A DNA stretch of 64,000 nucleotides, from NCBI GenBank assembly GCA_016234485.1, contig JACRBL010000023.1:1-64000 (forward strand), written 5' to 3'. Within the stretch, counting starts at the first letter, position 1, and each line of letters starts with the position of its first letter. This DNA is from Chloroflexota bacterium. GTDB taxonomy: Bacteria; Chloroflexota; Anaerolineae; Anaerolineales; Villigracilaceae. Under the pieces are notes generated by a model. It was not told the DNA's origin and did not search any database. It saw nothing but the letters and a program-made list of their open reading frames with translations. Both the position numbers and the translations under genes were made by a program. This document shows positions 1-64,000 of the stretch, in pieces.

Positions 1-141
1 GAGATGGTGATGCCCGGAGACAACGTGAACCTGACGGTGGAATTGATCGTGCCGGTGGCGCTCGAAACGGGCTCCAAGTTCGCCATTCGCGAAGGCGGTC
101 TGACCGTCGGCGCGGGTGTCATCACCAAGATCATCGAGTAG
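1..141 (+). CDS. tuf: Elongation factor Tu, C-terminal end (5' part outside window)
   Basis: The reading frame is open from base 1 to the TAG at 139-141 and encodes the last 46 residues of EF-Tu, including the conserved C-terminal beta-barrel (domain 3) sequence [15 protein letters not shown] and the end [17 protein letters not shown]-Tu delivers aminoacyl-tRNA to the ribosome as a GTP complex. Only domain 3 is visible here. It is followed after 10 bases by rpmG, the usual tuf-rpmG-secE-nusG order of many bacteria. Confidence 0.95.
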
Positions 142-151
142 AAGGTAAGAG

Positions 152-322
152 ATGGCTTCCAAGAAGAAAGACGTGCGCCCGGTTATCACACTCCAATGTG
201 GCGACTGCAAAGAGCGCAATTACACCACCGAGAAAAATCGCCGCAACGATCCCAACCGGCTGGAATTTAAAAAATTCTGCCCGCGTTGCCGCAAGCACAC
301 GTTGCATCGCGAAACCAAGTAG
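152..322 (+). CDS. rpmG: 50S ribosomal protein L33
   Basis: This 56-residue protein is too short for routine ORF lists. It begins [20 protein letters not shown] and has the two CxxC pairs (CGDC and CPRC) of the zinc-binding form of L33, ending in HTLHRETK. L33 sits near the E site of the large subunit. A purine-rich stretch (GAAGGTAAGAG) precedes the ATG. It lies between tuf and tRNA-Trp/secE, the normal context for this gene. Confidence 0.95.
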
Positions 323-327
323 TTTGA

Positions 328-395
328 TAGTCAAATAGTCACTTGGTCTCGTGGTCAGGACTACCCGACCACGAGACCAGCAGACCATTTGACTA
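328..395. repeat. Large imperfect palindrome between rpmG and tRNA-Trp
   Basis: An inner 13-bp perfect stem pairs TGGTCTCGTGGTC (344-356) with GACCACGAGACCA (367-379). An outer 9-bp stem pairs TAGTCAAAT (328-336) with ATTTGACTA (387-395). No T-run follows, so it is not a typical terminator. Related TAGTC/GACTA-rich sequence occurs at 2013-2093, about 53030 and 57580-57600, which suggests a dispersed palindromic repeat. It could also act in processing of the downstream tRNA. Confidence 0.6.
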
Positions 396-398
396 AAT

Positions 399-471
399 AG
401 GCCAGTAGCTCAATTGGTAGAGCACTCGTCTCCAAAACGAGCGGTTGTGGGTTCAAGTCCTGCCTGGCCTG
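399..471 (+). tRNA. tRNA-Trp (CCA)
   Basis: The acceptor stem AGGCCAG pairs with CTGGCCT (464-470) with discriminator G471. The anticodon stem CTCGT/ACGAG encloses the loop CTCCAAA with anticodon CCA (432-434). The T-loop GTTCAAGTC is canonical. CCA is not encoded. It lies just upstream of secE, a common place for tRNA-Trp in bacteria. Confidence 0.96.
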
Positions 472-517
472 CCTGAATGGCAACGCCGTCGTTACTGGCG
501 GCGTTTTAGCCGTCAAA

Positions 518-745
518 ATGAGCAAGAGGAGCATTCAAGTGGCTGACGAGAAAAAAACCAACGCGATTACGCGTTATGTTCGAGAGACCACTGGCGAATT
601 ACGGAAGGTAAGCTGGCCCACCCGCCGTGAAGCCCTTCAATTAAGCGCAATCGTCATCGCCGTGATGGTCGTGATGGGCATCTACCTATCGCTGGTTGAT
701 GCGGCTGGCGAGGCGTTGATCAAACTGGCGCTCTCCGCCCGTTAA
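518..745 (+). CDS. secE: Preprotein translocase subunit SecE
   Basis: This short single-span SecE carries the amphipathic sequence ELRKVSWPTRREAL before one transmembrane helix (about residues 42-65). SecE clamps SecY in the SecYEG translocon. The ATG at 518 gives 75 residues. A GTG at 539 with AAGAGGAG just upstream is an equally good start and would give 68 residues. It lies between tRNA-Trp and nusG, the near-universal arrangement. Confidence 0.93.
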   Translation: MSKRSIQVADEKKTNAITRYVRETTGELRKVSWPTRREALQLSAIVIAVMVVMGIYLSLVDAAGEALIKLALSAR

Positions 746-760
746 GAATTTGAGGATTGA

Positions 761-1489
761 ATGGACGTGCAGGATCCCGAAAAACAGTTCAGCCAGGAGC
801 CGATCGAACCGGATGAGGCGTACGTGAACCCGTCGGATGAACCGGTCTTGTCCGATTCTTCCGAGACGGAGGAGATTCACGCGTCTGTCCCGACTGAGAT
901 GCCGGTTGTGGCCGAGCCCGTCCTCCCGTCCAGCCTGGGCGCGCCCGTGGACCTGCCCGCGGATGGCGGCCCGGCTTGGTATGTCATCCATTGCTATTCG
1001 GGCTATGAGAATAAAGTCCGCCATAATCTCGAGCAACGCATCGAGACGATGGGCATGAAGGATAAGATCTTCGATGTGGTCATCCCCACGCAGGAGGAGA
1101 TCGAAGTCCGTGATGGCAAGCGCCGCACGGTGGAGCGCCACATTTTTCCTGGTTATGTTTTGGTGAATTTGGCGCTGACCGAAGAATCTTGGTACGTTGT
1201 TCGCAATACGCCGGGTGTGACGGGGTTCGTGGGAATGGGCAACCTGCCTACCGCCCTTCGCCCCGAGGAAGTGAACCAGATCATTAAGCGCATGGAAGCC
1301 GAAGCGCCGACGGTGAAGGTGACTTATAAAGTGGGTGAGCGCGTCCGCATCATTGACGGGCCGTTCAACGACTTCCGCGGCAATGTGGCCGAGATTGATA
1401 TGGAGCGCACAAAGGTGCGCGTGATGGTCAATTTCTTCGGGCGCGAGACGCCCGTGGAGTTGGATTTCTTGCAAGTCGAAAAAGCGTAA
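761..1489 (+). CDS. nusG: Transcription termination/antitermination protein NusG
   Basis: The 242-residue protein has an acidic, low-complexity N-terminal extension of about 70 residues, then the NGN domain (AWYVIHCYSGYENKV at about 75, FPGYVLVNL, VRNTPGVTGFVG) and a C-terminal KOW domain (VGERVRIIDGPFNDFRGNV). NusG binds RNA polymerase and links it to Rho or the ribosome. The ATG lies 15 bases after the secE stop. The N-terminal extension makes it longer than the usual 175-190 residues. Confidence 0.96.
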   Translation: MDVQDPEKQFSQEPIEPDEAYVNPSDEPVLSDSSETEEIHASVPTEMPVVAEPVLPSSLGAPVDLPADGGPAWYVIHCYSGYENKVRHNLEQRIETMGMKDKIFDVVIPTQEEIEVRDGKRRTVERHIFPGYVLVNLALTEESWYVVRNTPGVTGFVGMGNLPTALRPEEVNQIIKRMEAEAPTVKVTYKVGERVRIIDGPFNDFRGNVAEIDMERTKVRVMVNFFGRETPVELDFLQVEKA

Positions 1490-1516
1490 TATCAGTGTTT
1501 GCTGAACACTGTATTC

Positions 1517-1552
1517 GTGGGAGGGTCCCCAAAAATGACCCGCTAAAACCAC
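1517..1552 (+). promoter_or_regulatory. Candidate L1-binding leader element upstream of rplK
   Basis: GTGG (1517-1520) pairs with CCAC (1549-1552), and GGGTC (1523-1527) with GACCC (1537-1541). The stems are separated by GA on one side and the 7-nt GCTAAAA on the other. This two-stem asymmetric-loop form directly before an rplK-rplA pair resembles the mRNA site by which ribosomal protein L1 represses its own operon. The same pattern recurs before rplA. Assignment rests on structure and position only. Confidence 0.55.
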
Positions 1553-1564
1553 ATAGGAGTAACT

Positions 1565-1990
1565 ATGGCAAAGAAACTGAAAGCAATCGTACGTCTGCAG
1601 ATTGAGGCCGGTAAGGCCAATCCTGCGCCCCCGATCGGCCCCGCGCTGGCGGGGCACGGCATCAACATCATGGCGTTCTGCAAGGAATATAACGCCCGCA
1701 CCTCGAACCGTCAGGGCGAGGTGTTGCCCGCCGAGATCACGGTCTACACCGACAACTCGTTCACCTTTGTTTTGAAGACGTCGCCCGCGGCGGTTCTGCT
1801 TCGCAAGGCGGCGGGCGTGCCCAAAGGCTCGGCCGTCCCCAATAAGGACAAGGTCGGCAAGGTGTCGCGCAAGCAGGTGCGTGAGATCGCTGAACTGAAG
1901 ATGAAAGACCTGAACGCCATTGATATCGAAGGCGCGATGAAACAGGTTGAAGGCACTGCCCGCTCGATGGGCTTGAATGTGGTTGATTAA
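1565..1990 (+). CDS. rplK: 50S ribosomal protein L11
   Basis: The 141-residue product has the full L11 pattern: the N-terminal [20 protein letters not shown] signature, [20 protein letters not shown], and the C-terminal RNA-binding domain ending in [20 protein letters not shown]11 forms the GTPase-associated centre on 23S rRNA. AGGAG precedes the ATG by a few bases. It is first of the rplK-rplA pair and probably under L1 feedback from the leader just upstream. Confidence 0.97.
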
Positions 1991-1994
1991 TTTT

Positions 1995-2109
1995 GTGGGA
2001 GGGTGCTTAGCCTTATAGTCGTTTAGTCCCATTGTCTCATAGTCGCTTTTATGGACTATTTGACTACCAGACTATCCGACCGTGCGACTAACAAACCCGC
2101 TCGTACCAC
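1995..2109 (+). promoter_or_regulatory. Second L1-site-like element before rplA, apical loop enlarged by an insert
   Basis: The 5' half GTGG-GA-GGGT (1995-2004) and the 3' half ACCC-GCTCGTA-CCAC (2095-2109) copy the layout of the element before rplK, including the 2-nt and 7-nt internal-loop sides. About 90 bases of TAGTC/GACTA-rich repeat separate them, so the apical loop seems to have received a palindromic insertion. Function after the insertion is uncertain. Confidence 0.45.
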
Positions 2110-2119
2110 GGAGGAACCT

Positions 2120-2839
2120 ATGGCAAAACATGGTAAGAAATACAAGGCCGCCGCGGCCAAAGTGAACATTGACCAGCTCTACGATCCGAAGGCGGCGATG
2201 ACGCTGGTTCGCGATACGTCCACGACCAAGTTTGATTCGACGGTGGAAGTGCATATTCGCACCGGTCTCGATCCCCGCCAGGCGGATCAGCAGGTGCGCG
2301 ATGTCGTTGTGCTTCCGCACGGACTCGGCAAGACGGTGCGCGTGCTCGTCTTCGCGGCTGGCGACGGCGCTGCCGCGGCCCGCGCCGCTGGAGCGGACCT
2401 GGTTGCAGACGACGACGAGTCGCTGAAGAAGATTGAAGGCGGCGCGCTCGATTTCGATGTCGCGATCGCCACGCCCGATATGATGGGCAAGGTCGGTCGC
2501 CTCGGACGTGTGCTCGGCCCGCGCGGTCTCATGCCGAACCCGAAAGCAGGGACGGTCGTCCCGCCCAGCGATCTCGCACGCGCCATCAACGAATCTAAGG
2601 CTGGCCGCGTGGAATTCCGCCTCGATAAAACCGCCAATATCCACGTCTCGGTTGGCAAGGCTTCTTTCACCGCCGACAAACTGTACGAAAATTTCACCGC
2701 GCTGATGGATGCCCTGCGCAAGGCTCGCCCGTCTGGGGCCAAGGGTATTTATCTTAGGCGCATCACGGTCGCAACCACCATGGGACCTGGCATTAAAGTA
2801 GATCCCAACGCGGCCCAATCCCTGGAGGAAGGCGAATAA
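2120..2839 (+). CDS. rplA: 50S ribosomal protein L1
   Basis: The start ATG at 2120 follows GGAGG and gives 239 residues beginning [15 protein letters not shown]. The frame is open further upstream, but that part lies in the leader repeat and lacks L1 similarity. The L1 signature is visible ([16 protein letters not shown]), as are [13 protein letters not shown] and the C-terminal [11 protein letters not shown]1 binds the 23S L1 stalk and, in many bacteria, represses its own operon. Confidence 0.96.
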
Positions 2840-2860
2840 TCTTCGCTTAACTTAAACCAG

Positions 2861-2973
2861 CCACTTCGCCAAAGACGGCAGGCGTCCTTCGACTGCGGGT
2901 CTCGGTACGTTCTTCACTACGTTCAGAACTACTCGACCCTCCGCCCAGGACTTAATTCCCTGCTTAGGTGAAG
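2861..2973 (+). promoter_or_regulatory. Ribosomal protein L10 leader with an inserted repeat
   Basis: The 5' part (2864-2884) contains CTTCGCCAAAGACGGCAGG and the 3' part (2958-2973) reads CCCTGCTTAGGTGAAG. The pairs CTTCGCC/GGTGAAG and GCAGG/CCTGC give the core of the L10 leader, where L10(L12)4 binds to repress rplJ-rplL. About 70 bases (2884-2951) starting GTCCTTCGACT and ending CCCAGGAC sit in the apical loop and look like a dispersed repeat. An attenuator follows at 3022. Confidence 0.75.
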
Positions 2974-3021
2974 ACGAATTGCAAATAGCGGCCTTTACCG
3001 GCTGTTATCCCTTCTGGGAGC

Positions 3022-3062
3022 AAAAGTCTTTGCCTCGCAAAACGAGTGGCAAAGACTTTTTT
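3022..3062 (+). terminator. Attenuator hairpin upstream of rplJ
   Basis: AAAAGTCTTTGCC (3022-3034) pairs with GGCAAAGACTTTT (3048-3060), with an inner CTCG/CGAG, and runs into TTTTTT. Its place between the L10 leader and the rplJ ribosome-binding site fits transcription attenuation of rplJ-rplL. Confidence 0.85.
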
Positions 3063-3084
3063 ATCGAAAGGAGGTGATTGTCCT

Positions 3085-3612
3085 TTGGCCATTTCTAAAC
3101 AGCGCAAGGAAGAAGCGCTCAACCAGTATGCTGACTGGTTTAAACGCAGTCAGGCGATTCTATTGGTGGAATACACCGGCGCAAAGATGAAAGATCTGGA
3201 CGCGATCCGCGCCAAGATCCGTGACGCTGGCGGCGAGTTCCATATCGTGAAGAATACGCTGGCGAAGCGTGCTCTCGAAGCGAATGGGATGCCCATCCCG
3301 GCTGGCATGCTCGAGAAAAGCACCGCGGTTTCGTTCGCGTTTACCGACGCGGCCGGCACTGCCAAGGCTTTGAACGAAGCCATAAAAGGCATGGAGTTCG
3401 CTAAAGTTAAAGGCGGCTTCATGGGCGGACAGGCGTTGAATCCCGCACAGGTGAAAGCCCTGGCTGATATGCCCCCGCTGCCGGTTATGCGCGCTCGTTT
3501 GTTGGGCGTTCTGCAGGCCCCGGCCGCGAAACTGGTTCGCACCATTGCCGAACCGGCCCGCTCGCTGGCGTCCGTGTTCCGTGCATATTCTGATAAATCC
3601 GCCGCGGCGTAA
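3085..3612 (+). CDS. rplJ: 50S ribosomal protein L10
   Basis: I place the start at TTG 3085, just after the strong site AAAGGAGGTGATTG, giving a 175-residue MAISKQRKEEALNQ-type N-terminus. An upstream in-frame ATG at 3046 lies inside the attenuator hairpin and is unlikely to be used. The protein has the L10 pattern LVEYTGAKMKDLDAIRAKIR and FHIVKNTLAKRAL. L10 anchors L7/L12 dimers to the ribosome stalk. The TTG start may limit expression. Confidence 0.95.
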   Translation: MAISKQRKEEALNQYADWFKRSQAILLVEYTGAKMKDLDAIRAKIRDAGGEFHIVKNTLAKRALEANGMPIPAGMLEKSTAVSFAFTDAAGTAKALNEAIKGMEFAKVKGGFMGGQALNPAQVKALADMPPLPVMRARLLGVLQAPAAKLVRTIAEPARSLASVFRAYSDKSAAA

Positions 3613-3679
3613 GCTCGCGAAGACGATGCAAGTCGTGAATTTCAAAAATCAACAACTACAAGCAAGGAGTTTGTAAACA

Positions 3680-4060
3680 ATGGCTGCTAATCTGGAATCC
3701 CTGGTTGCCTCCCTGAGCGAACTGAGCGTGCTCGAGGCTTCCGAACTGGTGAAGATGCTCGAAGAGAAGTGGGGCGTTTCCGCCGCCGCTCCTGTCGCGA
3801 TGATGGCTGCGGGCGGCGCGGCCGTCGCCGCCGAACCCGTTGAAGAGAAGACCGAATTCGACGTGGTCATCAAGGACGCTGGCCCCAAGAAGATCGAAGT
3901 CATCAAGGTCATCCGTCAGTTGACCAACCTCGGCCTCGGCGAGGCCAAGACCCTGGCCGAAACCGCCGGTGGCAAGGTTCTCTCCGCGGTGGGCAAGGAC
4001 GCCGCGAACGAAGCCAAGAAGAAACTCGAAGAAGCCGGCGGCGTGGTCGAACTCGCTTAA
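3680..4060 (+). CDS. rplL: 50S ribosomal protein L7/L12
   Basis: The 126-residue protein has the N-terminal dimerisation region ([20 protein letters not shown]), an Ala-rich hinge, and the C-terminal factor-binding domain [20 protein letters not shown] with [17 protein letters not shown] lies upstream of the ATG. It is the last gene of the ribosomal cluster: a strong terminator follows, and rpoB, which often comes next, is absent. Confidence 0.97.
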
Positions 4061-4070
4061 GGTTTGTTCT

Positions 4071-4112
4071 GAATCAAAAACGACCGTTCGTCCGAGCGGT
4101 CGTTTTTGATTC
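4071..4112 (+). terminator. Intrinsic terminator after rplL
   Basis: GAATCAAAAACGACCGTTCG and CGAGCGGTCGTTTTTGATTC form a near-perfect long stem with a tiny loop and a T-run. It separates the ribosomal operon from the ubiquitin-like operon and could work in both directions. Confidence 0.92.
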
Positions 4113-4167
4113 TTGTACGAAAAATGGGGGATGGGGAGGAATAGTACCAATTTCCCACAAAAATGCA

Positions 4168-4223
4168 TTGACTCCAGCGGGAATCGTCCTATACTAGGCT
4201 TGTCTGGTCTGACCACTAGACCA
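4168..4223 (+). promoter_or_regulatory. Promoter and FadR/GntR-type operator of the ubiquitin-like operon
   Basis: A -35 TTGACT (4168-4173) and -10 TATACT (4190-4195) are separated by 16 bp. At the expected transcription start lies TGGTCTGACCA (4205-4215), which fits the TGGT-N3-ACCA palindrome of FadR-subfamily GntR regulators. A wider inverted repeat TGGTCT/AGACCA (4205-4210, 4218-4223) overlaps it. The first gene encodes a GntR-type winged helix, so autoregulation is likely. TGGTC/GACCA palindromes also occur elsewhere in the window, so a repeat origin is possible. Confidence 0.7.
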
Positions 4224-4232
4224 CAAAAACCT

Positions 4233-5870
4233 ATGATAAAAATCCAACCTGTATCCCACCAAACCCTGGCCGAGACCGCGGCCGCCAAGCTGACCGCCTC
4301 GCTGTTAGACGGTAGCCTGCCGCCCGGAACGCAATTGCCGCCGGAGCGCGAACTGATCAACCAATTGGGCATCAGCCGCGCCACCCTGCGCGAGGCGCTG
4401 AAGTCGCTGGAAGAGAATCGCTTGATCGAAGCGCGTCCGGGTGTTGGGTGGTTTGCCCTCGCCATGGACGAGTCAAATATGACTCAGGCGAAGGAGATGG
4501 CTCGGGGAGCCGCGACCCCGCCTCAACGTCCAGCCGCGAACGAACCTCCGACGGGGCCGCTCCGCATCCCGATCGCGCCGGAGAAGCCGATCCACATCCC
4601 GAATCTGAAAAAAGATCGCCTTGGGACGTTCGAGTTCATCTCGTGGTGGGAGCGCGAAAAAGTGACGCAGGCGAAGGTGTTGGTTATTGGCGCAGGCGCG
4701 CTCGGCAACGAAGTCATTAAGAATTTGTCGTTGATGGGCGTCGGAAATCTTTTCATCGTGGACTTCGACAAGATCGAGGCCGCCAACCTGAGCCGCTCGG
4801 TGCTGTTTCGCGAAACGGACAACAATCGCAGTAAAGCCGAGGTCGCGGCGGCGCGCTCCAAGGCCATTAACCCGCAGGTGCATGTTCAGTACATGAATGG
4901 CGACGTGACGACGCAATTGGGGCTGGGCGTGATCCGCCGCATGGACGCGGTGATCGGATGCCTCGATAATCGCGAAGCGCGACTGGCTGTGAACCGATTC
5001 TGTTATTGGATGAACAAGCCCTGGGTGGATGGCGCCATTCAGGAGTTGCTGGGACTGGTGCGTGTGTTCAAGCCTGGCCACGGCGCATGTTACGAATGCA
5101 CGCTGACCGAACAGGCTTTGCGCGATCTTTCGATGCGCTACTCGTGCCCGTTGCTGGCGCGCCAGAATATTCTGCTCGGCAAAGTGCCAACCACGCCGAC
5201 CATCGCTTCGATCATCGGCGCGATGCAATCGCAGGAGGCGCTCAAACTGATTCACGACCTGCCGACCGAGCCTGGCAAGGTGACGCATTTCAACGGCATG
5301 ACCAATGACATGCACACCACCGCGTATTCGCCGCGCGAGGATTGCGAGAGTCACTGGACGTATGGCGAGGTGACAGAACTGCCCGCCCGTGCCGAACGCA
5401 CGACGTTGGCCGATCTCCTCCGCATCGCCCGCGCGGACCTCGGCCCGGACGCGCTGATCGAGCTGGATCAGGAACTTGTGATTTCGCTGGAGTGCCCGAA
5501 TTGCCACACCGTCGAAGAGACGCTCAAGCCATTAAGCGAAGTCAGTTTCGAGGCGGGGCATTGCCCCACCTGCGGAATTTTACGAGAGTCTACGCTGACA
5601 CACGTCATCACTGGGCAGGAAAAATTTTTGCATCGCACGCTGGCGAGCGTGGGCGTGCCTCCCCTGCATATTTTGCGCGCGAACAATGGCGTGCAATATC
5701 GCTTCTACGAGTTGACAGGCGACCTGCCCGAAGCCCTGCACTTCCGTCACTTTGAGCAAACGGCGGACGCGGCATCACCCGCCCGTGGACGCGTCCGCTT
5801 GAAGGGCGAGGTGAAGGTGAAGGGCGTCAAAATCAATCCCGCGCGTGGACGCGTAAAACTGCGCGGATGA
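4233..5870 (+). CDS. E1-like ubiquitin-activating enzyme fused to a GntR winged helix
   Basis: The ATG at 4233 gives 545 residues. Residues about 8-75 are a FadR-type GntR helix-turn-helix (LPPERELINQLGISRATLRE, then RLIEARPGVGWF). After a Pro-rich linker, residues about 130-385 form a ThiF/E1 adenylation domain with GAGALG (153-158), DFDKIEAANLSRS and RSKAEVAAARSKAINP. CYEC (286-289) and RYSCP, with Cys305, align with the catalytic-cysteine region of eukaryotic UBA3/UBA2, so Cys305 is the probable thioester site. A zinc ribbon follows (C421/C424, C444/C447). The basic tail contains two RGRV[RK]L[KR]G copies. Predicted role: ATP-dependent activation of the Ubl at 7707, with the HTH probably controlling the operon. 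Confidence 0.85.
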   Translation: MIKIQPVSHQTLAETAAAKLTASLLDGSLPPGTQLPPERELINQLGISRATLREALKSLEENRLIEARPGVGWFALAMDESNMTQAKEMARGAATPPQRPAANEPPTGPLRIPIAPEKPIHIPNLKKDRLGTFEFISWWEREKVTQAKVLVIGAGALGNEVIKNLSLMGVGNLFIVDFDKIEAANLSRSVLFRETDNNRSKAEVAAARSKAINPQVHVQYMNGDVTTQLGLGVIRRMDAVIGCLDNREARLAVNRFCYWMNKPWVDGAIQELLGLVRVFKPGHGACYECTLTEQALRDLSMRYSCPLLARQNILLGKVPTTPTIASIIGAMQSQEALKLIHDLPTEPGKVTHFNGMTNDMHTTAYSPREDCESHWTYGEVTELPARAERTTLADLLRIARADLGPDALIELDQELVISLECPNCHTVEETLKPLSEVSFEAGHCPTCGILRESTLTHVITGQEKFLHRTLASVGVPPLHILRANNGVQYRFYELTGDLPEALHFRHFEQTADAASPARGRVRLKGEVKVKGVKINPARGRVKLRG

Positions 5871-5910
5871 GAGTTTGCAAAATCGGAGATTTTGCAGTCC
5901 GAGTAAAAAT

Positions 5911-6756
5911 ATGTCCACCCAAATTGCCGCGATGAATCCCCTTATGTCTTCTTCCACCGCTGTCCGCAATTCCCTGTTTTTGAAACTGTTGACGTTGCTC
6001 GTGTTGGTGAGCGCCGCTACATTTGGATTGGTATTGCTGTTTCGCGAGAAGAGCGATTATCCTGCCTGGCTGGAGAACTGGTCTGCTGTGGCGACACTGG
6101 CGCTTGTGGCAGGATTTGGCTCGCGTTGGATTTTGAATCGCCGAAGTGGTTTCATTCGTTTTGTGGTCGCGATGTTCGTTTATTTGGTTGGGATATTTCT
6201 GCTCGGATTGTTCTCGGAATGGAAATATGGAATCGGTCCATTCGAGATATGGCCGACTCAAGTGGATGTGGATGGCTTGCTCCAGGTTGGCGTTGGAACG
6301 TTGATTTTCTTTCTGACCTTCCGTGCCTGGAAGAAACGCCCGATCATCGCCGCGGAGATCGCGCCAGCGCCTCAGGCGCCGCCCGTTGTCGTTCCGCCGT
6401 CTGCGCGCCCAAAGGCAACGGTTAAGCCGCCGAATCGGAAGTCGGTTTTGGATGCGTTTCGGCCTGCGCGGAAACCCGTCAAGGCGAAACGGACGGAGAG
6501 CAAGTGCCCCAGGAAAGTGACGCTGCCTGTGGCGGATGCCAGTCTGCCCGTCGGCCCGAGGAAACGCTCGTTGTGGCGCGCCCGCCCGAAGGTCCAATTG
6601 GCGATCGTGGAGGAGCACCGCTGTCCGTTTTGTCTGGAACCCGTCAACCGCGTCGATCCGCGTGGCGTGGTCGAATGCGAAATCTGTAAAACTCTACACC
6701 ACAAAGACTGCTGGGAGATCACCGGCGTCTGCCAGGTGCCGCACTACAACTCTTGA
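5911..6756 (+). CDS. Membrane protein with C-terminal RING-like zinc finger (candidate E3)
   Basis: Starting at ATG 5911 the protein has 281 residues. Four hydrophobic segments in the first 140 residues (for example LLTLLVLVSAATFGLVLLF) predict membrane insertion. A basic, Pro-rich cytoplasmic linker leads to a zinc finger at 236-281: CPFC (238-241), CEIC (256-259), HHKDC (263-267) and Cys274, the cross-brace order of prokaryotic RING domains. It lies 40 bases after the E1 gene and 10 bases before the E2 gene, so a role as membrane E3 or E2 docking protein is inferred. An in-frame TTG at 5875 is an alternative start. It could instead only be a zinc-binding adaptor. Confidence 0.75.
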   Translation: MSTQIAAMNPLMSSSTAVRNSLFLKLLTLLVLVSAATFGLVLLFREKSDYPAWLENWSAVATLALVAGFGSRWILNRRSGFIRFVVAMFVYLVGIFLLGLFSEWKYGIGPFEIWPTQVDVDGLLQVGVGTLIFFLTFRAWKKRPIIAAEIAPAPQAPPVVVPPSARPKATVKPPNRKSVLDAFRPARKPVKAKRTESKCPRKVTLPVADASLPVGPRKRSLWRARPKVQLAIVEEHRCPFCLEPVNRVDPRGVVECEICKTLHHKDCWEITGVCQVPHYNS

Positions 6757-6766
6757 TGGAGGAACC

Positions 6767-7642
6767 ATGCCTGACTTGAATGTGACCATTGTTTTGCCGA
6801 GCGGCGGCGCGCGCAACGCCGAAGTCCCCGATGACGTTTCGGTGCGTGACCTGTTGGCGGAGTTCGCCTCTCTGTTGCAACTTCCCACCGTCGGCCCCGA
6901 CGGGCGACCGATGTCGTATCGTATTGACAGCAAGGCGCTGGGCCGCGAATTGAAGGAAGATGAGACGCTTGGCGCGGCGGCCATCCCCGATGGCGACCGC
7001 CTGATGCTGACCGCGGATATCACCGCGGGCGCGGTCTCAGTGGCAGACAGCCCGCGCATGAGACGGATGCGCGCCGACCATGAGTTGATGAAAGAACTGG
7101 CCGCGCGCAGCGATCTGATCTCGTTCAAGGCCATTTCGTCTATTCCGTCCCTGCCGCCTGAGCGTTACATCGTGACGTTCAAATGCAAGAGCATCATTGA
7201 CGTGGATCGCCAGGGCAACCCGAAATATGGGACGAGCCATCAAGTGGAAATTTATTTGCACAATCAGTATCCGCAACGCTGGCCCGGCATGAAGTGGATG
7301 ACGCCCATCTGGCATCCGAACATCAACCATTTGAACGGGAGCGTGTGCATTGACGCGGCCTGGTGGACGGCCAGCCGTTCGCTCGACCGACTCGTCATCA
7401 TGCTCGGCGAGATGTTGCAGTGGAAGAATTTCCACGACGACCCGACCAAGCCGCCTTTCCCCTGGGACCCCGAAGCGGCGCGCTGGAGCCGCGAGTATCG
7501 CCAGAAAAACCCGAACGCCTTCCCGCTCGACCAGCGCGAGTTGATGCGCCCCGAGCGCGTCAAGTTGACCTCGTCTGCGGCGGAAGCGGCCCCGAAGGTC
7601 AGCCTGTTTGAGAAGGCGAAGTCGAAGATCAAGTTGAAATAA
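6767..7642 (+). CDS. Ubl-E2 fusion: ubiquitin-like domain joined to a UBC-fold conjugating enzyme
   Basis: The gene has a strong GGAGG site and encodes 291 residues. Residues 1-88 are a YukD-like beta-grasp domain, identical at 66 of 88 positions to the free Ubl encoded next. Residues about 100-255 are a UBC fold with YPQRWPGMKWMTPIWHPNIN (HPN at 183-185) and the active-site segment LNGSVCIDAAWW with Cys194, then a conserved Trp-rich end. The tail finishes FEKAKSKIKLK. Role: accept activated Ubl from E1 on Cys194 and transfer it to targets. The fused Ubl might be a non-covalent regulator or be released after the AG at 87-88 by the JAMM peptidase. Confidence 0.87.
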   Translation: MPDLNVTIVLPSGGARNAEVPDDVSVRDLLAEFASLLQLPTVGPDGRPMSYRIDSKALGRELKEDETLGAAAIPDGDRLMLTADITAGAVSVADSPRMRRMRADHELMKELAARSDLISFKAISSIPSLPPERYIVTFKCKSIIDVDRQGNPKYGTSHQVEIYLHNQYPQRWPGMKWMTPIWHPNINHLNGSVCIDAAWWTASRSLDRLVIMLGEMLQWKNFHDDPTKPPFPWDPEAARWSREYRQKNPNAFPLDQRELMRPERVKLTSSAAEAAPKVSLFEKAKSKIKLK

Positions 7643-7706
7643 TCCATATCCCCGCGGTGCACCGGTTTAGAAAGTTTGTATCCACCCATTCGAAAAGGAG
7701 TAAACC

Positions 7707-7973
7707 ATGTCCGACATTCCCGTTACTATTGTTTTGCCCTCTGGCGGCGCCCGCAACGCCGAAGTCCCCGATGACGTTCCTGTGAAGGAGCTCATCCCTG
7801 AGTTGACCACTTCGCTGGAACTGCCGACGACTGGTCCTGATGGCCGCCCGATGTCGTATCGCATTGACAGCAAGGCGCTGGGCCGCGAGTTGAAAGAGGA
7901 AGAAACCCTCAGCCAGGCGTCCATTCCGCAGAACGATCGCCTGATGATGACGGCCGACGTGACCGCCGGCTAG
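7707..7973 (+). CDS. Ubiquitin-like modifier protein (YukD-like)
   Basis: This 88-residue beta-grasp protein starts MSDIPVTIVLPSGGARNAEV after AAGGAG and ends DRLMMTADVTAG. The C-terminus is a single exposed glycine preceded by Ala, so no proteolytic maturation is needed before adenylation. It is about 75% identical to the N-terminal domain of the E2 gene upstream, which points to a recent duplication. It is the probable modifier of this system. Relatives of this fold also occur in type VII secretion (YukD/EsaB), but no secretion gene is nearby. Confidence 0.83.
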   Translation: MSDIPVTIVLPSGGARNAEVPDDVPVKELIPELTTSLELPTTGPDGRPMSYRIDSKALGRELKEEETLSQASIPQNDRLMMTADVTAG

Positions 7974-7995
7974 CCATGAACTTCCCCAATCTCTT

Positions 7996-8051
7996 GCCCG
8001 ATTCGGCAGCCCCGAGAGGTTTGCGAAAACCTTTCGGGGCACCGATCGGGC
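7996..8051 (+). promoter_or_regulatory. Strong stem-loop between the Ubl and JAMM genes
   Basis: Nested stems pair GCCCGAT with ATCGGGC (ends 7996-8002 and 8045-8051), GCCCCG with CGGGGC, and GGTTT with AAACC around GCGA. No T-run follows. It could be a processing or stability element that raises Ubl mRNA over the downstream genes, or a repeat. Confidence 0.5.
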
Positions 8052-8084
8052 GAGGGAAACGGGAGTCCGCCTCCCCGTTCAGCC

Positions 8085-8729
8085 ATGACCGTTGACATTC
8101 ACCCGCCAAATCCCATGGAACCGATCACACAGTCTCTGCCTGAGAAGAGCGCGCGCCGCTGGAATTCTCCTTACGACGCGCTGGGCCTGGAACCGCAGGT
8201 CTCGGTCTACCTCACCCAGTTTGCATACAGCCGCGTCTGCCTGCATTCCGTCAGCGATATGGACAACGAAGTGGGCGGAATCCTGGTGGGCGAGTGGTGT
8301 CTGGACGAGGCCAGTCAGCGCCAGTTCATTATTGTCGAAGCCGCGCTGGCGGCGCGTCATACTAGACAAAGCAGCGTCCACCTGACCTTTACGCCCGACA
8401 GTCTTGTGGATATTCACAACGAGATTGACAATAAATATCCAGGCAAAAAGATCGTCGGCTGGTATCACACCCACCCGCGCATGGGCATTTTTCTCTCGCA
8501 TTACGACACTTGGTTGCACAAGTATTTTTTCCCCGAACATTGGCAGGTGGCTCTTGTCATCGAGCCTCACACTGCCAAGGGCGGCATCTTTATCCGACAA
8601 GCCAATGGATTATTCGATCCGTCCCGCTATTTCGGATTTCACGAAATGGACGGCAATCTCGAAAATTCGCTGGTTCACTGGACCAACCTCACTCCCGTGG
8701 TGAAGGAAGGAGAAACTTCAAATGAGTAG
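8085..8729 (+). CDS. JAMM/MPN-domain metalloprotease (deubiquitinase-like)
   Basis: The 214-residue protein has the full JAMM zinc motif: Glu62 in NEVGGILVG, then His128-Thr-His130-Pro, Ser138 and Asp141 (HTHPRMGIFLSHYD). These residues bind Zn2+ and activate water for isopeptide hydrolysis, so an intact catalytic site is expected. An ATG at 8115 (MEPITQSLPEK) is an alternative start. The gene overlaps the FHA gene by 8 bases. Predicted role: removal of the Ubl from targets, or cutting of the Ubl-E2 fusion. Some JAMM proteins instead act in sulfur transfer, but the E2 and RING genes argue against that here. Confidence 0.87.
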   Translation: MTVDIHPPNPMEPITQSLPEKSARRWNSPYDALGLEPQVSVYLTQFAYSRVCLHSVSDMDNEVGGILVGEWCLDEASQRQFIIVEAALAARHTRQSSVHLTFTPDSLVDIHNEIDNKYPGKKIVGWYHTHPRMGIFLSHYDTWLHKYFFPEHWQVALVIEPHTAKGGIFIRQANGLFDPSRYFGFHEMDGNLENSLVHWTNLTPVVKEGETSNE

Positions 8730-9579
8730 AAGAATGCGAACGTATTTTTACGCCGTGCTCGGCGCGCTGGGCGGACTCTTCGGTTGGCAGGTGAGCGACC
8801 GCCTCGGCCTATCCCTGGTCTCGAACCTTTACCTGAGCGAGGCCATCGTGGGCGCGCTGGTCGGCCTGTGCATTGGATTTTTTATCGGCATCACCGAAGG
8901 CTTGCTCACGCGTAACTTTGTTCAACTCCTCAAGTCGGGACTCGTCGGCGGCCTGCTCGGACTTGTGGCAGGCGCGGTGGGCCTTCCGCTCGGCGAGTAC
9001 CTCTTCCAGTCTGTCGGCGCGGGCCTGCTCGGGCGCGCTTTGGGTTGGGCTGTGTTCGGACTTTTGATCGGCCTGGCCGAAGGCGTGGTTGGTAAGAGCC
9101 AAATGTGGAAAGGGGTGCTCGGCGGCTTGATCGGCGGCGCGCTGGGCGGAATCGCGCTCGAATACGCGCACAGCCTGCTCCAAAATCAATTGACAGGCAA
9201 AGCCGTGGGTCTCGTCCTGCTGGGCGCGTCGGTCGGCGCGTTCATCTCGCTCATCGTTGTCCTGCTCTCGCGCGCCTGGCTCGAAGTCACTTCGGGTAAG
9301 CTCAAAGGCGCGGAGTTCATCCTCGACAAGTTCATGCGCGCAGGCGGTCCCGCCATTGCCATCGGCAGTTCGGCGCTCAAATCGGAGATCGTCTTTCCCG
9401 ACCCCGATATTTCTCCGCAACACGCCATGCTCACAGGCGACGGCAAATCCTTCACCATCAAAGATATGAGCATGTCTGGGACGTTCATCAACAACAAGAA
9501 AGTCGAACGCGCCCAACTTTCCAACGGACAGCGGATTCGCATGGGCAACACCGAAATGGTGTACCACGAAAAGAGGTGA
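8722..9579 (+). CDS. Glycine-zipper membrane protein with C-terminal FHA domain
   Basis: Of 285 residues, roughly the first 195 form several Gly-rich hydrophobic segments (LVGLCIGFFIGITEG, GLVGGLLGLVAGAVG, GGLIGGALGG). Residues about 205-285 form an FHA domain: IGSSALKSEIVFPDPDISPQ, then HAML, and DMSMSGTFINNKKV. FHA domains bind phosphothreonine. The usual Arg after the first Gly is Ser here, so binding may be altered. The start overlaps the JAMM gene and the stop lies 2 bases before the vWA gene, which indicates translational coupling. A role in recruiting phosphorylated partners to the membrane is inferred. Confidence 0.8.
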   Translation: MSRRMRTYFYAVLGALGGLFGWQVSDRLGLSLVSNLYLSEAIVGALVGLCIGFFIGITEGLLTRNFVQLLKSGLVGGLLGLVAGAVGLPLGEYLFQSVGAGLLGRALGWAVFGLLIGLAEGVVGKSQMWKGVLGGLIGGALGGIALEYAHSLLQNQLTGKAVGLVLLGASVGAFISLIVVLLSRAWLEVTSGKLKGAEFILDKFMRAGGPAIAIGSSALKSEIVFPDPDISPQHAMLTGDGKSFTIKDMSMSGTFINNKKVERAQLSNGQRIRMGNTEMVYHEKR

Positions 9580-9581
9580 CC

Positions 9582-10664
9582 ATGAAAACCATCCCTCGCT
9601 TCTTTCTAACGTTTAGCCTGTTTCTGTCTCTGACGCTTTTCCCTGCGCTGACGGCTTCCGCGCAGGGCGGGCAGATTATCACCATCACGCAGGTGGACAC
9701 TTCCAAATTTCCGCAGGTGACCGTTTACATTTCCGTCACCGACGCGGCGGGTGAACCTATCAGCGTATCGCCGTCCAGCCTGCAAGTCTTTGAAGGCGGC
9801 GTGCAAATGACTCCCACAGCTATCTCCGCACAGGGCGAGATCGGCCCGTTGACCACCCTGCTGGTGATTGATAATTCTGGAAGCATGTACAACTCTGGGA
9901 AAATCGTCGGCGCGCAAAACGCGGCCAAAGCCTACGTGGAGCAGATGCGCCCGCAAGACCAGGCTGGGCTGATCAGTTTCAACACGCAAGTGACGGTTGT
10001 CCAGCCCTTAACCACTGACCGTGCGGCCCTGATCGCCGCGATTGATTCGCTCGTCCCCGACAAAGACACCGCCATGTTCGACGCGCTGGTGCAAGGCGTG
10101 AATACGCTCGCGCCCATCGAGGGACGCAAGACCATTGTGCTCCTCAGCGACGGCCTGGACAACATGAGCCTGAGCGGCCTTGAAGACGTAATCACCGCCA
10201 TTGGCCCCGCGGGCTTGTCCATTTCGACGATCGGTCTTGGCGACCCGGAAAAATCAGGGACGAACAACGGCCTCGACGAACCCGCGTTGTCGGACCTCTC
10301 GACCCGCGCGGGCGGCGCCTATCGTTTCGCCAGCGGCCCCGACGCGTTGGTGGACATCTACGAACAATTCGGACGCGCGCTGCAAGGTGAGTTCAGTTTT
10401 ACCTACATTTCCCCGTCCACTCTGCGTGATGGGATCAACCGCGGGTTGACTGTCAAAATAAGCGATAGCGCCGTGAGTAGTCAATACAATCCTGGCGGAG
10501 TGCTTCCCGAAGTTTCGGGCAGTTCCCTGCCTCTCTTCGGCGGGATTTTGGCTGGACTGCTCCTTCTGCTGGTTCTGCCCTTCCTCTTCCGCGGCCGGGG
10601 CGCAAAGAGAGAAAATGCGACAGCGCAGGCTTCTTCTGCAAAGGGAAGAGTCAAACTGAAATAG
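9582..10664 (+). CDS. Membrane-anchored von Willebrand factor A domain protein
   Basis: I choose ATG 9582 after AAAGAGGTGACC; GTG 9576 is less likely. The 360-residue protein has a signal peptide (FFLTFSLFLSLTLFPALTA). A short beta domain precedes a vWA domain starting TTLLVIDNSGSMYNSGK, with the MIDAS DxSxS motif intact and IVLLSDGLDN later. After about residue 310 comes a transmembrane helix (GILAGLLLLLVLPFLF) and a short cytoplasmic tail ending AKGRVKLK, the same basic tail as the E1 and similar to the E2. Metal-dependent extracytoplasmic ligand binding is likely. It is the last gene of the operon. Confidence 0.83.
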   Translation: MKTIPRFFLTFSLFLSLTLFPALTASAQGGQIITITQVDTSKFPQVTVYISVTDAAGEPISVSPSSLQVFEGGVQMTPTAISAQGEIGPLTTLLVIDNSGSMYNSGKIVGAQNAAKAYVEQMRPQDQAGLISFNTQVTVVQPLTTDRAALIAAIDSLVPDKDTAMFDALVQGVNTLAPIEGRKTIVLLSDGLDNMSLSGLEDVITAIGPAGLSISTIGLGDPEKSGTNNGLDEPALSDLSTRAGGAYRFASGPDALVDIYEQFGRALQGEFSFTYISPSTLRDGINRGLTVKISDSAVSSQYNPGGVLPEVSGSSLPLFGGILAGLLLLLVLPFLFRGRGAKRENATAQASSAKGRVKLK

Positions 10665-10707
10665 AGGAGCGGGTTTGATTACCAATCCAATTTGTAACGA
10701 ATCAAAA

Positions 10708-10737
10708 AACCTCCGAGTTCAAAAAACTCGGAGGTTT
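10708..10737 (+). terminator. Terminator of the ubiquitin-like operon
   Basis: AACCTCCGAGTT pairs perfectly with AACTCGGAGGTT around an A-rich loop, followed by TTACGTTTT. It closes the operon before the convergent lexA gene and can serve both strands. Confidence 0.88.
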
Positions 10738-10760
10738 TACGTTTTACTCGTTTCGTTTTG

Positions 10761-11462
10761 CTACATCCTCATGGTATCCATCTTGCGGATGACCATCACC
10801 ACTTTGCCTTTGATCTCCACCTGCTTGTTCTTGCCGATGAAGATCGGCTTCATCGTTGGGTTGGCGGGTTGCAGGCGGTAGCCGTCTTTTTCCTTGAAGA
10901 AATATTTGAGCGTGGCTTCGTTGTTTTCAGGGAGCCAGACCGCCACCATTTCACCGTTGCGGGCGTCCACGGCGGGTTTCATCACCACGATGTCGCCGTC
11001 GTTGATCATGGCGTCAATCATCGAGTCTCCTTTGACTTCGAGGGCGAAGAGGTCGTTGCCTTTTTCGCGGGCCGGCAGGAGACTGCGGGCAATGTCCACG
11101 GCATTGGCTTCGTTTTCGGTGAAGAAGGTCATGCCGGGTTGCAGGTCGGGGAGGGGGATACCAGCCGCGATCGGCCCGAGGACGGGGATGCGGATGAGGT
11201 CGCCGAAGGCGCCGACCACTTCCTTGATTTTATCGGTCAGACGTAGTCCGCGCGAGACGCGTCCATCACGGATGATGAAGCCGCGTCGCTCCAGTTGATC
11301 GAGATCGTAATTGACGACAGATGTGGATGAAATATCCACTTCCGAGCAGATCTCGCGAATGGATGGCGGGCGATTATTCTTCGCCTGATATTCCGCCAGA
11401 AACTGCAGAATGCGGATGTGCTTTTCACTAAGATTTTCGCTTCGTTTTCGTACCATCATCAT
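10761..11462 (-). CDS. lexA: LexA SOS repressor
   Basis: The start at 11462 follows AGGAGG and gives 233 residues (MMMVRKRSENLSEKHIRIL). A winged helix (PPSIREICSEVDISSTSVVN) is followed by the S24 self-cleavage domain: AAG cleavage site in IAAGIPLP, catalytic Ser in KGDSMIDAMI, and Lys in NNEATLKYF. RecA-stimulated self-cleavage relieves repression after DNA damage. Its promoter carries a matching SOS box. The N-terminal extension in the longer frame lies in the promoter and is not coding. Confidence 0.95.
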   Translation of the reverse strand: MMMVRKRSENLSEKHIRILQFLAEYQAKNNRPPSIREICSEVDISSTSVVNYDLDQLERRGFIIRDGRVSRGLRLTDKIKEVVGAFGDLIRIPVLGPIAAGIPLPDLQPGMTFFTENEANAVDIARSLLPAREKGNDLFALEVKGDSMIDAMINDGDIVVMKPAVDARNGEMVAVWLPENNEATLKYFFKEKDGYRLQPANPTMKPIFIGKNKQVEIKGKVVMVIRKMDTMRM

Positions 11463-11502
11463 AGCGGCCTCCTGAGCCAAAACTAGCCCATTTGTGCTAC
11501 AA

Positions 11503-11531
11503 ATAATAACCGAACAGGCGTTCTGTGTCAA
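11503..11531 (-). promoter_or_regulatory. lexA promoter with embedded SOS box
   Basis: On the minus strand, -35 TTGACA (11531-11526) and -10 TATTAT (11508-11503) are spaced 17 bp apart. The spacer contains a box at 11511-11524 that reads CGAACAGGCGTTCT on the plus strand. It matches 13 of 14 positions of the Gram-positive consensus CGAACRNRYGTTYG. LexA bound here would block RNA polymerase. Confidence 0.88.
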
Positions 11532-11546
11532 GCGTTTTCGTTAAGC

Positions 11547-11577
11547 AAAATCGGATGGCGTTTGCCATCCGATTTTT
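11547..11577 (-). terminator. Terminator downstream of corA
   Basis: AAAATCGGATGGC pairs with GCCATCCGATTTT around GTTT. It sits between the corA stop and the lexA promoter and insulates lexA from corA transcription. Confidence 0.8.
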
Positions 11578-11581
11578 GAAT

Positions 11582-12571
11582 TTACACCCACGTCCGTTTT
11601 CGCATCCACAAGTACATGAAAAATGGAGTTGACAGCATCAGTGTCAGTGTCCCATAGAAGACGATGGGGAGAGTCCAGTTTTCGTAGGGCGGGTTGGCGG
11701 CGAAGAAATTCATGCCGAAGAAACCCGTTACAAAGGTGAGCGGCATGAACAGTGTGGTGATGATCGTGAGCGTTTTCATCACTTCGTTCATGCGATTGTT
11801 GATGACGGAGAGATAGGTATCGAGCGCGCCGCCCACCAGGTCGCGCATGGTTTCGTTCAGGTCGTGCAGGCGGACGAGATGATCGTAGATGTCGCGGAAG
11901 AAGATGCGGTCTTTGCGGTCGATTACGGCATAATCGTCGCGCGCCAGCTTGTTGAGGACTTCGCGCTGGGGGAGCAGGATTCGTCGCATTGCCAAAAGCG
12001 CTCGTTTAAGCGCAAAAAGTTTTTCCAGCGTACGCGGGGTGGGATGATCGAAAACCTGGTCTTCGATCTCGTCAATCTCCTCGTCAATCCGTTCCACGAT
12101 GGGCATGTAACCCGTCACCACATTGTCAATGATCTTATAGAGCAGGTGATCGGCGCCGTCCTGGAGGGGGCGAGTGTCGCGTTGTAGCGATGCGAAGGTC
12201 GCGTCGATTTCGAGCACAGGCATGTCGTGGTGGGTGACGATGTAAGTTGGGCCGAGGAAGATGTCCAATTCGTCCACCTCAGTGCCCCAATGCTTTTTAT
12301 CCGCGCCGTTCAAGTGCATGTAGTTCAGCACAAGATAAACGTAATTGCCCCAATCGTCAATTTTTGGGCTGTGGGTTTGCTGCAGGGCGTCCTCAATGGC
12401 AAGACGATGGAAACCAAAAGCCTCGAGAATGGGTTGGCAGGTTTCGGGTGGCTCGCCGTCGAAATCCACCCAAAGGACGCCGCGTCGGGAGCGAAACGCG
12501 GACTGGACAGAGTCCGGCGAAAGGTCGGTGCGAAGCGGTTTGCCGGGGATGTAGTGAACGGTTCGGATCAC
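11582..12571 (-). CDS. corA: CorA-family magnesium/cobalt transporter
   Basis: A GTG at 12571 with GGAGG four bases upstream gives 329 residues, near the family norm. The longer open frame upstream has no CorA similarity. The protein has the acidic funnel-forming N-terminal domain (VLWVDFDGEPPE), long stalk helices with Arg/Glu pairs, and two C-terminal transmembrane helices with the selectivity motif GMN in FFGMNFFAANPPYENW. CorA forms a pentameric Mg2+ channel. The gene is transcribed alone. Confidence 0.93.
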   Translation of the reverse strand: MIRTVHYIPGKPLRTDLSPDSVQSAFRSRRGVLWVDFDGEPPETCQPILEAFGFHRLAIEDALQQTHSPKIDDWGNYVYLVLNYMHLNGADKKHWGTEVDELDIFLGPTYIVTHHDMPVLEIDATFASLQRDTRPLQDGADHLLYKIIDNVVTGYMPIVERIDEEIDEIEDQVFDHPTPRTLEKLFALKRALLAMRRILLPQREVLNKLARDDYAVIDRKDRIFFRDIYDHLVRLHDLNETMRDLVGGALDTYLSVINNRMNEVMKTLTIITTLFMPLTFVTGFFGMNFFAANPPYENWTLPIVFYGTLTLMLSTPFFMYLWMRKRTWV

Positions 12572-12700
12572 GCGTCCTCCAATAGAGGGGAAAAGGTTCG
12601 CGCAGGGCGTCCATTCGCAAAAAATATTCGTGTAGGCATGAATTTGGACGCTCAGGCGCGGGAAAAGATCAACAGGAACTGCGAAATATCTCAATAAACC

Positions 12701-12728
12701 TTGACAATTCTAAAGATAATACTATAAT
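12701..12728 (+). promoter_or_regulatory. Strong promoter of the DUF2089-DUF4097 operon
   Basis: The -35 TTGACA (12701-12706) and -10 TATAAT (12723-12728) are both perfect and spaced 16 bp apart. This is the best sigma-A-type promoter in the window and drives three overlapping or abutting genes. Confidence 0.88.
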
Positions 12729-12779
12729 ACTTCAAGATTTCAAAAACAAAGTTCAGAAATATTGAATTCGGAGGAAGAA

Positions 12780-13163
12780 ATGCACCCAGCGCTTACACGT
12801 TGCCCAGTCTGTCGAAACGAGTTGACCGTCACGCGCTTGCAATGCGCCTCGTGCGACACGGTGGTGGAAGGCCGTTTTACGGCGGGGCATTTTGCCAATC
12901 TCACATCCGAGCAACTCGATTTTATCCTGACTTTCGTGCGCGTGGAGGGTCGCCTTAACCGCATGGAAAGCGAGCTCGGGCTTTCGTACCCCACCATCCG
13001 CAATCGCCTGCACGACATCATCCGCGCCCTGGGTTACGAACCAGGCAAGGACGAGGCGCCCGAAGTGGCCGAAGACAAGCGCCGCTCGGTGTTGGAAGAG
13101 TTGGACGCTGGCAAGATCAGCGCCGACGACGCCATGAAAATCTTACGCGGAGAGGAGAGTTAG
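12780..13163 (+). CDS. DUF2089-family regulator with N-terminal zinc ribbon
   Basis: The ATG at 12780 follows CGGAGGAAGAA; the upstream TTG is not used. The 127-residue protein has a zinc ribbon (CPVC and CASC), a helix-turn-helix-like region (LTSEQLDFILTFVRVEGRLN, ELGLSYPTIRNRLHDIIRAL), and a C-terminal helical tail, LDAGKISADDAMKILRGEE, that recurs in the next genes. DUF2089 proteins are thought to bind DNA. It lies 2 bases before the DUF4097 gene, so it probably regulates this operon. Confidence 0.85.
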   Translation: MHPALTRCPVCRNELTVTRLQCASCDTVVEGRFTAGHFANLTSEQLDFILTFVRVEGRLNRMESELGLSYPTIRNRLHDIIRALGYEPGKDEAPEVAEDKRRSVLEELDAGKISADDAMKILRGEES

Positions 13164-13165
13164 CC

Positions 13166-14269
13166 ATGTTGAAAAAGACCCTGACCGTTCGCCCCGACGT
13201 GAAAGTGATCGTCTCAAATGTGGATGGCGACCTGCGCTTGACTGGTTGGGACCGCGAGGAAATTTCCGCCAAATCGGGCGGGGACGTGCTCGATCTTTCC
13301 TTCGACGGGGAGCGGGTGACTGTTTCCTGCGACGACGACCTCATCTTGAACATTCCTCGCTCCGCCTCCGCGCAGGTGGATAACGTGGACGGCGACGTGG
13401 ACGTCCGCACGCTGGCTGGCGCGCTGATCTTTGGCGCGGTGACGGGCGACCTTTCTCTGCGCGAGGCGGGTTCGTTGACCGTCTCCGCGTTGGACGGCGA
13501 TTTGGCGATCCGCTCCTGCGCGGGCAGCGTAACGGCCACCCGCGTGGACGGCGACGTTTCGATCCGCGACGTGGTTGGAAGCGTCACCCTCGATTCTGTG
13601 GCCGAAGACCTGTTCGCCCGCGGCGTGATGGGAGCCATCCGCGCCCGCGTGGAAGACGACGTGGTTTTGCACCTCGAGCCGAAGGCTGGCAACGCGGTCG
13701 ACATCGTCTGTGAAGGCGATATTCTTTTACACATGCCCGCCAACGCGAATGCCACGCTCACGCTGACGGCGGACGATCCCGAAGACATCGAAGTGCAGGT
13801 TCCTGCCGCGTCGGTTTCGGGAACGAATCCGCTCTCGGTGGTGTTGGGCGATGGAAGCGGCTCGGTCATCAGCCTTGTGGCGGAAGGCGATATTCTGGTG
13901 ACGAGCGAGTCGAAGGAATGGGAGTCGGCGGCGGAATTTGATTTCGGCTCAAATTGGCCCCTGCCCGACGATTTCAGCGAGCGCATCAACCGCCGCGTGC
14001 AAGAAGCGACGCGCCGCGCTACCCAAAAAGCGGAAGCCGCCGCGCGTCGCGTGGAAGCCGCTACACGGAATATTGACCGAAAGGCGCAGGCGCGCGTGAA
14101 CATGCGGGTGGGCCGCTGGAACTGGGACCTCACCCCGAAAGGCCACGTGCCGCCGATCGAACCCGTCTCTGATGCGGAGCGCATGACGATCTTGAAGATG
14201 TTGCAGGAAAAGAAGATCACCTCTGACGAAGCCGAAAAATTATTGTCCGCGCTGGAAGGAGGCAAGTAA
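13166..14269 (+). CDS. DUF4097-type beta-helix protein with SHOCT-like C-terminus
   Basis: The 367-residue protein has no signal peptide. Residues about 10-210 are a repetitive beta-helix in which the unit [VL]DGD[LV] recurs (VDGDLRLTGW, VDGDVDVRTL, LDGDLAIRSC, VDGDVSIRDV). A coiled, Ala/Arg-rich helix (about 270-315) follows, then a C-terminal two-helix hairpin ILKMLQEKKITSDEAEKLLS. DUF4097 proteins are of unknown function, and many are linked to envelope stress. The stop overlaps the next ATG (TAATG). Confidence 0.8.
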   Translation: MLKKTLTVRPDVKVIVSNVDGDLRLTGWDREEISAKSGGDVLDLSFDGERVTVSCDDDLILNIPRSASAQVDNVDGDVDVRTLAGALIFGAVTGDLSLREAGSLTVSALDGDLAIRSCAGSVTATRVDGDVSIRDVVGSVTLDSVAEDLFARGVMGAIRARVEDDVVLHLEPKAGNAVDIVCEGDILLHMPANANATLTLTADDPEDIEVQVPAASVSGTNPLSVVLGDGSGSVISLVAEGDILVTSESKEWESAAEFDFGSNWPLPDDFSERINRRVQEATRRATQKAEAAARRVEAATRNIDRKAQARVNMRVGRWNWDLTPKGHVPPIEPVSDAERMTILKMLQEKKITSDEAEKLLSALEGGK

Positions 14270-14886
14270 TGTCATCCGAGGAACAACGCAGAATTTTGAA
14301 GATGGTCGAGGATGGAAAAATCTCGGCCGATGAAGCCATGACGCTGATCCGCGCGCTCGAGCAGAACCCGGACGAGGCGGAGGTGGAAGTGTTTGAGGCC
14401 GCGCCCAGCGCAGGTCCCGCGGTCGAAGCGCCAGAGTTCGAGGAAGTCAAACAACGCGCGCGCAAGTTTGCCATGATCCCGTTGTGGATCGGCGTCGGCA
14501 TCACTGTCCTGTTCGCGGGGTTGATGTTCTCCGCTATTCAGAATCAGGGATTTGGGTTCTGGTTTTACTGCCTGTCGTTCCCGTTCCTGTTTGGCGTGTT
14601 GTTGATGGCGCTTTCGGCAGGCGGACGCTATGCGCGTTGGATGTTCGTGGACGTGCGCCAGAAACCCGGTGAAACGCCTGGCCGAATCACGTTTGGTTTC
14701 CCTGTGCCGCTGGGAATTGTGGCCTGGGTCTTGCGGAATTTCGGCCATCACATCAAGGGCCTCGATTCGCCCGATGCCGCGCGCGAAATAGCTTCGATGA
14801 TGAATAAAACCATTTCATCGGATTCACCGCTGATCGTGAATGTGGATGACGACGATGGCACAAAGGTTCGAGTTTATATAGGTTAA
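14269..14886 (+). CDS. SHOCT-like membrane protein
   Basis: The 205-residue protein starts with the two-helix motif ILKMVEDGKISADEAMTLI, followed by an acidic linker and two transmembrane segments (IPLWIGVGITVLFAGLMF and CLSFPFLFGVLLMALSAG). The C-terminal part ends in an acidic beta segment (VNVDDDDGTKVRVYIG). Start and stop overlap with the preceding gene shows translational coupling. Function is unknown. The shared helical motif may let the products of this operon assemble. Confidence 0.75.
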   Translation: MSSEEQRRILKMVEDGKISADEAMTLIRALEQNPDEAEVEVFEAAPSAGPAVEAPEFEEVKQRARKFAMIPLWIGVGITVLFAGLMFSAIQNQGFGFWFYCLSFPFLFGVLLMALSAGGRYARWMFVDVRQKPGETPGRITFGFPVPLGIVAWVLRNFGHHIKGLDSPDAAREIASMMNKTISSDSPLIVNVDDDDGTKVRVYIG

Positions 14887-14919
14887 TTTTTTGTGTTGCT
14901 ACTGTAAAACGCTGAATAC

Positions 14920-15072
14920 CGTCATTGCGAGGAGGGTGATCTTCCCGACGACACTTGCCCCACCTGCACTGCACCAAACGCAGTGCGGTGCAAGTGTGGC
15001 GGGCAGCGCCAGGGAGCAGTCTCCGCCCCACGAGTGGGGGATTGCTTCGGGAAGAACGCCCTCGCAAAGACG
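14920..15072. repeat. Palindromic repeat family A, copy 1 (with internal insert)
   Basis: The ends are CGTCATTGCGAGG and CCTCGCAAAGACGG, with the arms GGGATTGCTTCGG inside, the family A outline. About 65 extra bases (CACTTGCCCCACCTGCACTG and the reverse-related GTGCAAGTGTGG) form a second hairpin inside, so this copy is composite. Confidence 0.85.
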
Positions 15073-15112
15073 GATTTATAGAAAGTTTTTTTAATGATAA
15101 CAAGGAACAAAA

Positions 15113-16381
15113 ATGGAAACGATTAAAAAGAAACCCCTCCTGAGCGGATTGCTCATCCTGTTTTTGGCGGCGATGGTGTTTGCCAACATCGGCGGAAACA
15201 TGTACGGCGCGTTGTTGCCGCTTTACCTGAAAGACCTGGACGCTTCGATCACGCAGATCGGGTTGTTCTTCACGCTTTCGCAGATCGTTCCGCTGGCCTT
15301 GCAGATTTTGGGCGGCTGGGTTTCAGATACGCTCGGACGCCTGCGCGCCATTGCCATCGGAAGCGTGTTCGGCGTGATCGGATTCATCCCGCTGATTTTG
15401 GCCGACACCTGGGAATGGCTGTTGCTGGCGGTGGCGGTCGGATCGGTGGCGCGCGCGTTGGTGGGTCCGAGTTTCGACGCGTTCATCGCGGAACATTCCA
15501 CCGAGGAGAATCGCGGCAAGGTCTTCGGCATTTCACAGGCCATCTTTATGATCGTCTCGGTGGTGGGGCCTCCGCTGGGCGGTTGGCTGGCAGGCGCGTA
15601 TGGATTCAAGTTGATGTTGCTGGTGGCGGGCATTTTCTATTTCGTCGCGATGGTGATGCGTTTGGGCATGGCGCGCGAGGCCGCCAAAGGCGCCTCCGCG
15701 AAAACAGATAAACTGACCTTCGTGAGTTTGAAGACGAATCTCGGCGCGATGGCCGTGTTGATCTTTTCGGGCGGCCTGATTACGTGGATGTTGATCATTG
15801 ATGGCTTCCGCGATATTTCATTCCAATTCTCCGAGAATCTCTTCCCCGTTTACATGCAGGAGATCGGCGGGCTTTCGCTTCAGCAGATCGGCTTTGTGAT
15901 GTCCATGTTTGGCGTTGCGATGATGGTAAGCACTCTGGCGGGCGGCTGGCTTTCGGATAAGGCTGGCGAACGCGTGGGCATTGCCATGGGCATGATCCTG
16001 ATGGCGGGCGCGTTGTTCACGCTGGTGAGCATTCCCTCGGGCGCGCAGAACCAGTGGCTGTATTACGTTGGTTGGGGATTGGCGGGAGTGGGCGCGGGGA
16101 TTTCCTCTCCCGCGTACCAGTCGCTGATCAGCAAGGCCGTGCCGCAGAAGAATCGCGGCGTGGCGTTTGGCTTGTTCAGCACCAGCCTGGGACTGGTCTC
16201 GCTTCCCGCTCCGTGGATCGGCGCGCAGATGTGGGACAACGTCGGCCCGACCTTCCCGTTCACGGTGACGGCGAGCGTGTTACTGCTCTCGGTCATTCCC
16301 ATCTGGTTGAAGTTCAAGGCTCCCAAGCAGGTGGAGGAAGCGCTCGCGATCGAAGAGCCAGTGGCCGCGACGGCAGATTAG
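15113..16381 (+). CDS. MFS transporter
   Basis: The 422-residue protein has about 12 hydrophobic segments and major-facilitator signatures (GGWVSDTLGRLRAIAIG in the first half, GGWLSDKAGERVG in the second). The start ATG follows AAGGAAC. A proton-driven drug or metabolite transporter is expected; the substrate cannot be read from sequence. It lies between two SHOCT/DUF4097 modules. Confidence 0.88.
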   Translation: METIKKKPLLSGLLILFLAAMVFANIGGNMYGALLPLYLKDLDASITQIGLFFTLSQIVPLALQILGGWVSDTLGRLRAIAIGSVFGVIGFIPLILADTWEWLLLAVAVGSVARALVGPSFDAFIAEHSTEENRGKVFGISQAIFMIVSVVGPPLGGWLAGAYGFKLMLLVAGIFYFVAMVMRLGMAREAAKGASAKTDKLTFVSLKTNLGAMAVLIFSGGLITWMLIIDGFRDISFQFSENLFPVYMQEIGGLSLQQIGFVMSMFGVAMMVSTLAGGWLSDKAGERVGIAMGMILMAGALFTLVSIPSGAQNQWLYYVGWGLAGVGAGISSPAYQSLISKAVPQKNRGVAFGLFSTSLGLVSLPAPWIGAQMWDNVGPTFPFTVTASVLLLSVIPIWLKFKAPKQVEEALAIEEPVAATAD

Positions 16382-16400
16382 CGATAATGATTTCCTTTCC

Positions 16401-16470
16401 CATGTAGTAGCGGCTCTGCGAAGCGCCCTGTAAAGGGTCAGCCGCTGACGACTAAAGTCGTCACTACATG
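16401..16470. repeat. Palindromic repeat family C, copy 1
   Basis: CATGTAGTA at the left end is matched by TCACTACATG at the right. Inside are GCGGCTCTGCGAAGCGCCCT and GGGTCAGCCGC, then ACGACTAAAGTCGT. A related copy occurs at 27800-27897. Confidence 0.75.
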
Positions 16471-16505
16471 GGGGAGGAAGCGTAGAAATCCGAAAGGAGG
16501 CACAA

Positions 16506-16892
16506 ATGACGACGACAGAAGAAAGATTGAAGATCTTGAAGATGATCGAAGACGGAAAGATCAGCGCAGAGGAGGGAGCCAAGTTGCTGGCCGCACTCAG
16601 CGAGGGACGCCGCGGGGGGCCGGGAATGCCCACGCCGCCGCGCCCGCCCGCAGGTCCGCGCTGGTTGCGAATTCGCGTCACCGATGTGAATACGGGACGG
16701 TCGAAGGCCTCGGTTCAAATCCCTCTCGATCTGGTGGATGCGGGCATGAAGATCGGCGCGCATTTCGCGCCCGAAGTCAACGGCGTGGATATGAACAATG
16801 TGATGCAGGCCATCCGCACGGGCATGACGGGCAAGATCATTGACGTGATGGATGACGCCGACGGCGAACACGTGGAAATTTATGTGGAGTAG
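16506..16892 (+). CDS. SHOCT-like small protein
   Basis: The 128-residue protein follows the strong site AAAGGAGG. It begins with the helical hairpin LKILKMIEDGKISAEEGAKL seen in the genes at 13166 and 14269. A Pro-rich stretch and a domain with RIRVTDVNTGRSKASVQIPL follow. No signal peptide or membrane span is visible. It is followed 4 bases later by the DUF4097 gene, repeating the pairing of the first module. Function is unknown. Confidence 0.78.
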   Translation: MTTTEERLKILKMIEDGKISAEEGAKLLAALSEGRRGGPGMPTPPRPPAGPRWLRIRVTDVNTGRSKASVQIPLDLVDAGMKIGAHFAPEVNGVDMNNVMQAIRTGMTGKIIDVMDDADGEHVEIYVE

Positions 16893-16896
16893 AGCC

Positions 16897-17739
16897 ATGT
16901 CTAACTCAATTCTGGAAAAGACGTTCACCGTCTCTGGCGAGGCCAAGCTTTCTCTGGGCAACATTCGCGGCTCGGTGGATATTCGCGCGGGTGCGGACGG
17001 CGTCATTGTTGTGAAGGCCGAGAAATTGACCAACACGGGCGACGCGGAAAGCACCGTCATCGAAATGACGCAAGACTCCGACGGCTCGGTGAAGGTGAAG
17101 ACGCGCTTCACGGATTATTGGCTGGGCTGGCTGTTTGGCTCGAGGCCCTGCGAGGTGAATTACATCGTCACCGCGCCGCGCTCGTGCGCGTTGAATGTGA
17201 ACGGCGTGAGCGCCGACGTGACCGTGGAAGGCTTCGAAGGCGATTCTTCTTTCAAGACCGTGAGCGGAGATATGAGCGTGCGCGCGATTAACGGATCGCT
17301 CTATTTTGATTCCGTCAGCGGCGATTTGCAGTTGGCCGACCTGGCGGGCGAGTTGCGCTTCAACACCGTCAGCGGCGACATCAACGGCGAGCGGCTGGCG
17401 GGCGCGGTGCGTTTGAACACCGTTTCGGGCGACATTGATTTTGAAGAGTCGAACCTGCCTTCGGTCAGCGCGTCCACTGTCAGCGGGGAGGTGACGATGG
17501 AGACGGGATTGGGCGAAGGCCCCTACTCGTTCAAATCGGTCAGCGGCGATCTCACGTTGAAAGTTCCTGCGGACGCGCATCTCAGCGCCGAGCTTCAAAC
17601 TTTGAGCGGCGACCTTTCGGTGAAACTACCTGTCACTTTGATATCGCGGCACAATGGCAGACAATCCGTGGACGCGCAAGGCGGAGGCGTTCGCGTCTCC
17701 CTCAACAGCGTCAGCGGCGATATGCGAATTAAATCGTAG
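16897..17739 (+). CDS. DUF4097-family beta-helix protein
   Basis: The ATG at 16897 (MSNSILEKTFTVSG) gives 280 residues; the frame is open upstream within the preceding gene but not conserved. Most of the chain is a beta-helix made of repeated [VI]SGD units (TVSGDMSVRAI, SVSGDLQLADL, TVSGDINGERL, TVSGDIDFEES, SVSGDLTLKV, SVSGDMRIKS). No secretion signal is visible. It pairs with the SHOCT-like gene just upstream. Function is unknown. Confidence 0.8.
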   Translation: MSNSILEKTFTVSGEAKLSLGNIRGSVDIRAGADGVIVVKAEKLTNTGDAESTVIEMTQDSDGSVKVKTRFTDYWLGWLFGSRPCEVNYIVTAPRSCALNVNGVSADVTVEGFEGDSSFKTVSGDMSVRAINGSLYFDSVSGDLQLADLAGELRFNTVSGDINGERLAGAVRLNTVSGDIDFEESNLPSVSASTVSGEVTMETGLGEGPYSFKSVSGDLTLKVPADAHLSAELQTLSGDLSVKLPVTLISRHNGRQSVDAQGGGVRVSLNSVSGDMRIKS

Positions 17740-17856
17740 TAATTTGTGTAAAAACAACTTCCCGCTTTCAAAGTTCGCGAGCAGTTGAACTGCTGACGAA
17801 GCGCCGAACTTAGAATTAAATCGTAACGCGGAATTCATTCCGCAAAGGAAACCTTC

Positions 17857-19200
17857 ATGGAAGACACCGCTCCCCGCCCAACGGGCATGTTCGCATTTAC
17901 CATCGTCTGGCTTGGACAAATCGTTTCGGTGCTGGCAAGCGCCATGAGCCAGTTTGGCCTCACCATCTGGATGTATGACCAGACCAAAAGCGCGCTGGCC
18001 ATGGGCATGATGCAGGTCTTTTTCATCACGCCCTTCCTGCTCATTTCTCCCATTGCAGGCGTGATGGTGGATCGTCATAACCGCAAACTGATGATGATGG
18101 TGAGCGACATTGCCGCGGGCATCGCCACCACGCTCATCCTGATCTTCATGGCGATGGGATGGTTGGAATTCTGGCACATGTATTTCGCTTCGGTCATCTA
18201 CGGTTTGGGGATGGCCTTTCAGTGGCCTGCCTATTCCGCCGCCATCACCACCATGGTCCCGAAAGAACAGCTCGGACGCGCCAATGGCATGATGTCGCTG
18301 ATCGAAGCGGGGCCAGGCGTCTTTGCCCCCATTCTGGCGGGCGCTTTGCTTCCCATATTAAAGTTGACGGGACTCCTGTTCTTCGATGTCGCCACCTTCC
18401 TGCTGGCAATCGGCGCGCTGATGTTCGTCCACATTCCGCAGCCGCGTATTACGGAAGAAGGCCAAAAGGCGCAGGGAAGCATTTGGAAGGAAGCCGCTTA
18501 CGGGTTTCAATATATTTTCAAGCGCTCCAGCCTGCTTGGTTTGCAACTCATATTTTTTACGGGCAATCTATTTTCGGGCATCGCGTATACCGTCCTCGCA
18601 CCGATGATCCTTGCGCGCACGGCCAGTGACAGCCTTCAATTTGGCGTGGTTCAAACTGCAGGCGCCATTGGTGGACTCGTGGGCGGCGTCATCATGAGCG
18701 CCTGGGGCGGCTTCAAAAAGCGCACCCATGGCGTTTTGGGCGGCTGGATCTGGAGCGGGTTGGCGTTTGCCGTCGTTGGTTTCGCGGGCGGGTTGCCGAT
18801 CTGGATCACTGGCGTGGCCCTCGGTGCATTAGTCGGCCCCCTCATCAACGGCTCGAACCAGGCCATCTGGCAATCGAAGGTCGCGCCCGATTTGCAAGGC
18901 CGCGTTTTTTCCGCTCGACGTTTGATTGCCTGGTTCACGAATCCGATCTCGCCCATCATCGCGGGCGTCCTCGCCGACTATCTACTCGAACCCGCCGCGA
19001 TTGCAGGGACAGGCTTGCCCGGCGCGTTCTCCTGGCTGGTTGGGACAGGCCCCGGCGCGGGCATGGGACTCTTGATCGTCTTCTGTGGGCTCGCCGCCGC
19101 GGCCGTCGGGTTGGCGGGTTATTTCAACCCAGCCATCCGCGAAGCCGAAACGATCCTTCCCGACCACGATCAATTGAAACCTGCGGAAGCGGCTGCCTGA
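17857..19200 (+). CDS. MFS transporter, EntS-like
   Basis: The 447-residue protein has about 12 hydrophobic segments, with GVMVDRHNRKLMMMVSDI in the loop-2 position and the MFS_3 type outline (FTIVWLGQIVSVLASAMSQF near the N-terminus) found in enterobactin exporters and macrolide efflux proteins. The start ATG follows AAAGGAAACCTTC. It probably exports a small molecule; the substrate is unknown. Confidence 0.87.
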   Translation: MEDTAPRPTGMFAFTIVWLGQIVSVLASAMSQFGLTIWMYDQTKSALAMGMMQVFFITPFLLISPIAGVMVDRHNRKLMMMVSDIAAGIATTLILIFMAMGWLEFWHMYFASVIYGLGMAFQWPAYSAAITTMVPKEQLGRANGMMSLIEAGPGVFAPILAGALLPILKLTGLLFFDVATFLLAIGALMFVHIPQPRITEEGQKAQGSIWKEAAYGFQYIFKRSSLLGLQLIFFTGNLFSGIAYTVLAPMILARTASDSLQFGVVQTAGAIGGLVGGVIMSAWGGFKKRTHGVLGGWIWSGLAFAVVGFAGGLPIWITGVALGALVGPLINGSNQAIWQSKVAPDLQGRVFSARRLIAWFTNPISPIIAGVLADYLLEPAAIAGTGLPGAFSWLVGTGPGAGMGLLIVFCGLAAAAVGLAGYFNPAIREAETILPDHDQLKPAEAAA

Positions 19201-19202
19201 GT

Positions 19203-19312
19203 CCGTCATTGCGAGCGCTGTTCCCTGGCACCGCCTGCCAGGGCAGGTGTGCGAAGCAATCCCCGCGTGGCGAGTGGAGATTGCTTCGGGGAGATCGCCC
19301 TCGCAATGACGG
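19203..19312. repeat. Palindromic repeat family A, copy 2
   Basis: It runs from CCGTCATTGCGAG to CTCGCAATGACGG with GCGAAGCAATC and GATTGCTTCGG inside and carries the extra hairpin CCTGGCACCGCCTGCCAGG. The same hairpin variant appears at 61726-61841. Confidence 0.9.
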
Positions 19313-19351
19313 AGGAATCTGCGATCTACTAAAATAAAAATTTTCCTCCAG

Positions 19352-19388
19352 AAAAAAGCCTGACGCGCAACCGCGCGTCAGGCTTTTT
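19352..19388. terminator. Bidirectional terminator between MFS and SDR genes
   Basis: AAAAAGCCTGACGCG pairs with CGCGTCAGGCTTTTT. The stem overlaps the stop codon of the convergent SDR gene. T-runs are present on both strands. Confidence 0.92.
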
Positions 19389-20175
19389 GGATTCGCCTAC
19401 CCTGCCTCTTCAAAAGCAATGGCCCGATCCGATCAATGATCCACCCAAAACTCAACTCCGCCCACGGCACAATCTGCAACCAGCGCGGCACATAAATCAC
19501 GCGGCGCGGGCGCAATAACAATTTCCAAATTTCCCACGCCACCGCTTCCGACGTCACGCCGATTTTTTCGGTCGGAACATGCCCGCCATTTTCCTTATTC
19601 AACGCCGTCTCGCCAAACTCCGTCCGCACGGGTCCCGCGCGCACCACGCTCGCGAACACGCGCGTCCCGCGCAACTCACGCGCCAGAGCCGTGGTGAAAT
19701 TATCCAGAAACGATTTCGTCGCGCCATAAAGCGCGACGCCCTGACTCGGAATGCTCCCCGAGATCGAACCCACGTTGATGATATGCCCGCGATTTCGCGC
19801 CCGCATCCCAGGCAAAAACAGCGACGTGAGATGCGCGGTCGCCGCCACGTTCGTCTCCAACATCTCCCGCGCGGTCTTCCATGTCATCTCGCTGTAATAA
19901 CCGTACCAACCGAACCCCGCGTTATTGACCAGGACATCCGCCGCCCCGACCTGCTCAAACACCCGCGCTCGCTCCACTTCGGACCTCAAATCGGCCGCGG
20001 CCACCTCAGCCCTTCCCCCCGCTGACGTGATCTCCGCCTGCAAGCCGAGCAGTCTCTCCAACCGCCGCGCCACGAGGAACACCCTCATCCCCATCCCCGC
20101 GAGCTGACGCGCCGTCGCGGCCCCAATCCCCGACGACGCGCCAGTGACAACTGCGGTTTTATCCTGCCAGTTCAT
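19378..20175 (-). CDS. Short-chain dehydrogenase/reductase
   Basis: The 265-residue protein has the Rossmann motif TGASSGIGAATARQL (about 12-26), NNAGFGWYG, catalytic Ser in NVGSISGSIP, and the YGATKSF motif with catalytic Tyr and Lys. It is an NAD(P)-dependent oxidoreductase of the classical SDR type with a hydrophobic C-terminal part. GGAAAGGA precedes the ATG. The substrate is unknown; the neighbour DegV hints at fatty acid or lipid metabolism. Confidence 0.92.
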   Translation of the reverse strand: MNWQDKTAVVTGASSGIGAATARQLAGMGMRVFLVARRLERLLGLQAEITSAGGRAEVAAADLRSEVERARVFEQVGAADVLVNNAGFGWYGYYSEMTWKTAREMLETNVAATAHLTSLFLPGMRARNRGHIINVGSISGSIPSQGVALYGATKSFLDNFTTALARELRGTRVFASVVRAGPVRTEFGETALNKENGGHVPTEKIGVTSEAVAWEIWKLLLRPRRVIYVPRWLQIVPWAELSFGWIIDRIGPLLLKRQGRRIQKA

Positions 20176-20209
20176 TTTTCCTTTCCGTAGGTCGGAATGG
20201 CATTCAGAC

Positions 20210-21067
20210 CTACAACCCCTCCATCAACTCCATCGGCACCACCGCCGCGCCGACGATACCCGGTCCCGTATGCACGCCCAGCACAGGCGAGATGCGCATC
20301 ACTTCGATTTTCGCCACGTTGAGTTTCTGCTTGAACTCCTCGGCCAGATGATCGGCCTTCTCGGCGAAACGTCCATGTAGCACAGTGACCCATAGCGGAG
20401 TCTGCCCGTATTTTTCGCGCAGGTGATCCGCGATGGCGGTCATGGACTTGCCAATCGTCCGCTCGGTTTTAACGGTGGAATATTTGCCATCCGTGTCCAC
20501 GCGAATGATCGGTTTGAGATTCAACAGCGCGCCTGCGAGGGCTTTCACGCGTCCGATGCGCCCGCCGCGCGCCAGATATTCCAGCGTGTCGAGCGTGTAT
20601 ATGACTTCGGTCTTCTCGCGGATTTTCTCCAACCGATCTTGAATGGCCTGCCAGGCCCAACCCGCCTTATCGGCCAGCGCGGCGGCTATCACCTGGAAGC
20701 GCTCGCCGCCCGAGAGGGTGAGCGTGTCCCAGTGGGTCACGTCCGCTTCGGGTTTGGCCTGCTCGCCGCCCTCGCGCGCGGAATTGATCGTTCCGCTCAA
20801 CCCAGATGAAATGTGGATGGACAGAATCTTCTCTCCCGCGCTCGCCGCTTTGCGATACAACTCCGCGAACAATCCCGTGGACGGCATGGCCGTGGTCGGA
20901 ATCTGCGGGCGCATGGCTTCCAGCCGATCGTAAAACGCGTCAGCGCTGATGTCGGCGGAGTTCACTTCGCCTTCGGGAAATTGGATGAACAGTGGGGCCT
21001 GCACGATGCCAAGCTTTTCGAGTTCCTCGCCTGGCATATCGGCGGCACAGTCGGTAACGATTTTCAT
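20210..21067 (-). CDS. DegV-family fatty acid-binding protein
   Basis: The start at 21067 (MKIVTDCAADMPGEELEKLG) follows AAGGAG and gives 285 residues. The typical DegV pattern is visible: SSGLSGTINSA, LEYLARGGRIGRVKALAGALL, KPIIRVDTDGK, and the C-terminal GVHTGPGIVGAA. DegV/FakB proteins hold a fatty acid for phosphorylation by FakA. No FakA gene is visible in the window. Confidence 0.94.
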   Translation of the reverse strand: MKIVTDCAADMPGEELEKLGIVQAPLFIQFPEGEVNSADISADAFYDRLEAMRPQIPTTAMPSTGLFAELYRKAASAGEKILSIHISSGLSGTINSAREGGEQAKPEADVTHWDTLTLSGGERFQVIAAALADKAGWAWQAIQDRLEKIREKTEVIYTLDTLEYLARGGRIGRVKALAGALLNLKPIIRVDTDGKYSTVKTERTIGKSMTAIADHLREKYGQTPLWVTVLHGRFAEKADHLAEEFKQKLNVAKIEVMRISPVLGVHTGPGIVGAAVVPMELMEGL

Positions 21068-21095
21068 TTGAGTCTCCTTTTGAGTTTGCAAATTC

Positions 21096-21246
21096 TTTAA
21101 CCGCAAAGGACACGAAGGTCACGAAGGAAGAACGAGTGACGATCTTGTCGGTTTGATTTCGATTATCACGCGCGATGGTCAAAGAGAAATTGCCACGTTG
21201 CGCCGTCAAACAAACCTTTGTGTACTTTGTGTCCTTCGTGGTTAAA
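21096..21246. repeat. Long inverted repeat element between DegV and epimerase genes
   Basis: The left arm TTTAACCGCAAAGGACACGA and the right arm, ending in TTTGTGTCCTTCGTGGTTAA, are imperfect reverse complements separated by about 90 bases. The element fills the gap and touches the epimerase stop codon. Its outline resembles dispersed miniature inverted repeats. Confidence 0.75.
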
Positions 21247-22225
21247 AAGATTTTCTTTCCTTAAACCACTTCACCGTATCTGAAATGGTCTCATACACCG
21301 AACGCGGTTTGTAACCAAGTTCCCGCGTCGCCTTGGCGTGACTGATATTGGAATTGCTCTTCAACACCTCCAGCGAATACGGCGTAAAACGCGGCGTGGC
21401 GTGCGCGAGTTTGTAATACATTGGCGTGAATAGCGCCGCGAACTTCGCCAGGTCAAACGGAATCTTCATCTGAAAAAATTTTCGTCCCGTGATCTCGCGC
21501 ACGGTTTCCAAAAGATATCGCACCGAAATTTTATTGCCCGACAAAATGTAACTCTCGCCTCGTTTGCCTTTTTCCGCCGCGGTGATGAGGCCCTCGGCCA
21601 CGTCGCGCACGTCCACGAAATCGTACGCGCCGTCCACGTAGAGCGAGGGGCGGGCCGTGGCCGCGTCGTGGATCACCGCGCCCATCATCGAGCCGCGGTA
21701 ATCATACGGGCCGATCACGCCCGTCGGGCAGGCCACCACCGCCTCCAGTCCCGCGTGAGCCGCCTCCAACACGGCGAGAGTCGCCTCGGCCTTCGAGCGG
21801 TCATACGCGCCGTAGGGATTGTCCGCGTCGTAGGGCAGTGATTCATCAATCACGCCCGCCGACGCGTCCACGCGTTGGATCGCATGGATCGAACTGGTGT
21901 ACACCACCTTTTCCACGCCCGCTTCTTTCGCGGCCTTCAAAATATTTTTTGTCCCATCCACGTTCACCTTGCGGACGAACGGATTCGGCCCAGGCATGAT
22001 CGAGATGACGCCCGCCAGGTGGAAGATGCCGCGTACGCCGCGCAGGGACGCGAAGACCGAATCCAGATCGAGAACGTCGCCCTGCATCGCTTCCACATCC
22101 AGACCTTTGAGCGGGTCGCGGCTTTCTCCCGCGGGAATCAACGCCCGCACTTTTTCCCCGCGTCCCAAAAGTTTTCGCACGAGGACATTTCCAATATGTC
22201 CCGTCGCGCCTGTCACCAACCACAT
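21242..22225 (-). CDS. NAD-dependent epimerase/dehydratase (extended SDR)
   Basis: The start at 22225 (MWLVTGATGHIGNVLVRKLL) follows AAGGAG and gives 327 residues; the longer frame would read through a family A repeat. It has GATGHIG for NAD(P), the motif YTSSIHAIQR, and the catalytic YDRSKAEA. This is an extended SDR acting on a nucleotide sugar, flavonoid-like or steroid-like substrate. It is probably cotranscribed with the TetR gene upstream, from which repeat copy 3 separates it. Confidence 0.9.
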   Translation of the reverse strand: MWLVTGATGHIGNVLVRKLLGRGEKVRALIPAGESRDPLKGLDVEAMQGDVLDLDSVFASLRGVRGIFHLAGVISIMPGPNPFVRKVNVDGTKNILKAAKEAGVEKVVYTSSIHAIQRVDASAGVIDESLPYDADNPYGAYDRSKAEATLAVLEAAHAGLEAVVACPTGVIGPYDYRGSMMGAVIHDAATARPSLYVDGAYDFVDVRDVAEGLITAAEKGKRGESYILSGNKISVRYLLETVREITGRKFFQMKIPFDLAKFAALFTPMYYKLAHATPRFTPYSLEVLKSNSNISHAKATRELGYKPRSVYETISDTVKWFKERKSF

Positions 22226-22239
22226 ACTTGTCTCCTTGC

Positions 22240-22326
22240 CGTCATTGCGAGCGTTTGTTGCGAAGCAATCCCCTCCCTCAAATTGGAGATTGCTTCGTCG
22301 GGGCGAACACCCTCCTCGCAATGACG
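22240..22326. repeat. Palindromic repeat family A, copy 3
   Basis: It runs from CGTCATTGCGAGC to CCTCGCAATGACG with GCGAAGCAATC and GATTGCTTCGTCGG inside and fills the gap between the TetR stop and the epimerase start. Confidence 0.9.
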
Positions 22327-22334
22327 ATAAAATG

Positions 22335-22925
22335 TTAATTTTCCTCGCGCACTAAACTATTCATCATCAATTGCACGGTTTCGCGCGCCACCTTGTCCCA
22401 TTTCGCGCCTTGTGGATCGAGCAGGCTTTGGAGCAATAATCCCATCGCCGCAGAGACGATCAGCCGCGCCGCGAGATTGGGATCCACCTCCACGAACGAA
22501 CCCTCCGCGATTCCCTTTTTAATGAGCGACGCGAAATGTTTGTGGTAGCGGCGATAGGGAGCAATGCTCGCCTGCCAGACCTTGTCGTCGCGACTGGCCT
22601 GCAAGAGAAATTCAAGGAACATGGGCAGGTTATCGCTGGCAGATTCAAAAATGTACGGAAAGTAATCTGTCATCTGCTGGAAGGTTTCCGGGACGGGCTG
22701 ATCCTTGGAAGCCTCCACAGCCTGGTCGAAAATCTGCAACCAGCCATCAAGCAATGCCAGAAAAACATCCTGCTTGGTTTGGAAATGATGATAGAACGCT
22801 CCTTTGCTGACTCCGGCCTGTTCGCAAATGTTATCCACGCTGGCTTTGCCGTAGCCGTTGACTGCAAACTGTTTGACGGCGGCTTCGAGAATGCGCGACC
22901 GTGTCTCTTCGCTTCGCTGTTGCAT
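22335..22925 (-). CDS. TetR-family transcriptional regulator
   Basis: The 196-residue protein has an N-terminal HTH (RSRILEAAVKQFAVNGYGKA, VDNICEQAGVSKGAFYHHF) and a helical ligand domain, the AcrR/TetR layout. AAGGAG precedes the ATG. A perfect-arm palindrome at 23045-23058 just downstream of a candidate promoter suggests autorepression. It probably controls the adjacent epimerase gene. The inducer is unknown. Confidence 0.93.
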   Translation of the reverse strand: MQQRSEETRSRILEAAVKQFAVNGYGKASVDNICEQAGVSKGAFYHHFQTKQDVFLALLDGWLQIFDQAVEASKDQPVPETFQQMTDYFPYIFESASDNLPMFLEFLLQASRDDKVWQASIAPYRRYHKHFASLIKKGIAEGSFVEVDPNLAARLIVSAAMGLLLQSLLDPQGAKWDKVARETVQLMMNSLVREEN

Positions 22926-23044
22926 GGATCTCCTTAATAACGTGATATCTCTTCGAGATAGTTCGACCGTTTCGCTTCTTGCCTCGTCACGCGTCTCAGT
23001 TTGTCGTGGCGCGTGCTAGACATTTGTCAGTTTTGTAGAATAAA

Positions 23045-23090
23045 ACCGACTGGTCGGTATGTTTTTACCAGTGATGATTTGTACTGTCAA
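23045..23090 (-). promoter_or_regulatory. TetR promoter and operator palindrome
   Basis: On the minus strand a -35 TTGACA (23090-23085) is followed 17 bp later by a weak -10 TAAAAA (23067-23062). The operator candidate ACCGAC-TG-GTCGGT (23045-23058) has perfect 6-bp arms, the size of many AcrR-type operators, and lies at the expected transcription start. Confidence 0.7.
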
Positions 23091-23150
23091 GATGACGAAC
23101 CTTACAGGGAGTTAAGAGGAATCTCACAGCGGAGTTGAAAGACTCCCAAC

Positions 23151-23183
23151 AAAAAAAGCCTCCAGGATTTTCGTCCTGGAGGC
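23151..23183 (-). terminator. Terminator of the DNRLRE protein gene at 23203
   Basis: GCCTCCAGGA pairs with TCCTGGAGGC around a 6-nt loop. Read on the minus strand it ends in TTTTTTT. It lies 20 bases after the stop codon. Confidence 0.92.
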
Positions 23184-23202
23184 AGGTTGCATGGCGGGGA
23201 AA

Positions 23203-23907
23203 TCAAGGCGCTGTGTATTCCACAATCAATTGCGGACGCTTGATGAATGCCGCGTTTCCGCTATAGAAACTGAAGACATTGGCGATGCTGTTGTTGTTGT
23301 CGTTAATCTGGAACCGAACGCGGATCTGGGTCAGGCCGCTTCCGGTGGTTTTCTTGTTGATGAAATTTTGGGAGCCGTCCAAATTCATCACATACCATCC
23401 TCCCTGGATTGGGCTAACGACAAAGGAGCCAAGCGTCACGCTGGCAGTGGCCTTCCAATCTGCGAGTTGGAGAGCGGGCAGGCCAAATGTCCCTTTGCGG
23501 ACATCCGCCATGAATCCCTGAAACGTGATGATGGGGTTGACGCCGCCCACCACGCTTTCGCGCTGAATCTTGAGCGTCACTTTTGTGACGGTGGCGTTAT
23601 CGGGCAGGCTGGCCGTGTTGAAGGAAAGGATGCTGATGTATTGCCTGCGTTGCGCGTCGTCGCCCAGGCGCAGGGTGGTGAGGTCGCTCTTCATCGTGCC
23701 TCCCGCGTTGGTGTTTTCCCCCGATTCGAGAATCCAACCGTCTTGGAGCGCCACGGATTTGAATGTGGTTGTCGAAGCCCGAACGCTTTCCAGGTTTTCG
23801 CCCGAAGCCACACTTACTTGCAGAGATAGGACCAGCGCCAGCAGGATGACGACCAGCGCGCCCTTCCATGTGGAATTACGGTGTTTTTTCATTCTTTGTG
23901 GAAACAT
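23203..23907 (-). CDS. Secreted DNRLRE-domain protein
   Basis: The start at 23907 follows AAGAGG and gives 234 residues. A signal peptide (ALVVILLALVLSLQVSVASG) is followed by a single DNRLRE beta-sandwich domain: DGWILESGENTNAGG, LRLGDDAQRRQYISILSFNT, LPDNATVTKVTLKIQ, and C-terminal KRPQLIVEYTAP. The same domain forms the C-termini of the proteins at 24270 and 27937. It is probably extracellular or surface-bound. Function is unknown. Confidence 0.83.
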   Translation of the reverse strand: MFPQRMKKHRNSTWKGALVVILLALVLSLQVSVASGENLESVRASTTTFKSVALQDGWILESGENTNAGGTMKSDLTTLRLGDDAQRRQYISILSFNTASLPDNATVTKVTLKIQRESVVGGVNPIITFQGFMADVRKGTFGLPALQLADWKATASVTLGSFVVSPIQGGWYVMNLDGSQNFINKKTTGSGLTQIRVRFQINDNNNSIANVFSFYSGNAAFIKRPQLIVEYTAP

Positions 23908-24181
23908 AATATTTACCTCTTGTTTGTTGCGTTGGGTTGCCAACGGCCGCAGACTCACAATTGAGTCCTTCAATTTCGCTTTTATTCTACCCATGTTTTA
24001 CTCAAAATCAATCCGAACTGCCTTTCCTGAGAAAATTGATATTTTGTCCGATTTGACTTCCCCACGGACATTTCGCGCCTCTCCTCGACTTGAGCCGGGC
24101 GCGGCCTTCGGACGCGTTTTCCTCCCTTTGGGAGAAAAAAACCTGGCGTGTATTGGCGGGTTGCCAATCCGCCCCACGTTT

Positions 24182-24252
24182 CGCTATCCAAATTCAGAAA
24201 CTTTGGATAGCGATATTAAAGCAAGTAGGGCGAGATAACATCTCGCCCTACT
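24182..24252 (-). terminator. Two hairpins downstream of the 24270 gene
   Basis: CGCTATCCAAA/TTTGGATAGCG (24182-24212) and GTAGGGCGAGA/TCTCGCCCTAC (24226-24252) form two stems; the second lies just after the stop codon and may terminate transcription, although its T-run is weak. The rest of the 23908-24269 gap shows no gene. Confidence 0.5.
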
Positions 24253-24269
24253 TTTGAAGTCATTCACGC

Positions 24270-27197
24270 TTACGGGACGCGATACTCGACGATTAACTGC
24301 GGACGAAGATTCGTGCCGGCATTTCCGCTGTAGATGGCGAGGTAATTGGGGACAGAGTTGTTGTTGTCGTCCAATTTGAAGCGCAAGCGAATCTGGGTGA
24401 GGCCGCCGCCAGTGTTCAGCTTATTGACGTAAGCCTTGTAACTGGTCAGGTTGATGGAATACCAGCCAGTCTTGAGGGCCGGCTTGAACGGCCCCACCGT
24501 TTTGTTGGGGTTCGTCTTCCAGTCCAGCGCCTGGAGGGCGATTGTCCCAAAGGAGCCTTTACGGATATCGAGCATGAATCCCTGGAACGCGGTGATGGGA
24601 TTTCCTCCGCCTGCGATGGTCTGCTTCTTGAATCGGAGGGTCACTTTGGTGATGATGGCGTTATCTGGCAAAGCGCCCGTGGAGAACGACAGGACACTGC
24701 GATACTGTTTGCGCTTGATGTCATCGCCGATGCGGAGGCTGGTTTGATTGGAATTCATCACGCCGCCTGTGTTGGTGTTTTCGCCCTTTTCGAGGATCCA
24801 ACCATCCTGCGCGCCAGTAGACTTGGAGACGAAGGACAAGGTTTCGGTGAGGTTGCCGATGGCGATGGTGAAGGTCTTGTTGAAAGTTCCGCCATGCCCG
24901 TCATTCGTGCGGACGCAGACGCTGTAGCTGTTCTTGGACTCGAAGTCGAACACCACGTTGGTTTGCAGGTTGGCGCCGCTCAGTTTGAAGGACGCGTCGT
25001 TTGCGCCGCCGCAGAACGAGTAGATGTGGATGTCGCCCGCGTCCGGGTCGGTGGTGGAGAGGACGCCGACGGTGGCGCCGACGGGCTGGTTCTCATTGAC
25101 CGAGGCGCTGGAGAGGGCGATGTTCGTGGGTGTGTTGTTGACTGCGGTGACGGTGAGCGTACCCTTGAAGTAGGCAATAACGTAATTGCCGCTCGCGATG
25201 CCGCCCGAGCAGATGATGTCGTATACGCCAGCCGAGCCGTGCGGAGCGGGGACGGAGCAGGTGGGGGCAGTGGAGAAGGTATCGGGAGCGACGAAGCCCG
25301 TGGCGGTGTAAGTGAAGACGGGGTCTGCCGCGGTATAGCGCTTGGTTTTGCTGTCTGCAGTGACGGTCAGCGTCTTCTTGCCGATGACGATGTCCACCGA
25401 GCCGCTGGCGTTGTTGTAGTTGCCTGTAGTGTCAGTAAACATCCAGTTGGCCGTCCCACCTGGAGCATCGGTGAAGGATGAACCGAGGTCGAGGCCAGTC
25501 AACGTCGCGCCGCCGAGGCCGGTGCAAGAGCCGCTCGCGCCGTGCGCCGCGCCGTCAAAGTCGCCGGTGAAACCAGTGATGGAGCAGGTGGCTGCGACCT
25601 TGTTGATGACGATGTTGGCCGTGCCGCTGGCATCGTTGTAGTTTGCGTTGGTGAACGACCAGTTGGCCGTCCCACCTGGAGCATCGGTGAACGACGAACC
25701 GAGGTCGAGGCCTGTCAACGTCGCGCCGCCGAGACCGGTGCAAGAGCCGCTCGCGCCGTGCGCCGCGCTGTCAAAGTCACCAGTGAAGCCGCTGACGGAA
25801 CACGAGGCCGCGATCTTGTTGATGACGATGTTGGCCGTGCCGCTTTCATCGTTGTAGTTCGTGTTGGTGAACGACCAGTTAGCAACACCGCCCGGCGCAT
25901 CGGTGAACGACGAACCGAGGTCGAGGCCCGTCAATGTCGCTCCGCCAACGCCGGTGCAAGAGCCGCTTGCGCCGTGCGCCGCGCCGTCAAAGTCACCTGT
26001 GAAGCCAGTGATGGAGCAGGTGGCCGCGACCTTGTTGATGACGATGTTGACGGAGCCGCTGGCGTTGTTGTAGTTGCCCGAAACGTCGGTAAATGTCCAG
26101 TTGGCCGTGCCGCCCGGAACGTCCGCGTAGGATGCGCCGAGGTCGAGGCCGGTTAATGTCGCGCTGCCCACGCCCGTGCATGATCCGCTCGCGCCGTGGG
26201 ACGTTCCGTCAAAGTTGCCAGTGAAGCCAGTGACGGTGCAGGTGGGGTCGGCTTTGTTGACGTTGAGACTGCCGCTGGCGCTGGTTGTGATGTAGGCCGT
26301 GTCGCCGGCGTAACTGGCTCCAATTGCGGTGGGATACGCGCCCGCGTTGATGCCTGCCAGGCTGACGCCCGCGAGGGACGCCGTGCCGCTGGCGTCTGTA
26401 GAGGCGGAGCCAACGCTGGAGCCGTTCACCGTGAACGCAATGGACTTTCCGCTGACGGGCGAGCCGGCGGAATTGGTGAGGGTGGCGGTGAGGGTGGAGT
26501 CGCCACCGTACGTTCCAGTGGCGGGGGAGACGCTCAACGAGGTAGTTTGTTTTTCGTCAACAGTCAATATGCCGCTTGCGCCAGTGGCGGCGGCATTCCC
26601 GGTACTGCCAAAGTAAATGCGCATGGCGTTTGTCGTGCCAGAGATGGCGCGGATTCGGAGGCCGAGTTTGCTCCCCGCGGGGACTGTGGCAGATTGCCCG
26701 CTCAGGCTGATCGTGAAATCGGCGTTTTGATTATTGGCGACTGCCTGGGTTGCTTCGGTTCCGCTGAAGTTTGTGATCGTTCCGCTGGAATCCGCTTACA
26801 TCAACATGACCCCTGCTGTCCATGTTTGGGCTCCGCCTCCGCCTTGCGCCTCTCGAAGATGGATATTGAGCGACGTTCCCGTGACGATTGTTTCTGCTGT
26901 GTAGGCAGTATTGAACCAGACATCGAGGATCGTGCCAGCGGTTGTCACCTGGATGGATTCGCTCGCGCAGGCGTGGGTGGCGGCGGACATCAGGGTTGTT
27001 ACCGGCCCGGTTGCAACAGCGCCGCCGCAAGTGGCGTCGTTGGTTGTGATTCCCGTAGCAACGGTTGTGCCTGTATTTTGCTGGATGTTGTAGGTGGCCG
27101 CGGTGGCGTAGGCTGTGTCAACTGGCAAGGCCGTTAACGCAAGCAAGACGATCATAAACCCCGCGGCAATTTGTGAAAAAAAAGAATGAAATTTCAT
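24270..27197 (-). pseudogene. Large secreted repeat protein interrupted by an in-frame TAA
   Basis: From ATG 27197 (CAGGAG site) a signal peptide (FMIVLLALTALPVDTAYA) and N-terminal domain run to TAA at 26796-26798. The same frame continues without shift to 24270, so one base change would restore about 975 residues. Domains after the stop: rest of the N-terminal domain, an Ig-like domain (LSVSPATGTYGGDSTLTATL), four ~70-residue repeats each with GASGSCTG and ATLTGLDLG, an MBG-like domain, a cadherin-like domain (NIALSSASVNENQPVGATVG) and a C-terminal DNRLRE domain. It looks like a surface adhesin. It may be a recent pseudogene, a phase-like off state, or an assembly error; a readthrough is less likely. 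Confidence 0.8.
25385..26246 (-). repeat. Four tandem coding repeats of about 214 bp
   Basis: Four near-identical units encode ~71-residue modules (for example GFTGDFDGAAHGASGSCTG and DLGSSFTDAPGGTANWSFTN). The phrase GCATCGGTGAA recurs near 25467, 25681 and 25898; the fourth unit (near 26120) diverges. High DNA identity suggests recent duplication or gene conversion, and copy number may vary between strains. Confidence 0.85.
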
Positions 27198-27299
27198 GCG
27201 ATCTCCTGTCATTGAATGGAAAACCGAGCGTAGGTTGGGTGATTTTTTTGAACTGGTCATGGACAATTGATGTGAGTGGGTAACAGAATTTGCTCCCGG

Positions 27300-27524
27300 T
27301 TAATCCGGGAGCAGGTTTTTTGTGTTTACTTGCAAAACAGAGGCCGCCTTGCGGAGGTTGCTCAGGTTCATATTGTTGTCGGTAAAGTCGCTGAAATCCT
27401 CATATTCTCCCCGCCAGATTTTGATTGCAGTCGGTTCGCTACAACCCAGTTTTCGCATTTCACCGATAAATTCGTAATAGGTCATGTTGATTCTTTCAGC
27501 CAATTCCTGGACTCTGCTGGTCAT
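27300..27524 (-). CDS. Small helix-turn-helix protein
   Basis: The start at 27524 follows AGAGGAACCCAAC and gives 74 residues: MTSRVQELAERINMTYYEF, then GCSEPTAIKIWRGEYEDFSD and a C-terminal NLSNLRKAASVLQVNTKNLL. This is an XRE/Cro-type fold. It is divergent in spacing from its neighbours and has its own site. It may regulate the secreted-protein genes around it; that is inference. Base composition is lower in GC than the surroundings. Confidence 0.72.
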   Translation of the reverse strand: MTSRVQELAERINMTYYEFIGEMRKLGCSEPTAIKIWRGEYEDFSDFTDNNMNLSNLRKAASVLQVNTKNLLPD

Positions 27525-27751
27525 GTTGGGTTCCTCTTTGTTTGCAGGTTGCGTTTTGAAGTAGGTTTTGAAAATCGATTTAAAAATATATTTTTGAAAT
27601 CGGTTTTGCGGACACATTTTATGAGGCTTTCTATTTCGATGGTTTGCAATTCTGTAAGAAGCGCCCCTCAAGATTAAGAAGGTTACAAAATTGTTAACTA
27701 GAAATGGCGGAATCGCCGGGTTGTCTTGACCAATCTTGAAATCTTCAACGC

Positions 27752-27786
27752 AAAAAAGCGCACTTGCCATCCCTGGCAAGTGCGCG
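27752..27786 (-). terminator. Terminator beyond the 27937 metalloprotease gene
   Basis: CGCACTTGCCA pairs with TGGCAAGTGCG around TCCC; on the minus strand it runs into CTTTTTTG. A family C repeat lies between it and the gene. Confidence 0.85.
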
Positions 27787-27799
27787 ATTCTACTTCCGC

Positions 27800-27897
27800 C
27801 ATGTAGTGACGACTTCAGTTGTCCTAGCGGCTAAAGCCGCGACTACTTGGAATACGGCTGACCCACAGGGCGCTACGCAGAGCCGCGACTACTTGGA
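27800..27897. repeat. Palindromic repeat family C, copy 2
   Basis: It starts CATGTAGTGACGACTTCAGT, and contains GCGGCTAAAGCCGCGACTAC, GGCTGACCCACAGGGCGC and AGAGCCGCGACTACTTGG, all elements found in altered order at 16401-16470. Confidence 0.7.
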
Positions 27898-27936
27898 ATT
27901 ACGTAGCCTACGGCACATGATCCACAGGACACATTC

Positions 27937-29604
27937 CTACGGAATGTAGTACTCAACGATCAACTGCGGACGATTGGCCGCCGCCGCGTTGCCGCTGAAT
28001 AGTGTGAGGTAGTTAGCCGCGCCATTGTTGTTATCGTCCAGTTTGAAACGCAGGCGGATTTGCGTCAGCCCGCCCGCGGCCTTGTTGACCTGCGTCGCGG
28101 CCGCGCTCAAATCCAGCGCGTACCATCCGTTGACGAGAGCGGGCGTGAACGGCCCCACCGTCTTGTGCGCGGGCGATTGCCAGTCTGCGGATTCGAGCGA
28201 CGACGCGCCAAACGCGCCGTTGCGAATATCTGCTAAAAATCCGCGGAACAAGTTAAGTGGATTCCCGCCCCCCGTGACTCCCTGCTTTTTCACTTGGAGC
28301 ATGACTTTCGTAATCACCGCGTTATCGGGCAGGCTGGACGTATCGAACGACAGGATGCCACGATATTGGGCGCGTCCCGCGTCATCTCCCAACCGCAGGG
28401 CGGACGCGGCCGTATCTTTCGTTTTGCCTGTGTTCGCGTTCTCGCCCGCTTCCAGCGTCCACCCGTCTTTGGCCGCGATCGAAGCGAAGGTCGCGCTTTG
28501 CGTTTGCGGCGCAAGTTTAATCGTCGTCACCTGCGCGCTACTCTGATTCACCAGAGCCGCAATATCGCCATCGTAGATCGAGACATAACGCGGCTCGGCG
28601 GCAGGATTCCCGTCCCGATAAACTTTTATCAGCCGCAGGAAATTATAGGCATTGTGCGAACCCGTGGATGTTCCCCAGGCAACCGTCACCTGTCCGTTCG
28701 CGTCAGTCGCGGCGTCCAACAACAACTGGCTCGCGTACGGATAAAATCCCTCCACGTTCCAAACCTTCACGTTGACGTTCGACGCGGGTTGCCCGCTCTC
28801 GTCCAAAACCTGCACGGTGAATTGTTCAAACGAGGGGATTCCGTTTCGATACGAACCGCTCATCACCGCGGCGGTCAAATTCGAGAATTGGACGGTGGAT
28901 AAATATTGCGCGCGGCTGGTCGTCTCGGTGAAGCGCAGGAGAGGGTCTCTCATAAAATCGGGCTTGTCGCTCCAGAACGGATCGTTGGCATTGTAGATGT
29001 TGATATCCATCAGCGGCGCAACGGACGTGCTATCGGTGACGCTCATCAGAGAGTAATACTCGCCGATGCCCGCGCCCAAAACGTGCGCCAGTTCGTGAAG
29101 CATGTGATCGAGTTGCGTGGTGTAATCCCACACATCCGCGGACGTGAGCGCGTCGGGGTCGTAGAGCTTCGTCCAGCGCAGGCCGGCCAGCGCGCCCGCC
29201 CCGCTCGCGTCCATGCCCGCGTAACCGCCGTACGAAACGGCCTGGTCGGTGTAAACGGCGTGCGCCCAAATCTCAAAATCTTCGGTCGGAAGCGGAGGCA
29301 TGGCGCTGTCGGTGTGGGGCTGTGACTCAGCGACGATGATCCCCGTTTGGGCGTCGAAGAGGAGGCGGCGATTGGTATTCTTCGCGAGGATCGCGTTCAT
29401 GTCGTCCACGTATTTGGGCAGAACCATTTTCGCGAATCCCAAATCCGCCGCGAGCGCGGGGTCGAGATAAAACTTGATTGTGTGCGTTTTAAGGGAGGAG
29501 GTTTCAACCTGTCCATCGGCGAGCGCGGGCGAAGGGATGAGCGCCGCGAACATCGCGAGGATCAGGGCAACCAGCGTAAATTTGTGCGGGAATTTGAATG
29601 CCAT
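27937..29604 (-). CDS. Secreted zinc metalloprotease with DNRLRE domain
   Basis: The 555-residue protein has a signal peptide (FTLVALILAMFAALIPSPA), a protease domain with HELAHVLGAGIGEY (HExxH) at about 165-180, an Ig/CarboxypepD-like beta domain (FTVQVLDESGQPASNVNVKV, about 270-370) and a C-terminal DNRLRE domain (LRLGDDAGRAQYRGILSFDT, RPQLIVEYYIP). AAGGAG precedes the ATG. Its 340-base leader holds two cyclic-di-GMP-I riboswitches, so secretion of this enzyme is likely tied to the motile/sessile switch. The substrate is unknown; an adhesin is a fair guess. Confidence 0.85.
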   Translation of the reverse strand: MAFKFPHKFTLVALILAMFAALIPSPALADGQVETSSLKTHTIKFYLDPALAADLGFAKMVLPKYVDDMNAILAKNTNRRLLFDAQTGIIVAESQPHTDSAMPPLPTEDFEIWAHAVYTDQAVSYGGYAGMDASGAGALAGLRWTKLYDPDALTSADVWDYTTQLDHMLHELAHVLGAGIGEYYSLMSVTDSTSVAPLMDINIYNANDPFWSDKPDFMRDPLLRFTETTSRAQYLSTVQFSNLTAAVMSGSYRNGIPSFEQFTVQVLDESGQPASNVNVKVWNVEGFYPYASQLLLDAATDANGQVTVAWGTSTGSHNAYNFLRLIKVYRDGNPAAEPRYVSIYDGDIAALVNQSSAQVTTIKLAPQTQSATFASIAAKDGWTLEAGENANTGKTKDTAASALRLGDDAGRAQYRGILSFDTSSLPDNAVITKVMLQVKKQGVTGGGNPLNLFRGFLADIRNGAFGASSLESADWQSPAHKTVGPFTPALVNGWYALDLSAAATQVNKAAGGLTQIRLRFKLDDNNNGAANYLTLFSGNAAAANRPQLIVEYYIP

Positions 29605-29689
29605 TCGAATCTCTCCTTGATAATGGCATCCCGACTCCCAGCGACGGACTCCAACTTAAGAATCCACGCGATGGTTGCGATTCATCGTT

Positions 29690-29775
29690 TTCGGCAGCCT
29701 GGCAGTCGTGCCCTTTGCAGGGGGTAGACCCATGGCTTTGCGTCGCCGGCTTTCGCCGGGTTTGCCATTATCGGT
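29690..29775 (-). promoter_or_regulatory. Cyclic di-GMP-I (GEMM-I) riboswitch, proximal copy
   Basis: Read on the minus strand the GEMM-I core is complete: GGCAAACC, a GAAA-capped stem (CCGGCGAAAGCCGG), GACGCAAAGCC, GGGTCTA, a second stem and GCCAGGCTGCCG. The 5' strand GATAATGGCA (29772-29763) is exactly complementary to TGCCATTATC (29628-29619), which abuts the AAGGAG ribosome-binding site, suggesting control of translation of the metalloprotease gene. Confidence 0.9.
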
Positions 29776-29792
29776 GCGAAACATTTAAGGTG

Positions 29793-29824
29793 CAAAAACA
29801 AAAAACCTGGAACGAATCCAGGTT
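29793..29824 (-). terminator. Terminator between the two riboswitches
   Basis: On the minus strand AACCTGG pairs with CCAGGTT around ATTCGTT and runs into TTTTTTGTTTTT. Its place right after the distal aptamer suggests it is that aptamer's expression platform (transcriptional control). Confidence 0.88.
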
Positions 29825-29859
29825 GCGAAGCGAAACAAAAGGAGGGTCATCCTATAAAC

Positions 29860-29945
29860 TTCGGCAACCTGGCAATCATAGTCATTCAGACGTTAGACCC
29901 AAGGCTTTGCGTCCTCGGCTTTCGCCGAGTTTGCGGTGTCGGTTG
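29860..29945 (-). promoter_or_regulatory. Cyclic di-GMP-I (GEMM-I) riboswitch, distal copy
   Basis: The minus strand shows CCGCAAACTCGGCGAAAGCC, GAGGACGCAAAGCC, GGGTCTA and GCCAGGTTGCCG, the same core as the proximal copy with a different second stem. Together they form a tandem array, expected to give a sharper or two-step response. Confidence 0.9.
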
Positions 29946-29958
29946 TTTTGTTGAGAGC

Positions 29959-29964
29959 AGTATA
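29959..29964 (-). promoter_or_regulatory. Candidate -10 element for the riboswitch transcript
   Basis: TATACT on the minus strand places the transcription start about 7 bases before the distal aptamer. No good -35 is seen 17 bp upstream, so an activator may be needed. Confidence 0.45.
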
Positions 29965-30097
29965 CTCCCACTTTCCCGATTTGGACTTTTTATTTTTGTT
30001 GGGTCCCTTGTGACCATTCTTGCGTTTTCCAGCAGTTGCACTAATGGAAGGCGGCACGATTTGCCAAGCAAATCGAACTGACGCCAAAACTGAGTTC

Positions 30098-30120
30098 TCC
30101 CAGCAGTTGGACTGCTGGGA
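30098..30120. repeat. Perfect 10-bp palindrome
   Basis: TCCCAGCAGT-TGG-ACTGCTGGGA. Variants of CAGCAGTTGNACTGCTG occur at about 17775 and 30033, so this is a small dispersed hairpin. The rest of 29965-30298 holds no gene that I can support. Confidence 0.7.
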
Positions 30121-30298
30121 CAGGTAAAAAAACAAAATCCGCCCTCGCGTCTTTTTCTGGACGGGAGGGCTGGTTCTGTTTTTTGAGGCGTTATCCTGCC
30201 TTGAGCGGCCTTTGGTGTGCGATCCTCAATGATGAGCGCTGGCTGGGTGTTGGCGGCTCGCTTCATACCAAATCACCGCCTCGCGGCGGTGATGATGG

Positions 30299-30370
30299 CG
30301 CCCCCGCGCGGACTCGAACCGCGCTCTTCGGCTCCGGAGGCCGACACTCTGTCCACTGAGCTACGGGGGC
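30299..30370 (-). tRNA. tRNA-Arg (CCG)
   Basis: The acceptor GCCCCCG pairs with CGGGGGC, the D-arm is GTAGCTCAGTGGACAGAG, the anticodon stem TCGGC/GCCGA encloses CTCCGGA with anticodon CCG, and the T-arm contains GGTTCGAGTCC. It is 72 nt with no encoded CCA. Confidence 0.95.
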
Positions 30371-30396
30371 AACGGCAGGGATTTTACCACTTATTA

Positions 30397-31383
30397 TCAA
30401 GCCACCTGCGGGCGGAGCGCCTCCATTTCGTGGCGCAGTTTTTCGATGATGGCAAGATTGCCGCCGTCATCGCCGTGCAGGGAATATTGTTCCTTCTTGT
30501 GCGCCAATTCGCCCATCACCTGGTAGAAGCGCGAGGTGGCGCGGAACCTTCCGCTGGTGAGCCCGCCGAGGATGGCCATGCTCGCGCCAAATGGAGAAGC
30601 GGCGGTCCTCAACTGGGCGTGGGTGACGCGTCCCGCGGTTACTTCTTCGGTGAGATGTTTGGGGAGCAGTTGTCCCTCGCGGCGGATCATCCAGAAGGTG
30701 AAGAGCAGCATCACCACCCAGCCGCTCCAGTCCAGGAATGTGCCGAAGGCCAGCCCGTCGAAGCCGGTGGAGAGCGATGCCAGCGTATTGTGGAAGGAGT
30801 GGGTTAGGATGGCGATGGTTAAACCCGCCAGCGGCGCGATGAACTTTGCCAGGATATTCTTGCTCATGCGCGCGATGGCGAAGCCGATGCCCGTGAAGGC
30901 CGTGTAAAACGGATGTTGCCAGCCGACGAGGATGACGCGCACAAAGACGAGGAACCAAAATCCGCCCCAGCCAGATTCGGCATAACCGTGTTCATAAATA
31001 TAGAAGGCATTTTCCGTGGCGGCGAAGCCAAGCGCGGCGATGCCCGCGTAGATCATGCCGTCGAGGATCGAGTCAAATTCCTTGCGGAAGATCAAGAACA
31101 CGATGAAGACGGCGAGTCCCTTCAAGATCTCTTCCACGAGCGGGGCGATGATCGAGCCAGTCGTCAGGTCGGTGGTCACTTCGGAGCCAGTGAACATGTA
31201 GACGCCGATGCCGAGCGCGGTGTTGATGATGAAAGCGCCTCCCGCGGCCACGATGAAGCCCCATCCGAAGACTGCGCCCAAAAGCGGAAGCGGTTCCTTC
31301 TCATAGCGGTCGAGCCAATAGAGGAACGCCGCGAATAGAAACGCGGGGACAAAACCAAAAAAAAGAGCGCCGATTAATGCCAT
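30397..31383 (-). CDS. PrsW-family intramembrane protease
   Basis: The 328-residue protein has about eight hydrophobic segments and the family motifs: PLPLLGAVFGWGF after the first helix, EE in LVEEILKG, GFAATENAFYI with E and N, GWQHPFYTAFTGIGFA and HSFHN. PrsW-type proteases cut anti-sigma factors in Bacillus; other members have unknown substrates. The start ATG follows GAGGAGAA. It is transcribed away from tRNA-Arg's upstream side and seems monocistronic. Confidence 0.9.
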   Translation of the reverse strand: MALIGALFFGFVPAFLFAAFLYWLDRYEKEPLPLLGAVFGWGFIVAAGGAFIINTALGIGVYMFTGSEVTTDLTTGSIIAPLVEEILKGLAVFIVFLIFRKEFDSILDGMIYAGIAALGFAATENAFYIYEHGYAESGWGGFWFLVFVRVILVGWQHPFYTAFTGIGFAIARMSKNILAKFIAPLAGLTIAILTHSFHNTLASLSTGFDGLAFGTFLDWSGWVVMLLFTFWMIRREGQLLPKHLTEEVTAGRVTHAQLRTAASPFGASMAILGGLTSGRFRATSRFYQVMGELAHKKEQYSLHGDDGGNLAIIEKLRHEMEALRPQVA

Positions 31384-31409
31384 GATTTTTTCTCCTCAAA
31401 TTGATTGGC

Positions 31410-31465
31410 GGAGTCGAACGTCTCTGACGTTCGACTCCAAAGTCGGAGACTTTGGAGTCCGATGG
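31410..31465. repeat. Hairpin repeat family D
   Basis: GGAGTCGAACGTC/GACGTTCGACTCC is followed by AAAGTCGGAGACTTTGGAGT and CCGA. A shortened relative (TTGCAAAATCGGAGATTTTG) sits at 5875-5905 between the E1 and RING genes. Confidence 0.65.
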
Positions 31466-31558
31466 TGAGATTCTGTTCATGCGTAAGGTTGTTTGGATGC
31501 GTTGGACTGCATCCTGCTCGCAGTGCAACTGCTCGCAAACGAACTTTGCGCTGTAATA

Positions 31559-32221
31559 TTAACCCTGAAAAATCAATCGGGTTCTTTCCACGCGGACGTC
31601 TTCGGGCGGGATATCCAACGCGGACAAGACTTCTTCAGGACGTCCCGTCGCGCCTTCGCGCGCGGTGAGGCGCATGAAGACCCTCACCCCCGACCCCTCT
31701 CCCGTATTTCGGGAGAGGGGGGCCGAAGGCGGGGCGAGGGCGAGCGACTCGATCAGCGGTCTGAGATCGTACGTCTTGCCGCGGCGGACGCGGGGGAGAG
31801 ACAACGCGTCCACGAGCGCGGCCAGCCGAATGGTCAGGTTGGAGGCGTGTTCGTCGGGGATGGTCGCTTCGTATTCGGACGCGATCAGTTGGGTCTGGAG
31901 GGCGGGGGCGCGGTCGTCCACGATTTGAATGTCGAGGATTTGAATGTCGCGAGGCAGGGTGGCTTGCAGGTCGCTCCGAAGTTTGGACGCAGAGACTTCG
32001 GAGTCCTCTGTGGTTAACCAAATGTCCATCATTTCGGCGCGGGAGGAGAAGCCGAGGGGGAGGGCGGAGGCGAGTTGAATTTTGGGCGTGGGGTGAAAGC
32101 CCTGTGAGTAGGCCAGGGGAAGTTGGGCGCGGCGGGCGGCGCGTTCGATCAGGGTATGCAAATCGAGGTGCCCTGTGTAACGAAGCGCACCCTGCTTGGA
32201 GAAGGTGAGGCGAATTCGCAT
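31559..32221 (-). CDS. TIGR03936-family protein (radical-SAM partner)
   Basis: The 220-residue protein starts MRIRLTFSKQGALRYTGHLD and has AYSQGFHPTPKIQLASALPL, the pattern of the TIGR03936 (DUF2344) family, usually beside the TIGR03960 radical-SAM gene found at 32738. Residues about 160-180 (SAPLSRNTGEGSGVR) are encoded by an inserted palindromic repeat. The pair is thought to act in RNA or tRNA modification but is not characterised. Its start overlaps the stop of the DinB-like gene by one base. Confidence 0.88.
   Translation of the reverse strand: MRIRLTFSKQGALRYTGHLDLHTLIERAARRAQLPLAYSQGFHPTPKIQLASALPLGFSSRAEMMDIWLTTEDSEVSASKLRSDLQATLPRDIQILDIQIVDDRAPALQTQLIASEYEATIPDEHASNLTIRLAALVDALSLPRVRRGKTYDLRPLIESLALAPPSAPLSRNTGEGSGVRVFMRLTAREGATGRPEEVLSALDIPPEDVRVERTRLIFQG
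31681..31740. repeat. Palindromic repeat inside a coding sequence
   Basis: CCCCTCTCCC-GTATTTC-GGGAGAGGGG with flanks CCCTCACCCC and GGGGCGAGGG. The element is in frame within the TIGR03936 gene and encodes about 20 residues that have no counterpart expected in the family. Confidence 0.8.
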
Positions 32222-32736
32222 TAGCGGATGACGGGGGTTTTGAAATGTTTGCGGATATCAGCCGCGTGGTGGCGATATTGTTCGATGGTGTAGCGCGCGA
32301 TGCGCTTGACGAGGTTGTTTTCACTGAGTTGTTCTTCGGTGAGCATTTTGATGGACTCGTAAATTGAATCGTAGACGCGCAGTTCGATCTCGATCAGTTC
32401 GATGAAGGGCGTGTATTTCAATTTTCGCACAGCCCATTCGTTGGCGTCGGCTTCGGCGAGCAGGGGAGATTCGTAATCGGGATAACCGAAGTCGGCGTAG
32501 AAGGTTTCGAGTTCCTCTTTGGTCTGGCAGGGCGGGAGGGTTTCGCCATGTTGAATTTCGTGCAGACGGTCGGCGATGTATTGCTCGCGTGAAAGGATGT
32601 GGGCGAGGATATCGCGCGTTGACCAGTGTCCCGAAACGCCCGTGATGCCCAGCCGAATCGAGCCGACAAAGTTAAGCGCGTGTTCCCATCCCTCGCGCGC
32701 GTTCGCCATCCGCACCAAAAACTGCGACTTCCTCAT
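32221..32736 (-). CDS. DinB/DfsB-like protein
   Basis: The 171-residue all-helical protein has the ClbS/DfsB (DinB superfamily) outline: VSGHWSTRDILAHILSREQY, the acidic middle and YTIEQYRHHAADIRKHF with metal-ligand-like His residues. DinB-fold enzymes are metal-dependent transferases or hydrolases. It sits between the two radical-SAM-linked genes with 1-base overlap and 1-base gap, so all three form one operon. Function is unknown. Confidence 0.8.
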   Translation of the reverse strand: MRKSQFLVRMANAREGWEHALNFVGSIRLGITGVSGHWSTRDILAHILSREQYIADRLHEIQHGETLPPCQTKEELETFYADFGYPDYESPLLAEADANEWAVRKLKYTPFIELIEIELRVYDSIYESIKMLTEEQLSENNLVKRIARYTIEQYRHHAADIRKHFKTPVIR

Positions 32737-32737
32737 C

Positions 32738-34783
32738 TCAATCTCCCACCACTGCCCCTTCGACTTCGGGGAGTACCCCTCCGCTCACATTGTCCCGATG
32801 CACTTGCGGGAGGGCGAGCGCCTGATTACTGATCACTGACAACTGTTTACTGTTCACTACCCGCTCCCTTTTCGGCGTTTTCACATCGGGACATTTCCAG
32901 CCCTCGCCAGGATGGTCGCGGCGCACGTCAATGAAGGTGGGCAGGATGCCGCAGGCGAAGCAATTGAGGCGGCAGTCCACGCGGATCTGGCCTTCGAGCG
33001 ATTGGCGGAAATCCTGGAAGAGGAAGTTTTTCCGCACGGCGGCGGTGATGTGATCCCAGGCGAAAATTTCATCGGTGCGGCGCGGACGGTGGGTGTAGAA
33101 GGCGGGGTCGAGTCCATGCTCGGCGAAGGCGTTCATCCACACGTCGAATTTCATCTGGTCGCCCCAGGCATCGAACCTGGCGCCGTTTTTCCAGGCGGTG
33201 TAAACCACGTCGGCAAGTTTCCTATCGCCGCGCGATAAAAAGGCTTCGAGCAAAGTGTCGTCGGGTTTTGTCCACGAGAGTTTGATATTTTTGTCGCGCA
33301 GTTGGCGGCGGAGCAGATCCTGTTTGGCAAGGATGTTTTCGCGCGTGTCGCACGCCACCCATTGGAAGGGTGTCTGCGGTTTCGGTACGAAGGTGCTAAC
33401 GCCCGCGTTCAGCTTCACCCTCATGCCCGCCACTTTGCGCCCCTCGGCGATCACGCGTTTGCACAGGTCGGCAATGGCTTGCACGTCTTCGAGCGTTTCG
33501 CTTGGATGGCCGATCATGAAATAGAGTTTGATGGTCGTCCAGCCGCGCCGATAAATTTCGCGCGTGGTGTTGATGATGTCTTCGTCGGGGATGAATTTGT
33601 TGATGATGCGGCGCATCCGTTCGGTGGCGGCCTCGGGCGCGAGCGTGAAGCCAGAGCCGCGGCGGTCGCGCAATTTATCCATCAAATCCACCGAGACGGA
33701 TTCGATCCGTAACGAGGGTAGGGAGACGACCAGCTTCTTGTCTTTGAATTCTTCGCCGATGGCAGTGACCAATTCCATGATGTGTGTATAGTCGGAAGAA
33801 GAGAGCGACATCAACGCGAGTTCCTCAAAGCCCGAGGATTGGATGGCCTCGCGCGCCGCGGCGACAACTTCCTCCACGCTTCGTTCGCGGACGGGACGCG
33901 TGATCATGCCTGCCTGGCAGAATCTACACCCGCGCGTGCATCCGCGCATGATCTCCACCGAGGCGCGGTTGTGGACGACTTCGATATTCGGCACGATGAA
34001 TTTCGTGGGTGGCGGGGGCAACTTGGCGACGATGCGTTTGACGATGGGGTTGGCGATCCCCTCGGCGAGGGCGTCCATGCGCTCGATTGTGCCATCGTCC
34101 ATGTAGTGGGGTTGGTAGAAGCGGGGGACGTAGACGCCGGGGATGCGGGCTAATTCCAATAACAGGTTTTCACGTTTAAAGGTTTGAAAGTTGGAAGGTT
34201 CAAACATGCCGACCTGCAAACTTTTGAACTTTTGAACTGCATTGATAATATCGTGAATAACTTCCTCGCCCTCGCCGATAACGAACGCATCTATGAACGC
34301 GTGCATCGGTTCGGGGTTCGTGGTGGAATGTCCGCCCGCGATGACGATGGGGTGCGACAAATCGCGTTCTTCGGCGCGCAGGGGGATGCCAGCCAGGTCG
34401 AGGATATTAAGGGCGTTGGTGTAGAGAGTCTCGTACGGGAGGGTAAAGCCGAGGAGGTCGAACCCGCTCAAAGGTCGTTTTGATTCGAGCGTGTAGAGCG
34501 GAATCCCATGCTCGCGCATGAGGGCTTCCATGTCGGTCCATGGGGCGTAGGCGCGTTCAGCCAGGGCGTCTTCGCGTTGGTTGATCTGGTCGTAGAGAAT
34601 CTTGAGTCCCACGTTGGAGACGCCGATGTCGTAGATGTCGGGGAAGATGAGCGCGGCGCGCAGGGAGACGGAGTCCCAATCTTTGAGGATGCTGTTGAGT
34701 TCTCCGCCCACGTAACGGCCAGGCTTTTGTACCTTTAGGAGAATGCGGTCTAGCTTGGTTTCGATTTGTTCAGGGGTAAGCAT
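32738..34783 (-). CDS. TIGR03960-family radical SAM protein
   Basis: I take ATG 34783 (MLTPEQIETKLDRILLKVQK), giving 681 residues; it lies 7 bases after TATAAT on the minus strand, so the mRNA may be nearly leaderless. A B12-binding-like N-terminal domain is followed by the radical SAM domain with the cluster motif CTRGCRFCQAG (CxxxCxxC). A Cys-rich C-terminal part has CRLNCFACG. It pairs with TIGR03936. The last ~35 residues (KQLSVISNQALALPQ) come from a repeat rather than the family. Confidence 0.9.
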   Translation of the reverse strand: MLTPEQIETKLDRILLKVQKPGRYVGGELNSILKDWDSVSLRAALIFPDIYDIGVSNVGLKILYDQINQREDALAERAYAPWTDMEALMREHGIPLYTLESKRPLSGFDLLGFTLPYETLYTNALNILDLAGIPLRAEERDLSHPIVIAGGHSTTNPEPMHAFIDAFVIGEGEEVIHDIINAVQKFKSLQVGMFEPSNFQTFKRENLLLELARIPGVYVPRFYQPHYMDDGTIERMDALAEGIANPIVKRIVAKLPPPPTKFIVPNIEVVHNRASVEIMRGCTRGCRFCQAGMITRPVRERSVEEVVAAAREAIQSSGFEELALMSLSSSDYTHIMELVTAIGEEFKDKKLVVSLPSLRIESVSVDLMDKLRDRRGSGFTLAPEAATERMRRIINKFIPDEDIINTTREIYRRGWTTIKLYFMIGHPSETLEDVQAIADLCKRVIAEGRKVAGMRVKLNAGVSTFVPKPQTPFQWVACDTRENILAKQDLLRRQLRDKNIKLSWTKPDDTLLEAFLSRGDRKLADVVYTAWKNGARFDAWGDQMKFDVWMNAFAEHGLDPAFYTHRPRRTDEIFAWDHITAAVRKNFLFQDFRQSLEGQIRVDCRLNCFACGILPTFIDVRRDHPGEGWKCPDVKTPKRERVVNSKQLSVISNQALALPQVHRDNVSGGVLPEVEGAVVGD

Positions 34784-34813
34784 GGGCGAAATTATAACTG
34801 ACATTGTCAAATT

Positions 34814-34842
34814 AAAAACGGACGGCAGTCACCTGCCGTCCG
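34814..34842 (-). terminator. Terminator of the bactofilin-like gene
   Basis: CGGACGGCAG pairs with CTGCCGTCCG around TCAC; on the minus strand it is followed by TTTTTAATTTG. It lies between the stop at 34866 and the radical-SAM start. Confidence 0.85.
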
Positions 34843-34865
34843 ATAAACGGATCACTGAAAACGGT

Positions 34866-36215
34866 TTACGGATTACTGACCACTGGTTTCCCGAAACGCT
34901 CGCGTCCCCACAACCAGAGCGCGCCGAAGCCGAAGAGAGTGATTACAAAGTAAAGCAAGATTCCAGTGGGTTGAATTGGAAGAAGAGGAAATCGCAGGAT
35001 ATCGATTCCAGCAACAACAATTATTACGCCAACGATCATTGGCCAAATCTTGTGTTCAGCAAAGGAAGGGCTGAATAGGCCAAGCAACCATTTACCAACA
35101 AATGAGCCAAAGATGATAATTACCAGATAGGCAACGGTAAGGATGATGAAGGTCGTCATAGTAATTTGAATTGTTGAACCGATTATTAATGCACTCCACC
35201 CCAGACCGCTTAGGGTAAATGCCCAAAGTGTAATTGCAAGCAACCAAGTTGCAACAAAGATGACGGAGCCAGCAAAGATGAAAATCACTCCGCTTATAAA
35301 ACCCCAACCCAGACTTGCCCAGAATTGTGAATGTAGTTTTCCTGTGGTATTTCTCAGAAAGTTCGGGAACAGCCAGTTGAGGAGCAAGCCAACTAGAATT
35401 ACTGTGACTATTCGGCGAACCAAGTCAACAGCCCATGAAGTCACTTGTTCTCCCTTGGTGGGTTGAACTTCAATCGCTTCTGTGTGGATTTCAGGTTCGG
35501 TACGAGTCACTTTTCCGCTCACCACGCCGCTGGGAATGGGGAGTTCGAAAGCGCTGGAATAGGTGAGGTCGCCCGCGATGGTTGCGCCTTCGTCAACGGT
35601 CAAACCGCCAGGAACCGTCGGGAGGCTGATGGGACTTTGGGTCATGTACATGTTCATCGGCGGCATGTCTTCGGATTCGGCGGTCATTTCCACGTAGGCT
35701 TCCACGTTTCCGCCAAATTTACCGCGCAGTTCCAGCGCCGCCGTCCCCGCGATGACATCGCCCGCCACGTCGCCGGCCAGCAGGGCTTGTCCGCTACCGA
35801 CGACGAGATCGCCGCCGACGTGACTGCCCGCCATCGTCTCAAGCGACGCGCCCCCCGCGACCAAATCGTCGCCGATGGTCGCTTCCGTCCCGACCTGGAG
35901 GGCCGCGCCAGCGATGCGGGCGTCGTCCTTCACTTGGCCGTTGATGATGACGGTCTGCCCGGCGGCCATCAGGTCGCCTTCCACTACGCCGTTGATGGTG
36001 ATGGTCTGCCCGAAGGCCACCAGGTCGCCTTTGATGGTTCCGTCCACCACGACGGTGGCGGCGGTGATGTAGAGGTCGTCTTCTATCACCTCTCCCTTTT
36101 CGATGACAACCGTTTCACCTTCGCGGTTTTCGAATGCGCGGACAGGCGATGTAATGGCAAGCGTCAGCAGTCCGAAGACTGCGAGAATAGAAATGAGTTT
36201 TGCAAATTTCGACAT
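34866..36215 (-). CDS. Bactofilin-like beta-helix protein with signal peptide and membrane tail
   Basis: The 449-residue protein begins with a signal peptide (LISILAVFGLLTLAITSPVR). Residues about 35-225 form a beta-helix of six-residue rungs with bactofilin-like units (VVVDGTIKGDLVAFGQTITI, NGVVEGDLMAAGQTVIINGQ). After a linker come four or five hydrophobic helices (from about 270). Bactofilins normally polymerise in the cytoplasm; secretion and membrane anchoring make this an envelope variant. The region at 34866-35460 is lower in GC than the beta-helix part, which may mark a fusion. Confidence 0.82.
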   Translation of the reverse strand: MSKFAKLISILAVFGLLTLAITSPVRAFENREGETVVIEKGEVIEDDLYITAATVVVDGTIKGDLVAFGQTITINGVVEGDLMAAGQTVIINGQVKDDARIAGAALQVGTEATIGDDLVAGGASLETMAGSHVGGDLVVGSGQALLAGDVAGDVIAGTAALELRGKFGGNVEAYVEMTAESEDMPPMNMYMTQSPISLPTVPGGLTVDEGATIAGDLTYSSAFELPIPSGVVSGKVTRTEPEIHTEAIEVQPTKGEQVTSWAVDLVRRIVTVILVGLLLNWLFPNFLRNTTGKLHSQFWASLGWGFISGVIFIFAGSVIFVATWLLAITLWAFTLSGLGWSALIIGSTIQITMTTFIILTVAYLVIIIFGSFVGKWLLGLFSPSFAEHKIWPMIVGVIIVVAGIDILRFPLLPIQPTGILLYFVITLFGFGALWLWGRERFGKPVVSNP

Positions 36216-36305
36216 GGGATTCTCCTGTGGCTTGAAGCGATCAAATGCAATCCTATGTACGTTGTATCACAAAAAGGTTGCGGAGAAAATTCCACTTTTA
36301 AAAGG

Positions 36306-36335
36306 TTCGGGAGCGGAGTTGTCTCCGCTCCCGAA
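36306..36335 (-). terminator. Terminator of the metzincin-like gene
   Basis: TTCGGGAGCGGAG pairs perfectly with CTCCGCTCCCGAA around TTGT and is followed on the minus strand by CCTTTTAAAA. Confidence 0.85.
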
Positions 36336-36361
36336 AGGGTGAAACTTAGGTGGGTGAAATT

Positions 36362-38239
36362 TTAGTTATCCGGGAAGCGGATCGGGTCGCCTTCGCGCGG
36401 CACGTTGGGGTTGACAACGCTGGGCGCGACGGGCTGAGCCGCATCGGGGGTCGGCACGCCGAGGATGGCGGCGGCTTTGGATAACTGCCAGTACGCCATT
36501 TTGGCGTAACCAGCGGCCTTGGTGTAGAACCAGCCATCATAGGAGGCCATGGCGGCGGTGGCGTAGTCGTCGGCGCTGCTCACATAGCCCGCGACCGACG
36601 CGAAGTTCGGGTGGGCGGCGAGGGCGGCATAGAGTTCATTGGACCAGTTCATGTAGCCAGCGAACTCCCAGCGACCGAGGTTGTCCATGTTGAACCTGCC
36701 AAATTCACTCGTGAGGTTCATGTAAGACATGACGGTGTGGCTCTCATCGCCCGATTGGGCAAAGTAGAGAGGGCCGCTTGCGCCGAAATCAATATCGTAT
36801 TCGGCGTCGTAGCCATCATGCGGATGCGAGAACCCGAAGTGATGGCCGCCTTCATGGATGGCGGTGTCTGTGAAGCCATAACCGAGGGCGCGATATTCAG
36901 CCGCGCCAAATTCAAAGACGTAGCTGGGTGTGCCATCAATCCAGTTGTCGTCCGCGAAGCCGAGCAAGCCATACTGGCCGCCCAATTTAGCCGCGGTGGT
37001 GTTGAAGGCGTGGATGGGGAACACGTAGTCGCGGGTGCGGTAGGGGGGGATGTACTTGTCGTAGTTCGTGTCGAAGTAGCAGAACAACTGGGCAAAGGGC
37101 GTGCCATAGGCATTCCAGCAGTCGTTTGCGCTGCTCAACCCGGCGAAGATGCGGAAGGCCTTCTTGGCGCCCGCGTCAATCGGGTTCACGTCGGTCATCT
37201 GGGTGGACCAAACATAGTACGGTTGCATGGCCTTGAATTCTTCGGTCACCATGGCGGTGTTCATCCAGGACGTACCGTTGCTGGCGGGATCATCTTCCAT
37301 CATATTGACATGGGTGATCTTGCGACCATTCACGCTCGGCGTGGTAGCCATGGGGTCGTAGAGTGGGGAGCCTGTGAAAAGCATGTCGATCGCGACGAAG
37401 CGGGTCACGAGGCCAAGGTCGCCGCCAAGTTCGGCAGGATCGCGATAGCCAGCGGCATCGTATTCCCAGATAGCAGGCAGACGATAGTCGGCGACGGAGT
37501 CGCCATCGAGGTCGGCGTCATCCACATTGTAGGAACCAGCCCAAGCTTCGGGGCCGGCGGAGAGATCGTAGAACCACAAGCGGCTGTTGCTACCGCCCCA
37601 CGCCATCATCTTGCGGGAACCGCGCGCCAGGCCGAAGTTGTAGCCCGTATCAGGATCGGACTCGTCGGTCTTGGTGTAGACGTGGAAGCGGAAGTCGGGG
37701 CGGTCATACCAGTTGATGAACACGATGGTGTAGGAGTTGGCTGAGAAGCCCAGGTTCTTGTTCAACCAGTTTTCAACGGTCGGCGCGTCGATCCACAGCA
37801 CAGGCGCGGTCACGTTCATAATATTGTTGACCTGGTCGTTATAGGCCTGCTGGTAGAAATTCAAACCGCGGTCTGTTCCTTTGAACTTCAGGAAGGTGAA
37901 GAACTTATTGTTGAACGCGGCGGACTTGAAAATATATTTGTAGTTAAAGTTGTACTTCAAGCCCATGTCTCGGCCTTCAATCCCGTAGAACGCCGGGTAG
38001 CGAACAATTGGCGTGTAGGTGGCCGGAAGCCAGGACTTGTAATCCGCCATGTTGATATCGGCCGCATCGTAACCAATGAAGACGACATTGATCCGAACGT
38101 TTTGAGCAAACACTTGCGCCTGACCGGGCGTCAGCGGTCCCGCCTCTTTCGCTTCCGGTTTGGTGGCAGAAGCGGTCCCCGTCAGGGCGAGCGAAAGCAC
38201 AATTACGATGCTAAGCAATACGATGAATTTTCTTTTCAT
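36362..38239 (-). CDS. Secreted metzincin-like metalloprotease
   Basis: The start at 38239 follows CAGGAG and gives 625 residues. A signal peptide (FIVLLSIVIVLSLALTGTAS) leads into a large unassigned N-terminal region. The zinc motif HEGGHHFGFSH (HExxHxxGxxH) at about 460 and VMSYMN downstream (Met-turn) define a metzincin. Ca-binding-like DADLDGDSVADYR occurs at about 243-255. It is probably extracellular. It has no DNRLRE domain and no riboswitch, unlike the protease at 27937. Confidence 0.85.
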   Translation of the reverse strand: MKRKFIVLLSIVIVLSLALTGTASATKPEAKEAGPLTPGQAQVFAQNVRINVVFIGYDAADINMADYKSWLPATYTPIVRYPAFYGIEGRDMGLKYNFNYKYIFKSAAFNNKFFTFLKFKGTDRGLNFYQQAYNDQVNNIMNVTAPVLWIDAPTVENWLNKNLGFSANSYTIVFINWYDRPDFRFHVYTKTDESDPDTGYNFGLARGSRKMMAWGGSNSRLWFYDLSAGPEAWAGSYNVDDADLDGDSVADYRLPAIWEYDAAGYRDPAELGGDLGLVTRFVAIDMLFTGSPLYDPMATTPSVNGRKITHVNMMEDDPASNGTSWMNTAMVTEEFKAMQPYYVWSTQMTDVNPIDAGAKKAFRIFAGLSSANDCWNAYGTPFAQLFCYFDTNYDKYIPPYRTRDYVFPIHAFNTTAAKLGGQYGLLGFADDNWIDGTPSYVFEFGAAEYRALGYGFTDTAIHEGGHHFGFSHPHDGYDAEYDIDFGASGPLYFAQSGDESHTVMSYMNLTSEFGRFNMDNLGRWEFAGYMNWSNELYAALAAHPNFASVAGYVSSADDYATAAMASYDGWFYTKAAGYAKMAYWQLSKAAAILGVPTPDAAQPVAPSVVNPNVPREGDPIRFPDN

Positions 38240-38417
38240 TTTATTCTCCTGAATATTTAGGTGAACTTGCTTATTCATGCTGGATTGCAATTGACCATTT
38301 TTCTTTATTCTCAAATGACTCTAACGACCACCTCCTATGCTTTTCTGATTGAATACGATCCATTCAACGATCTCAATTTTAGGACAGAATATAAACTTGT
38401 CAAGTATTTGTGATGTT

Positions 38418-39098
38418 TTAGGGAAGAACTCGAAAACGTTTTGTAATTTCTCGTTTTAGGATCTCGACCGCGCGTGAATGACCTTTTTCCTGCGCCAGGT
38501 CAACCGGTCTTTGTCCATTGTTCGCTTTTATATGCAAGTCGGCTCCTGCCATGATGAGTAACTGGATGGACTCGAGGTCGCCGTTTTGGGCCGCGGCGTG
38601 CAGGGGAGTGAACCCGCCTCGCTCGCGGACATTGGGCTGGGCTCCGTTTTTGAGCAACATCTTCACGATGGCCGTGTGGCCGCCCGCTGTGGCTGATTGA
38701 AGCGGCGTGACCGTCAACTCATTGTTTGACGCGGCGTTTATCTGCGCGCCGGCCCTAACGAGGTATTCCGCCGCTTCCGCATGGCCGAAGAAACAGGCCA
38801 GCCCCAGCGGTTGGAATCCGTCGTCGGCGAAGGAATTGACCAGATCGGGGGTGCGCGCCAAAAGTCGGACGAGATGCGTGGTGCGTCCTGTGGCCGCGGC
38901 TTCAAATACGTTCAGCGTCACAGTTTTGTCGGCCAAAAATTCTGCCAGTTGGGCTTCGAGGCAATAGGCCGCCACCAACACCGGGCTGAGGCCATGATTT
39001 CTTGCGTGAATAAGGCTCGCATCCAGAAGAAGCATGCGTACCACTTCTTCGCGATTCCCCGCACGGATCGCGTCAAAAAAGGCTTGTGACATATTCAT
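38418..39098 (-). CDS. Ankyrin-repeat protein
   Basis: The 226-residue protein consists of five or six ankyrin units (DDGFQPLGLACFFGHAEAAE, ELTVTPLQSATAGGHTAIVK, RGGFTPLHAAAQNGDLESIQ, ANNGQRPVDLAQEKGHSRAV). GAGGGG precedes the ATG. No signal peptide. It should act as a protein-binding scaffold in the cytoplasm; the partner is unknown. Confidence 0.92.
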   Translation of the reverse strand: MNMSQAFFDAIRAGNREEVVRMLLLDASLIHARNHGLSPVLVAAYCLEAQLAEFLADKTVTLNVFEAAATGRTTHLVRLLARTPDLVNSFADDGFQPLGLACFFGHAEAAEYLVRAGAQINAASNNELTVTPLQSATAGGHTAIVKMLLKNGAQPNVRERGGFTPLHAAAQNGDLESIQLLIMAGADLHIKANNGQRPVDLAQEKGHSRAVEILKREITKRFRVLP

Positions 39099-39145
39099 AT
39101 TATACCCCTCACGCTCGCGTTCCTGAATTGCTTTTTAATGCGCCG

Positions 39146-41650
39146 TCAACCATTTTTCTTCCTCAAATACTCGATGATGCTCCGCGCCGCGCGCCGACCT
39201 TCGAGCGAACAACGATCGGCCGTTTCGACTCCGCGCAGGAGATTCCCCGCCGCGAAGACTCTTGCCGCCGACGTGCGATACGCCGCGTCCACCTCGGGTC
39301 CGCGCGTGACGGGAGAGAGGGCGAGGCCGCCCGATCGTGCCAGCTCGTGCTCGGGAATCCAATTCCCTGTGAAGATGAGCGTGTCGCAATCAATGTAGGA
39401 CAATTTGCCAACACTTGCCCTGCCGAAGGCGTGGGATTGTTCCAGTTCGATTCCCTCCACTCGTTTCTGCCCAACGATATTTGATATTCGGGTATTCGTA
39501 ACAATCGGCGTGCGCGTGAGAATGTCCGCGTACAACCATTTCATCGCGACGTACGGAAACTGAATCTGGTGACGCGTCTCTTCTGTGACCATCGCGGCGC
39601 ATTCCACGCCCGCCTGCCTGAGCGTGAGTAGCGCCGAAAGACTCACCAACTCCGCGCCGATGATGACCGCGCGTTTCCCGACGGGAAATTTTTCCTGATA
39701 AACGAATCGCTGTAATGAGCCAGTTGTGAAAATCCCCTGCGGACGTGCGCCCGGAATCAAGCGCGCCGAGCGCGGACGTTCGCGCACGCCCGTCGCAAGC
39801 AGGATCGCGCGGGCCTCGATTCTTCCCAACCCATTTGGCGATGTGAAGGACAGGGAATGCATCGCACCAAACGGGCCGGTGTTTTCCTGCGGGGTAAGGT
39901 GCGACGCATCCTCGCGCCCCCACCCCAAAATTGTCGTTGATGTCCGCACATCCACATCATGTTTTTCTGCCAACTCGCGATAATACTTTGCATACTTCGG
40001 CCCCGACCACATGCGCCATAAATCTTCGCGTCCAAACCCCGTGTGATGACAGAATCGCGGCATCCCGCCCGCTTCGGGTTCGCGGTCAACAACCAGCACA
40101 TCGCGAATCCCTTGCTTCTTCAATTCGATGGCGGCGTTCAATCCTGCCGGCCCGGCGCCGACGATGAGGACCTCCGTGGCAGACCTGACAGGTTTCATTG
40201 TGGCGCTGGCAGGCGGAGTGACTTGTGTATCAGACTTGACTTGTTCAATCGTGGCTGTGTGGAAACCTGTCAGGTCTTTGAGTAACGCCGCGTGACAGTT
40301 GAATCCCTGACATCGTCCCTGTGATGCGCGCGTGCGGCGACGCAGACCATCGAGAGTCGTCGCGGGGACGGGCGCGCTCATCGCGTCGCGCAATTCGCCG
40401 CGTGAGACGCGCTCGCAATGGCAGACCATCTCCGCGTAGGATGGGTCGCGGGCGAGCGCCTCTGCGTCTTGATGTGGACGAATCTGCGCCTGTCCAATAG
40501 ATGGCAATCGCACGGGTTTGAATTCGGCTTTGCGGGTCAACTCCAAGCCCGCCTCTTGCAACAGCTCGACCGCGTATTCGGCGATGCCCAGCGCGGCAGA
40601 GATTCCTGTTGAGCGAATCCCTCCGACGCACAAGTATCGTTGTTCACGGTGCATTTCAATTTGATAGTCGCTGTGTTCGGTGGCGGCGCGCAGACCAGAG
40701 TAGGTGGCGGTCACTTCTTCGTCGAGCAGTTGTGGCAGGATTTGTCGTCCCTTTTCCAGCAACATGTTCAAGCCATCGGCAGTCGTCTGCGTGGCGGACT
40801 TATCGTCCAAATCCTCCGCTGTCGGGCCGAGCAGAATATTGCCGTAGACGGTGGGGGAAATCAAAACGCCTTTTGTGATTGAAGTCGGCACAGGCAAGAG
40901 CACATGATTGACCAGCGGCCGCGCCAGCTTGTCATAAACGATCAACTGTCCGCGCCGCGGCGTGACTTTGAACTGGCGATGCCCAAACAGGTTGTTGACT
41001 TCGTCCGAGCCGAGTCCCGCCGCGTTGACGATGTAGCGCGCCTGAATCGTTTGGGTGGTGGACGATAGACCATTGACGATCAACCATGGTTCATCGTCTG
41101 TTGTCCGTGGTCGAATCTCTTTTACCGCAAAATTGAACATCGTTTCCGCCCCATTTTCCACCGCCTGATACGCGCACGCCAACGGGACAGAATACGTGCA
41201 GAGAATCCCCTCGCCCGGTACGAATAGTCCGCCCAGCGCGTTGGGATTGATGCGCGGCTCACGCTGGCGAATCTCATCGGCGGAAATGATTTGCACATCC
41301 ATCTCGCCGTTGTCATGTGCTTTCTTCAACAACTTTGGCAGAGACTCGAACTGCTCCTGATTCCAGGCGATGAGCAGACCGCCGAGACGCTCGTGCGCGA
41401 TGTTGGCTTCGGGCAGGAACGTCTCCATGAGTTTGTAACTGCGTTTGAGCAGAGTCGCTTCCAATGAGCCGGGCGTGGCGTCGTAGCCCGTGTGCCAGAT
41501 GGCGGTGCTGGCTTTCGAGGTTCCCATCCCTACGTCGGGGTTGGAATCCAGTAACACGACTTTCAAGTCGTAGCGCGAAAGTTCGCGGGCGATGGCGCAT
41601 CCCACCGCGCCCGCGCCGACGATGGCGATGTCGTAGGTTGTGTTAGTCAT
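39146..41650 (-). CDS. Fused GlpA-type oxidoreductase, BFD-like [2Fe-2S] and NAD/FAD oxidoreductase
   Basis: The start at 41650 gives 834 residues. Residues 1-380 are a FAD-dependent DAO domain (IAIVGAGAVGCAIARELSRY), as in anaerobic glycerol-3-phosphate dehydrogenase. About 405-460 is a BFD-like cluster-binding domain (MVCHCERVSRGELRDAM, then QGRCQGFNC). About 493-834 is a second flavoprotein domain (EVLIVGAGPAGLNAAIELKK) like HcnB or sarcosine oxidase alpha. In most bacteria these are two genes. It lies downstream of glpK, separated by a repeat, which supports a glycerol-3-phosphate role. Confidence 0.88.
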   Translation of the reverse strand: MTNTTYDIAIVGAGAVGCAIARELSRYDLKVVLLDSNPDVGMGTSKASTAIWHTGYDATPGSLEATLLKRSYKLMETFLPEANIAHERLGGLLIAWNQEQFESLPKLLKKAHDNGEMDVQIISADEIRQREPRINPNALGGLFVPGEGILCTYSVPLACAYQAVENGAETMFNFAVKEIRPRTTDDEPWLIVNGLSSTTQTIQARYIVNAAGLGSDEVNNLFGHRQFKVTPRRGQLIVYDKLARPLVNHVLLPVPTSITKGVLISPTVYGNILLGPTAEDLDDKSATQTTADGLNMLLEKGRQILPQLLDEEVTATYSGLRAATEHSDYQIEMHREQRYLCVGGIRSTGISAALGIAEYAVELLQEAGLELTRKAEFKPVRLPSIGQAQIRPHQDAEALARDPSYAEMVCHCERVSRGELRDAMSAPVPATTLDGLRRRTRASQGRCQGFNCHAALLKDLTGFHTATIEQVKSDTQVTPPASATMKPVRSATEVLIVGAGPAGLNAAIELKKQGIRDVLVVDREPEAGGMPRFCHHTGFGREDLWRMWSGPKYAKYYRELAEKHDVDVRTSTTILGWGREDASHLTPQENTGPFGAMHSLSFTSPNGLGRIEARAILLATGVRERPRSARLIPGARPQGIFTTGSLQRFVYQEKFPVGKRAVIIGAELVSLSALLTLRQAGVECAAMVTEETRHQIQFPYVAMKWLYADILTRTPIVTNTRISNIVGQKRVEGIELEQSHAFGRASVGKLSYIDCDTLIFTGNWIPEHELARSGGLALSPVTRGPEVDAAYRTSAARVFAAGNLLRGVETADRCSLEGRRAARSIIEYLRKKNG

Positions 41651-41734
41651 GGGGAATCCTGTTGCGTACTTCATATTGCGTATTGCGTGGAGTGTGGTAC
41701 GCGGCGCATAATCTTTGAATGTGTAGCGCTACGA

Positions 41735-41890
41735 AAACCCCGAAGGGGTGACCTGATTATAGAATTACATCATGGGATGTGGTCAACCCCGGAGGGGTGA
41801 AATTGAATTGCCGGGAATATGCCATCCCATCGGGATTGTTTGCCCGACAAGTCGTTCGTTACAATCATTTCATTCCTTCGGGATTGTGAT
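41735..41890. repeat. Palindromic repeat family B, copy 1
   Basis: CCCCGAAGGGG, CCCCGGAGGGG and AATCCCGAAGG-type units recur here (the last on the minus strand). The right end forms the last codons and stop of glpK. Other copies: 53073-53175 and 54945-55013. Confidence 0.8.
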
Positions 41891-43346
41891 ACATCTTCAC
41901 CGCCGAAATCGCCCGCGACCATTGCTCTAATTTCTTTCCTCTTTCTTCTTTCTTCATATTCGGGACATAAACCTTTTCTGCTTTCCAATTTCCCGCCAGC
42001 GAATCGAATGACGTCCCCAGCGCGGACAGGCCTGCCAGATTCGCGATGCCAATTGCTGTCGCTTCGAGCGCGGCCGAAACGCGAACTTCGAGATCGAGCA
42101 AGTCGGCGATCATCTGCATGAGGTAGGGATTGCCCGAGGGACCACCGTCCACTTTGAGGTAGGGAGGAGGCGTGCCCGCGTCCTGCGCCATGGCGGTGAC
42201 CACTTCGTAGACGCGGCACGCGATGCCATCCAACGTGGCGCGCACGATGTCATCGGAGGTGGTGCTGCGGTTCAGGCCGAACATCGCGCCGCGCACGTCG
42301 GTTCTCCAATGCGGCGCGGCGAGACCTTGCAACGCGGGGACGACGACCACACCCGCGTCGGACGATCGTTTCGCCGCATCATTGCTGGACGGGGAATCGG
42401 GGATGGCCTTCAAGTTGTCGCGCAGCCACTGGACAGCGGATCCCGTCACGAAGATGCCGCCATCGAAGGCATACGCGGTGTGCCCGTTGAAATTCCAGCC
42501 GACGGTGGTGAGCAAGCCGTTGTTCGAGAGTTTCGGTTTGTCTCCGATGTTCATCAGCAGGAAACTGCCCGTGCCGAAAGAGCATTTCATCTCGCCTGCT
42601 TTGAAACAAGCCTGACCGAAGAGTGCGGCTTGTTGATCCACGAGCAGGGCATGTAGGGGCAGGGGCTTGCCCGTTCCCACGAAATCCACGTCGCCGATGT
42701 AGCCCGCGGACGGTTTGACTTCGGGGAGCATCGCGCGCGGCACGTCGAATAATTTCAGCAGTTCTTCATCCCACTCGAATTTGTTCATGTCGAACAGCAA
42801 CGTGCGCGAAGCCGTGGAAGGGTCTGTAACGTGAAGTTTGCCTTGTGTCAGAGTCCAGAGAGTCCACGTTTCTGTCGTGCCGAATTTGAGCTCGCCCGCG
42901 TGGGCGCGTGCGCGCAATTCGGGATGATTCTCAAAGACCCACTTCAGTTTCGGCGCGGAAAAATAACTGTCCAGGAGTAAACCTGTCGTGCGCCTCAGCC
43001 GCTCGAGGTCGACGCGGGAAGCGAGCGCGTCGCACACGGATTGTCCGCGCGTGTCCTGCCAGACGATGGCGGGAGTGACCGGCTCGCCCGTGGCCGCGTC
43101 CCAGACGATGAAGGTCTCGCCCTGGTTGTCGAATCCGACCGCGGCGATTTCGTATTTTTCCAGCAGGGGCGCACAGGCCTCGCGCACGGTGCGGACGATG
43201 TCGCGCGGATCCTGCTCCACCCAGCCGGGTTGCGGGAAGAGGGCGGGCAGTTGCGCGGAATTTTTGGCGATCATCGCGCCGCGCTCGTCCACGATGACGG
43301 CGGTGGTTTGGGTGGTGCCTTGATCTATGCCGAGGAGATTGGTCAT
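41865..43346 (-). CDS. glpK: Glycerol kinase (FGGY family)
   Basis: The 493-residue protein has the FGGY pattern: GIDQGTTQTTAVIVD at the N-terminus, GWVEQDPRDI, GFDNQGETFIVWD, VWQDTRG, and FDGGIFVTGSAVQWLRDNL. It phosphorylates glycerol to glycerol-3-phosphate; the next gene downstream would oxidise it. AAGGAG precedes the ATG. The C-terminus YHNPEGMK is encoded by a family B repeat. Kinases for other polyols are possible, but the fit to GlpK is good. Confidence 0.9.
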   Translation of the reverse strand: MTNLLGIDQGTTQTTAVIVDERGAMIAKNSAQLPALFPQPGWVEQDPRDIVRTVREACAPLLEKYEIAAVGFDNQGETFIVWDAATGEPVTPAIVWQDTRGQSVCDALASRVDLERLRRTTGLLLDSYFSAPKLKWVFENHPELRARAHAGELKFGTTETWTLWTLTQGKLHVTDPSTASRTLLFDMNKFEWDEELLKLFDVPRAMLPEVKPSAGYIGDVDFVGTGKPLPLHALLVDQQAALFGQACFKAGEMKCSFGTGSFLLMNIGDKPKLSNNGLLTTVGWNFNGHTAYAFDGGIFVTGSAVQWLRDNLKAIPDSPSSNDAAKRSSDAGVVVVPALQGLAAPHWRTDVRGAMFGLNRSTTSDDIVRATLDGIACRVYEVVTAMAQDAGTPPPYLKVDGGPSGNPYLMQMIADLLDLEVRVSAALEATAIGIANLAGLSALGTSFDSLAGNWKAEKVYVPNMKKEERGKKLEQWSRAISAVKMYHNPEGMK

Positions 43347-43360
43347 GGAGGCTCCTTGGG

Positions 43361-43393
43361 AGACCTAATAGGTTTTTGAAACCTGTTGGGTCT
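43361..43393. repeat. Palindrome upstream of glpK
   Basis: AGACCTAATAGGTTT and AAACCTGTTGGGTCT are near-perfect arms with a 3-base loop. It lies 14 bases before the glpK start on the minus strand, so it could be an operator or a repeat. Confidence 0.6.
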
Positions 43394-43400
43394 TAAGTGA

Positions 43401-43433
43401 AACGCGGCGACCCTTGGTGCGAGTCGCCGCGTT
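43401..43433 (-). terminator. Terminator of the APC permease gene at 43451
   Basis: AACGCGGCGAC pairs with GTCGCCGCGTT with an 11-nt loop; weak T-run (GTTTCACTT) on the minus strand. Confidence 0.65.
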
Positions 43434-43450
43434 CGTGGCAGGTATTACGC

Positions 43451-45157
43451 TTACTGCTCGCCGTATTTCTTTTCGATATCGGCGATCATCTTTTGGCGTT
43501 GAACGATCTTATCGCCTTCGGGCACGCCTTCGAAGCGGTTTTCTTCACCACCGGTGACGTAGGTGATCACCAGCGCGGCCAATCCAACAACGAGCGCAGC
43601 CCAAGCAGTGCCGGTTGGCGGGATGAGGAAGTGCAGAATGTTTTCCTCCGAAACAGGCAGGAAGTAGGCTATCAACAATCCAACAACCGAAAGCACGACA
43701 CCCATGATGGCGTACTTCTTCGACCAGAAGCCGAGCAGGGCCACAACGAAGAGGAGGGTGAAGTAGAAGACTTTTTCGTTGGGCGGGAAGAAGCCGCTGA
43801 TGGCCAGCGTGATGCCGAAGATGATGGCCAGCACGGCGTTCGGCTTGGAGAGGCCGCCGAGGTTGAACGGTCCCTTCTCTTTCCACTTGGCGCTTCCTTC
43901 AGCCATCAAGCCTGCCGCGATCGGCATGACCATGGAAATGTACAGGAATACCGCGCAGGCCACGGCCAGTACGAGGTAGTATGGAGCGTAGACGGTGCTC
44001 AACAGCGCGAAAGCCGCCGAAACCCAGATGGCGTAGGTAGGGGTGCGGTATTGGGTGCTGACTTGCGCGAGGGTCTTGGAGACAAAGGGGATACCGTCAT
44101 CGCGCGAGAAGGCATACATCATTCGAGAGGTGGATGTGAGGCCAGCCAGCGCACAGATGTAGTTCACGACCACGAGGCCGACAGCGAGGAAAATGCTCAA
44201 CCAACTCGGCATGCGTGAGGCGCTCCACATATAGAAGAACGATCCCCAGCCCGCCGCGTGGGCTTCTTCGAGACTGGGCATGGTCAACACATAGGCGGCC
44301 ACGGCCACGAGACCGAACACCCACGACCAGAACACGGCTGTCCACATGCCCTTCGGCACGTTCACCTGCGCGTCCTGCGTCTCTTCGGAGGTGTGCGCGG
44401 ATGCATCGAAGCCGGTGATGGTGTAGCAAACATACGAAAGGCCGAGCAGGAAGGCGAAGGCTACGCTCTCGGTGCGGAAGGGAACCACGCCGCCGCCCGC
44501 GTCGCCGGTCACGTTTTGGAAGTCGGTCAGACGTCCGAAATCGAGCGCAACCGGGCTGAAGGCAAAGAGGACAACGATGAGGACGACCGTCAGCGCAAGA
44601 ATGGCGTACCCGCTGAAGTCGGTCAGTTTGGTGGTCAGGTCAATGCCATAGTGGTTCAGCATGGACTGGGTCGTGAGTACGACAACCATGAAAGCGAACT
44701 GGTGCCAGTAGCCAAAGGTGGAAACGTCCACGCCGAGGGCGGTACCGAGCAGGAGGTCCTTGAAGAAGACGGTGTAGAGCAACACGTCCACCGAGGAGAC
44801 CACGCAGATCAGGCCGATCAGGTTGAACCAGGCCGTGGCCCAGCCCCAGAATTTTCCGCCGAGGTGCGAGGACCAGTGGTAGAGGCCGCCCGCAGTCGGG
44901 AAGGAGGATGCGATCTGTCCCATGCCGACGGCGACGCTCATGGCAAGGACGCCGCCCACCAGCCAGATCAGGAACGCGCCGCCCGATCCGAGCGCGTTGA
45001 AGGCCGCGGGGAAGGCCGAGATACCGCCTGCCAAAATACAAATGATCGAGAACGAAATCGCGAAGTTCGAGAAGCCGCTCATGCGGCGGGAAAGCTCCTG
45101 GGCATAGCCCATGTTATGCAAAACTTTCTTATCGTGCTCAGCGCTTTTGTCAGCCAT
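43451..45157 (-). CDS. APC-family amino acid/amine permease
   Basis: The 568-residue protein has about 12 transmembrane segments and begins with the family signature around helix 1, SIICILAGGISAFPAAFNAL, then SSFPTAGGLYHWSSHLGG and GFDASAHTSEETQDA in helix 6-7, as in GABA/choline-type bacterial permeases (AAT/ACT group). AAGGAG precedes the ATG. Placed with glpK and the methylamine genes, it may import a betaine, amino acid or polyamine. Substrate unknown. Confidence 0.88.
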   Translation of the reverse strand: MADKSAEHDKKVLHNMGYAQELSRRMSGFSNFAISFSIICILAGGISAFPAAFNALGSGGAFLIWLVGGVLAMSVAVGMGQIASSFPTAGGLYHWSSHLGGKFWGWATAWFNLIGLICVVSSVDVLLYTVFFKDLLLGTALGVDVSTFGYWHQFAFMVVVLTTQSMLNHYGIDLTTKLTDFSGYAILALTVVLIVVLFAFSPVALDFGRLTDFQNVTGDAGGGVVPFRTESVAFAFLLGLSYVCYTITGFDASAHTSEETQDAQVNVPKGMWTAVFWSWVFGLVAVAAYVLTMPSLEEAHAAGWGSFFYMWSASRMPSWLSIFLAVGLVVVNYICALAGLTSTSRMMYAFSRDDGIPFVSKTLAQVSTQYRTPTYAIWVSAAFALLSTVYAPYYLVLAVACAVFLYISMVMPIAAGLMAEGSAKWKEKGPFNLGGLSKPNAVLAIIFGITLAISGFFPPNEKVFYFTLLFVVALLGFWSKKYAIMGVVLSVVGLLIAYFLPVSEENILHFLIPPTGTAWAALVVGLAALVITYVTGGEENRFEGVPEGDKIVQRQKMIADIEKKYGEQ

Positions 45158-45315
45158 TGCTCAATTCTCCTTTTTGGGTTTTGAAAAAAAATCAGGCAGG
45201 GGGATTAATTCGTCGTGCATTCGGCCATAGGCTCTCCTCGAACAAATGAATTCGTTCACAACCTTGACGCGTTCATTTGAAATAGAAACCCGTCTGGGTT
45301 GGTTCCGTTGCGGAA

Positions 45316-45756
45316 TTACAGCCATCGGCGCACGCGCGATTTATACGCTTCGTACTCTTTTCCGAATCGGCTGGCAAGAATTTTCTCCTCTGGCTGGATC
45401 ACGAACAAATTGAACGACACCATCAACGCGGGCGCGATCAAAAGTCCCCACACCGAACCGACGTTGAGAGTCAACCCGATCAGCATTAACACGAATCCCA
45501 GCGCGATGGGGTTGCGGCTGAAGCGGTACACGCCCAAAGTCACCAGCGCGCTCTTGCCGCGCGCCCGGCGAAACGCCATCAATGCGGCCAGTCCCAGCAG
45601 GAAGCCGAGCGCGGCCAGCCCAAACCCAATCCAGCGCGCCGCGGGCGGAAGCGGCACGGGGAGCGGTTGCAACAGTCCCAGCACGAAGGCCAGCGCGATG
45701 AAAATCATCGCCAGCAACGGCGCCTGGATTTTTACTTTTTCATTCAATGGTTTCAT
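45316..45756 (-). CDS. Isoprenylcysteine carboxylmethyltransferase (ICMT)-like protein
   Basis: The 146-residue membrane protein has three or four hydrophobic segments and the ICMT/PEMT C-terminal motif YRFSRNPIALGF, then EEKILASRFGKEYEAYK. Such enzymes use S-adenosylmethionine for methyl transfer to lipids or prenyl-like groups; the bacterial substrate is generally unknown. The gene overlaps the end of the NUDIX gene by 17 bases. Confidence 0.82.
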   Translation of the reverse strand: MKPLNEKVKIQAPLLAMIFIALAFVLGLLQPLPVPLPPAARWIGFGLAALGFLLGLAALMAFRRARGKSALVTLGVYRFSRNPIALGFVLMLIGLTLNVGSVWGLLIAPALMVSFNLFVIQPEEKILASRFGKEYEAYKSRVRRWL

Positions 45757-46273
45757 ACACCTGAAACTCCGCTCGTCGGCCTGAATAAAATTTCATGATC
45801 TGGATGAACCATCTGCAATACAACTGCGGACTCTGCTCCATGCTCGCGGACAATTCCGACGGGTGAACGTACGCCACCTCGCCGACCTCTTCCGCATCAA
45901 ACCTGACCTGGGCGGGCTCCACCTCGCCGGCGTACACCACGCTGATCTCGTTGTCGTTCGGCCCGTACTCCATCCGAAACTTGAACAGCGGACGCAGGCC
46001 AGAGACATCCACGCGCATCTCCTCTTTCGCGCCGCGCACCGCCGCGTCGAGATAATTCTCGCCTGCCTGCACATGCTCCGACACCGAGCAATCCCACAGC
46101 GACGCGTACTGCCGCTTGTCCGCGCTGCGCTTTTGGACGAGCAGGCGCCCCTCGCGGTCGAACAGCAGGAGATGAACCCCGCGATGTTGCAACCCGCTGC
46201 GATGGACGTCGGAACGGGCGGCCTGCCCGATCACGTTGTCGTTGTCGTCAATGATGTCGAAGAGTTCTTCCAT
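45740..46273 (-). CDS. NUDIX hydrolase
   Basis: The 177-residue protein has a NUDIX box of the IDI-like type (EHVQAGENYLDAAVRGAKEE), with the N-terminus MEELFDIIDDNDNVIGQAAR seen in YfcD-like Nudix proteins and isopentenyl-diphosphate isomerases. It probably hydrolyses a nucleoside diphosphate derivative or isomerises IPP; no catalytic assignment is possible. Coupled with the ICMT-like gene, which might point to isoprenoid use. Confidence 0.87.
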   Translation of the reverse strand: MEELFDIIDDNDNVIGQAARSDVHRSGLQHRGVHLLLFDREGRLLVQKRSADKRQYASLWDCSVSEHVQAGENYLDAAVRGAKEEMRVDVSGLRPLFKFRMEYGPNDNEISVVYAGEVEPAQVRFDAEEVGEVAYVHPSELSASMEQSPQLYCRWFIQIMKFYSGRRAEFQVYETIE

Positions 46274-46361
46274 TAAATCCTGTCAAAAGTCGAAGGTCAA
46301 AAGTCAAATGACCCTTCGACATGGCTCAGGGCAGGCTTTCGACCTTCGACAGATTTGACTT

Positions 46362-47123
46362 TTACTTCCCAAACAACGCCGCCACGTCTTTCACGTGGAC
46401 AACGCCGTCGAAGCCCGCGATGCCGCCTTTGCGCATGGTGGCTTTTTGTCCGTCGGGATCGCCGAGGCAGGAGACGATGATGTCGCCCGCTTCGATATCT
46501 TCCTTTTCGGTGTAGCCGTTGAAGGTGACGATGGTCTTGATGCCCGCGGCTTTCGATGCCTTCACGCCGTTCTTCGAGTCTTCCACCACCATGGCTTCAT
46601 CGGGCGAGATGCCGAGTTTGGAGAGCGCCAGGTTGTAGATTTCGGGATCGGGTTTTTTGTTCTTCACCACGTCGCCCGCGAGGACGATCTCGAACTTGAT
46701 ATCGCTCAAGATTTTTTCCGTGATGGCTTTCGCCGCCTGCTCATTGGACGTGGTACAGACGCCGATCTTGATGCCCGCGTCCATGGCCTCTTTCATGAAG
46801 CGATGGATGCCCGGACGGAGGGGGAGTTTGCCGGTCTCGATCAATTCCACGAAGAGCGCGGTTTTGCGTTTGTGCATAGCCTTGACGAGTTCATCAAGTT
46901 CCTCGGCGGGGATCGGTTTGCTGAAACCTTTTGTCTGGGCGTGATGCTTCATGCGTTCCTTGCCGCCCGCGATCTGGAGCAGTTCGTGGTAATACTCCAC
47001 GCTCCATTCGTCGGTGAAGCCGAATTCCGCGAAGGTCATGTTGAACGAGACGCGGTGACCATCGCGCTCGGTGTCAATGATCACGCCGTCCTGGTCGAAT
47101 AGTACTGCTTTGATTTGTGACAT
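46362..47123 (-). CDS. HAD-family phosphatase/phosphomutase (CbbY-like)
   Basis: The start at 47123 follows GGAGGCAGAT and gives 253 residues. The longer frame upstream is repeat DNA. Motif I FDQDGVIIDT, motif II CTTSNEQ and motif IV EDSKNGVKASKAAG are present. The DxD pair predicts phosphatase or phosphomutase activity on a small sugar phosphate. It lies within the aminotransferase-aldolase group, so a role in sugar-phosphate breakdown is plausible. Confidence 0.9.
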   Translation of the reverse strand: MSQIKAVLFDQDGVIIDTERDGHRVSFNMTFAEFGFTDEWSVEYYHELLQIAGGKERMKHHAQTKGFSKPIPAEELDELVKAMHKRKTALFVELIETGKLPLRPGIHRFMKEAMDAGIKIGVCTTSNEQAAKAITEKILSDIKFEIVLAGDVVKNKKPDPEIYNLALSKLGISPDEAMVVEDSKNGVKASKAAGIKTIVTFNGYTEKEDIEAGDIIVSCLGDPDGQKATMRKGGIAGFDGVVHVKDVAALFGK

Positions 47124-47134
47124 ATCTGCCTCCC

Positions 47135-47223
47135 CGTCATTGCGAGGAGGGCGCACGTCCCGACGAAGCAATCTCCGCGTCGTGTAGGAGATTGCTTCGG
47201 GCGAGTACGCCCTCGCAATGACG
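47135..47223. repeat. Palindromic repeat family A, copy 4
   Basis: Ends CGTCATTGCGAGGAGGGCG and CCTCGCAATGACG, with GACGAAGCAATCTCC and GGAGATTGCTTCGGG. It fills the gap between HisC-like and HAD genes. Confidence 0.92.
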
Positions 47224-47232
47224 ATGATAGTT

Positions 47233-48342
47233 TTACTTCTTCACTCCAAAAAACTCCAGCATCGTGTTCACGAACAGCTCATTCTCTTCCTTCGAGCCGA
47301 CCGTCACGCGGAACCAGCCGTCGGAGCCGTACTTCTTGCTCTCGCCGCGCAGGATGATGCCTTTGGTCTCAGCGTAGGCGAGCGCTTCCTTGCCGGTCTT
47401 GCCGGTCTCGCCGCAATCGAACAGGATGTAGTTGGCCTTGGACGGCATGACGTAGAAGCCGGGGATCACGCTCAACGATTCGGAGATGAAATTGACCGCG
47501 TCGTTGTTGAACTTGACGCGCTCCGCCAGGCCTTCGGTGTCCTCAAAAGCGGCGAGGGCGGCCCACATCGGGATGGTGCCCACGTTCCACGGCAGGAGCG
47601 ATCCAGCAACCTGCTTGAGGGTCTCTTCGTGGGCAATGGTGTATCCGAAGCGCATGCCCGCCAAACCGTAGGCCTTGGAAAGCGTGCGGGTGATGAACAC
47701 GTTCTTGTATTTCTTGATCAGTTCCACCTGCGACATGCCCAGGCCAGCATATTCGATGTAGGCCTCGTCCACAACCAGCGGGATGCCGAGTTTGGCAAAC
47801 GGCTCGAAGTACTGCGGGTCCATGAAGTTGCCGCTGGGGTTGTTGGGGTTCGGGATGACGATGATCTTGGTCTTTTCGGTGATGGCTTTCATCAAGGCGT
47901 CGGGATCGAAGTGCAGAAGGTGATCTTTGTAGATCATCGGCACAGAGACCATCTTGGCTCCGAGCAGGCTTCCGCGCAGGCCGTAAATGCCGAAGCAGGG
48001 CGTGTGCTGAATCACCTCGTCACCGGGCTCGATGAACATGCGGAAGATGTTATCGTACACTTCGCTCGAGCCGTTGCCGATCATCACGTTCTGCGGACCC
48101 GCCACGCCGTTGATCTCCGCGATCTTCGAGCGGACGATGAGTCCCTGATCGGGGTAGCGGTTGGTCATCTTGGCGTACTTGAACATCGCGTCCAAAACCT
48201 TCTCGGACGGGGGCAGCGGGTTCTCGTTTGACATCATGCGGTGCAGTTCGGGCTTGCGCCACGCCAATTCAATATGCTCCGAAATGTACATCGGGATGCC
48301 CTTAACCCACGGGGCGTAATATTCTTCGATATTCTTTGTCAT
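47233..48342 (-). CDS. Histidinol-phosphate-type aminotransferase (class I/II, PLP)
   Basis: The 369-residue protein has the HisC/CobD fold: NENPLPPSEKVLDAM, GNGSSEVYDNIFRMFIEPGD, PNNPSGNFMDPQYF, VVDEAYIEYAG and the PLP-Lys motif TRTLSKAYGLAGMRFGY. No his genes are nearby, so it may act on another phosphorylated or plain substrate (for example threonine-phosphate decarboxylase or a catabolic transaminase). A CAGGAG site precedes the ATG. Confidence 0.88.
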   Translation of the reverse strand: MTKNIEEYYAPWVKGIPMYISEHIELAWRKPELHRMMSNENPLPPSEKVLDAMFKYAKMTNRYPDQGLIVRSKIAEINGVAGPQNVMIGNGSSEVYDNIFRMFIEPGDEVIQHTPCFGIYGLRGSLLGAKMVSVPMIYKDHLLHFDPDALMKAITEKTKIIVIPNPNNPSGNFMDPQYFEPFAKLGIPLVVDEAYIEYAGLGMSQVELIKKYKNVFITRTLSKAYGLAGMRFGYTIAHEETLKQVAGSLLPWNVGTIPMWAALAAFEDTEGLAERVKFNNDAVNFISESLSVIPGFYVMPSKANYILFDCGETGKTGKEALAYAETKGIILRGESKKYGSDGWFRVTVGSKEENELFVNTMLEFFGVKK

Positions 48343-48376
48343 GGTTTTCTCCTGAAAGTAGTTTTATCCTCGTCAT

Positions 48377-48475
48377 CGTCATTGCGAGGAGGGCGATCTT
48401 CCCGACGAAGCAATCTCTTCCAACTTGCGCGGGGATTGCTTCGTCGCTCACTTCGTTCGCTCCTCGCAATGACGG
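48377..48475. repeat. Palindromic repeat family A, copy 5
   Basis: Ends CGTCATTGCGAGGAGG and CTCCTCGCAATGACGG. A small inner hairpin GCTCACTTCGTTCGC and the GGGGATTGCTTCGTCG arm are present. Confidence 0.9.
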
Positions 48476-48542
48476 AATCAAGTGAATTTATTTCAAAGAA
48501 GTTACGCACTACGTAATACGCAACACGCAACTCCTAACTCAC

Positions 48543-49418
48543 TTACGCCTTGCCTACCGACTCCACCAACTCCATCCAGTGCATGACGGCCTTCTTCGTC
48601 GCTTCGCGCACTACCTTGTCGATCTTGCCGGGATCGTACTCGTCGCGGTGGGCGTTGATGTACTCCCACTTCGCGTCGATCAGCGTGTGCTTCAACTCAG
48701 TCGAGACGTTGAATTTCGCGCCGCCTGCCGCCAGCAGTTTCTTGATGATATCTTCGGGCAGACCCGTTCCCCCGTGGACGACGAGCGGGGTCTTGATTCC
48801 GTTCCCGTTCAACATCTTGTGGATGATGGCCATGCGCTCCGTGTCAATCTTCGGATTCTTGGTCTTGTAGACGCCGTGCGCGGTGCCGATGGCGGGCGCG
48901 AAGATATCCACGCCCGTGCGCTCGACGAATTCCACCGACTGGGCGGGATTCGCCAACTGCGCTTCATCTTCCGCGACCTTGATCTGGTCTTCCACGCCGC
49001 CGACGGTTCCCAGCTCGCCCTCGACCGAGATTCCGCCGAGCTTGTGGCAGTAGTCCACCACTTCCTTGGTCTGGCGGATGTTCTCCTCGTAGGCCTGCTT
49101 GGACGCGTCGATCATGATGTTGGTGTAGCCCGCGTCGGCGCACTTCTTGCAATAGTCAATCTCGGTGCAGTGATCGAGATGAAGCACCACGGGGACGGGC
49201 GCTTTCTGCGCCAGTGTGCGATAGATCGCCACCATGATGTCGGTGCCCAGGAACTGAGACGGCTTAACCGAAGTCTGCACGATGACTGGCGACTTCGTTT
49301 CGACGGCCGCGTCAATGACAGCCTCGAATTGAAGCAAGTCCGTGACGTTGAACGCGCCAACGGCATAGCCTTTCTTCGCGGCTTCGATCATGACTTCTTT
49401 TGCATTTGCGATGGACAT
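48543..49418 (-). CDS. Class II fructose/tagatose-bisphosphate aldolase family
   Basis: The 291-residue protein has the zinc-aldolase pattern: NVTDLLQFEAVIDAA, the metal-binding VLHLDHCTE, SVEGELGTVGG, GTAHGVYKTKNP and VVHGGTGLPEDI. AAGGAG precedes the ATG. It should split a ketose bisphosphate, giving dihydroxyacetone phosphate. Its neighbours (kinase-like, HAD, PfkB-like) argue for a catabolic sugar-phosphate role, not glycolysis alone. Confidence 0.9.
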   Translation of the reverse strand: MSIANAKEVMIEAAKKGYAVGAFNVTDLLQFEAVIDAAVETKSPVIVQTSVKPSQFLGTDIMVAIYRTLAQKAPVPVVLHLDHCTEIDYCKKCADAGYTNIMIDASKQAYEENIRQTKEVVDYCHKLGGISVEGELGTVGGVEDQIKVAEDEAQLANPAQSVEFVERTGVDIFAPAIGTAHGVYKTKNPKIDTERMAIIHKMLNGNGIKTPLVVHGGTGLPEDIIKKLLAAGGAKFNVSTELKHTLIDAKWEYINAHRDEYDPGKIDKVVREATKKAVMHWMELVESVGKA

Positions 49419-49488
49419 TGTGTTACTCCTTTTTAGTAGGTGAAATTCTTTGGTAGCGCGTTAAACGTTTACCGTTTAACGGATTTCC

Positions 49489-50439
49489 TTATTTCTTTTT
49501 CTTCCTCTTCGCCTTCGTTCCCGCCACATCCTTCAACCACTGCTCCCAGCGGAAGTCTGTTACATGCAAGCGCAGGCGTCCAAACCACAGATCGGCATAA
49601 CCCTGGAAATCCTCCTCCAGCGTCGAGATGCCCGTCTGCGTCGTGCCCCACATGGACTCGTGCAACTCGGACATTGGCTCCATCAGTTTCAGGCGGGCGA
49701 AGTTCTTCGGGGTGACCTCGCCAAAATATTCCTGAAGGAAGAGGCGTTGTTGGTCGTCGCTCAGGCGGTGGTGGTGACTGAAGTTGCCGAGGTCGAAGAA
49801 GATGTCGCCCATTCCAGCGTACTCCCAATCCAGCAGGCGCAACTCACCAATTTCGCCCGGCACATCCTCGTCCAGCCAGTTCAGGTTGAGCAGGTCATCG
49901 TGACAGGGGGTGGGGGTGTAGGGATCCTTCGCCAGCGCATCCTTCACCTCGCGCGTTTTTTGCATGATCCAATCCCAATCGAAGGGGAACTTGCAGTTAT
50001 TGCTCTTCGAGACCTTTGTCAGATTTTCCACGCGGCGGAAGACGTTGAACTCGCCTTTGAGTTTCGGCGCGTGACGGTGGAACAGGCGCAGTTTGCTCGC
50101 CACACGCGCCAGGTTGTGCGGCTTGACGATCTCCTCGGGCATGACGCGCTTACCGTTGATGAAACGCGTGACGATGTAACCTTCGGGTTCGATGAAGTAG
50201 ACCACATCGGGCGCGATGCCCAACTGTCCCGCCGCGTAATTCGCGGCATACTCGACGTCGCGCTTGATGCCGAGTTTTTCGGTGTTCGCCCCCGCCAGGC
50301 GAATGACGTACGCGCGGCCGTCGGCGTCTATCTTGAAATTCATGTTGGTGATGCCGCCGCTGAGGGGCGTCTTCTTGAGGTTCTTCGACTCGGCGAGGAA
50401 CGGCACTTTGGCGATGGCCTTGTCAATTGCGAGTGTCAT
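49489..50439 (-). CDS. Choline/ethanolamine kinase-like phosphotransferase
   Basis: The 316-residue protein belongs to the APH/ChoK superfamily: SGGITNMNFKI in the nucleotide loop, catalytic CHDDLLNLNWL (HxDxxxxN), and metal-binding RLLDWEYAG, the WEYA form of choline kinases. It lacks a LicA-type neighbour. Lys-rich C-terminus (KRKKKK). A role in phosphorylating an amino alcohol fits the dimethylglycine dehydrogenase genes on both sides, but is inferred. Confidence 0.85.
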   Translation of the reverse strand: MTLAIDKAIAKVPFLAESKNLKKTPLSGGITNMNFKIDADGRAYVIRLAGANTEKLGIKRDVEYAANYAAGQLGIAPDVVYFIEPEGYIVTRFINGKRVMPEEIVKPHNLARVASKLRLFHRHAPKLKGEFNVFRRVENLTKVSKSNNCKFPFDWDWIMQKTREVKDALAKDPYTPTPCHDDLLNLNWLDEDVPGEIGELRLLDWEYAGMGDIFFDLGNFSHHHRLSDDQQRLFLQEYFGEVTPKNFARLKLMEPMSELHESMWGTTQTGISTLEEDFQGYADLWFGRLRLHVTDFRWEQWLKDVAGTKAKRKKKK

Positions 50440-50481
50440 GGGGTTGGGTTCTCCTTCGGGTTGGATTCTTATTTTTTAAAT

Positions 50482-50581
50482 GAGACGCGTACGAGCGCAG
50501 ATTTACGCGGAAAAGCTGAAAAGAGAACTAAAGAATCTCCGTGTCCATCCGTGTCTGTCCGCGTTTTCCGCGTCCCATTTC
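50482..50581. repeat. Degenerate repeat family E
   Basis: GAGACGCGTACGAGCGCAGA on the left and CCGTGTCTGTCCGCGTTTTC, CGCGTCCCATTT on the right give an inverted, imperfect element between two genes. Confidence 0.5.
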
Positions 50582-50585
50582 GTTT

Positions 50586-53018
50586 TTATGCTCGCACCCG
50601 CTCACCCTTCGGATCCCACAACGGCGAAGCGACCACTTCCGCGGCCATCTGTTCGCCGAAGAACTCGATGGTGAGTTTCGTGCCGGGCTTGGCGTACTCG
50701 ATGGGCAGGTAGGCGTAGGCCATGCTCAGTTTCACTGAGTAGCCGTATCCGCCCGCCGCGACCCAGCCGATGATCTTGTCGCCCGCGCGGATGGGTTCCT
50801 TGCCGAGCGCGATGGTGCGGTCATCAGAGATGCTCATGCAGACCAACTTGCGGGTCAGGCCTTTTTCTTTGGCCTTGACCAGCGCGTCCTTGCCGATGAA
50901 ATCGGGCTTGTCGAGTTTCACCGCGAAGCCGAGACCCGCCTCATACGGGTTGTAGTCCGGGCTGATTTCACTGCTCCAGTAGCGATACCCTTTTTCCAGG
51001 CGCAACGTGTCAATGGCTTTGTATCCAGCGGCCACCATCCCTTCGGGTTGACCGGCTTCCCAGAGCGTGTCCCAAAGACGGAGTCCGTACTCCATGGGGG
51101 CGTAAAACTCCCAGCCGAGCTCGCCCACATAGGTCACGCGCGAAGCGAGCAGGGGCACGTCTCCGACGGTGATGCGTTTGGCCGTCATGTACGGGAAGCC
51201 CGCGTTCGAGACATCGTCCGTGGTGACCTTCTCTAAAATCTTGCGCGCCTTCGGCCCCCACAGACCGATACAGGCGTACTGCGAACCGACATCCTCGAGC
51301 GTGACCGTTCCATCGTCGGGCATTTGAAGCGAGAGCCACGACGCGTCATGCTGACCGAAGGCGGTGCCGGTGATGATCAGGAATTTTTCCTCGCTGAGGC
51401 GCGTGACGGTGAAGTCGCATTCGATTCCGCCAGTTTTGTTGAGACATTGGGTATAGACCACGTTGCCGACGGGAACGTCAATTTGATTCGCGCAGACGCG
51501 GTTGAGGAAGGTCAACGCGCCGGGGCCGCGTACTTCAAATTTGTTGAACGAGGTCTCGTCGAAGAGACCCGCGTGCTCGCGCGTCATCAGGTGTTCGTGA
51601 CCGATGGCGCGGCTCCAGTTGTGACGCGCCCAGCCGCGCGGCTCGTGACCGTGATCGGCTTTCTCCTCGTAGACGTTGTACCAGTTCGGGCGCTCCCATC
51701 CAAATTTTTCGCCGAACGAACAGCGCAGGTCGCGCAGGCGGAAGTAGGTGGGGGAGACGCGCTGTCCGCGGCGCGAGAGGCGTTCCTCGCCGGGGAAGTG
51801 AATATCGTAATACTGCGTGTACGTTTCGATGGTGCGCGCGGCGGTGTAATCGAGACTGCTGTAATTCGGGCCGAAGCGGCGCACGTCGAGTCGCCACATG
51901 TCCCATTCGGGGTTGCCATCAATGATCCATTCGGCCATGGCTTTGCCGATGCCGCCCGCGCCCGCGAGTCCATGCGCGCAGAATGCGCACGCGACCCAGA
52001 AGCCTTTGACGGATGTCGGGCCGAGCAAAAACTCGCCATCGGGCGTGAAGCCTTCGGGACCGTTGAGCAGTTTGACGATTTCCGCGTTTTCGATGGCTGG
52101 CACGCGTCGAATCGAATTTTCCATAAGCGGCGCAAAGCGATCCCAATCGGGCGCGAGCAATTGATATTTGAAATCGCGCGGGATGCCGTTCATGCCGAAC
52201 GTGGCGGGCTGGCGTTCGTATCCGCCCGTGACGAGGCCGCCCGTCTCTTCGCGCCAATAAACGAGATGATCGGGGTCGCGCAGGTTCGGGAACTTCGACG
52301 TGACGCCTTCGATCGGTTTGGTCAAAATATACAAATGCGCCATCGGGATGACGGGCAATTGCAGTCCCACCATCTTGCCGACTTCGCGCCCCCACATGCC
52401 CGAAGCGTTGACGACCACCTCGGTCTGGATCGTCCCCTGATCGGTCACCACCTCGCTGACTTTTCCGTCCTTCAAGTGGATCGCTTCCACGTTGGTGTTG
52501 ATGAAAATTTTTGCGCCGAATTTTTTCGCGCCTGCCGCGAGGGCGTTGGTGAGTCCTGTCGGGTCGATGGAACCGTCATTGGGGGTGTACGCCGCCGCGA
52601 CCACGCCCGTGATGTCCATCAGCGGGAACATGTCCTGCGCCTCTTTGGCCGAGACCAATTCCATCGGCACGCCGAACGAACGCGCTAAGCCAACAAGACG
52701 TTTGGTCTCTTCGAGGCGCTCGTGTGAGGATGCTAAACGCAGGCCGCCCACCTCACGCCAGGAGGTATCCACGCCCGTCTCGGCTTTCAACTTGCGATAC
52801 AGATCGGTGCTGTAGTGCATCATGCGCGTCAGGTTCGCGTCCGAGCGCATCTGCCCGACGAGTCCCGCCGAGTGCCACGTTGACCCCGCCGTCAGTTCGT
52901 GGCGTTCGAGGACGACAACATCTTTCCACCCCATTTGCGCCATGTGATACGCAATGCTCGCCCCGCCCACCCCGCCGCCGATGATGACGGCCTGTGCATG
53001 TTTTGGTAGTTCTGCCAT
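50586..53018 (-). CDS. FAD-dependent dimethylglycine/sarcosine dehydrogenase-like protein (copy 1)
   Basis: The 810-residue protein has an N-terminal DAO domain (AVIIGGGVGGASIAYHMAQM, residues about 10-375) and a C-terminal GcvT-type folate-binding domain (LFDETSFNKFEVRGPGALTF, ARVTYVGELGWEFYAPMEYG, KGYRYWSSEISPDYNPYEAG). This layout is used to demethylate dimethylglycine or sarcosine and pass the C1 unit to tetrahydrofolate. It is a paralog of 55078-57507. AGGAG precedes the ATG. Confidence 0.9.
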   Translation of the reverse strand: MAELPKHAQAVIIGGGVGGASIAYHMAQMGWKDVVVLERHELTAGSTWHSAGLVGQMRSDANLTRMMHYSTDLYRKLKAETGVDTSWREVGGLRLASSHERLEETKRLVGLARSFGVPMELVSAKEAQDMFPLMDITGVVAAAYTPNDGSIDPTGLTNALAAGAKKFGAKIFINTNVEAIHLKDGKVSEVVTDQGTIQTEVVVNASGMWGREVGKMVGLQLPVIPMAHLYILTKPIEGVTSKFPNLRDPDHLVYWREETGGLVTGGYERQPATFGMNGIPRDFKYQLLAPDWDRFAPLMENSIRRVPAIENAEIVKLLNGPEGFTPDGEFLLGPTSVKGFWVACAFCAHGLAGAGGIGKAMAEWIIDGNPEWDMWRLDVRRFGPNYSSLDYTAARTIETYTQYYDIHFPGEERLSRRGQRVSPTYFRLRDLRCSFGEKFGWERPNWYNVYEEKADHGHEPRGWARHNWSRAIGHEHLMTREHAGLFDETSFNKFEVRGPGALTFLNRVCANQIDVPVGNVVYTQCLNKTGGIECDFTVTRLSEEKFLIITGTAFGQHDASWLSLQMPDDGTVTLEDVGSQYACIGLWGPKARKILEKVTTDDVSNAGFPYMTAKRITVGDVPLLASRVTYVGELGWEFYAPMEYGLRLWDTLWEAGQPEGMVAAGYKAIDTLRLEKGYRYWSSEISPDYNPYEAGLGFAVKLDKPDFIGKDALVKAKEKGLTRKLVCMSISDDRTIALGKEPIRAGDKIIGWVAAGGYGYSVKLSMAYAYLPIEYAKPGTKLTIEFFGEQMAAEVVASPLWDPKGERVRA

Positions 53019-53072
53019 GATGATAGTCTCCTAGTCTGATAGTCAAATTATCTTATCGTCAGTTCCAACCCG

Positions 53073-53175
53073 CAATCCCGAAGGGATGACATAGCGCTCG
53101 ATCAATGACACCCCTTTGGGGTTGGTAGCAATTGCGATCTGTGTTCTACAATTGTTACATCCCTTTGGGATTGGG
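53073..53175. repeat. Palindromic repeat family B, copy 2
   Basis: CAATCCCGAAGGGATGACATA, then CACCCCTTTGGGGTTGG and CATCCCTTTGGGATTGG, with AATTGCGATCTG between, as at 54945 and 41735. Confidence 0.8.
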
Positions 53176-53228
53176 TTGCACAAGAAATTAGAAAGGTATT
53201 ACCTTGAGGCAATACCTTTGAGGTTGAA

Positions 53229-54038
53229 TCACTTTTGCCAGATGGAATCTGGTCGCGCCATTTGCGCCACAATATCAAACGAGGAAATCATGCCGAGAGG
53301 GAAGGCTTCGGGGTTTTTGTCGTCCACTACGACGAGGCGGTGATAATGGTTTTGGATCATCTTGTCGGCAGCGGCGCGCAGGCTGGCGTGGATGTCAATC
53401 GTCAAGGCGGGGTGCATTACGTCGCTGACGGTCATGGTCTCGTCAATGCCATTTTGGATGAAGGAGAGCAGGCCGCGTCCGCTGACGACGCCGAGCGGCT
53501 TGCCCTGCGCGTTTACCACGAGGACGGAGCGCCAGCCGGCCTGCGTGATGGTGCGCGCGGCGGAGCGGATGGGCGTCTGGTCGCGGCAGACGAGAATCGC
53601 GTCCGACATGACATCGCCCACCACTTCGCGCCGCGGCTTCTCGTCACGCGCGAGCGAGGCGACAAAGTCTGAGATGGAGATCACGCCCACGGGCTGTCCA
53701 TTTTCGGTGACGAGCAGTCGGCTGATTTGCTTGTCCAGCAGGACGCGCACGGCCTCGGCGAGGGTCAGATTCGCTTCGACGGACACGGGCGGCGCGGACA
53801 TCAGGTCGGCCGCGGTTAATCTACGCATAATGGTGAGAGATTCGGGGTCGGAGGAAAGCCATTCGCCAGCCAGCAGGTCGGTGTCGGAGATGACGCCGAG
53901 GTAACGCCCGTCGCGGTCGCTGACGACGAGCGCGTGAACGTGATGTTGATCTAATAGCACGGCAACCTGCCCCAGGGTGGCGCTGGGACGGCAGGTGATC
54001 AAGCCGCGGTGCATGAGGTCACGGACGAGGTGGGTCAT
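53229..54038 (-). CDS. Protein with four CBS domains
   Basis: The 269-residue protein is made of two Bateman modules: residues 1-130 (DLMHRGLITCRPSATLGQVA and DLMSAPPVSVEANLTLAEAV) and 135-265 (DVMSDAILVCRDQTPIRSAA and DVMHPALTIDIHASLRAAAD). CBS pairs sense adenine nucleotides or SAM. With no fused enzyme, it may act as a separate regulatory subunit. It is divergent from the DeoR-type gene. Confidence 0.93.
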   Translation of the reverse strand: MTHLVRDLMHRGLITCRPSATLGQVAVLLDQHHVHALVVSDRDGRYLGVISDTDLLAGEWLSSDPESLTIMRRLTAADLMSAPPVSVEANLTLAEAVRVLLDKQISRLLVTENGQPVGVISISDFVASLARDEKPRREVVGDVMSDAILVCRDQTPIRSAARTITQAGWRSVLVVNAQGKPLGVVSGRGLLSFIQNGIDETMTVSDVMHPALTIDIHASLRAAADKMIQNHYHRLVVVDDKNPEAFPLGMISSFDIVAQMARPDSIWQK

Positions 54039-54072
54039 GGCAATGCCCGCATTATACTAAAAAGACAAAATC

Positions 54073-54101
54073 TTGCAAAGTTCATCACATTCTTATATAA
54101 T
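54073..54101 (+). promoter_or_regulatory. Promoter of the DeoR-type gene
   Basis: TTGCAA (54073-54078) and a perfect -10 TATAAT (54096-54101) with a 17-bp spacer. Confidence 0.8.
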
Positions 54102-54147
54102 GTTCGAGCAAAAGGTTGCATTTTCCGTCATTGGATTCGAGAGGCTC

Positions 54148-54939
54148 ATGGGCAAACCCCTTATCCCGGCACAGAGGCGAGAACGAATTCAGGAATTTTT
54201 GACGATCCACCAGATCGCCCGTATTGGCGACCTTTGCGCGCTACTCGAAACCTCCGAGGCGACTATTCGCCGCGACCTTGAACGTTTGGAGGCGGACGGC
54301 GTTCTCGAGCGGACTCACGGGGGGGCGATTCTCAACCAGCGATTGACATCGGAACCCGAATATTTACATCGTGTTCAAAAGTATCCCGACGAGAAAAAAT
54401 TGATCGGCGCGCTGGCCGCCTCGTTGGTCGAAGATGGGGACATCGTGTTCATTGATAGCGGAACTACAACGACGCAAGTGTTGCTCAATATCCGCGCCAA
54501 CCCCACTGTAACTGTTTTTACGAATAATGTGAACGCGTCGTTGGAACTCGGCGACGCGGGATTTTCGCATCATCTTCTTGGAGGCGAATACCAGCCGCGT
54601 TCGAAATCCACGGCGGGACGTTTCGCCCTCGAGAACCTGCGTCAAGTCTACGCGGACAAGGCCATCATCGGCGTGGACGGGATCAGCCTGAAACATGGTT
54701 GCACTGTCCCGACCAATGTGGAGGCGGAAGTGATCCGCATGATGATCGAACGCACAAAGGGGAAAGTGATCGTGGCGGCGGATCATAGCAAATGGGGTGT
54801 GGTATCCAATTTCCAAATCGCTTCGATTGATGAAGTGGATATTCTCGTCACGGATGAGAAATTTAGCGCGTCGGCGATTGAAGATTTGTCCTTGCATTCG
54901 GTGAAGGTTTTGGTCGCGAAAGCCGATGTGAGCAAGTAG
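54148..54939 (+). CDS. DeoR/GlpR-family transcriptional regulator
   Basis: I choose ATG 54148 (GAGAGG site), giving 263 residues. A DeoR winged HTH (AQRRERIQEFLTIHQIARIG, TSEATIRRDLERLEADGVL, HGGAI) precedes the sugar-phosphate-sensing DeoRC domain with DGDIVFIDSGTTTTQVLLNI and GVDGISLKHGCTVP. Such regulators respond to phosphorylated sugars or glycerol-3-phosphate. It probably controls the catabolic genes on either side. Confidence 0.93.
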   Translation: MGKPLIPAQRRERIQEFLTIHQIARIGDLCALLETSEATIRRDLERLEADGVLERTHGGAILNQRLTSEPEYLHRVQKYPDEKKLIGALAASLVEDGDIVFIDSGTTTTQVLLNIRANPTVTVFTNNVNASLELGDAGFSHHLLGGEYQPRSKSTAGRFALENLRQVYADKAIIGVDGISLKHGCTVPTNVEAEVIRMMIERTKGKVIVAADHSKWGVVSNFQIASIDEVDILVTDEKFSASAIEDLSLHSVKVLVAKADVSK

Positions 54940-54944
54940 TCACC

Positions 54945-55013
54945 TCAATCCCGAAGGGATGGCAGTAGCGATGGTATTTGACGGACGCGAAGCATGCCAC
55001 CCCTTCGGGGTTG
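54945..55013. repeat. Palindromic repeat family B, copy 3
   Basis: TCAATCCCGAAGGGATGGC at the left and CCACCCCTTCGGGGTTG at the right enclose AGTAGCGATGGTATTTGACG. Confidence 0.85.
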
Positions 55014-55077
55014 TGGAAAACAATTGCGAATTGTTCAAATCTGTTTGAAACACAACAACGAAAAGGATGAAGCATAC

Positions 55078-57507
55078 ATGAAAGATCAAGCAGAGATCGT
55101 AATCATCGGCGGAGGGATTGTCGGTGCGCAGGTCGCGTATCACCTTGCGAAGATGGGCAAGAAGGATGTCGTTCTCGTGGAAAAAGGCGAGATTGCCAGC
55201 GGCGAGTCGTCACACGCGGCGGGACTGGTGACGCAGTTCGCCACGTCGCAGACCATGCTCAAGTTCCGCATGTACAGCATCGAGTTGTACAGCGAGTTGG
55301 GATTGTTCGATCATGTTGGCAGTCTGCGCGTCGCTTCGACGAAGGAGTCTCTCAAGGATTTGGAGCGAAGTGTCAGCCGCGCGAAAGCGCTGGGACTCGA
55401 GTGCGAGGTCATCGGGCGGGACGAGGCGGTGAAGCACATGCCGCAGATCACGGACAAGGAACTCTACGGCGCGATCTATTTGCCGCGCGATGGTCAACTC
55501 GATCCGTATTCCGCCACGACGGGCATGGTTAAATTCGCGAAGGAGTTGGGAGTCACCATCTACACCAACACGCGCGTCACGGGCATCAAACTTTCCCCGA
55601 AGGGAGAGGTCCGCGAGGTGGTGACCGATAAAGGGTCGATTCGATGCGAGCTGGTCGTCAACGCCGCGGGGATGTGGGCGCCGCGCATCGCCGCGATGGC
55701 GGGTCTGCATTTCCCGACCACGCCTATTGACCATCAGCACATCGCGTTGAAGGCTGTGCCAGGCCACGAATTTAATTCCAAGACACCGTGCCTGCGCGAC
55801 CCAGAAAATTTGGTGTACATGCGACAGGAGCAGGGCGGGCTGGTGATCGGCGGTTACGAGGGCAACCCGCTCGAACGTTGGATTGACGGCGCACCGTGGG
55901 AACATGGCGGTCGGACGTTGCCCTCGGACATGGATCGCTTCGAACCCCTGCTGGAGGGCGCGATCCGTCGCCTGCCGTTCCTGGATCAGGCGGGCATCAT
56001 CACGCTTGTCTGTCACCCTGGCGCGTACACGCCCGATTGCCAACCCGTGCTGGGACAAATGGCGGGCGTGCGCGGCATGTGGATGGCGGCGGGATTTTCG
56101 CTCAACGGTTACGGCGGCGCGGGCGGCGTTGGAAAATTATTAGCCGAGTGGATCATCGGCGGCGAACCGACGATGGATGTGTACGCGTACAAGGCGACGC
56201 GTTTTGGCAATTATTACGCCAATCCCAAATACGCCGCCCAGCGGACGCGCGAGTGCGTGAAGTATTACTACCGCCTGCGCTTCCCTCACGACGAATTCGA
56301 GTGGGCGCGCCCGCATCGCATCAGTCCGGTCTATCATCGCCAGTTGGAGATGGGCGCGGTCTTCGGCGAGAAATTTGGCTGGGAGCGCGTGAATTATTAC
56401 GACCCCAACAAACCGTCGCGTCGCATGGGCGAGGATCAGCGCAACTGGGGCGGCTGGGTCAAGCCGCCGTACTTTGATCGTCTCGAAAAAGAACACGTCG
56501 CCACGCGCGAACGCGTCTGTCTTTATGATTTGACTCCGTTCAGCAAAATCGAAGTGACTGGCGCGGGCGCGTTGGCATTGTTGAATCGCGTCGCGGTCAG
56601 CAAGATGGACAAACCCATCGGCTCCGCGACCTACACTCAGTTCTGCAACACGAATGGCGGCGTGGAGGCGGACGTGACCGTGACGCGTCTCGGCGCGGAC
56701 AAGTTCTGGGTCATCACGGGCGCGGCCTTCATCGGCAACGACAAGTCGTGGCTCGAAATGCACGTGGAAGAAAACGATGGAGAAGTCAGCATCCGCGACG
56801 TTTCGGAAGAGTGGGCGTGCCTTCCCATTTGGGGACCTCGCGCCCGCGACTTGTTGATGAAAGTGACGAGCGATGATGTCTCGAATGAAGCGCATCCGTA
56901 TTTAATGACGAAGCAAATTTCCATCAACGGCGCGAAGGTCTACGCCCAGCGCGTCAGTTACGCGGGCGAACTGGGATGGGAGTTGTATGTCCCATACAAT
57001 CGCGCCACGATGGTCTGGGACATGTTGCTCGAAGCAGGCAAGGAATTTGGAATCGAAGTCGGCGGCTACAAAGTGTTGGACGCGCTCCGTCTCGAAAAAG
57101 GCTATCGCTACTATACCGCCGACGTGACCCAACTCGAAACGCCCTACGAAGGCGGTCTCGGCTTCTGCGTGGACTTGAACAAGAAAGACTTCATCGGCAA
57201 GGCCGCGCTGGTCAAACAGAAGGCCGAAGGAATCAAACGCAAACTCTGCACGCTGACCGTGGACGGAAACGAGTTCACGCAAATCTACGGTGGCGAGGCC
57301 ATCTACCACGAAGGCAAAGTCCTCACCCGCGTCCGTAGCGGCGGATGGGGATATACTGTGAAGAAGAATATCTTCTACGCGTATCTTCCCGTGGAATTGG
57401 CGAAAGTCGGCAACCGCTTTGAGGCAGAACTCATCGAAGGAAGGAAGATGGTCGAGGTAGCGCCGATGGTGTTGTTTGATGCGAGAGGTGAGCGCCTTCG
57501 CTCTTAA
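55078..57507 (+). CDS. FAD-dependent dimethylglycine/sarcosine dehydrogenase-like protein (copy 2)
   Basis: ATG 55078 follows AAAAGGATG and gives 809 residues; upstream in-frame DNA is repeat. DAO domain: IVIIGGGIVGAQVAYHLAKM; GcvT domain: LYDLTPFSKIEVTGAGALAL and VSYAGELGWELYVPYN, KGYRYYTADVTQLETPYEGG. It is the same length and layout as copy 1 but clearly diverged, which suggests different substrates (for example dimethylglycine and sarcosine). It heads the plus-strand part of the island. Confidence 0.9.
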   Translation: MKDQAEIVIIGGGIVGAQVAYHLAKMGKKDVVLVEKGEIASGESSHAAGLVTQFATSQTMLKFRMYSIELYSELGLFDHVGSLRVASTKESLKDLERSVSRAKALGLECEVIGRDEAVKHMPQITDKELYGAIYLPRDGQLDPYSATTGMVKFAKELGVTIYTNTRVTGIKLSPKGEVREVVTDKGSIRCELVVNAAGMWAPRIAAMAGLHFPTTPIDHQHIALKAVPGHEFNSKTPCLRDPENLVYMRQEQGGLVIGGYEGNPLERWIDGAPWEHGGRTLPSDMDRFEPLLEGAIRRLPFLDQAGIITLVCHPGAYTPDCQPVLGQMAGVRGMWMAAGFSLNGYGGAGGVGKLLAEWIIGGEPTMDVYAYKATRFGNYYANPKYAAQRTRECVKYYYRLRFPHDEFEWARPHRISPVYHRQLEMGAVFGEKFGWERVNYYDPNKPSRRMGEDQRNWGGWVKPPYFDRLEKEHVATRERVCLYDLTPFSKIEVTGAGALALLNRVAVSKMDKPIGSATYTQFCNTNGGVEADVTVTRLGADKFWVITGAAFIGNDKSWLEMHVEENDGEVSIRDVSEEWACLPIWGPRARDLLMKVTSDDVSNEAHPYLMTKQISINGAKVYAQRVSYAGELGWELYVPYNRATMVWDMLLEAGKEFGIEVGGYKVLDALRLEKGYRYYTADVTQLETPYEGGLGFCVDLNKKDFIGKAALVKQKAEGIKRKLCTLTVDGNEFTQIYGGEAIYHEGKVLTRVRSGGWGYTVKKNIFYAYLPVELAKVGNRFEAELIEGRKMVEVAPMVLFDARGERLRS

Positions 57508-57528
57508 AAAATGAATCGCAGTAAACTC

Positions 57529-57574
57529 GTCCTTCGACTACGCCGCCGAAAAGCACGGCGGCTCCGCTCAGGAC
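57529..57574. repeat. Short palindromic repeat family F
   Basis: GTCCTTCGAC at the left and GCTCAGGAC at the right, with CGCCG/CGGCG inside. The same ends (GTCCTTCGAC, CCAGGAC) bound the insert in the L10 leader at 2884-2951. Confidence 0.6.
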
Positions 57575-57601
57575 TGTGAGACTATCAGACTATGAGACTA
57601 C

Positions 57602-58657
57602 ATGACTGATTACATCGGCTTCGGCATGTTAACCCCCGTGACCATTATGACAGTGGATCGTTTCCCGCGTCACAATACGGGAGCAATGGTCAAGGAAATC
57701 AAAGAATTCGTCTTCGACGACGCGGCCATCATCGCGTGTTGCCTCGCGCAGTGGGGCGTGGACGCGGGCATGATCGGCACGGCGCTCGGCAACGATCCGC
57801 GCGGACATCGGCTGGCGTTGGATCTCAAACAGCGCGGCATCCAGGGCGATGTCCGCTTTACGAACGCGTACGAGACTCCCATCGAAGTGGACGTGTCTGA
57901 CCGACGCGGGGCGCGCACCTACTTCTGGCAGCGGACTCCCGAAATGCTCGCCACCCTCGACACGGCGGACTTGTCCATGATCGAGGGAGCGCGTCTTATG
58001 TACGTGGATTGGTACGACGGCGAGAGTCACATCACGCGCGCCATGAAAGAGGCGAACCGTTTGGGCGTGCCAGTGTTCTTAAACCTGGAATATGGTCACA
58101 AGGACATCCATCTGCTCAAGCGATACGCGAAGCACACCACCATCTGTCAGGCCGTGACGGATGCGGCGCAACTCGGCAAGAACCGCGGCTTGATGATGAC
58201 GGCGCGCAAACTCCTGAACGCGGGCATCGAGATCGCGGTCGTGACGATGGCAAAGGAAGGCTGTCTCGTGGCGCAAGGCGACCAAGCCGTCCGCATCTTC
58301 GCGCCGAAGGTCAAGGCCGTGGATGCCTGCGGCGCGGGCGCGACCTTCTCTTCGGGCTTCGCGTACGGATTCCTGCAAGGCTGGGATATGGAACGCTCCG
58401 CCCGCTTCGCCACCGCGGCCGCCTCGCTCAAGGTCACGCGCGCAGGGCTGGACATGTTCCCGCTCGAAGAGATCCAGTCGCTGGCCGCGAAGCTGCGCGT
58501 GGAATATCTCGCCTTCCGCGATAACCAGTTTGTCAAGATCGGAAAGATCATCGCCTTCCAACAAAAAAATCTGGAGCGCAAGACACGTCACCTCGCGCAC
58601 AGGATTGCCGCTTCGCCATTGATCCCAAAGAAGAAACCGCAGGAGAAGAAGAAGTAA
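57602..58657 (+). CDS. PfkB-like sugar kinase family protein lacking the catalytic Asp
   Basis: The 351-residue protein has the ribokinase fold: GMIGTALGNDPRGHRLALDL, GARTYFWQR, AVVTMAKEGCLVAQGD and the C-terminal signature VDACGAGATFSSGFAYGFL. In active PfkB kinases this reads GAGD, where Asp is the catalytic base; here Ala247 (GCG) replaces it. The anion-hole glycines remain. The protein may be inactive, use another base, or serve as a sugar sensor. The Lys-rich tail resembles that of the 49489 protein. Confidence 0.85.
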   Translation: MTDYIGFGMLTPVTIMTVDRFPRHNTGAMVKEIKEFVFDDAAIIACCLAQWGVDAGMIGTALGNDPRGHRLALDLKQRGIQGDVRFTNAYETPIEVDVSDRRGARTYFWQRTPEMLATLDTADLSMIEGARLMYVDWYDGESHITRAMKEANRLGVPVFLNLEYGHKDIHLLKRYAKHTTICQAVTDAAQLGKNRGLMMTARKLLNAGIEIAVVTMAKEGCLVAQGDQAVRIFAPKVKAVDACGAGATFSSGFAYGFLQGWDMERSARFATAAASLKVTRAGLDMFPLEEIQSLAAKLRVEYLAFRDNQFVKIGKIIAFQQKNLERKTRHLAHRIAASPLIPKKKPQEKKK

Positions 58658-58666
58658 ATGGTAATT

Positions 58667-58790
58667 CGTCATTGCGAGGATGCGTTTTTCCCGACGAAGC
58701 AATCTCCTGGTCGTGCGCGGGGATTGCTTCGGGCATGGTCTCGATACGGCGGAAGAACACCGCCTACTCGACCAGCCCTCGCAATGACGG
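58667..58790. repeat. Palindromic repeat family A, copy 6, with nested element
   Basis: Ends CGTCATTGCGAGG and CCTCGCAATGACGG. A second palindrome GGTCTCGATACGG...CTACTCGACC (58737-58774) is inserted in the right arm; its ends also occur inside the L10-leader insert (GGTCTCGGTACG, CTACTCGACC). Confidence 0.85.
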
Positions 58791-58808
58791 GATGTGAGTG
58801 ATTTTGAA

Positions 58809-59174
58809 ATGGAAACAATCACATTTGACCTCTCATGGCTTTGCATGGTAATTCCACTTGGAATAATTGTTGTGGCTGCCATTTTAGGTACGCGTTCAAG
58901 ACTGCGATATGCAAGTCAAATTCGCGAAGCTCTAGCCAGAGGCGCATTTAAAGAATTGAATGCACCTGAAATGAAGTCTCGAATTCGCCGCTTGGCTGTT
59001 GTTGCGCTGATTGGCGCAATTGGAATGTGTTTGTCTTTTGCTTTTGTTGTATTGCAACAGATAAGTGGAGTCAATGCGTTTTTTGACCTTATCGTTGCAG
59101 TTGGACTAGTATTTGGCATTGTTGCTTCTATAACAGGTCTCATGATGCGTAGAGAGATTGACAAGCGGCTATAA
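58809..59174 (+). CDS. Small membrane protein, unknown
   Basis: Starting at ATG 58809 the protein has 121 residues with three hydrophobic segments (MVIPLGIIVVAAILG, VVALIGAIGMCLSFAFVV, LIVAVGLVFGIVASITGLMM) and a basic loop SQIREALARGAFKELNAPEM. A GTG at 58794 is an alternative start. Codon use is more AT-rich than the neighbours, which may mean recent acquisition. I do not recognise a family. Confidence 0.55.
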   Translation: METITFDLSWLCMVIPLGIIVVAAILGTRSRLRYASQIREALARGAFKELNAPEMKSRIRRLAVVALIGAIGMCLSFAFVVLQQISGVNAFFDLIVAVGLVFGIVASITGLMMRREIDKRL

Positions 59175-59224
59175 CTAACGCCCCTATGCCTCAAACAATT
59201 ATTGTTACCAGAAAAGGAACCCAA

Positions 59225-60667
59225 ATGACATTCGCAACCCTCCTCACACAAGAACAAGTGGAACGAATCCACGAGGCTTCGTTGGAAGTCCTCGAAAACG
59301 TCGGCCTGCTGGTGCGACTTGAAAAAGCGCGTGACATGTTCGCGCGTCATGGTTGTAAAGTGGACTCCGAGACGCAGATGGTCACGTTTCCGCGCGCGGT
59401 GGTGGAAAAATATCGCAAGATGATTCCGCCCACCTTCACCTTTCGTGGACGCGACCCGAAGTTCGATCGCGCCATCCCGACCGACAGGCCGATCCTCGTC
59501 ACGGGCAGTTCGGCGCCCGATATCATTGACCCCGTTTCGGGTCGCGAACGACGCGCCCGCTCAGACGATATCGCCCGCATCGCGCACCTCGTCAACGAGC
59601 TGCCCGCCTACGATGTCTTCTCCGTCTCCACGCTCGCGGACGACGCCCCCAATGGACAGTTCACGCTGGCGCGCCTTTATCCCGCGCTCAAACATTGCCT
59701 CAAACCGATCCGTTCAACAACAACGGATATGGTGGATGCGCAGATCATCCTGCGGATGTTGTACGCCATCGCGGGGAGCGAAGCCGCCTACATGGAGCGA
59801 CCATTCGTCACGCATCATTATTGTCCCGTTGTCTCGCCGCTGACCATGGATCATCTTTCGACTGAAGCGGTCATGTACTTTAGCGAAAAGGGACTGCCTG
59901 TTTACCCGTCCATTGTGCCGAACGCGGGGCTGACCTCGCCCATGTCCATGGCGGGGACGCTGGCGCAGGGCAACGCGGAATTTCTCGCAGCCGCGATTTT
60001 GATGCAGATGGTGCGCGAGGGGACGCCGACCATTTACGCCTCGCTTCCCACCATCGCGGACATGCGGACGGGCGCGTACGCCTCGGGCGGAATCGAGTGC
60101 GGGATGCTCCACATGGCCTTCGCGCAGATGGCGCGTTTCTATAACGTGCCGAGCGGCGGATATATCGGGCTGACCAACTCGAAGGTCAACGACGCGCAAA
60201 TGGGATATGAAACGGGCATGTCGGTCGTCGCGGGACTTCTGGGCGGCGCGGACATGTTCAACACGGGCGGCCTGCTCGACGCGTTGAAAGCATTTGACTT
60301 CGCCAAAGCCGTGATTGACGATGAAATCTTCACCATGCTCAAACGCATGAAGCGCGGCATTAACTTTAGCGAAGACGAACTTGCGCTGGAAGTCATTGCG
60401 CAGGTCAAACCAGGCGGCTCGTTTATGATGAGTCCGCACACGGCGAAACGCATGAAGACCGAAGCCATCCTCACCAAACTGGGCGACCGCGAGGCTCGTT
60501 CCATCTGGGAGAAGAAGGGCGCCTCGGACACGCACACCCGCGCCATGAAACGCGCCAACGAAATTTTCGCGAAAGCCAGCGCTACCCTCTTCTCCGATGA
60601 AATTGAGTCGCGCATCCGCGCCGAATTCCCGAATCTCATTTCAGGCGTGTTGGAAATGCCGAAGTAA
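59225..60667 (+). CDS. MttB-family methyltransferase without pyrrolysine
   Basis: ATG 59225 (AAGGAACCC site) gives 480 residues, close to the family length, with no in-frame TAG, so this is a non-Pyl COG5598 member. Known non-Pyl homologs demethylate glycine betaine or related quaternary amines to a corrinoid protein. Visible family sequence: YPSIVPNAGLTSPMSMAGTL, GAYASGGIECGMLHMAF, and MKRGINFSEDELALEVIAQV. No corrinoid protein gene lies in the window, so its partner must be elsewhere. Confidence 0.9.
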   Translation: MTFATLLTQEQVERIHEASLEVLENVGLLVRLEKARDMFARHGCKVDSETQMVTFPRAVVEKYRKMIPPTFTFRGRDPKFDRAIPTDRPILVTGSSAPDIIDPVSGRERRARSDDIARIAHLVNELPAYDVFSVSTLADDAPNGQFTLARLYPALKHCLKPIRSTTTDMVDAQIILRMLYAIAGSEAAYMERPFVTHHYCPVVSPLTMDHLSTEAVMYFSEKGLPVYPSIVPNAGLTSPMSMAGTLAQGNAEFLAAAILMQMVREGTPTIYASLPTIADMRTGAYASGGIECGMLHMAFAQMARFYNVPSGGYIGLTNSKVNDAQMGYETGMSVVAGLLGGADMFNTGGLLDALKAFDFAKAVIDDEIFTMLKRMKRGINFSEDELALEVIAQVKPGGSFMMSPHTAKRMKTEAILTKLGDREARSIWEKKGASDTHTRAMKRANEIFAKASATLFSDEIESRIRAEFPNLISGVLEMPK

Positions 60668-60674
60668 TCCTTAT

Positions 60675-60756
60675 TGTCGTTGCGAGGGGGGCGCTTTTCC
60701 GACGAAGCAACCCCCTCCACCGCGAGGAGACTGCTTCGGGGAGAGCGCCCTCGCAG
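60675..60756. repeat. Palindromic repeat family A, copy 7 (degenerate)
   Basis: TGTCGTTGCGAGG and CCTCGCAGAAAC replace the usual ends; GACGAAGCAACC and GACTGCTTCGGGGAGAGCGC remain. It abuts the metallophosphoesterase start. Confidence 0.75.
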
Positions 60757-60778
60757 AAACAAAGCCAAAGGAACCCAA

Positions 60779-61717
60779 ATGAAAATCTTCTTTGCCACAG
60801 ACATTCACGGCTCGGACATTTGCTGGTTGAAATTTCTCAACGCGGGAAAATTCTACGGCGTGGATGTGCTTATCCTCGGCGGCGACATGACGGGCAAGGC
60901 CATCGTCCCTGTCATCCATCAAGGCGGGACGAAGTATCGCATGATCCTGCTCCAACAGCCTTTCGACGCGGCGAACGAGACCGAGTTGCAGAACATGATG
61001 AAGCGCGTCCGCAGTCGCGGCTACTATCCCTACATTACCAATCCCGATGAGATTCAAGAACTCGAAAAGACTCCCGACAAAATCCACGACATTTTCCATT
61101 CGGAAGTGTTGAAGGTCGCCCAGCAATGGATGGACATCGCCGATAAAAAACTGGACGGCACGGACATGAAAGTCTATTGCAGTCCAGGCAACGATGACAT
61201 GTTCGAAGTGGACGAGATCGTGCGCGCCTCGAAACGGGTCGTCCTTTCGGAGGGGGAGGTGATTCCGCTCAACGAACATCACGAGATGATCTCCTCGGGC
61301 TGGAGCAACGTCACCCCGTGGCGAACTCATCGCGAGGAAACAGAAGACCTGCTCAAGGTCAGGTATGAAGCGATGACGTCCCGCCTCAAGGACGCGCGCA
61401 ACGCGATCTTCAATATCCACGTCCCGCCGCATAAATCCAACTTGGATGAAGCGCCCGAACTGGACGAGAACCTGCGTCCCAAAATGGCGGGACAGGCGCT
61501 GAAACCTGTCGGCTCGACCGCGCTGCGAAAGGCGATTGAAACGCATCAGCCGTTGCTCGGCCTGCATGGACACATCCACGAAGGCCGTGGCGCGTCTCGC
61601 ATTGGAAAGACATTGTGCATCAACCCTGGTTCGATGTATGAACAGGGCACGTTGCTGGGAGCCATCGTAACCCTGGGCAAGAACAAAGTGCAGGATTATG
61701 TGTTGACGAGCGGTTGA
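60779..61717 (+). CDS. Metallophosphoesterase
   Basis: ATG 60779 (AAAGGAACCC site) gives 312 residues. Calcineurin-like metal motifs are visible: FATDIHGSD (DxH), LILGGDMTGK (GD), SPGNDDMFE (GND) and the late GLHGHIHEGRG (GHxH) with INPGSMYE. Di-metal phosphoesterase activity is expected. It probably forms an operon with the MttB gene upstream. Substrate unknown. Confidence 0.88.
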   Translation: MKIFFATDIHGSDICWLKFLNAGKFYGVDVLILGGDMTGKAIVPVIHQGGTKYRMILLQQPFDAANETELQNMMKRVRSRGYYPYITNPDEIQELEKTPDKIHDIFHSEVLKVAQQWMDIADKKLDGTDMKVYCSPGNDDMFEVDEIVRASKRVVLSEGEVIPLNEHHEMISSGWSNVTPWRTHREETEDLLKVRYEAMTSRLKDARNAIFNIHVPPHKSNLDEAPELDENLRPKMAGQALKPVGSTALRKAIETHQPLLGLHGHIHEGRGASRIGKTLCINPGSMYEQGTLLGAIVTLGKNKVQDYVLTSG

Positions 61718-61725
61718 GTTTCATT

Positions 61726-61841
61726 CGTCATCGCGAGCGTTCTTCCCTGGTACCGCCCGCCAGGGCAGGTGTGCGAAGCAATCCCCTCCCCACGACCGCA
61801 AGATTGCTTCGTCGGGGAGACCGCCCTCCTCGCAATGACGG
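61726..61841. repeat. Palindromic repeat family A, copy 8
   Basis: Ends CGTCATCGCGAGC and CCTCGCAATGACGG, with the extra CCTGGTACCGCCCGCCAGG hairpin shared with copy 2. It occupies the place where the 5' part of the GIY-YIG gene should be. Confidence 0.9.
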
Positions 61842-61843
61842 AG

Positions 61844-62047
61844 ATGGAAATAAAAAACAAAATGGTGGAAGGTTTTACAAGTAAATACAACGTCACGAAG
61901 TTGGTTTACTTTGAAGAATTTGCCACCATGCCTGAAGCCATCGCCCGCGAAAAACAAATCAAAGGCGGCTCGCGGCAGAAGAAGATTGATTTGATCAAGA
62001 AAATGAATCCCACCTGGGAAGACTTGTATGAGAAATTCTTTGTTTGA
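61844..62047 (+). pseudogene. C-terminal remnant of a GIY-YIG nuclease gene
   Basis: 67 residues from ATG 61844 match the C-terminal half of small GIY-YIG proteins (VEGFTSKYNVTKLVYFEEFA, AIAREKQIKGGSRQKKIDLI, NPTWEDLYEKFF). The N-terminal part with GIY and YIG and the catalytic Arg is missing. The frame runs upstream into repeat copy 8, which replaced it. It is probably non-functional. Such small genes are often mobile-linked. Confidence 0.82.
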
Positions 62048-62064
62048 TTGAGTCCCACTTGATC

Positions 62065-62153
62065 CGTCATTGCGAGCGCTCTTTGCGAAGCAATCCCCTC
62101 CACAAGGCCAAGAGATTGCTTCGTCGGGAAGAGCGCCCTCCTCACAATGACGG
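62065..62153. repeat. Palindromic repeat family A, copy 9
   Basis: Ends CGTCATTGCGAGC and CCTCACAATGACGG with GCGAAGCAATC and GATTGCTTCGTCGG. With copy 8 it brackets the GIY-YIG remnant. Confidence 0.9.
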
Positions 62154-62188
62154 AAGAAAAAAATCCGTGTGCCGCATTTCGGGCTCTA

Positions 62189-62209
62189 CGTGTTACACCC
62201 TGTAGCACG
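62189..62209 (+). promoter_or_regulatory. Inverted repeat upstream of the APC permease gene
   Basis: CGTGTTACA-CCC-TGTAGCACG (one mismatch) followed by AAAAA, 33 bases before the start. It could be an operator or an RNA hairpin. Confidence 0.45.
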
Positions 62210-62241
62210 AAAAATCATTCACCATTGAGAGGAGTTTTGCC

Positions 62242-63891
62242 ATGAGTGACCTGTTTGTCCGTAAAGCGACTGGCCTGGTTCGATCCTGGTCGGTCTTCGA
62301 CGCGTTTGTTTACGCGTTGTTTTCCATCAACCTCATCACGCTGGGGTTGTACAGTTTCAGCCAGATGTACTACTTCGGCGGTGGGATGATAGATGCCCTG
62401 ATCATTAGCGCGATCTTCATCTTCTTTGAGGTGGTCGTCTACTCGGCTCTGATCGCGGTCATGCCGCGCTCGGGCGGCGACTACGTCTGGCAGAGCCGAA
62501 TTTTGGGCGGCGCGGTCGGCTTCATTCTCGCCGTCACGGGCTGGTGGTTCATCCTGTGGCTGTGGGTTCCGCTGTATGGCGATATGTTCCGCCACATCGT
62601 TCTCGTGCCGATCCTCAGCGTGTTTGGCGCAAAAGACCTCGCGCTGTGGTTCGCTGGCACGCAGGTCGGCGCGTTCACGGCCTCGGTCATCACCATTGCC
62701 ATCGTCAGCCTGTTCATCGCCCTCGGCATGAAGACCTACGCCCGCATCCAGAAGATTTCCTTCTACGGCGGCATGTTGGGACTTCTCATCGTCATCGTAC
62801 TGCTGCTCTCGGGCAATCCTGAATCGTTCAAAGCCGCCTTCGACGCGAATGCCACCGCGATGTTTGACGCAGCGCCTGGCGCATACGATGCCACAGTTCA
62901 ACTCGGAACGGACGCGGGCGCGTCCACACCTTTCTCGGGTGGCGGACTCGCGGCGGTCTTCCTCGTCATTCCCTACCTGGTCTTCTTCAACCTGTGGCCG
63001 AACTGGGGCGCGACCCTCTACGGCGAGGTGCGCGGCGCCACCGATTTTAAACGCAACATCTCTGGCATGGGCTCGGCGCTTGCCATCACGACCCTGCTTG
63101 GCATCATTCTGCTCTTTGCCATCAAGCAGACCATCGGCTGGGACTTCTACGTGCAAGCGGGTGGCGCATGGTGGAACTACGCCTGGGGATTCGCCCCCGA
63201 CGCGACTCCCGCCTTCCCCGTCTGGCCGTATCCCGCCCTGCTCGCATCCTTCCTGACCAATAGCTCGATCCTGCGCATCCTCGTCGTGGTGTTGATGAGC
63301 TTGTGGTGGTTCGGCTGGAGCGGCACGGTCTTCCTGTCATCCACGCGCGTCATCTTTGCGGCCGCCTTCGATCGCCTGCTCCCTGAGTCTGTCGCGGATG
63401 TCAACGAACGCACTGGCACGCCGCTTTGGGCCCTGGGTTTGATGGTGCTTCCTTCATTGTTCGTAGCGTTCCTGTTCAACTTCAACTATTTCAACTTCGC
63501 GAGCCTTACGCTTTGCTCCACATTGGTTATCGCGGTAACCTTCCTTGGTACGACCATCGCGGCCATCATTCTGCCGTACAAGAAGCCCGATCTCTACAAG
63601 GCCTCGCCGATCGCCAAGTACAACATCTTCGGCATCCCGCTAATCACTGTGGCGGGCGTCATCTTTGGCGGCTTCCTTGTCTTCCTGCTTTACCAGTGGA
63701 TCCTTGATCCGAATGCGCTCTACGGGATCGGCTACAGTATCAATGAAGCAGGCTACAAGAACGGCACCTCGCTCATTTACATGGGCGCGAATTACCTGCT
63801 GGCCGCCATCATCTATTTCGGGTTCAAAGTCTACCGCAAGAACAAGGGCATTGACCTCGATAAAGTGCAATCCGAGATTCCTGTGGAATAA
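62242..63891 (+). CDS. APC-family amino acid/amine permease
   Basis: The 549-residue protein has about 12-13 hydrophobic segments and the APC outline: FSINLITLGLYSFSQMYYFG, VMPRSGGDYVWQSRILGGAV, GEVRGATDFKRNISGMGSAL, WFGWSGTVFLSSTRVIFAAA. GAGAGGAG precedes the ATG. It differs from the permease at 43451 and may carry another substrate of the same pathway. Substrate unknown. Confidence 0.88.
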   Translation: MSDLFVRKATGLVRSWSVFDAFVYALFSINLITLGLYSFSQMYYFGGGMIDALIISAIFIFFEVVVYSALIAVMPRSGGDYVWQSRILGGAVGFILAVTGWWFILWLWVPLYGDMFRHIVLVPILSVFGAKDLALWFAGTQVGAFTASVITIAIVSLFIALGMKTYARIQKISFYGGMLGLLIVIVLLLSGNPESFKAAFDANATAMFDAAPGAYDATVQLGTDAGASTPFSGGGLAAVFLVIPYLVFFNLWPNWGATLYGEVRGATDFKRNISGMGSALAITTLLGIILLFAIKQTIGWDFYVQAGGAWWNYAWGFAPDATPAFPVWPYPALLASFLTNSSILRILVVVLMSLWWFGWSGTVFLSSTRVIFAAAFDRLLPESVADVNERTGTPLWALGLMVLPSLFVAFLFNFNYFNFASLTLCSTLVIAVTFLGTTIAAIILPYKKPDLYKASPIAKYNIFGIPLITVAGVIFGGFLVFLLYQWILDPNALYGIGYSINEAGYKNGTSLIYMGANYLLAAIIYFGFKVYRKNKGIDLDKVQSEIPVE

Positions 63892-63899
63892 CATCGTTT

Positions 63900-63982
63900 C
63901 GTCATTGCGAGGAGCGGAGCGACGAAGCAATCTCCTGGCACGATGGGGGATTGCTTCGGGCGGGTACGCCCTCGCAATGACG
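63900..63982. repeat. Palindromic repeat family A, copy 10
   Basis: Ends CGTCATTGCGAGGAGCGGAG and CCTCGCAATGACGG, with GACGAAGCAATCTCC and GGGATTGCTTCGGGCGG. Shortest intact copy of the family in the window. Confidence 0.92.
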
Positions 63983-64000
63983 GTGCAGAACCATGCCCTT

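Follow-up and report, generated by a model that had tools for sequence, protein, structure and literature searches.

Organization of the locus

The window, by which we mean the whole analysed stretch of 64,000 nucleotides, carries seven consecutive open reading frames on the + strand between positions 4233 and 10664. All seven had been predicted, and ORF calls and Pfam searches recovered each of them; the promoter and terminator claimed for the operon were found as well. In the window sequence the promoter is preceded by a gene that reads as rplL, and the neighbours of the operon read as ribosomal-protein genes and lexA. The start of the FHA gene (8722) overlaps the end of the JAMM gene (8729). 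The features are as follows.

4168–4195, +, sigma-70-like promoter, TTGACT and TATACT 16 nucleotides apart, 10 of 12 positions (promoter scan)
4205–4223, +, putative operator TGGTCTGACCACTAGACCA, proposed site of the E1 GntR domain (site searches)
4233–5870, +, GntR-E1 fusion, 545 aa, catalytic Cys305 (Pfam, profile search, alignment)
4266–4454, +, winged helix of the GntR/FadR type, E1 residues 12–74 (Pfam)
4638–5348, +, adenylation (ThiF/E1) domain, E1 residues 136–372 (Pfam)
5748–5867, +, C-terminal tail of E1 with copies of the RVRLK/RVKLR motif (translation, motif counts)
5911–6756, +, candidate RING E3, membrane-anchored, 281 aa, RING at 6613–6744 (Pfam, TM prediction, alignment)
6767–7642, +, Ubl(YukD)-E2 fusion, Ubl at 6767–7030, Cys194 codon at 7346–7348, tail ending in SKIKLK (Pfam, alignment)
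7707–7973, +, standalone ubiquitin-like protein (Ubl) of the YukD family, 88 aa, C-terminal Thr-Ala-Gly (Pfam, alignment)
8085–8729, +, JAMM/JAB metalloprotease, candidate deconjugase (Pfam, alignment)
8722–9579, +, multi-pass membrane protein, FHA-like domain at the C-terminus (Pfam, membrane segments)
9582–10664, +, VWA protein with a signal-like N-terminal segment, VWA domain with MIDAS, one TM segment and a tail ending in GRVKLK (Pfam, alignment)
10644–10661, +, GRVKLK C-terminal tail motif of the VWA protein (motif search)
10706–10738, +, intrinsic terminator of 14 pairs at the operon end (terminator search)

These data support the presence, in some Anaerolineae, of a putative membrane-linked operon of seven genes for ubiquitin-like protein tagging.

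Conservation and distribution

The comparison covered the best 80 of 311 relatives. As far as the contigs reach, 80/80 keep the order E1-RING-(Ubl-E2)-Ubl-JAMM-FHA-VWA on one strand; 69/80 show all seven genes and 11/80 are cut by contig ends. Absence of co-occurrence in relatives had been named beforehand as grounds for giving up the original prediction, and the genes do travel together in the relatives. The rows are related to one another, and the counts given here therefore overstate the number of evolutionary events. Gene content was nearly constant; at one locus (L145) an FHA-JAMM fusion occupies the place of the JAMM gene.

Strain genomes of Pelolinea submarina and Leptolinea tardivitalis carry the operon. 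Within the family its presence is patchy (7/24 family-mates, and 11/31 genomes in a second draw). In the E1 tree, the 23 rows in which rplL adjoins the operon all belong to one clade of 31 rows, inside which the rplL label still needs 6 changes. Neither proteasome nor HslV was found in 13/13 operon genomes, so the tag probably does not serve 20S degradation.

Residues of the predicted conjugation enzymes

Residue alignments comprised 72–83 rows per enzyme, including the window and some of the distant loci L070–L072; these and the GntR alignments leave out contig-cut genes and the Ubls of L130, L132, L133 and L140, loci in which a standalone Ubl is nonetheless present.

Pfam assigned to the E1 a GntR domain (2.8e-19) and, behind it, one ThiF stretch at residues 136–372 (4.8e-55). 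Profile searches matched the winged helix to PdhR (5kvr, 7e-15) and to a FadR-family protein (8pqm, 5.9e-13), and the adenylation domain matched UBA7 and UBA1 best among PDB entries. G153, G155, R188, K201, D245 and the predicted catalytic C305 were invariant in 72/72 aligned E1s, and we take all six to be functional adenylation or catalytic residues of this enzyme. A FadR-type GntR domain was fused to 70/70 aligned E1s of this type (window, 68 loci and L070), all of which keep the HTH residues E38, R39, R49 and R53; it was absent from the E1s of two minimal loci, L071 and L072. Pfam gave no match to an FCD or VanR-type effector domain in the E1, and the E1 enzyme stands in that place.

The RING protein matched Prok-RING_1 at 3.5e-6 and 27.3 bits, below the cut-off of 29.1, and reached 30.8 bits, above it, in a six-frame search. 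The RING-like cross-brace seen in the original prediction was borne out by C238, C241, C256, C259, H263, H264, C267, C274 and H278, present in 80/80 rows; the last ligand pair would be C-x3-H. In the Ubl-E2 fusion (YukD 2.3e-11, UQ_con 9e-11) the predicted HPN and catalytic cysteine (H183, P184, N185 and C194) were kept in 83/83 aligned rows, and the JAMM protein (JAB 2.4e-9) had the intact site ascribed to it, E62, H128, H130, S138 and D141, in 81/81. The standalone Ubl is a single YukD stretch (4.3e-11) within 88 aa and is acidic, with a median charge of −7.7. Its claimed terminal glycine stood, as part of a T86-A87-G88 conserved in 76/76 rows; the C-terminus is thus Thr-Ala-Gly and not Gly-Gly. 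This is the extreme end in 74/76 Ubls, the L109 protein being two residues longer and that of L134 one.

FHA and VWA membrane proteins

FHA domains contact phosphothreonine through Arg, Ser and Asn residues. In the FHA protein (Pfam 1.3e-14) these reader residues were for the most part not retained: the Arg place was Ser in 74/74 rows, the Ser place was Ser in 6/74, the window among the six, and the Asn place was Asn in 2/74. The VWA protein (VWA_2, 8.6e-17) has the MIDAS pattern DxSxS...T...D, with D97 in 69/69 rows and S99, S101, T163 and D190 in 68/69 each; the one deviating row, L087, holds a 134-aa fragment. Membrane segments predicted in the RING, FHA and VWA proteins agree with the membrane link proposed for the system.

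A recurrent C-terminal motif

E1, E2, VWA, an extra FHA-JAMM protein and some JAMMs share a motif at their ends, R-I/V-K-L-K. In counts that leave out L070–L072, its order of basic, beta-branched, basic and aliphatic residues was found in 60/69 E1s (5.6 in composition-matched shuffles), 61/80 E2s (4.5) and 63/67 VWA proteins (3.0). The tails are strongly basic, with median charges of +3.6 to +7.5. Among the JAMMs, only 19/76 rows have the motif at the N-terminus and 1/76 at the C-terminus; the latter is the fusion of L145, grouped with the JAMMs there, in which the motif is terminal. For the FHA-JAMM rows, L089 and L140 were set aside, the reported frame there not being FHA-JAMM. The RING linker showed no enrichment (10/79 vs. 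5.8 in shuffles), and the motif at the end of the FHA protein (30/73) was rejected as a tail, as it lies within the folded domain.

A search of the own genome for proteins ending in the motif, with only AAR or AGR codons allowed at the basic positions, gave 6 pattern matches. Just two of them belong to real genes, E2 and VWA, and the remaining four close frames of 8–32 codons. With a narrower pattern there were 3 matches, VWA alone being real. The idea that the E2 tail acts solely within its own molecule, by binding the Ubl fused to it, was rejected: the unfused E2 of L070 retains the tail KKRIKIK. As to a docking partner, charge favours the Ubl, and the minimal loci favour the membrane platform, as they have neither a motif tail nor FHA and VWA genes.

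Putative operator at the E1 promoter

A putative palindromic operator of the FadR-subfamily kind, TGGTCWGACCANNANACCA, lies about 9 nt downstream of the −10 box of the operon's own promoter. Predicted FadR-subfamily operators in the available part of PMC2018728 (Table 3) include GTGTGGTCAGACCACAC. With at most 2 mismatches, the operator was recognised in 61/69 loci, compared with 0/1380 shuffles and 0/452 starts of the other genes. Of the 8/69 loci exceeding 2 mismatches, L134, L142 and L145 had the three worst matches; they form one clade and have a variant palindrome instead. Like the GntR fusion, the operator is absent from the minimal loci L071 and L072. Among the 58 of 69 upstream regions with a recognisable operator, 46 had a promoter-like pair (at least 9 of 12) ending 7–18 nt before it, against a shuffle mean of 2.0/58.

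The exact operator occurred in 8/31 genomes of the family draw, as a single copy adjoining E1 in 8/8, and in 0/20 operon-less genomes of that draw. In a draw of 400 genomes it was present in only 5/10 close operon holders and also in 2 of the other 390 genomes; a reversed-pattern control likewise matched 2 genomes. Another exact core site in this genome (C35:22898) was discarded, since it falls within a 595-codon open frame. The conserved operator fits the fused GntR domain, in keeping with the regulation predicted for the system. On the strength of the FadR-type fusion and the matching site at the operon promoter, we read the E1 as probably the repressor of its own operon.

Comparison with known systems

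Operons of this general kind are already known; what goes beyond them is the GntR-E1 fusion with its operator, the tail motif and the lack of any proteasome or HslV match in the 13 operon genomes. Burroughs, Iyer and Aravind reportedly predicted in 2011 prokaryotic RING-type Ub systems, with E1, E2, a YukD-like Ubl, JAB and RING together in bacteria, and the Pfam Prok-RING models are said to derive from that work. The same five components, E1, E2, Ubl, JAB and RING, lie in one neighbourhood here. The seven operon proteins gave no Pfam match to the FtsK-like ATPase or WXG100 protein of a type VII secretion YukD locus.

The operon of Caldiarchaeum subterraneum, as far as the accessible text of PMC5654768 describes it, likewise has E1, E2, a small RING protein and a modifier, with a JAMM gene next to them. 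For that system, conjugation as well as deconjugation has been reconstituted. The archaeal system has a diglycine ubiquitin and a JAMM gene on the opposite strand, and its description in that text includes no GntR fusion, FHA or VWA; the Anaerolineae operon has a YukD-type Ubl ending in Thr-Ala-Gly and a membrane-anchored RING protein. Complete bacterial operons are mentioned in the same portion of PMC5654768.

BilABCD, in the sections of PMC11354881 available, also joins Ubl, E1, E2 and JAB/JAMM in one bacterial operon. Its Ubl is two-domain and ISG15-like and its E1 two-lobed, with inactive and active adenylation domains, unlike the 88-aa Ubl of one YukD stretch and the E1 of one ThiF stretch found here. 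The CEHH motif of the BilB E2 consists of Cys138, Glu144, His146 and His151, whereas the Anaerolineae E2 reads C194-I-D-A-A-W-W-T-A-S-R-S-L-D, with no Glu or His at the CEHH distances. The four Bil genes described in those sections include no RING, which the Anaerolineae operon has.

Bub operons (PMC13373217, available part) are likewise a bacterial ubiquitination-like pathway with dedicated transcriptional control. Part of them carry separate regulator genes, CapW, CapH with CapP or CapK with CapS, while in Anaerolineae the DNA-binding domain is inside the E1. FadR-subfamily GntR repressors, according to the part of PMC2018728 available, share the N-terminal winged helix and a palindrome of the TGGTCnGACCA type; in the Anaerolineae fusion an E1 enzyme stands where their C-terminal effector domain usually lies. 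Neither a GntR-E1 fusion nor an Anaerolineae Ubl operon appeared in the titles or abstract beginnings among the literature matches listed; nothing there spoke against the original view that the system is uncharacterised.

Proposed mechanism and alternative explanations

We consider it likely that the operon encodes a complete ubiquitin-like cascade at the cytoplasmic membrane, with the activating enzyme doubling as operon repressor. This reading is drawn from the intact and invariant catalytic residues, the seven genes standing together, the FadR-type domain on the E1 and the palindrome at the transcription start. Gly88 of the 88-aa Ubl would be adenylated by the E1, held on Cys305 and handed to Cys194 of the E2, and the membrane RING protein would direct the charged E2 (E2~Ubl) towards lysines on proteins at the inner membrane face. 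The JAMM protein would remove the tag and may also cleave the Ubl-E2 fusion after the fusion's own Thr-Ala-Gly. A platform would be formed by the FHA membrane protein together with the VWA protein, whose sensor domain would lie outside and whose tail inside. The R-I/V-K-L-K tails on E1, E2, VWA and some JAMMs could dock on a common partner, either the acidic Ubl or this FHA platform. Dimeric E1 on TGGTCTGACCA would block the promoter until changed Ubl loading of the E1, or its recruitment to the membrane, lifted repression; Ubl flux would thus tune Ubl supply. As no proteasome was found in these genomes, the tag would most likely act on membrane proteins in other ways, changing their activity, assembly or turnover. 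Points against the reading are the 8/69 loci with a poorer operator match, the exact site in just 5/10 close operon holders and in 2/390 other genomes, the motif at the N-terminus of just 19/76 JAMMs, and the reported lack of conjugation of Bacillus subtilis YukD (PMC1779556).

Another GntR protein could bind the operator of an otherwise genuine Ubl conjugation system, the fused domain tethering the E1 to DNA or being a remnant. Such sites are indeed predicted for other FadR-type regulators (PMC2018728, part available), and the exact site also occurs in 2/390 genomes without a close operon. We regard this as improbable, given that E38, R39, R49 and R53 are kept in 70/70 E1s of this type, that the minimal loci lack fusion and site alike, and that genomes of the family draw with the exact composite site have one copy of it, without exception at E1. 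The tails could, moreover, bind membrane lipid or nucleic acid, or serve as lysine acceptors for self-tagging, rather than dock, as their strong basicity would allow; the residue order, far above that of shuffles of the same composition in E1, E2 and VWA, makes this somewhat unlikely.

Other explanations concern the system as a whole. A Ubl-E1-E2 antiviral or stress defence of the Bil, Bub or CBASS type is suggested by matches of the E1 and JAMM proteins to the PADLOC E1-E2, BilD and JAB models and by the patchy presence in the family. The PADLOC matches span only part of the models, however, the genes around the operon in the window look like ribosomal-protein genes and lexA, and gene content hardly varies; the 23 rplL-adjoining rows lie in a single clade, as expected of inheritance at one location, even with the 6 label changes. 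Defence is accordingly hardly probable. It is very unlikely, finally, that the Ubl acts as a non-covalent scaffold or sulfur carrier, comparable to YukD in type VII secretion or to MoaD/ThiS. It does belong to the YukD family, and Bacillus subtilis YukD is reported without conjugation in the available part of PMC1779556; against this stand the conserved and almost always terminal Thr-Ala-Gly, the RING, JAMM and HPN- and Cys-bearing E2 (83/83) of the same operon, and the lack of a Pfam match to an FtsK-like ATPase or WXG100 protein among its seven products.

Returning to the membrane cascade with a repressor E1, we tentatively suggest a wider possibility, which may well prove incorrect: that Ubl or ATP loading sets the grip of the E1 repressor on its operator, so that use of the tag sets its synthesis, and that the R-I/V-K-L-K tails are a shared recognition code through which a transmembrane VWA receptor is joined with E1, E2 and JAMM-type enzymes in one membrane tagging machine.

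Significance

The operator and the tail motif make a regulated, membrane-linked system testable by point mutations. If the proposed reading is true, these bacteria would have a RING-type Ubl system in which the E1 also serves as operon repressor, none such having been met in the literature reached, and the operon would offer a compact, conserved seven-gene model for membrane-bound ubiquitin-like tagging without a proteasome.

Operon organization

Seven genes with short or overlapping joints occupy one strand of the window. A promoter and a terminator were found on either side of them, so the original prediction of a single operon with its own start and stop signals was borne out. The elements are as follows:

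4168–4195, sigma-70-like promoter
4233–5870, GntR-E1
5911–6756, membrane RING
6767–7642, Ubl-E2
7707–7973, Ubl
8085–8729, JAMM
8722–9579, FHA membrane protein
9582–10664, VWA protein
10706–10738, strong terminator

All seven gene assignments were backed by Pfam; searched as a protein, RING scored 27.3 bits and so fell short of the 29.1 cut-off, which it exceeded in the six-frame search. At E 0.1, no NCBIfam model matched RING, Ubl-E2, or Ubl, and PADLOC gave partial matches only, of E1 to the E1-E2/BilD models and of JAMM to the JAB models. Among solved structures, profile searches placed UBA7 and UBA1 best for E1, followed by SUMO and NEDD8 E1s, and UBE2K best for E2.

A minus-strand gene at 10761–11531, which we take to be LexA-like, is convergent on the operon end. 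Its relative was present in 19 of the 59 loci having enough downstream sequence, and rplL stood upstream of the operon in 21 of 57. Elsewhere in the window (23203–29604, minus strand), three ORFs (23203–23994, 24270–26624, and 27937–29604) had by eye a common C-terminal module starting DGW-ILE/TLE-x-GENxN, and their proteins look secreted.

Conservation and distribution

Scanning of 84,980 species genomes with the E2 alignment yielded 311 relatives, and the 80 best among them were analyzed. Every title among these 80 belonged to a Chloroflexota or Anaerolineae group; Pelolinea submarina MO-CFX1, Leptolinea tardivitalis YMTK-2, and Leptolinea sp. HRD-7 carried no MAG label. Gene order and the single strand were the same in 80/80 of these loci for the genes detected, in agreement with the expected co-occurrence of the operon genes in relatives. 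The complete set was recognized by script in 66 of the 80 and, after artefact correction, also in L132, L133, and L140; the remaining 11 loci end at contig ends. The catalytic and metal-binding residues originally read as signatures of E1, E2, RING, and JAMM proved invariant in the aligned rows (72/72, 83/83, 80/80, and 81/81, respectively), as did Thr-Ala-Gly of Ubl (76/76).

Among 400 Chloroflexota genomes drawn, the operon E2 occurred at an identity of at least 73% in 10, the own genome among them; a relative at 42–44% was found in two more (G144 and G372), and weak partial matches in another five. Distribution within the family Villigracilaceae was patchy: the operon E2 was present in 7 of 24 family-mates in this draw and in 11 of 31 family genomes, own genome counted. 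The operon was absent from both same-genus genomes present in the 400-genome and 31-genome draws.

In L134 (11277–12410), L146 (4667–5749), L149, L151, L152, and L154, an eighth gene between Ubl and JAMM encodes a fusion of an FHA-like domain with a second JAMM. In L145, one of the 66, this fusion (frame ending at 12758) stands in the JAMM place, with no space for a separate JAMM before the FHA gene. A minimal version was found in another family of the class (L071 and L072:6048-11777), with separate YukD Ubl and E2, E1 without GntR, and two JAMM proteins, of which one has a TM-like stretch; L072 has two Prok-RING_1 proteins. FHA or VWA relatives were not found in these minimal loci, and the operator described below was absent.

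GntR domain of E1 and its putative operator

Approximately residues 1–75 of E1 matched winged helices of the PdhR and FadR type in the profile search, and E38, R39, R49, and R53 were kept in 70/70 E1s (the window, 68 loci, and L070, a more distant locus). Of 69 loci, 56 had the palindrome TGGT-N2-5-ACCA within 250 nt upstream of E1; for comparison, 4848 blocks of this length were taken from these loci, E1-upstream sites counted in, and 142 of them contained it. The longer composite TGGTCWGACCANNANACCA occurred within 110 nt upstream of E1 with at most two mismatches in 61/69 loci and at most four in 66/69; all 1380 shuffles had three or more mismatches, and all 452 starts of the other six genes had four or more. 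Among 58 upstream regions with a recognizable site, 46 had a promoter scoring at least 9/12 whose −10 box ended 7–18 nt (mode 9) before the site (shuffle mean 2.0). The site thus lies just past the −10 box, a position fitting a blocking repressor. A table of predicted FadR-subfamily operators of Mycobacterium smegmatis includes GTGTGGTCAGACCACAC, which has the same core (PMC2018728).

The exact composite was found in 8 of the 31 family genomes, in a single copy each and always directly before an E1; all eight also carry the operon E2. It was found in none of the 20 operon-less family genomes. Three further E2-carrying genomes are without it: G028 and G160 have sites with one mismatch each (read from L090 and L080), and G412 is 81% complete. 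Less favorable to an operon-specific site was the 400-genome draw: of the seven genomes with the exact composite, five belonged to the 10 close operon holders and two did not. The pattern read backwards likewise occurred in two genomes, which indicates that the exact composite arises occasionally by chance or with other regulators. In the two genomes outside the close holders, where a related E2 was not found, the composite lies at L180 (G236:C305:6870) and L181 (G300:C1:3435320); these sites may belong to another regulon using the operator sequence.

Furthest from the consensus were L134, L142, and L145, which form one clade (100/100) and by eye carry AACTGGTAT-N7-ATACCAGTT instead, with a different left end in L145. 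L070 lies outside the class; it carries TGGTCTGACCA, after which the outer half shows one change.

Shared tail motif

Side-by-side comparison of protein ends revealed one alternating motif common to several operon proteins. E2 ends in ...KPKIKLK or ...PVIRLK and the VWA protein in ...PRIKLK(D); copies of it, for example ...GRVKLRG or ...RIKLGE, occur in E1 tails, and ...IRLLPP is found at the start of some JAMM proteins. Scored as [KRH][IV][KRH][LIMF] against shuffled means, the motif was present in 60/69 E1 tails (5.6), 61/80 E2 tails (4.5), 63/67 VWA tails (3.0), and 19/76 JAMM N-termini (0.9). RING linkers showed no enrichment (10/79 vs. 5.8 shuffled), and JAMM C-termini had it in 1/76. FHA-JAMM fusions end in the motif (R-V/I-R-I-K-L type) in 7/7. 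E2 and VWA are the only genes of the own genome ending with a matching codon pattern. The VWA C-termini of L146, L149, L151, L152, and L154 have a different short tail around L/M-P-W-D-D/E, and several of these proteins have a basic motif copy further inside.

The tails are basic; by charge medians, Ubl is strongly acidic (−7.7) and the FHA domain is not (+1.7). In the minimal loci, however, where FHA and VWA relatives were not found, the E1 tail is absent and the E2 tail weak, which, contrary to the charges, points to the membrane platform as a candidate receptor.

Membrane proteins and proteasome

Hydropathy segments numbered two in the window RING protein (1–5 in relatives), four in the FHA protein (2–5), and two, N-terminal and C-terminal, in the VWA protein (two in 60/67 relatives). 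The VWA metal site was intact in 68/69 proteins, the single exception being a fragment. In FHA domains that read phosphothreonine, the contact residues are Arg, Ser, and Asn. Here, the Arg place was Ser in 74/74 aligned proteins, the Ser place was Ser in 6/74, the window protein included, and the Asn place was Asn in 2/74. Because the first is lost and the others are seldom kept, the domain is unusual and probably does not read phosphopeptides in the classical way; it may represent a phospho-independent FHA class. Searches of the own genome and of 12 other genomes with the operon, several of them incomplete drafts, yielded no PF00227 protein (proteasome or HslV); the same search was positive in 10 of 14 control genomes.

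Comparison with known systems and proposed mechanism

Operons encoding E1, E2, Ubl, RING, and JAMM are already known as a kind. PMC5654768 describes reconstitution of the C. subterraneum system and mentions complete operons in some bacteria. The window operon differs from Bil in three membership features. Many Bub operons are under separate regulators (PMC13373217), and YukD, known from type VII secretion, is reported as not conjugated (PMC1779556). In the titles and passages covered, to which Burroughs 2011, the most relevant source, did not belong, there was no GntR-E1 fusion with an operator, no shared tails, and no constant FHA and VWA partners.

Gene content, residue invariance, synteny, the conserved site, and the tail motif were observed directly, and a working scheme can be drawn from them. 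The Ubl-E2 fusion would be cleaved; its Gly88 was kept in 80/83 rows, the other three being without fused Ubl. The tag would pass in the order Ubl-E1-E2-RING and could be taken off by JAMM, while the tails may dock the operon proteins. E1 would repress the operon, and its loading would relieve this repression.
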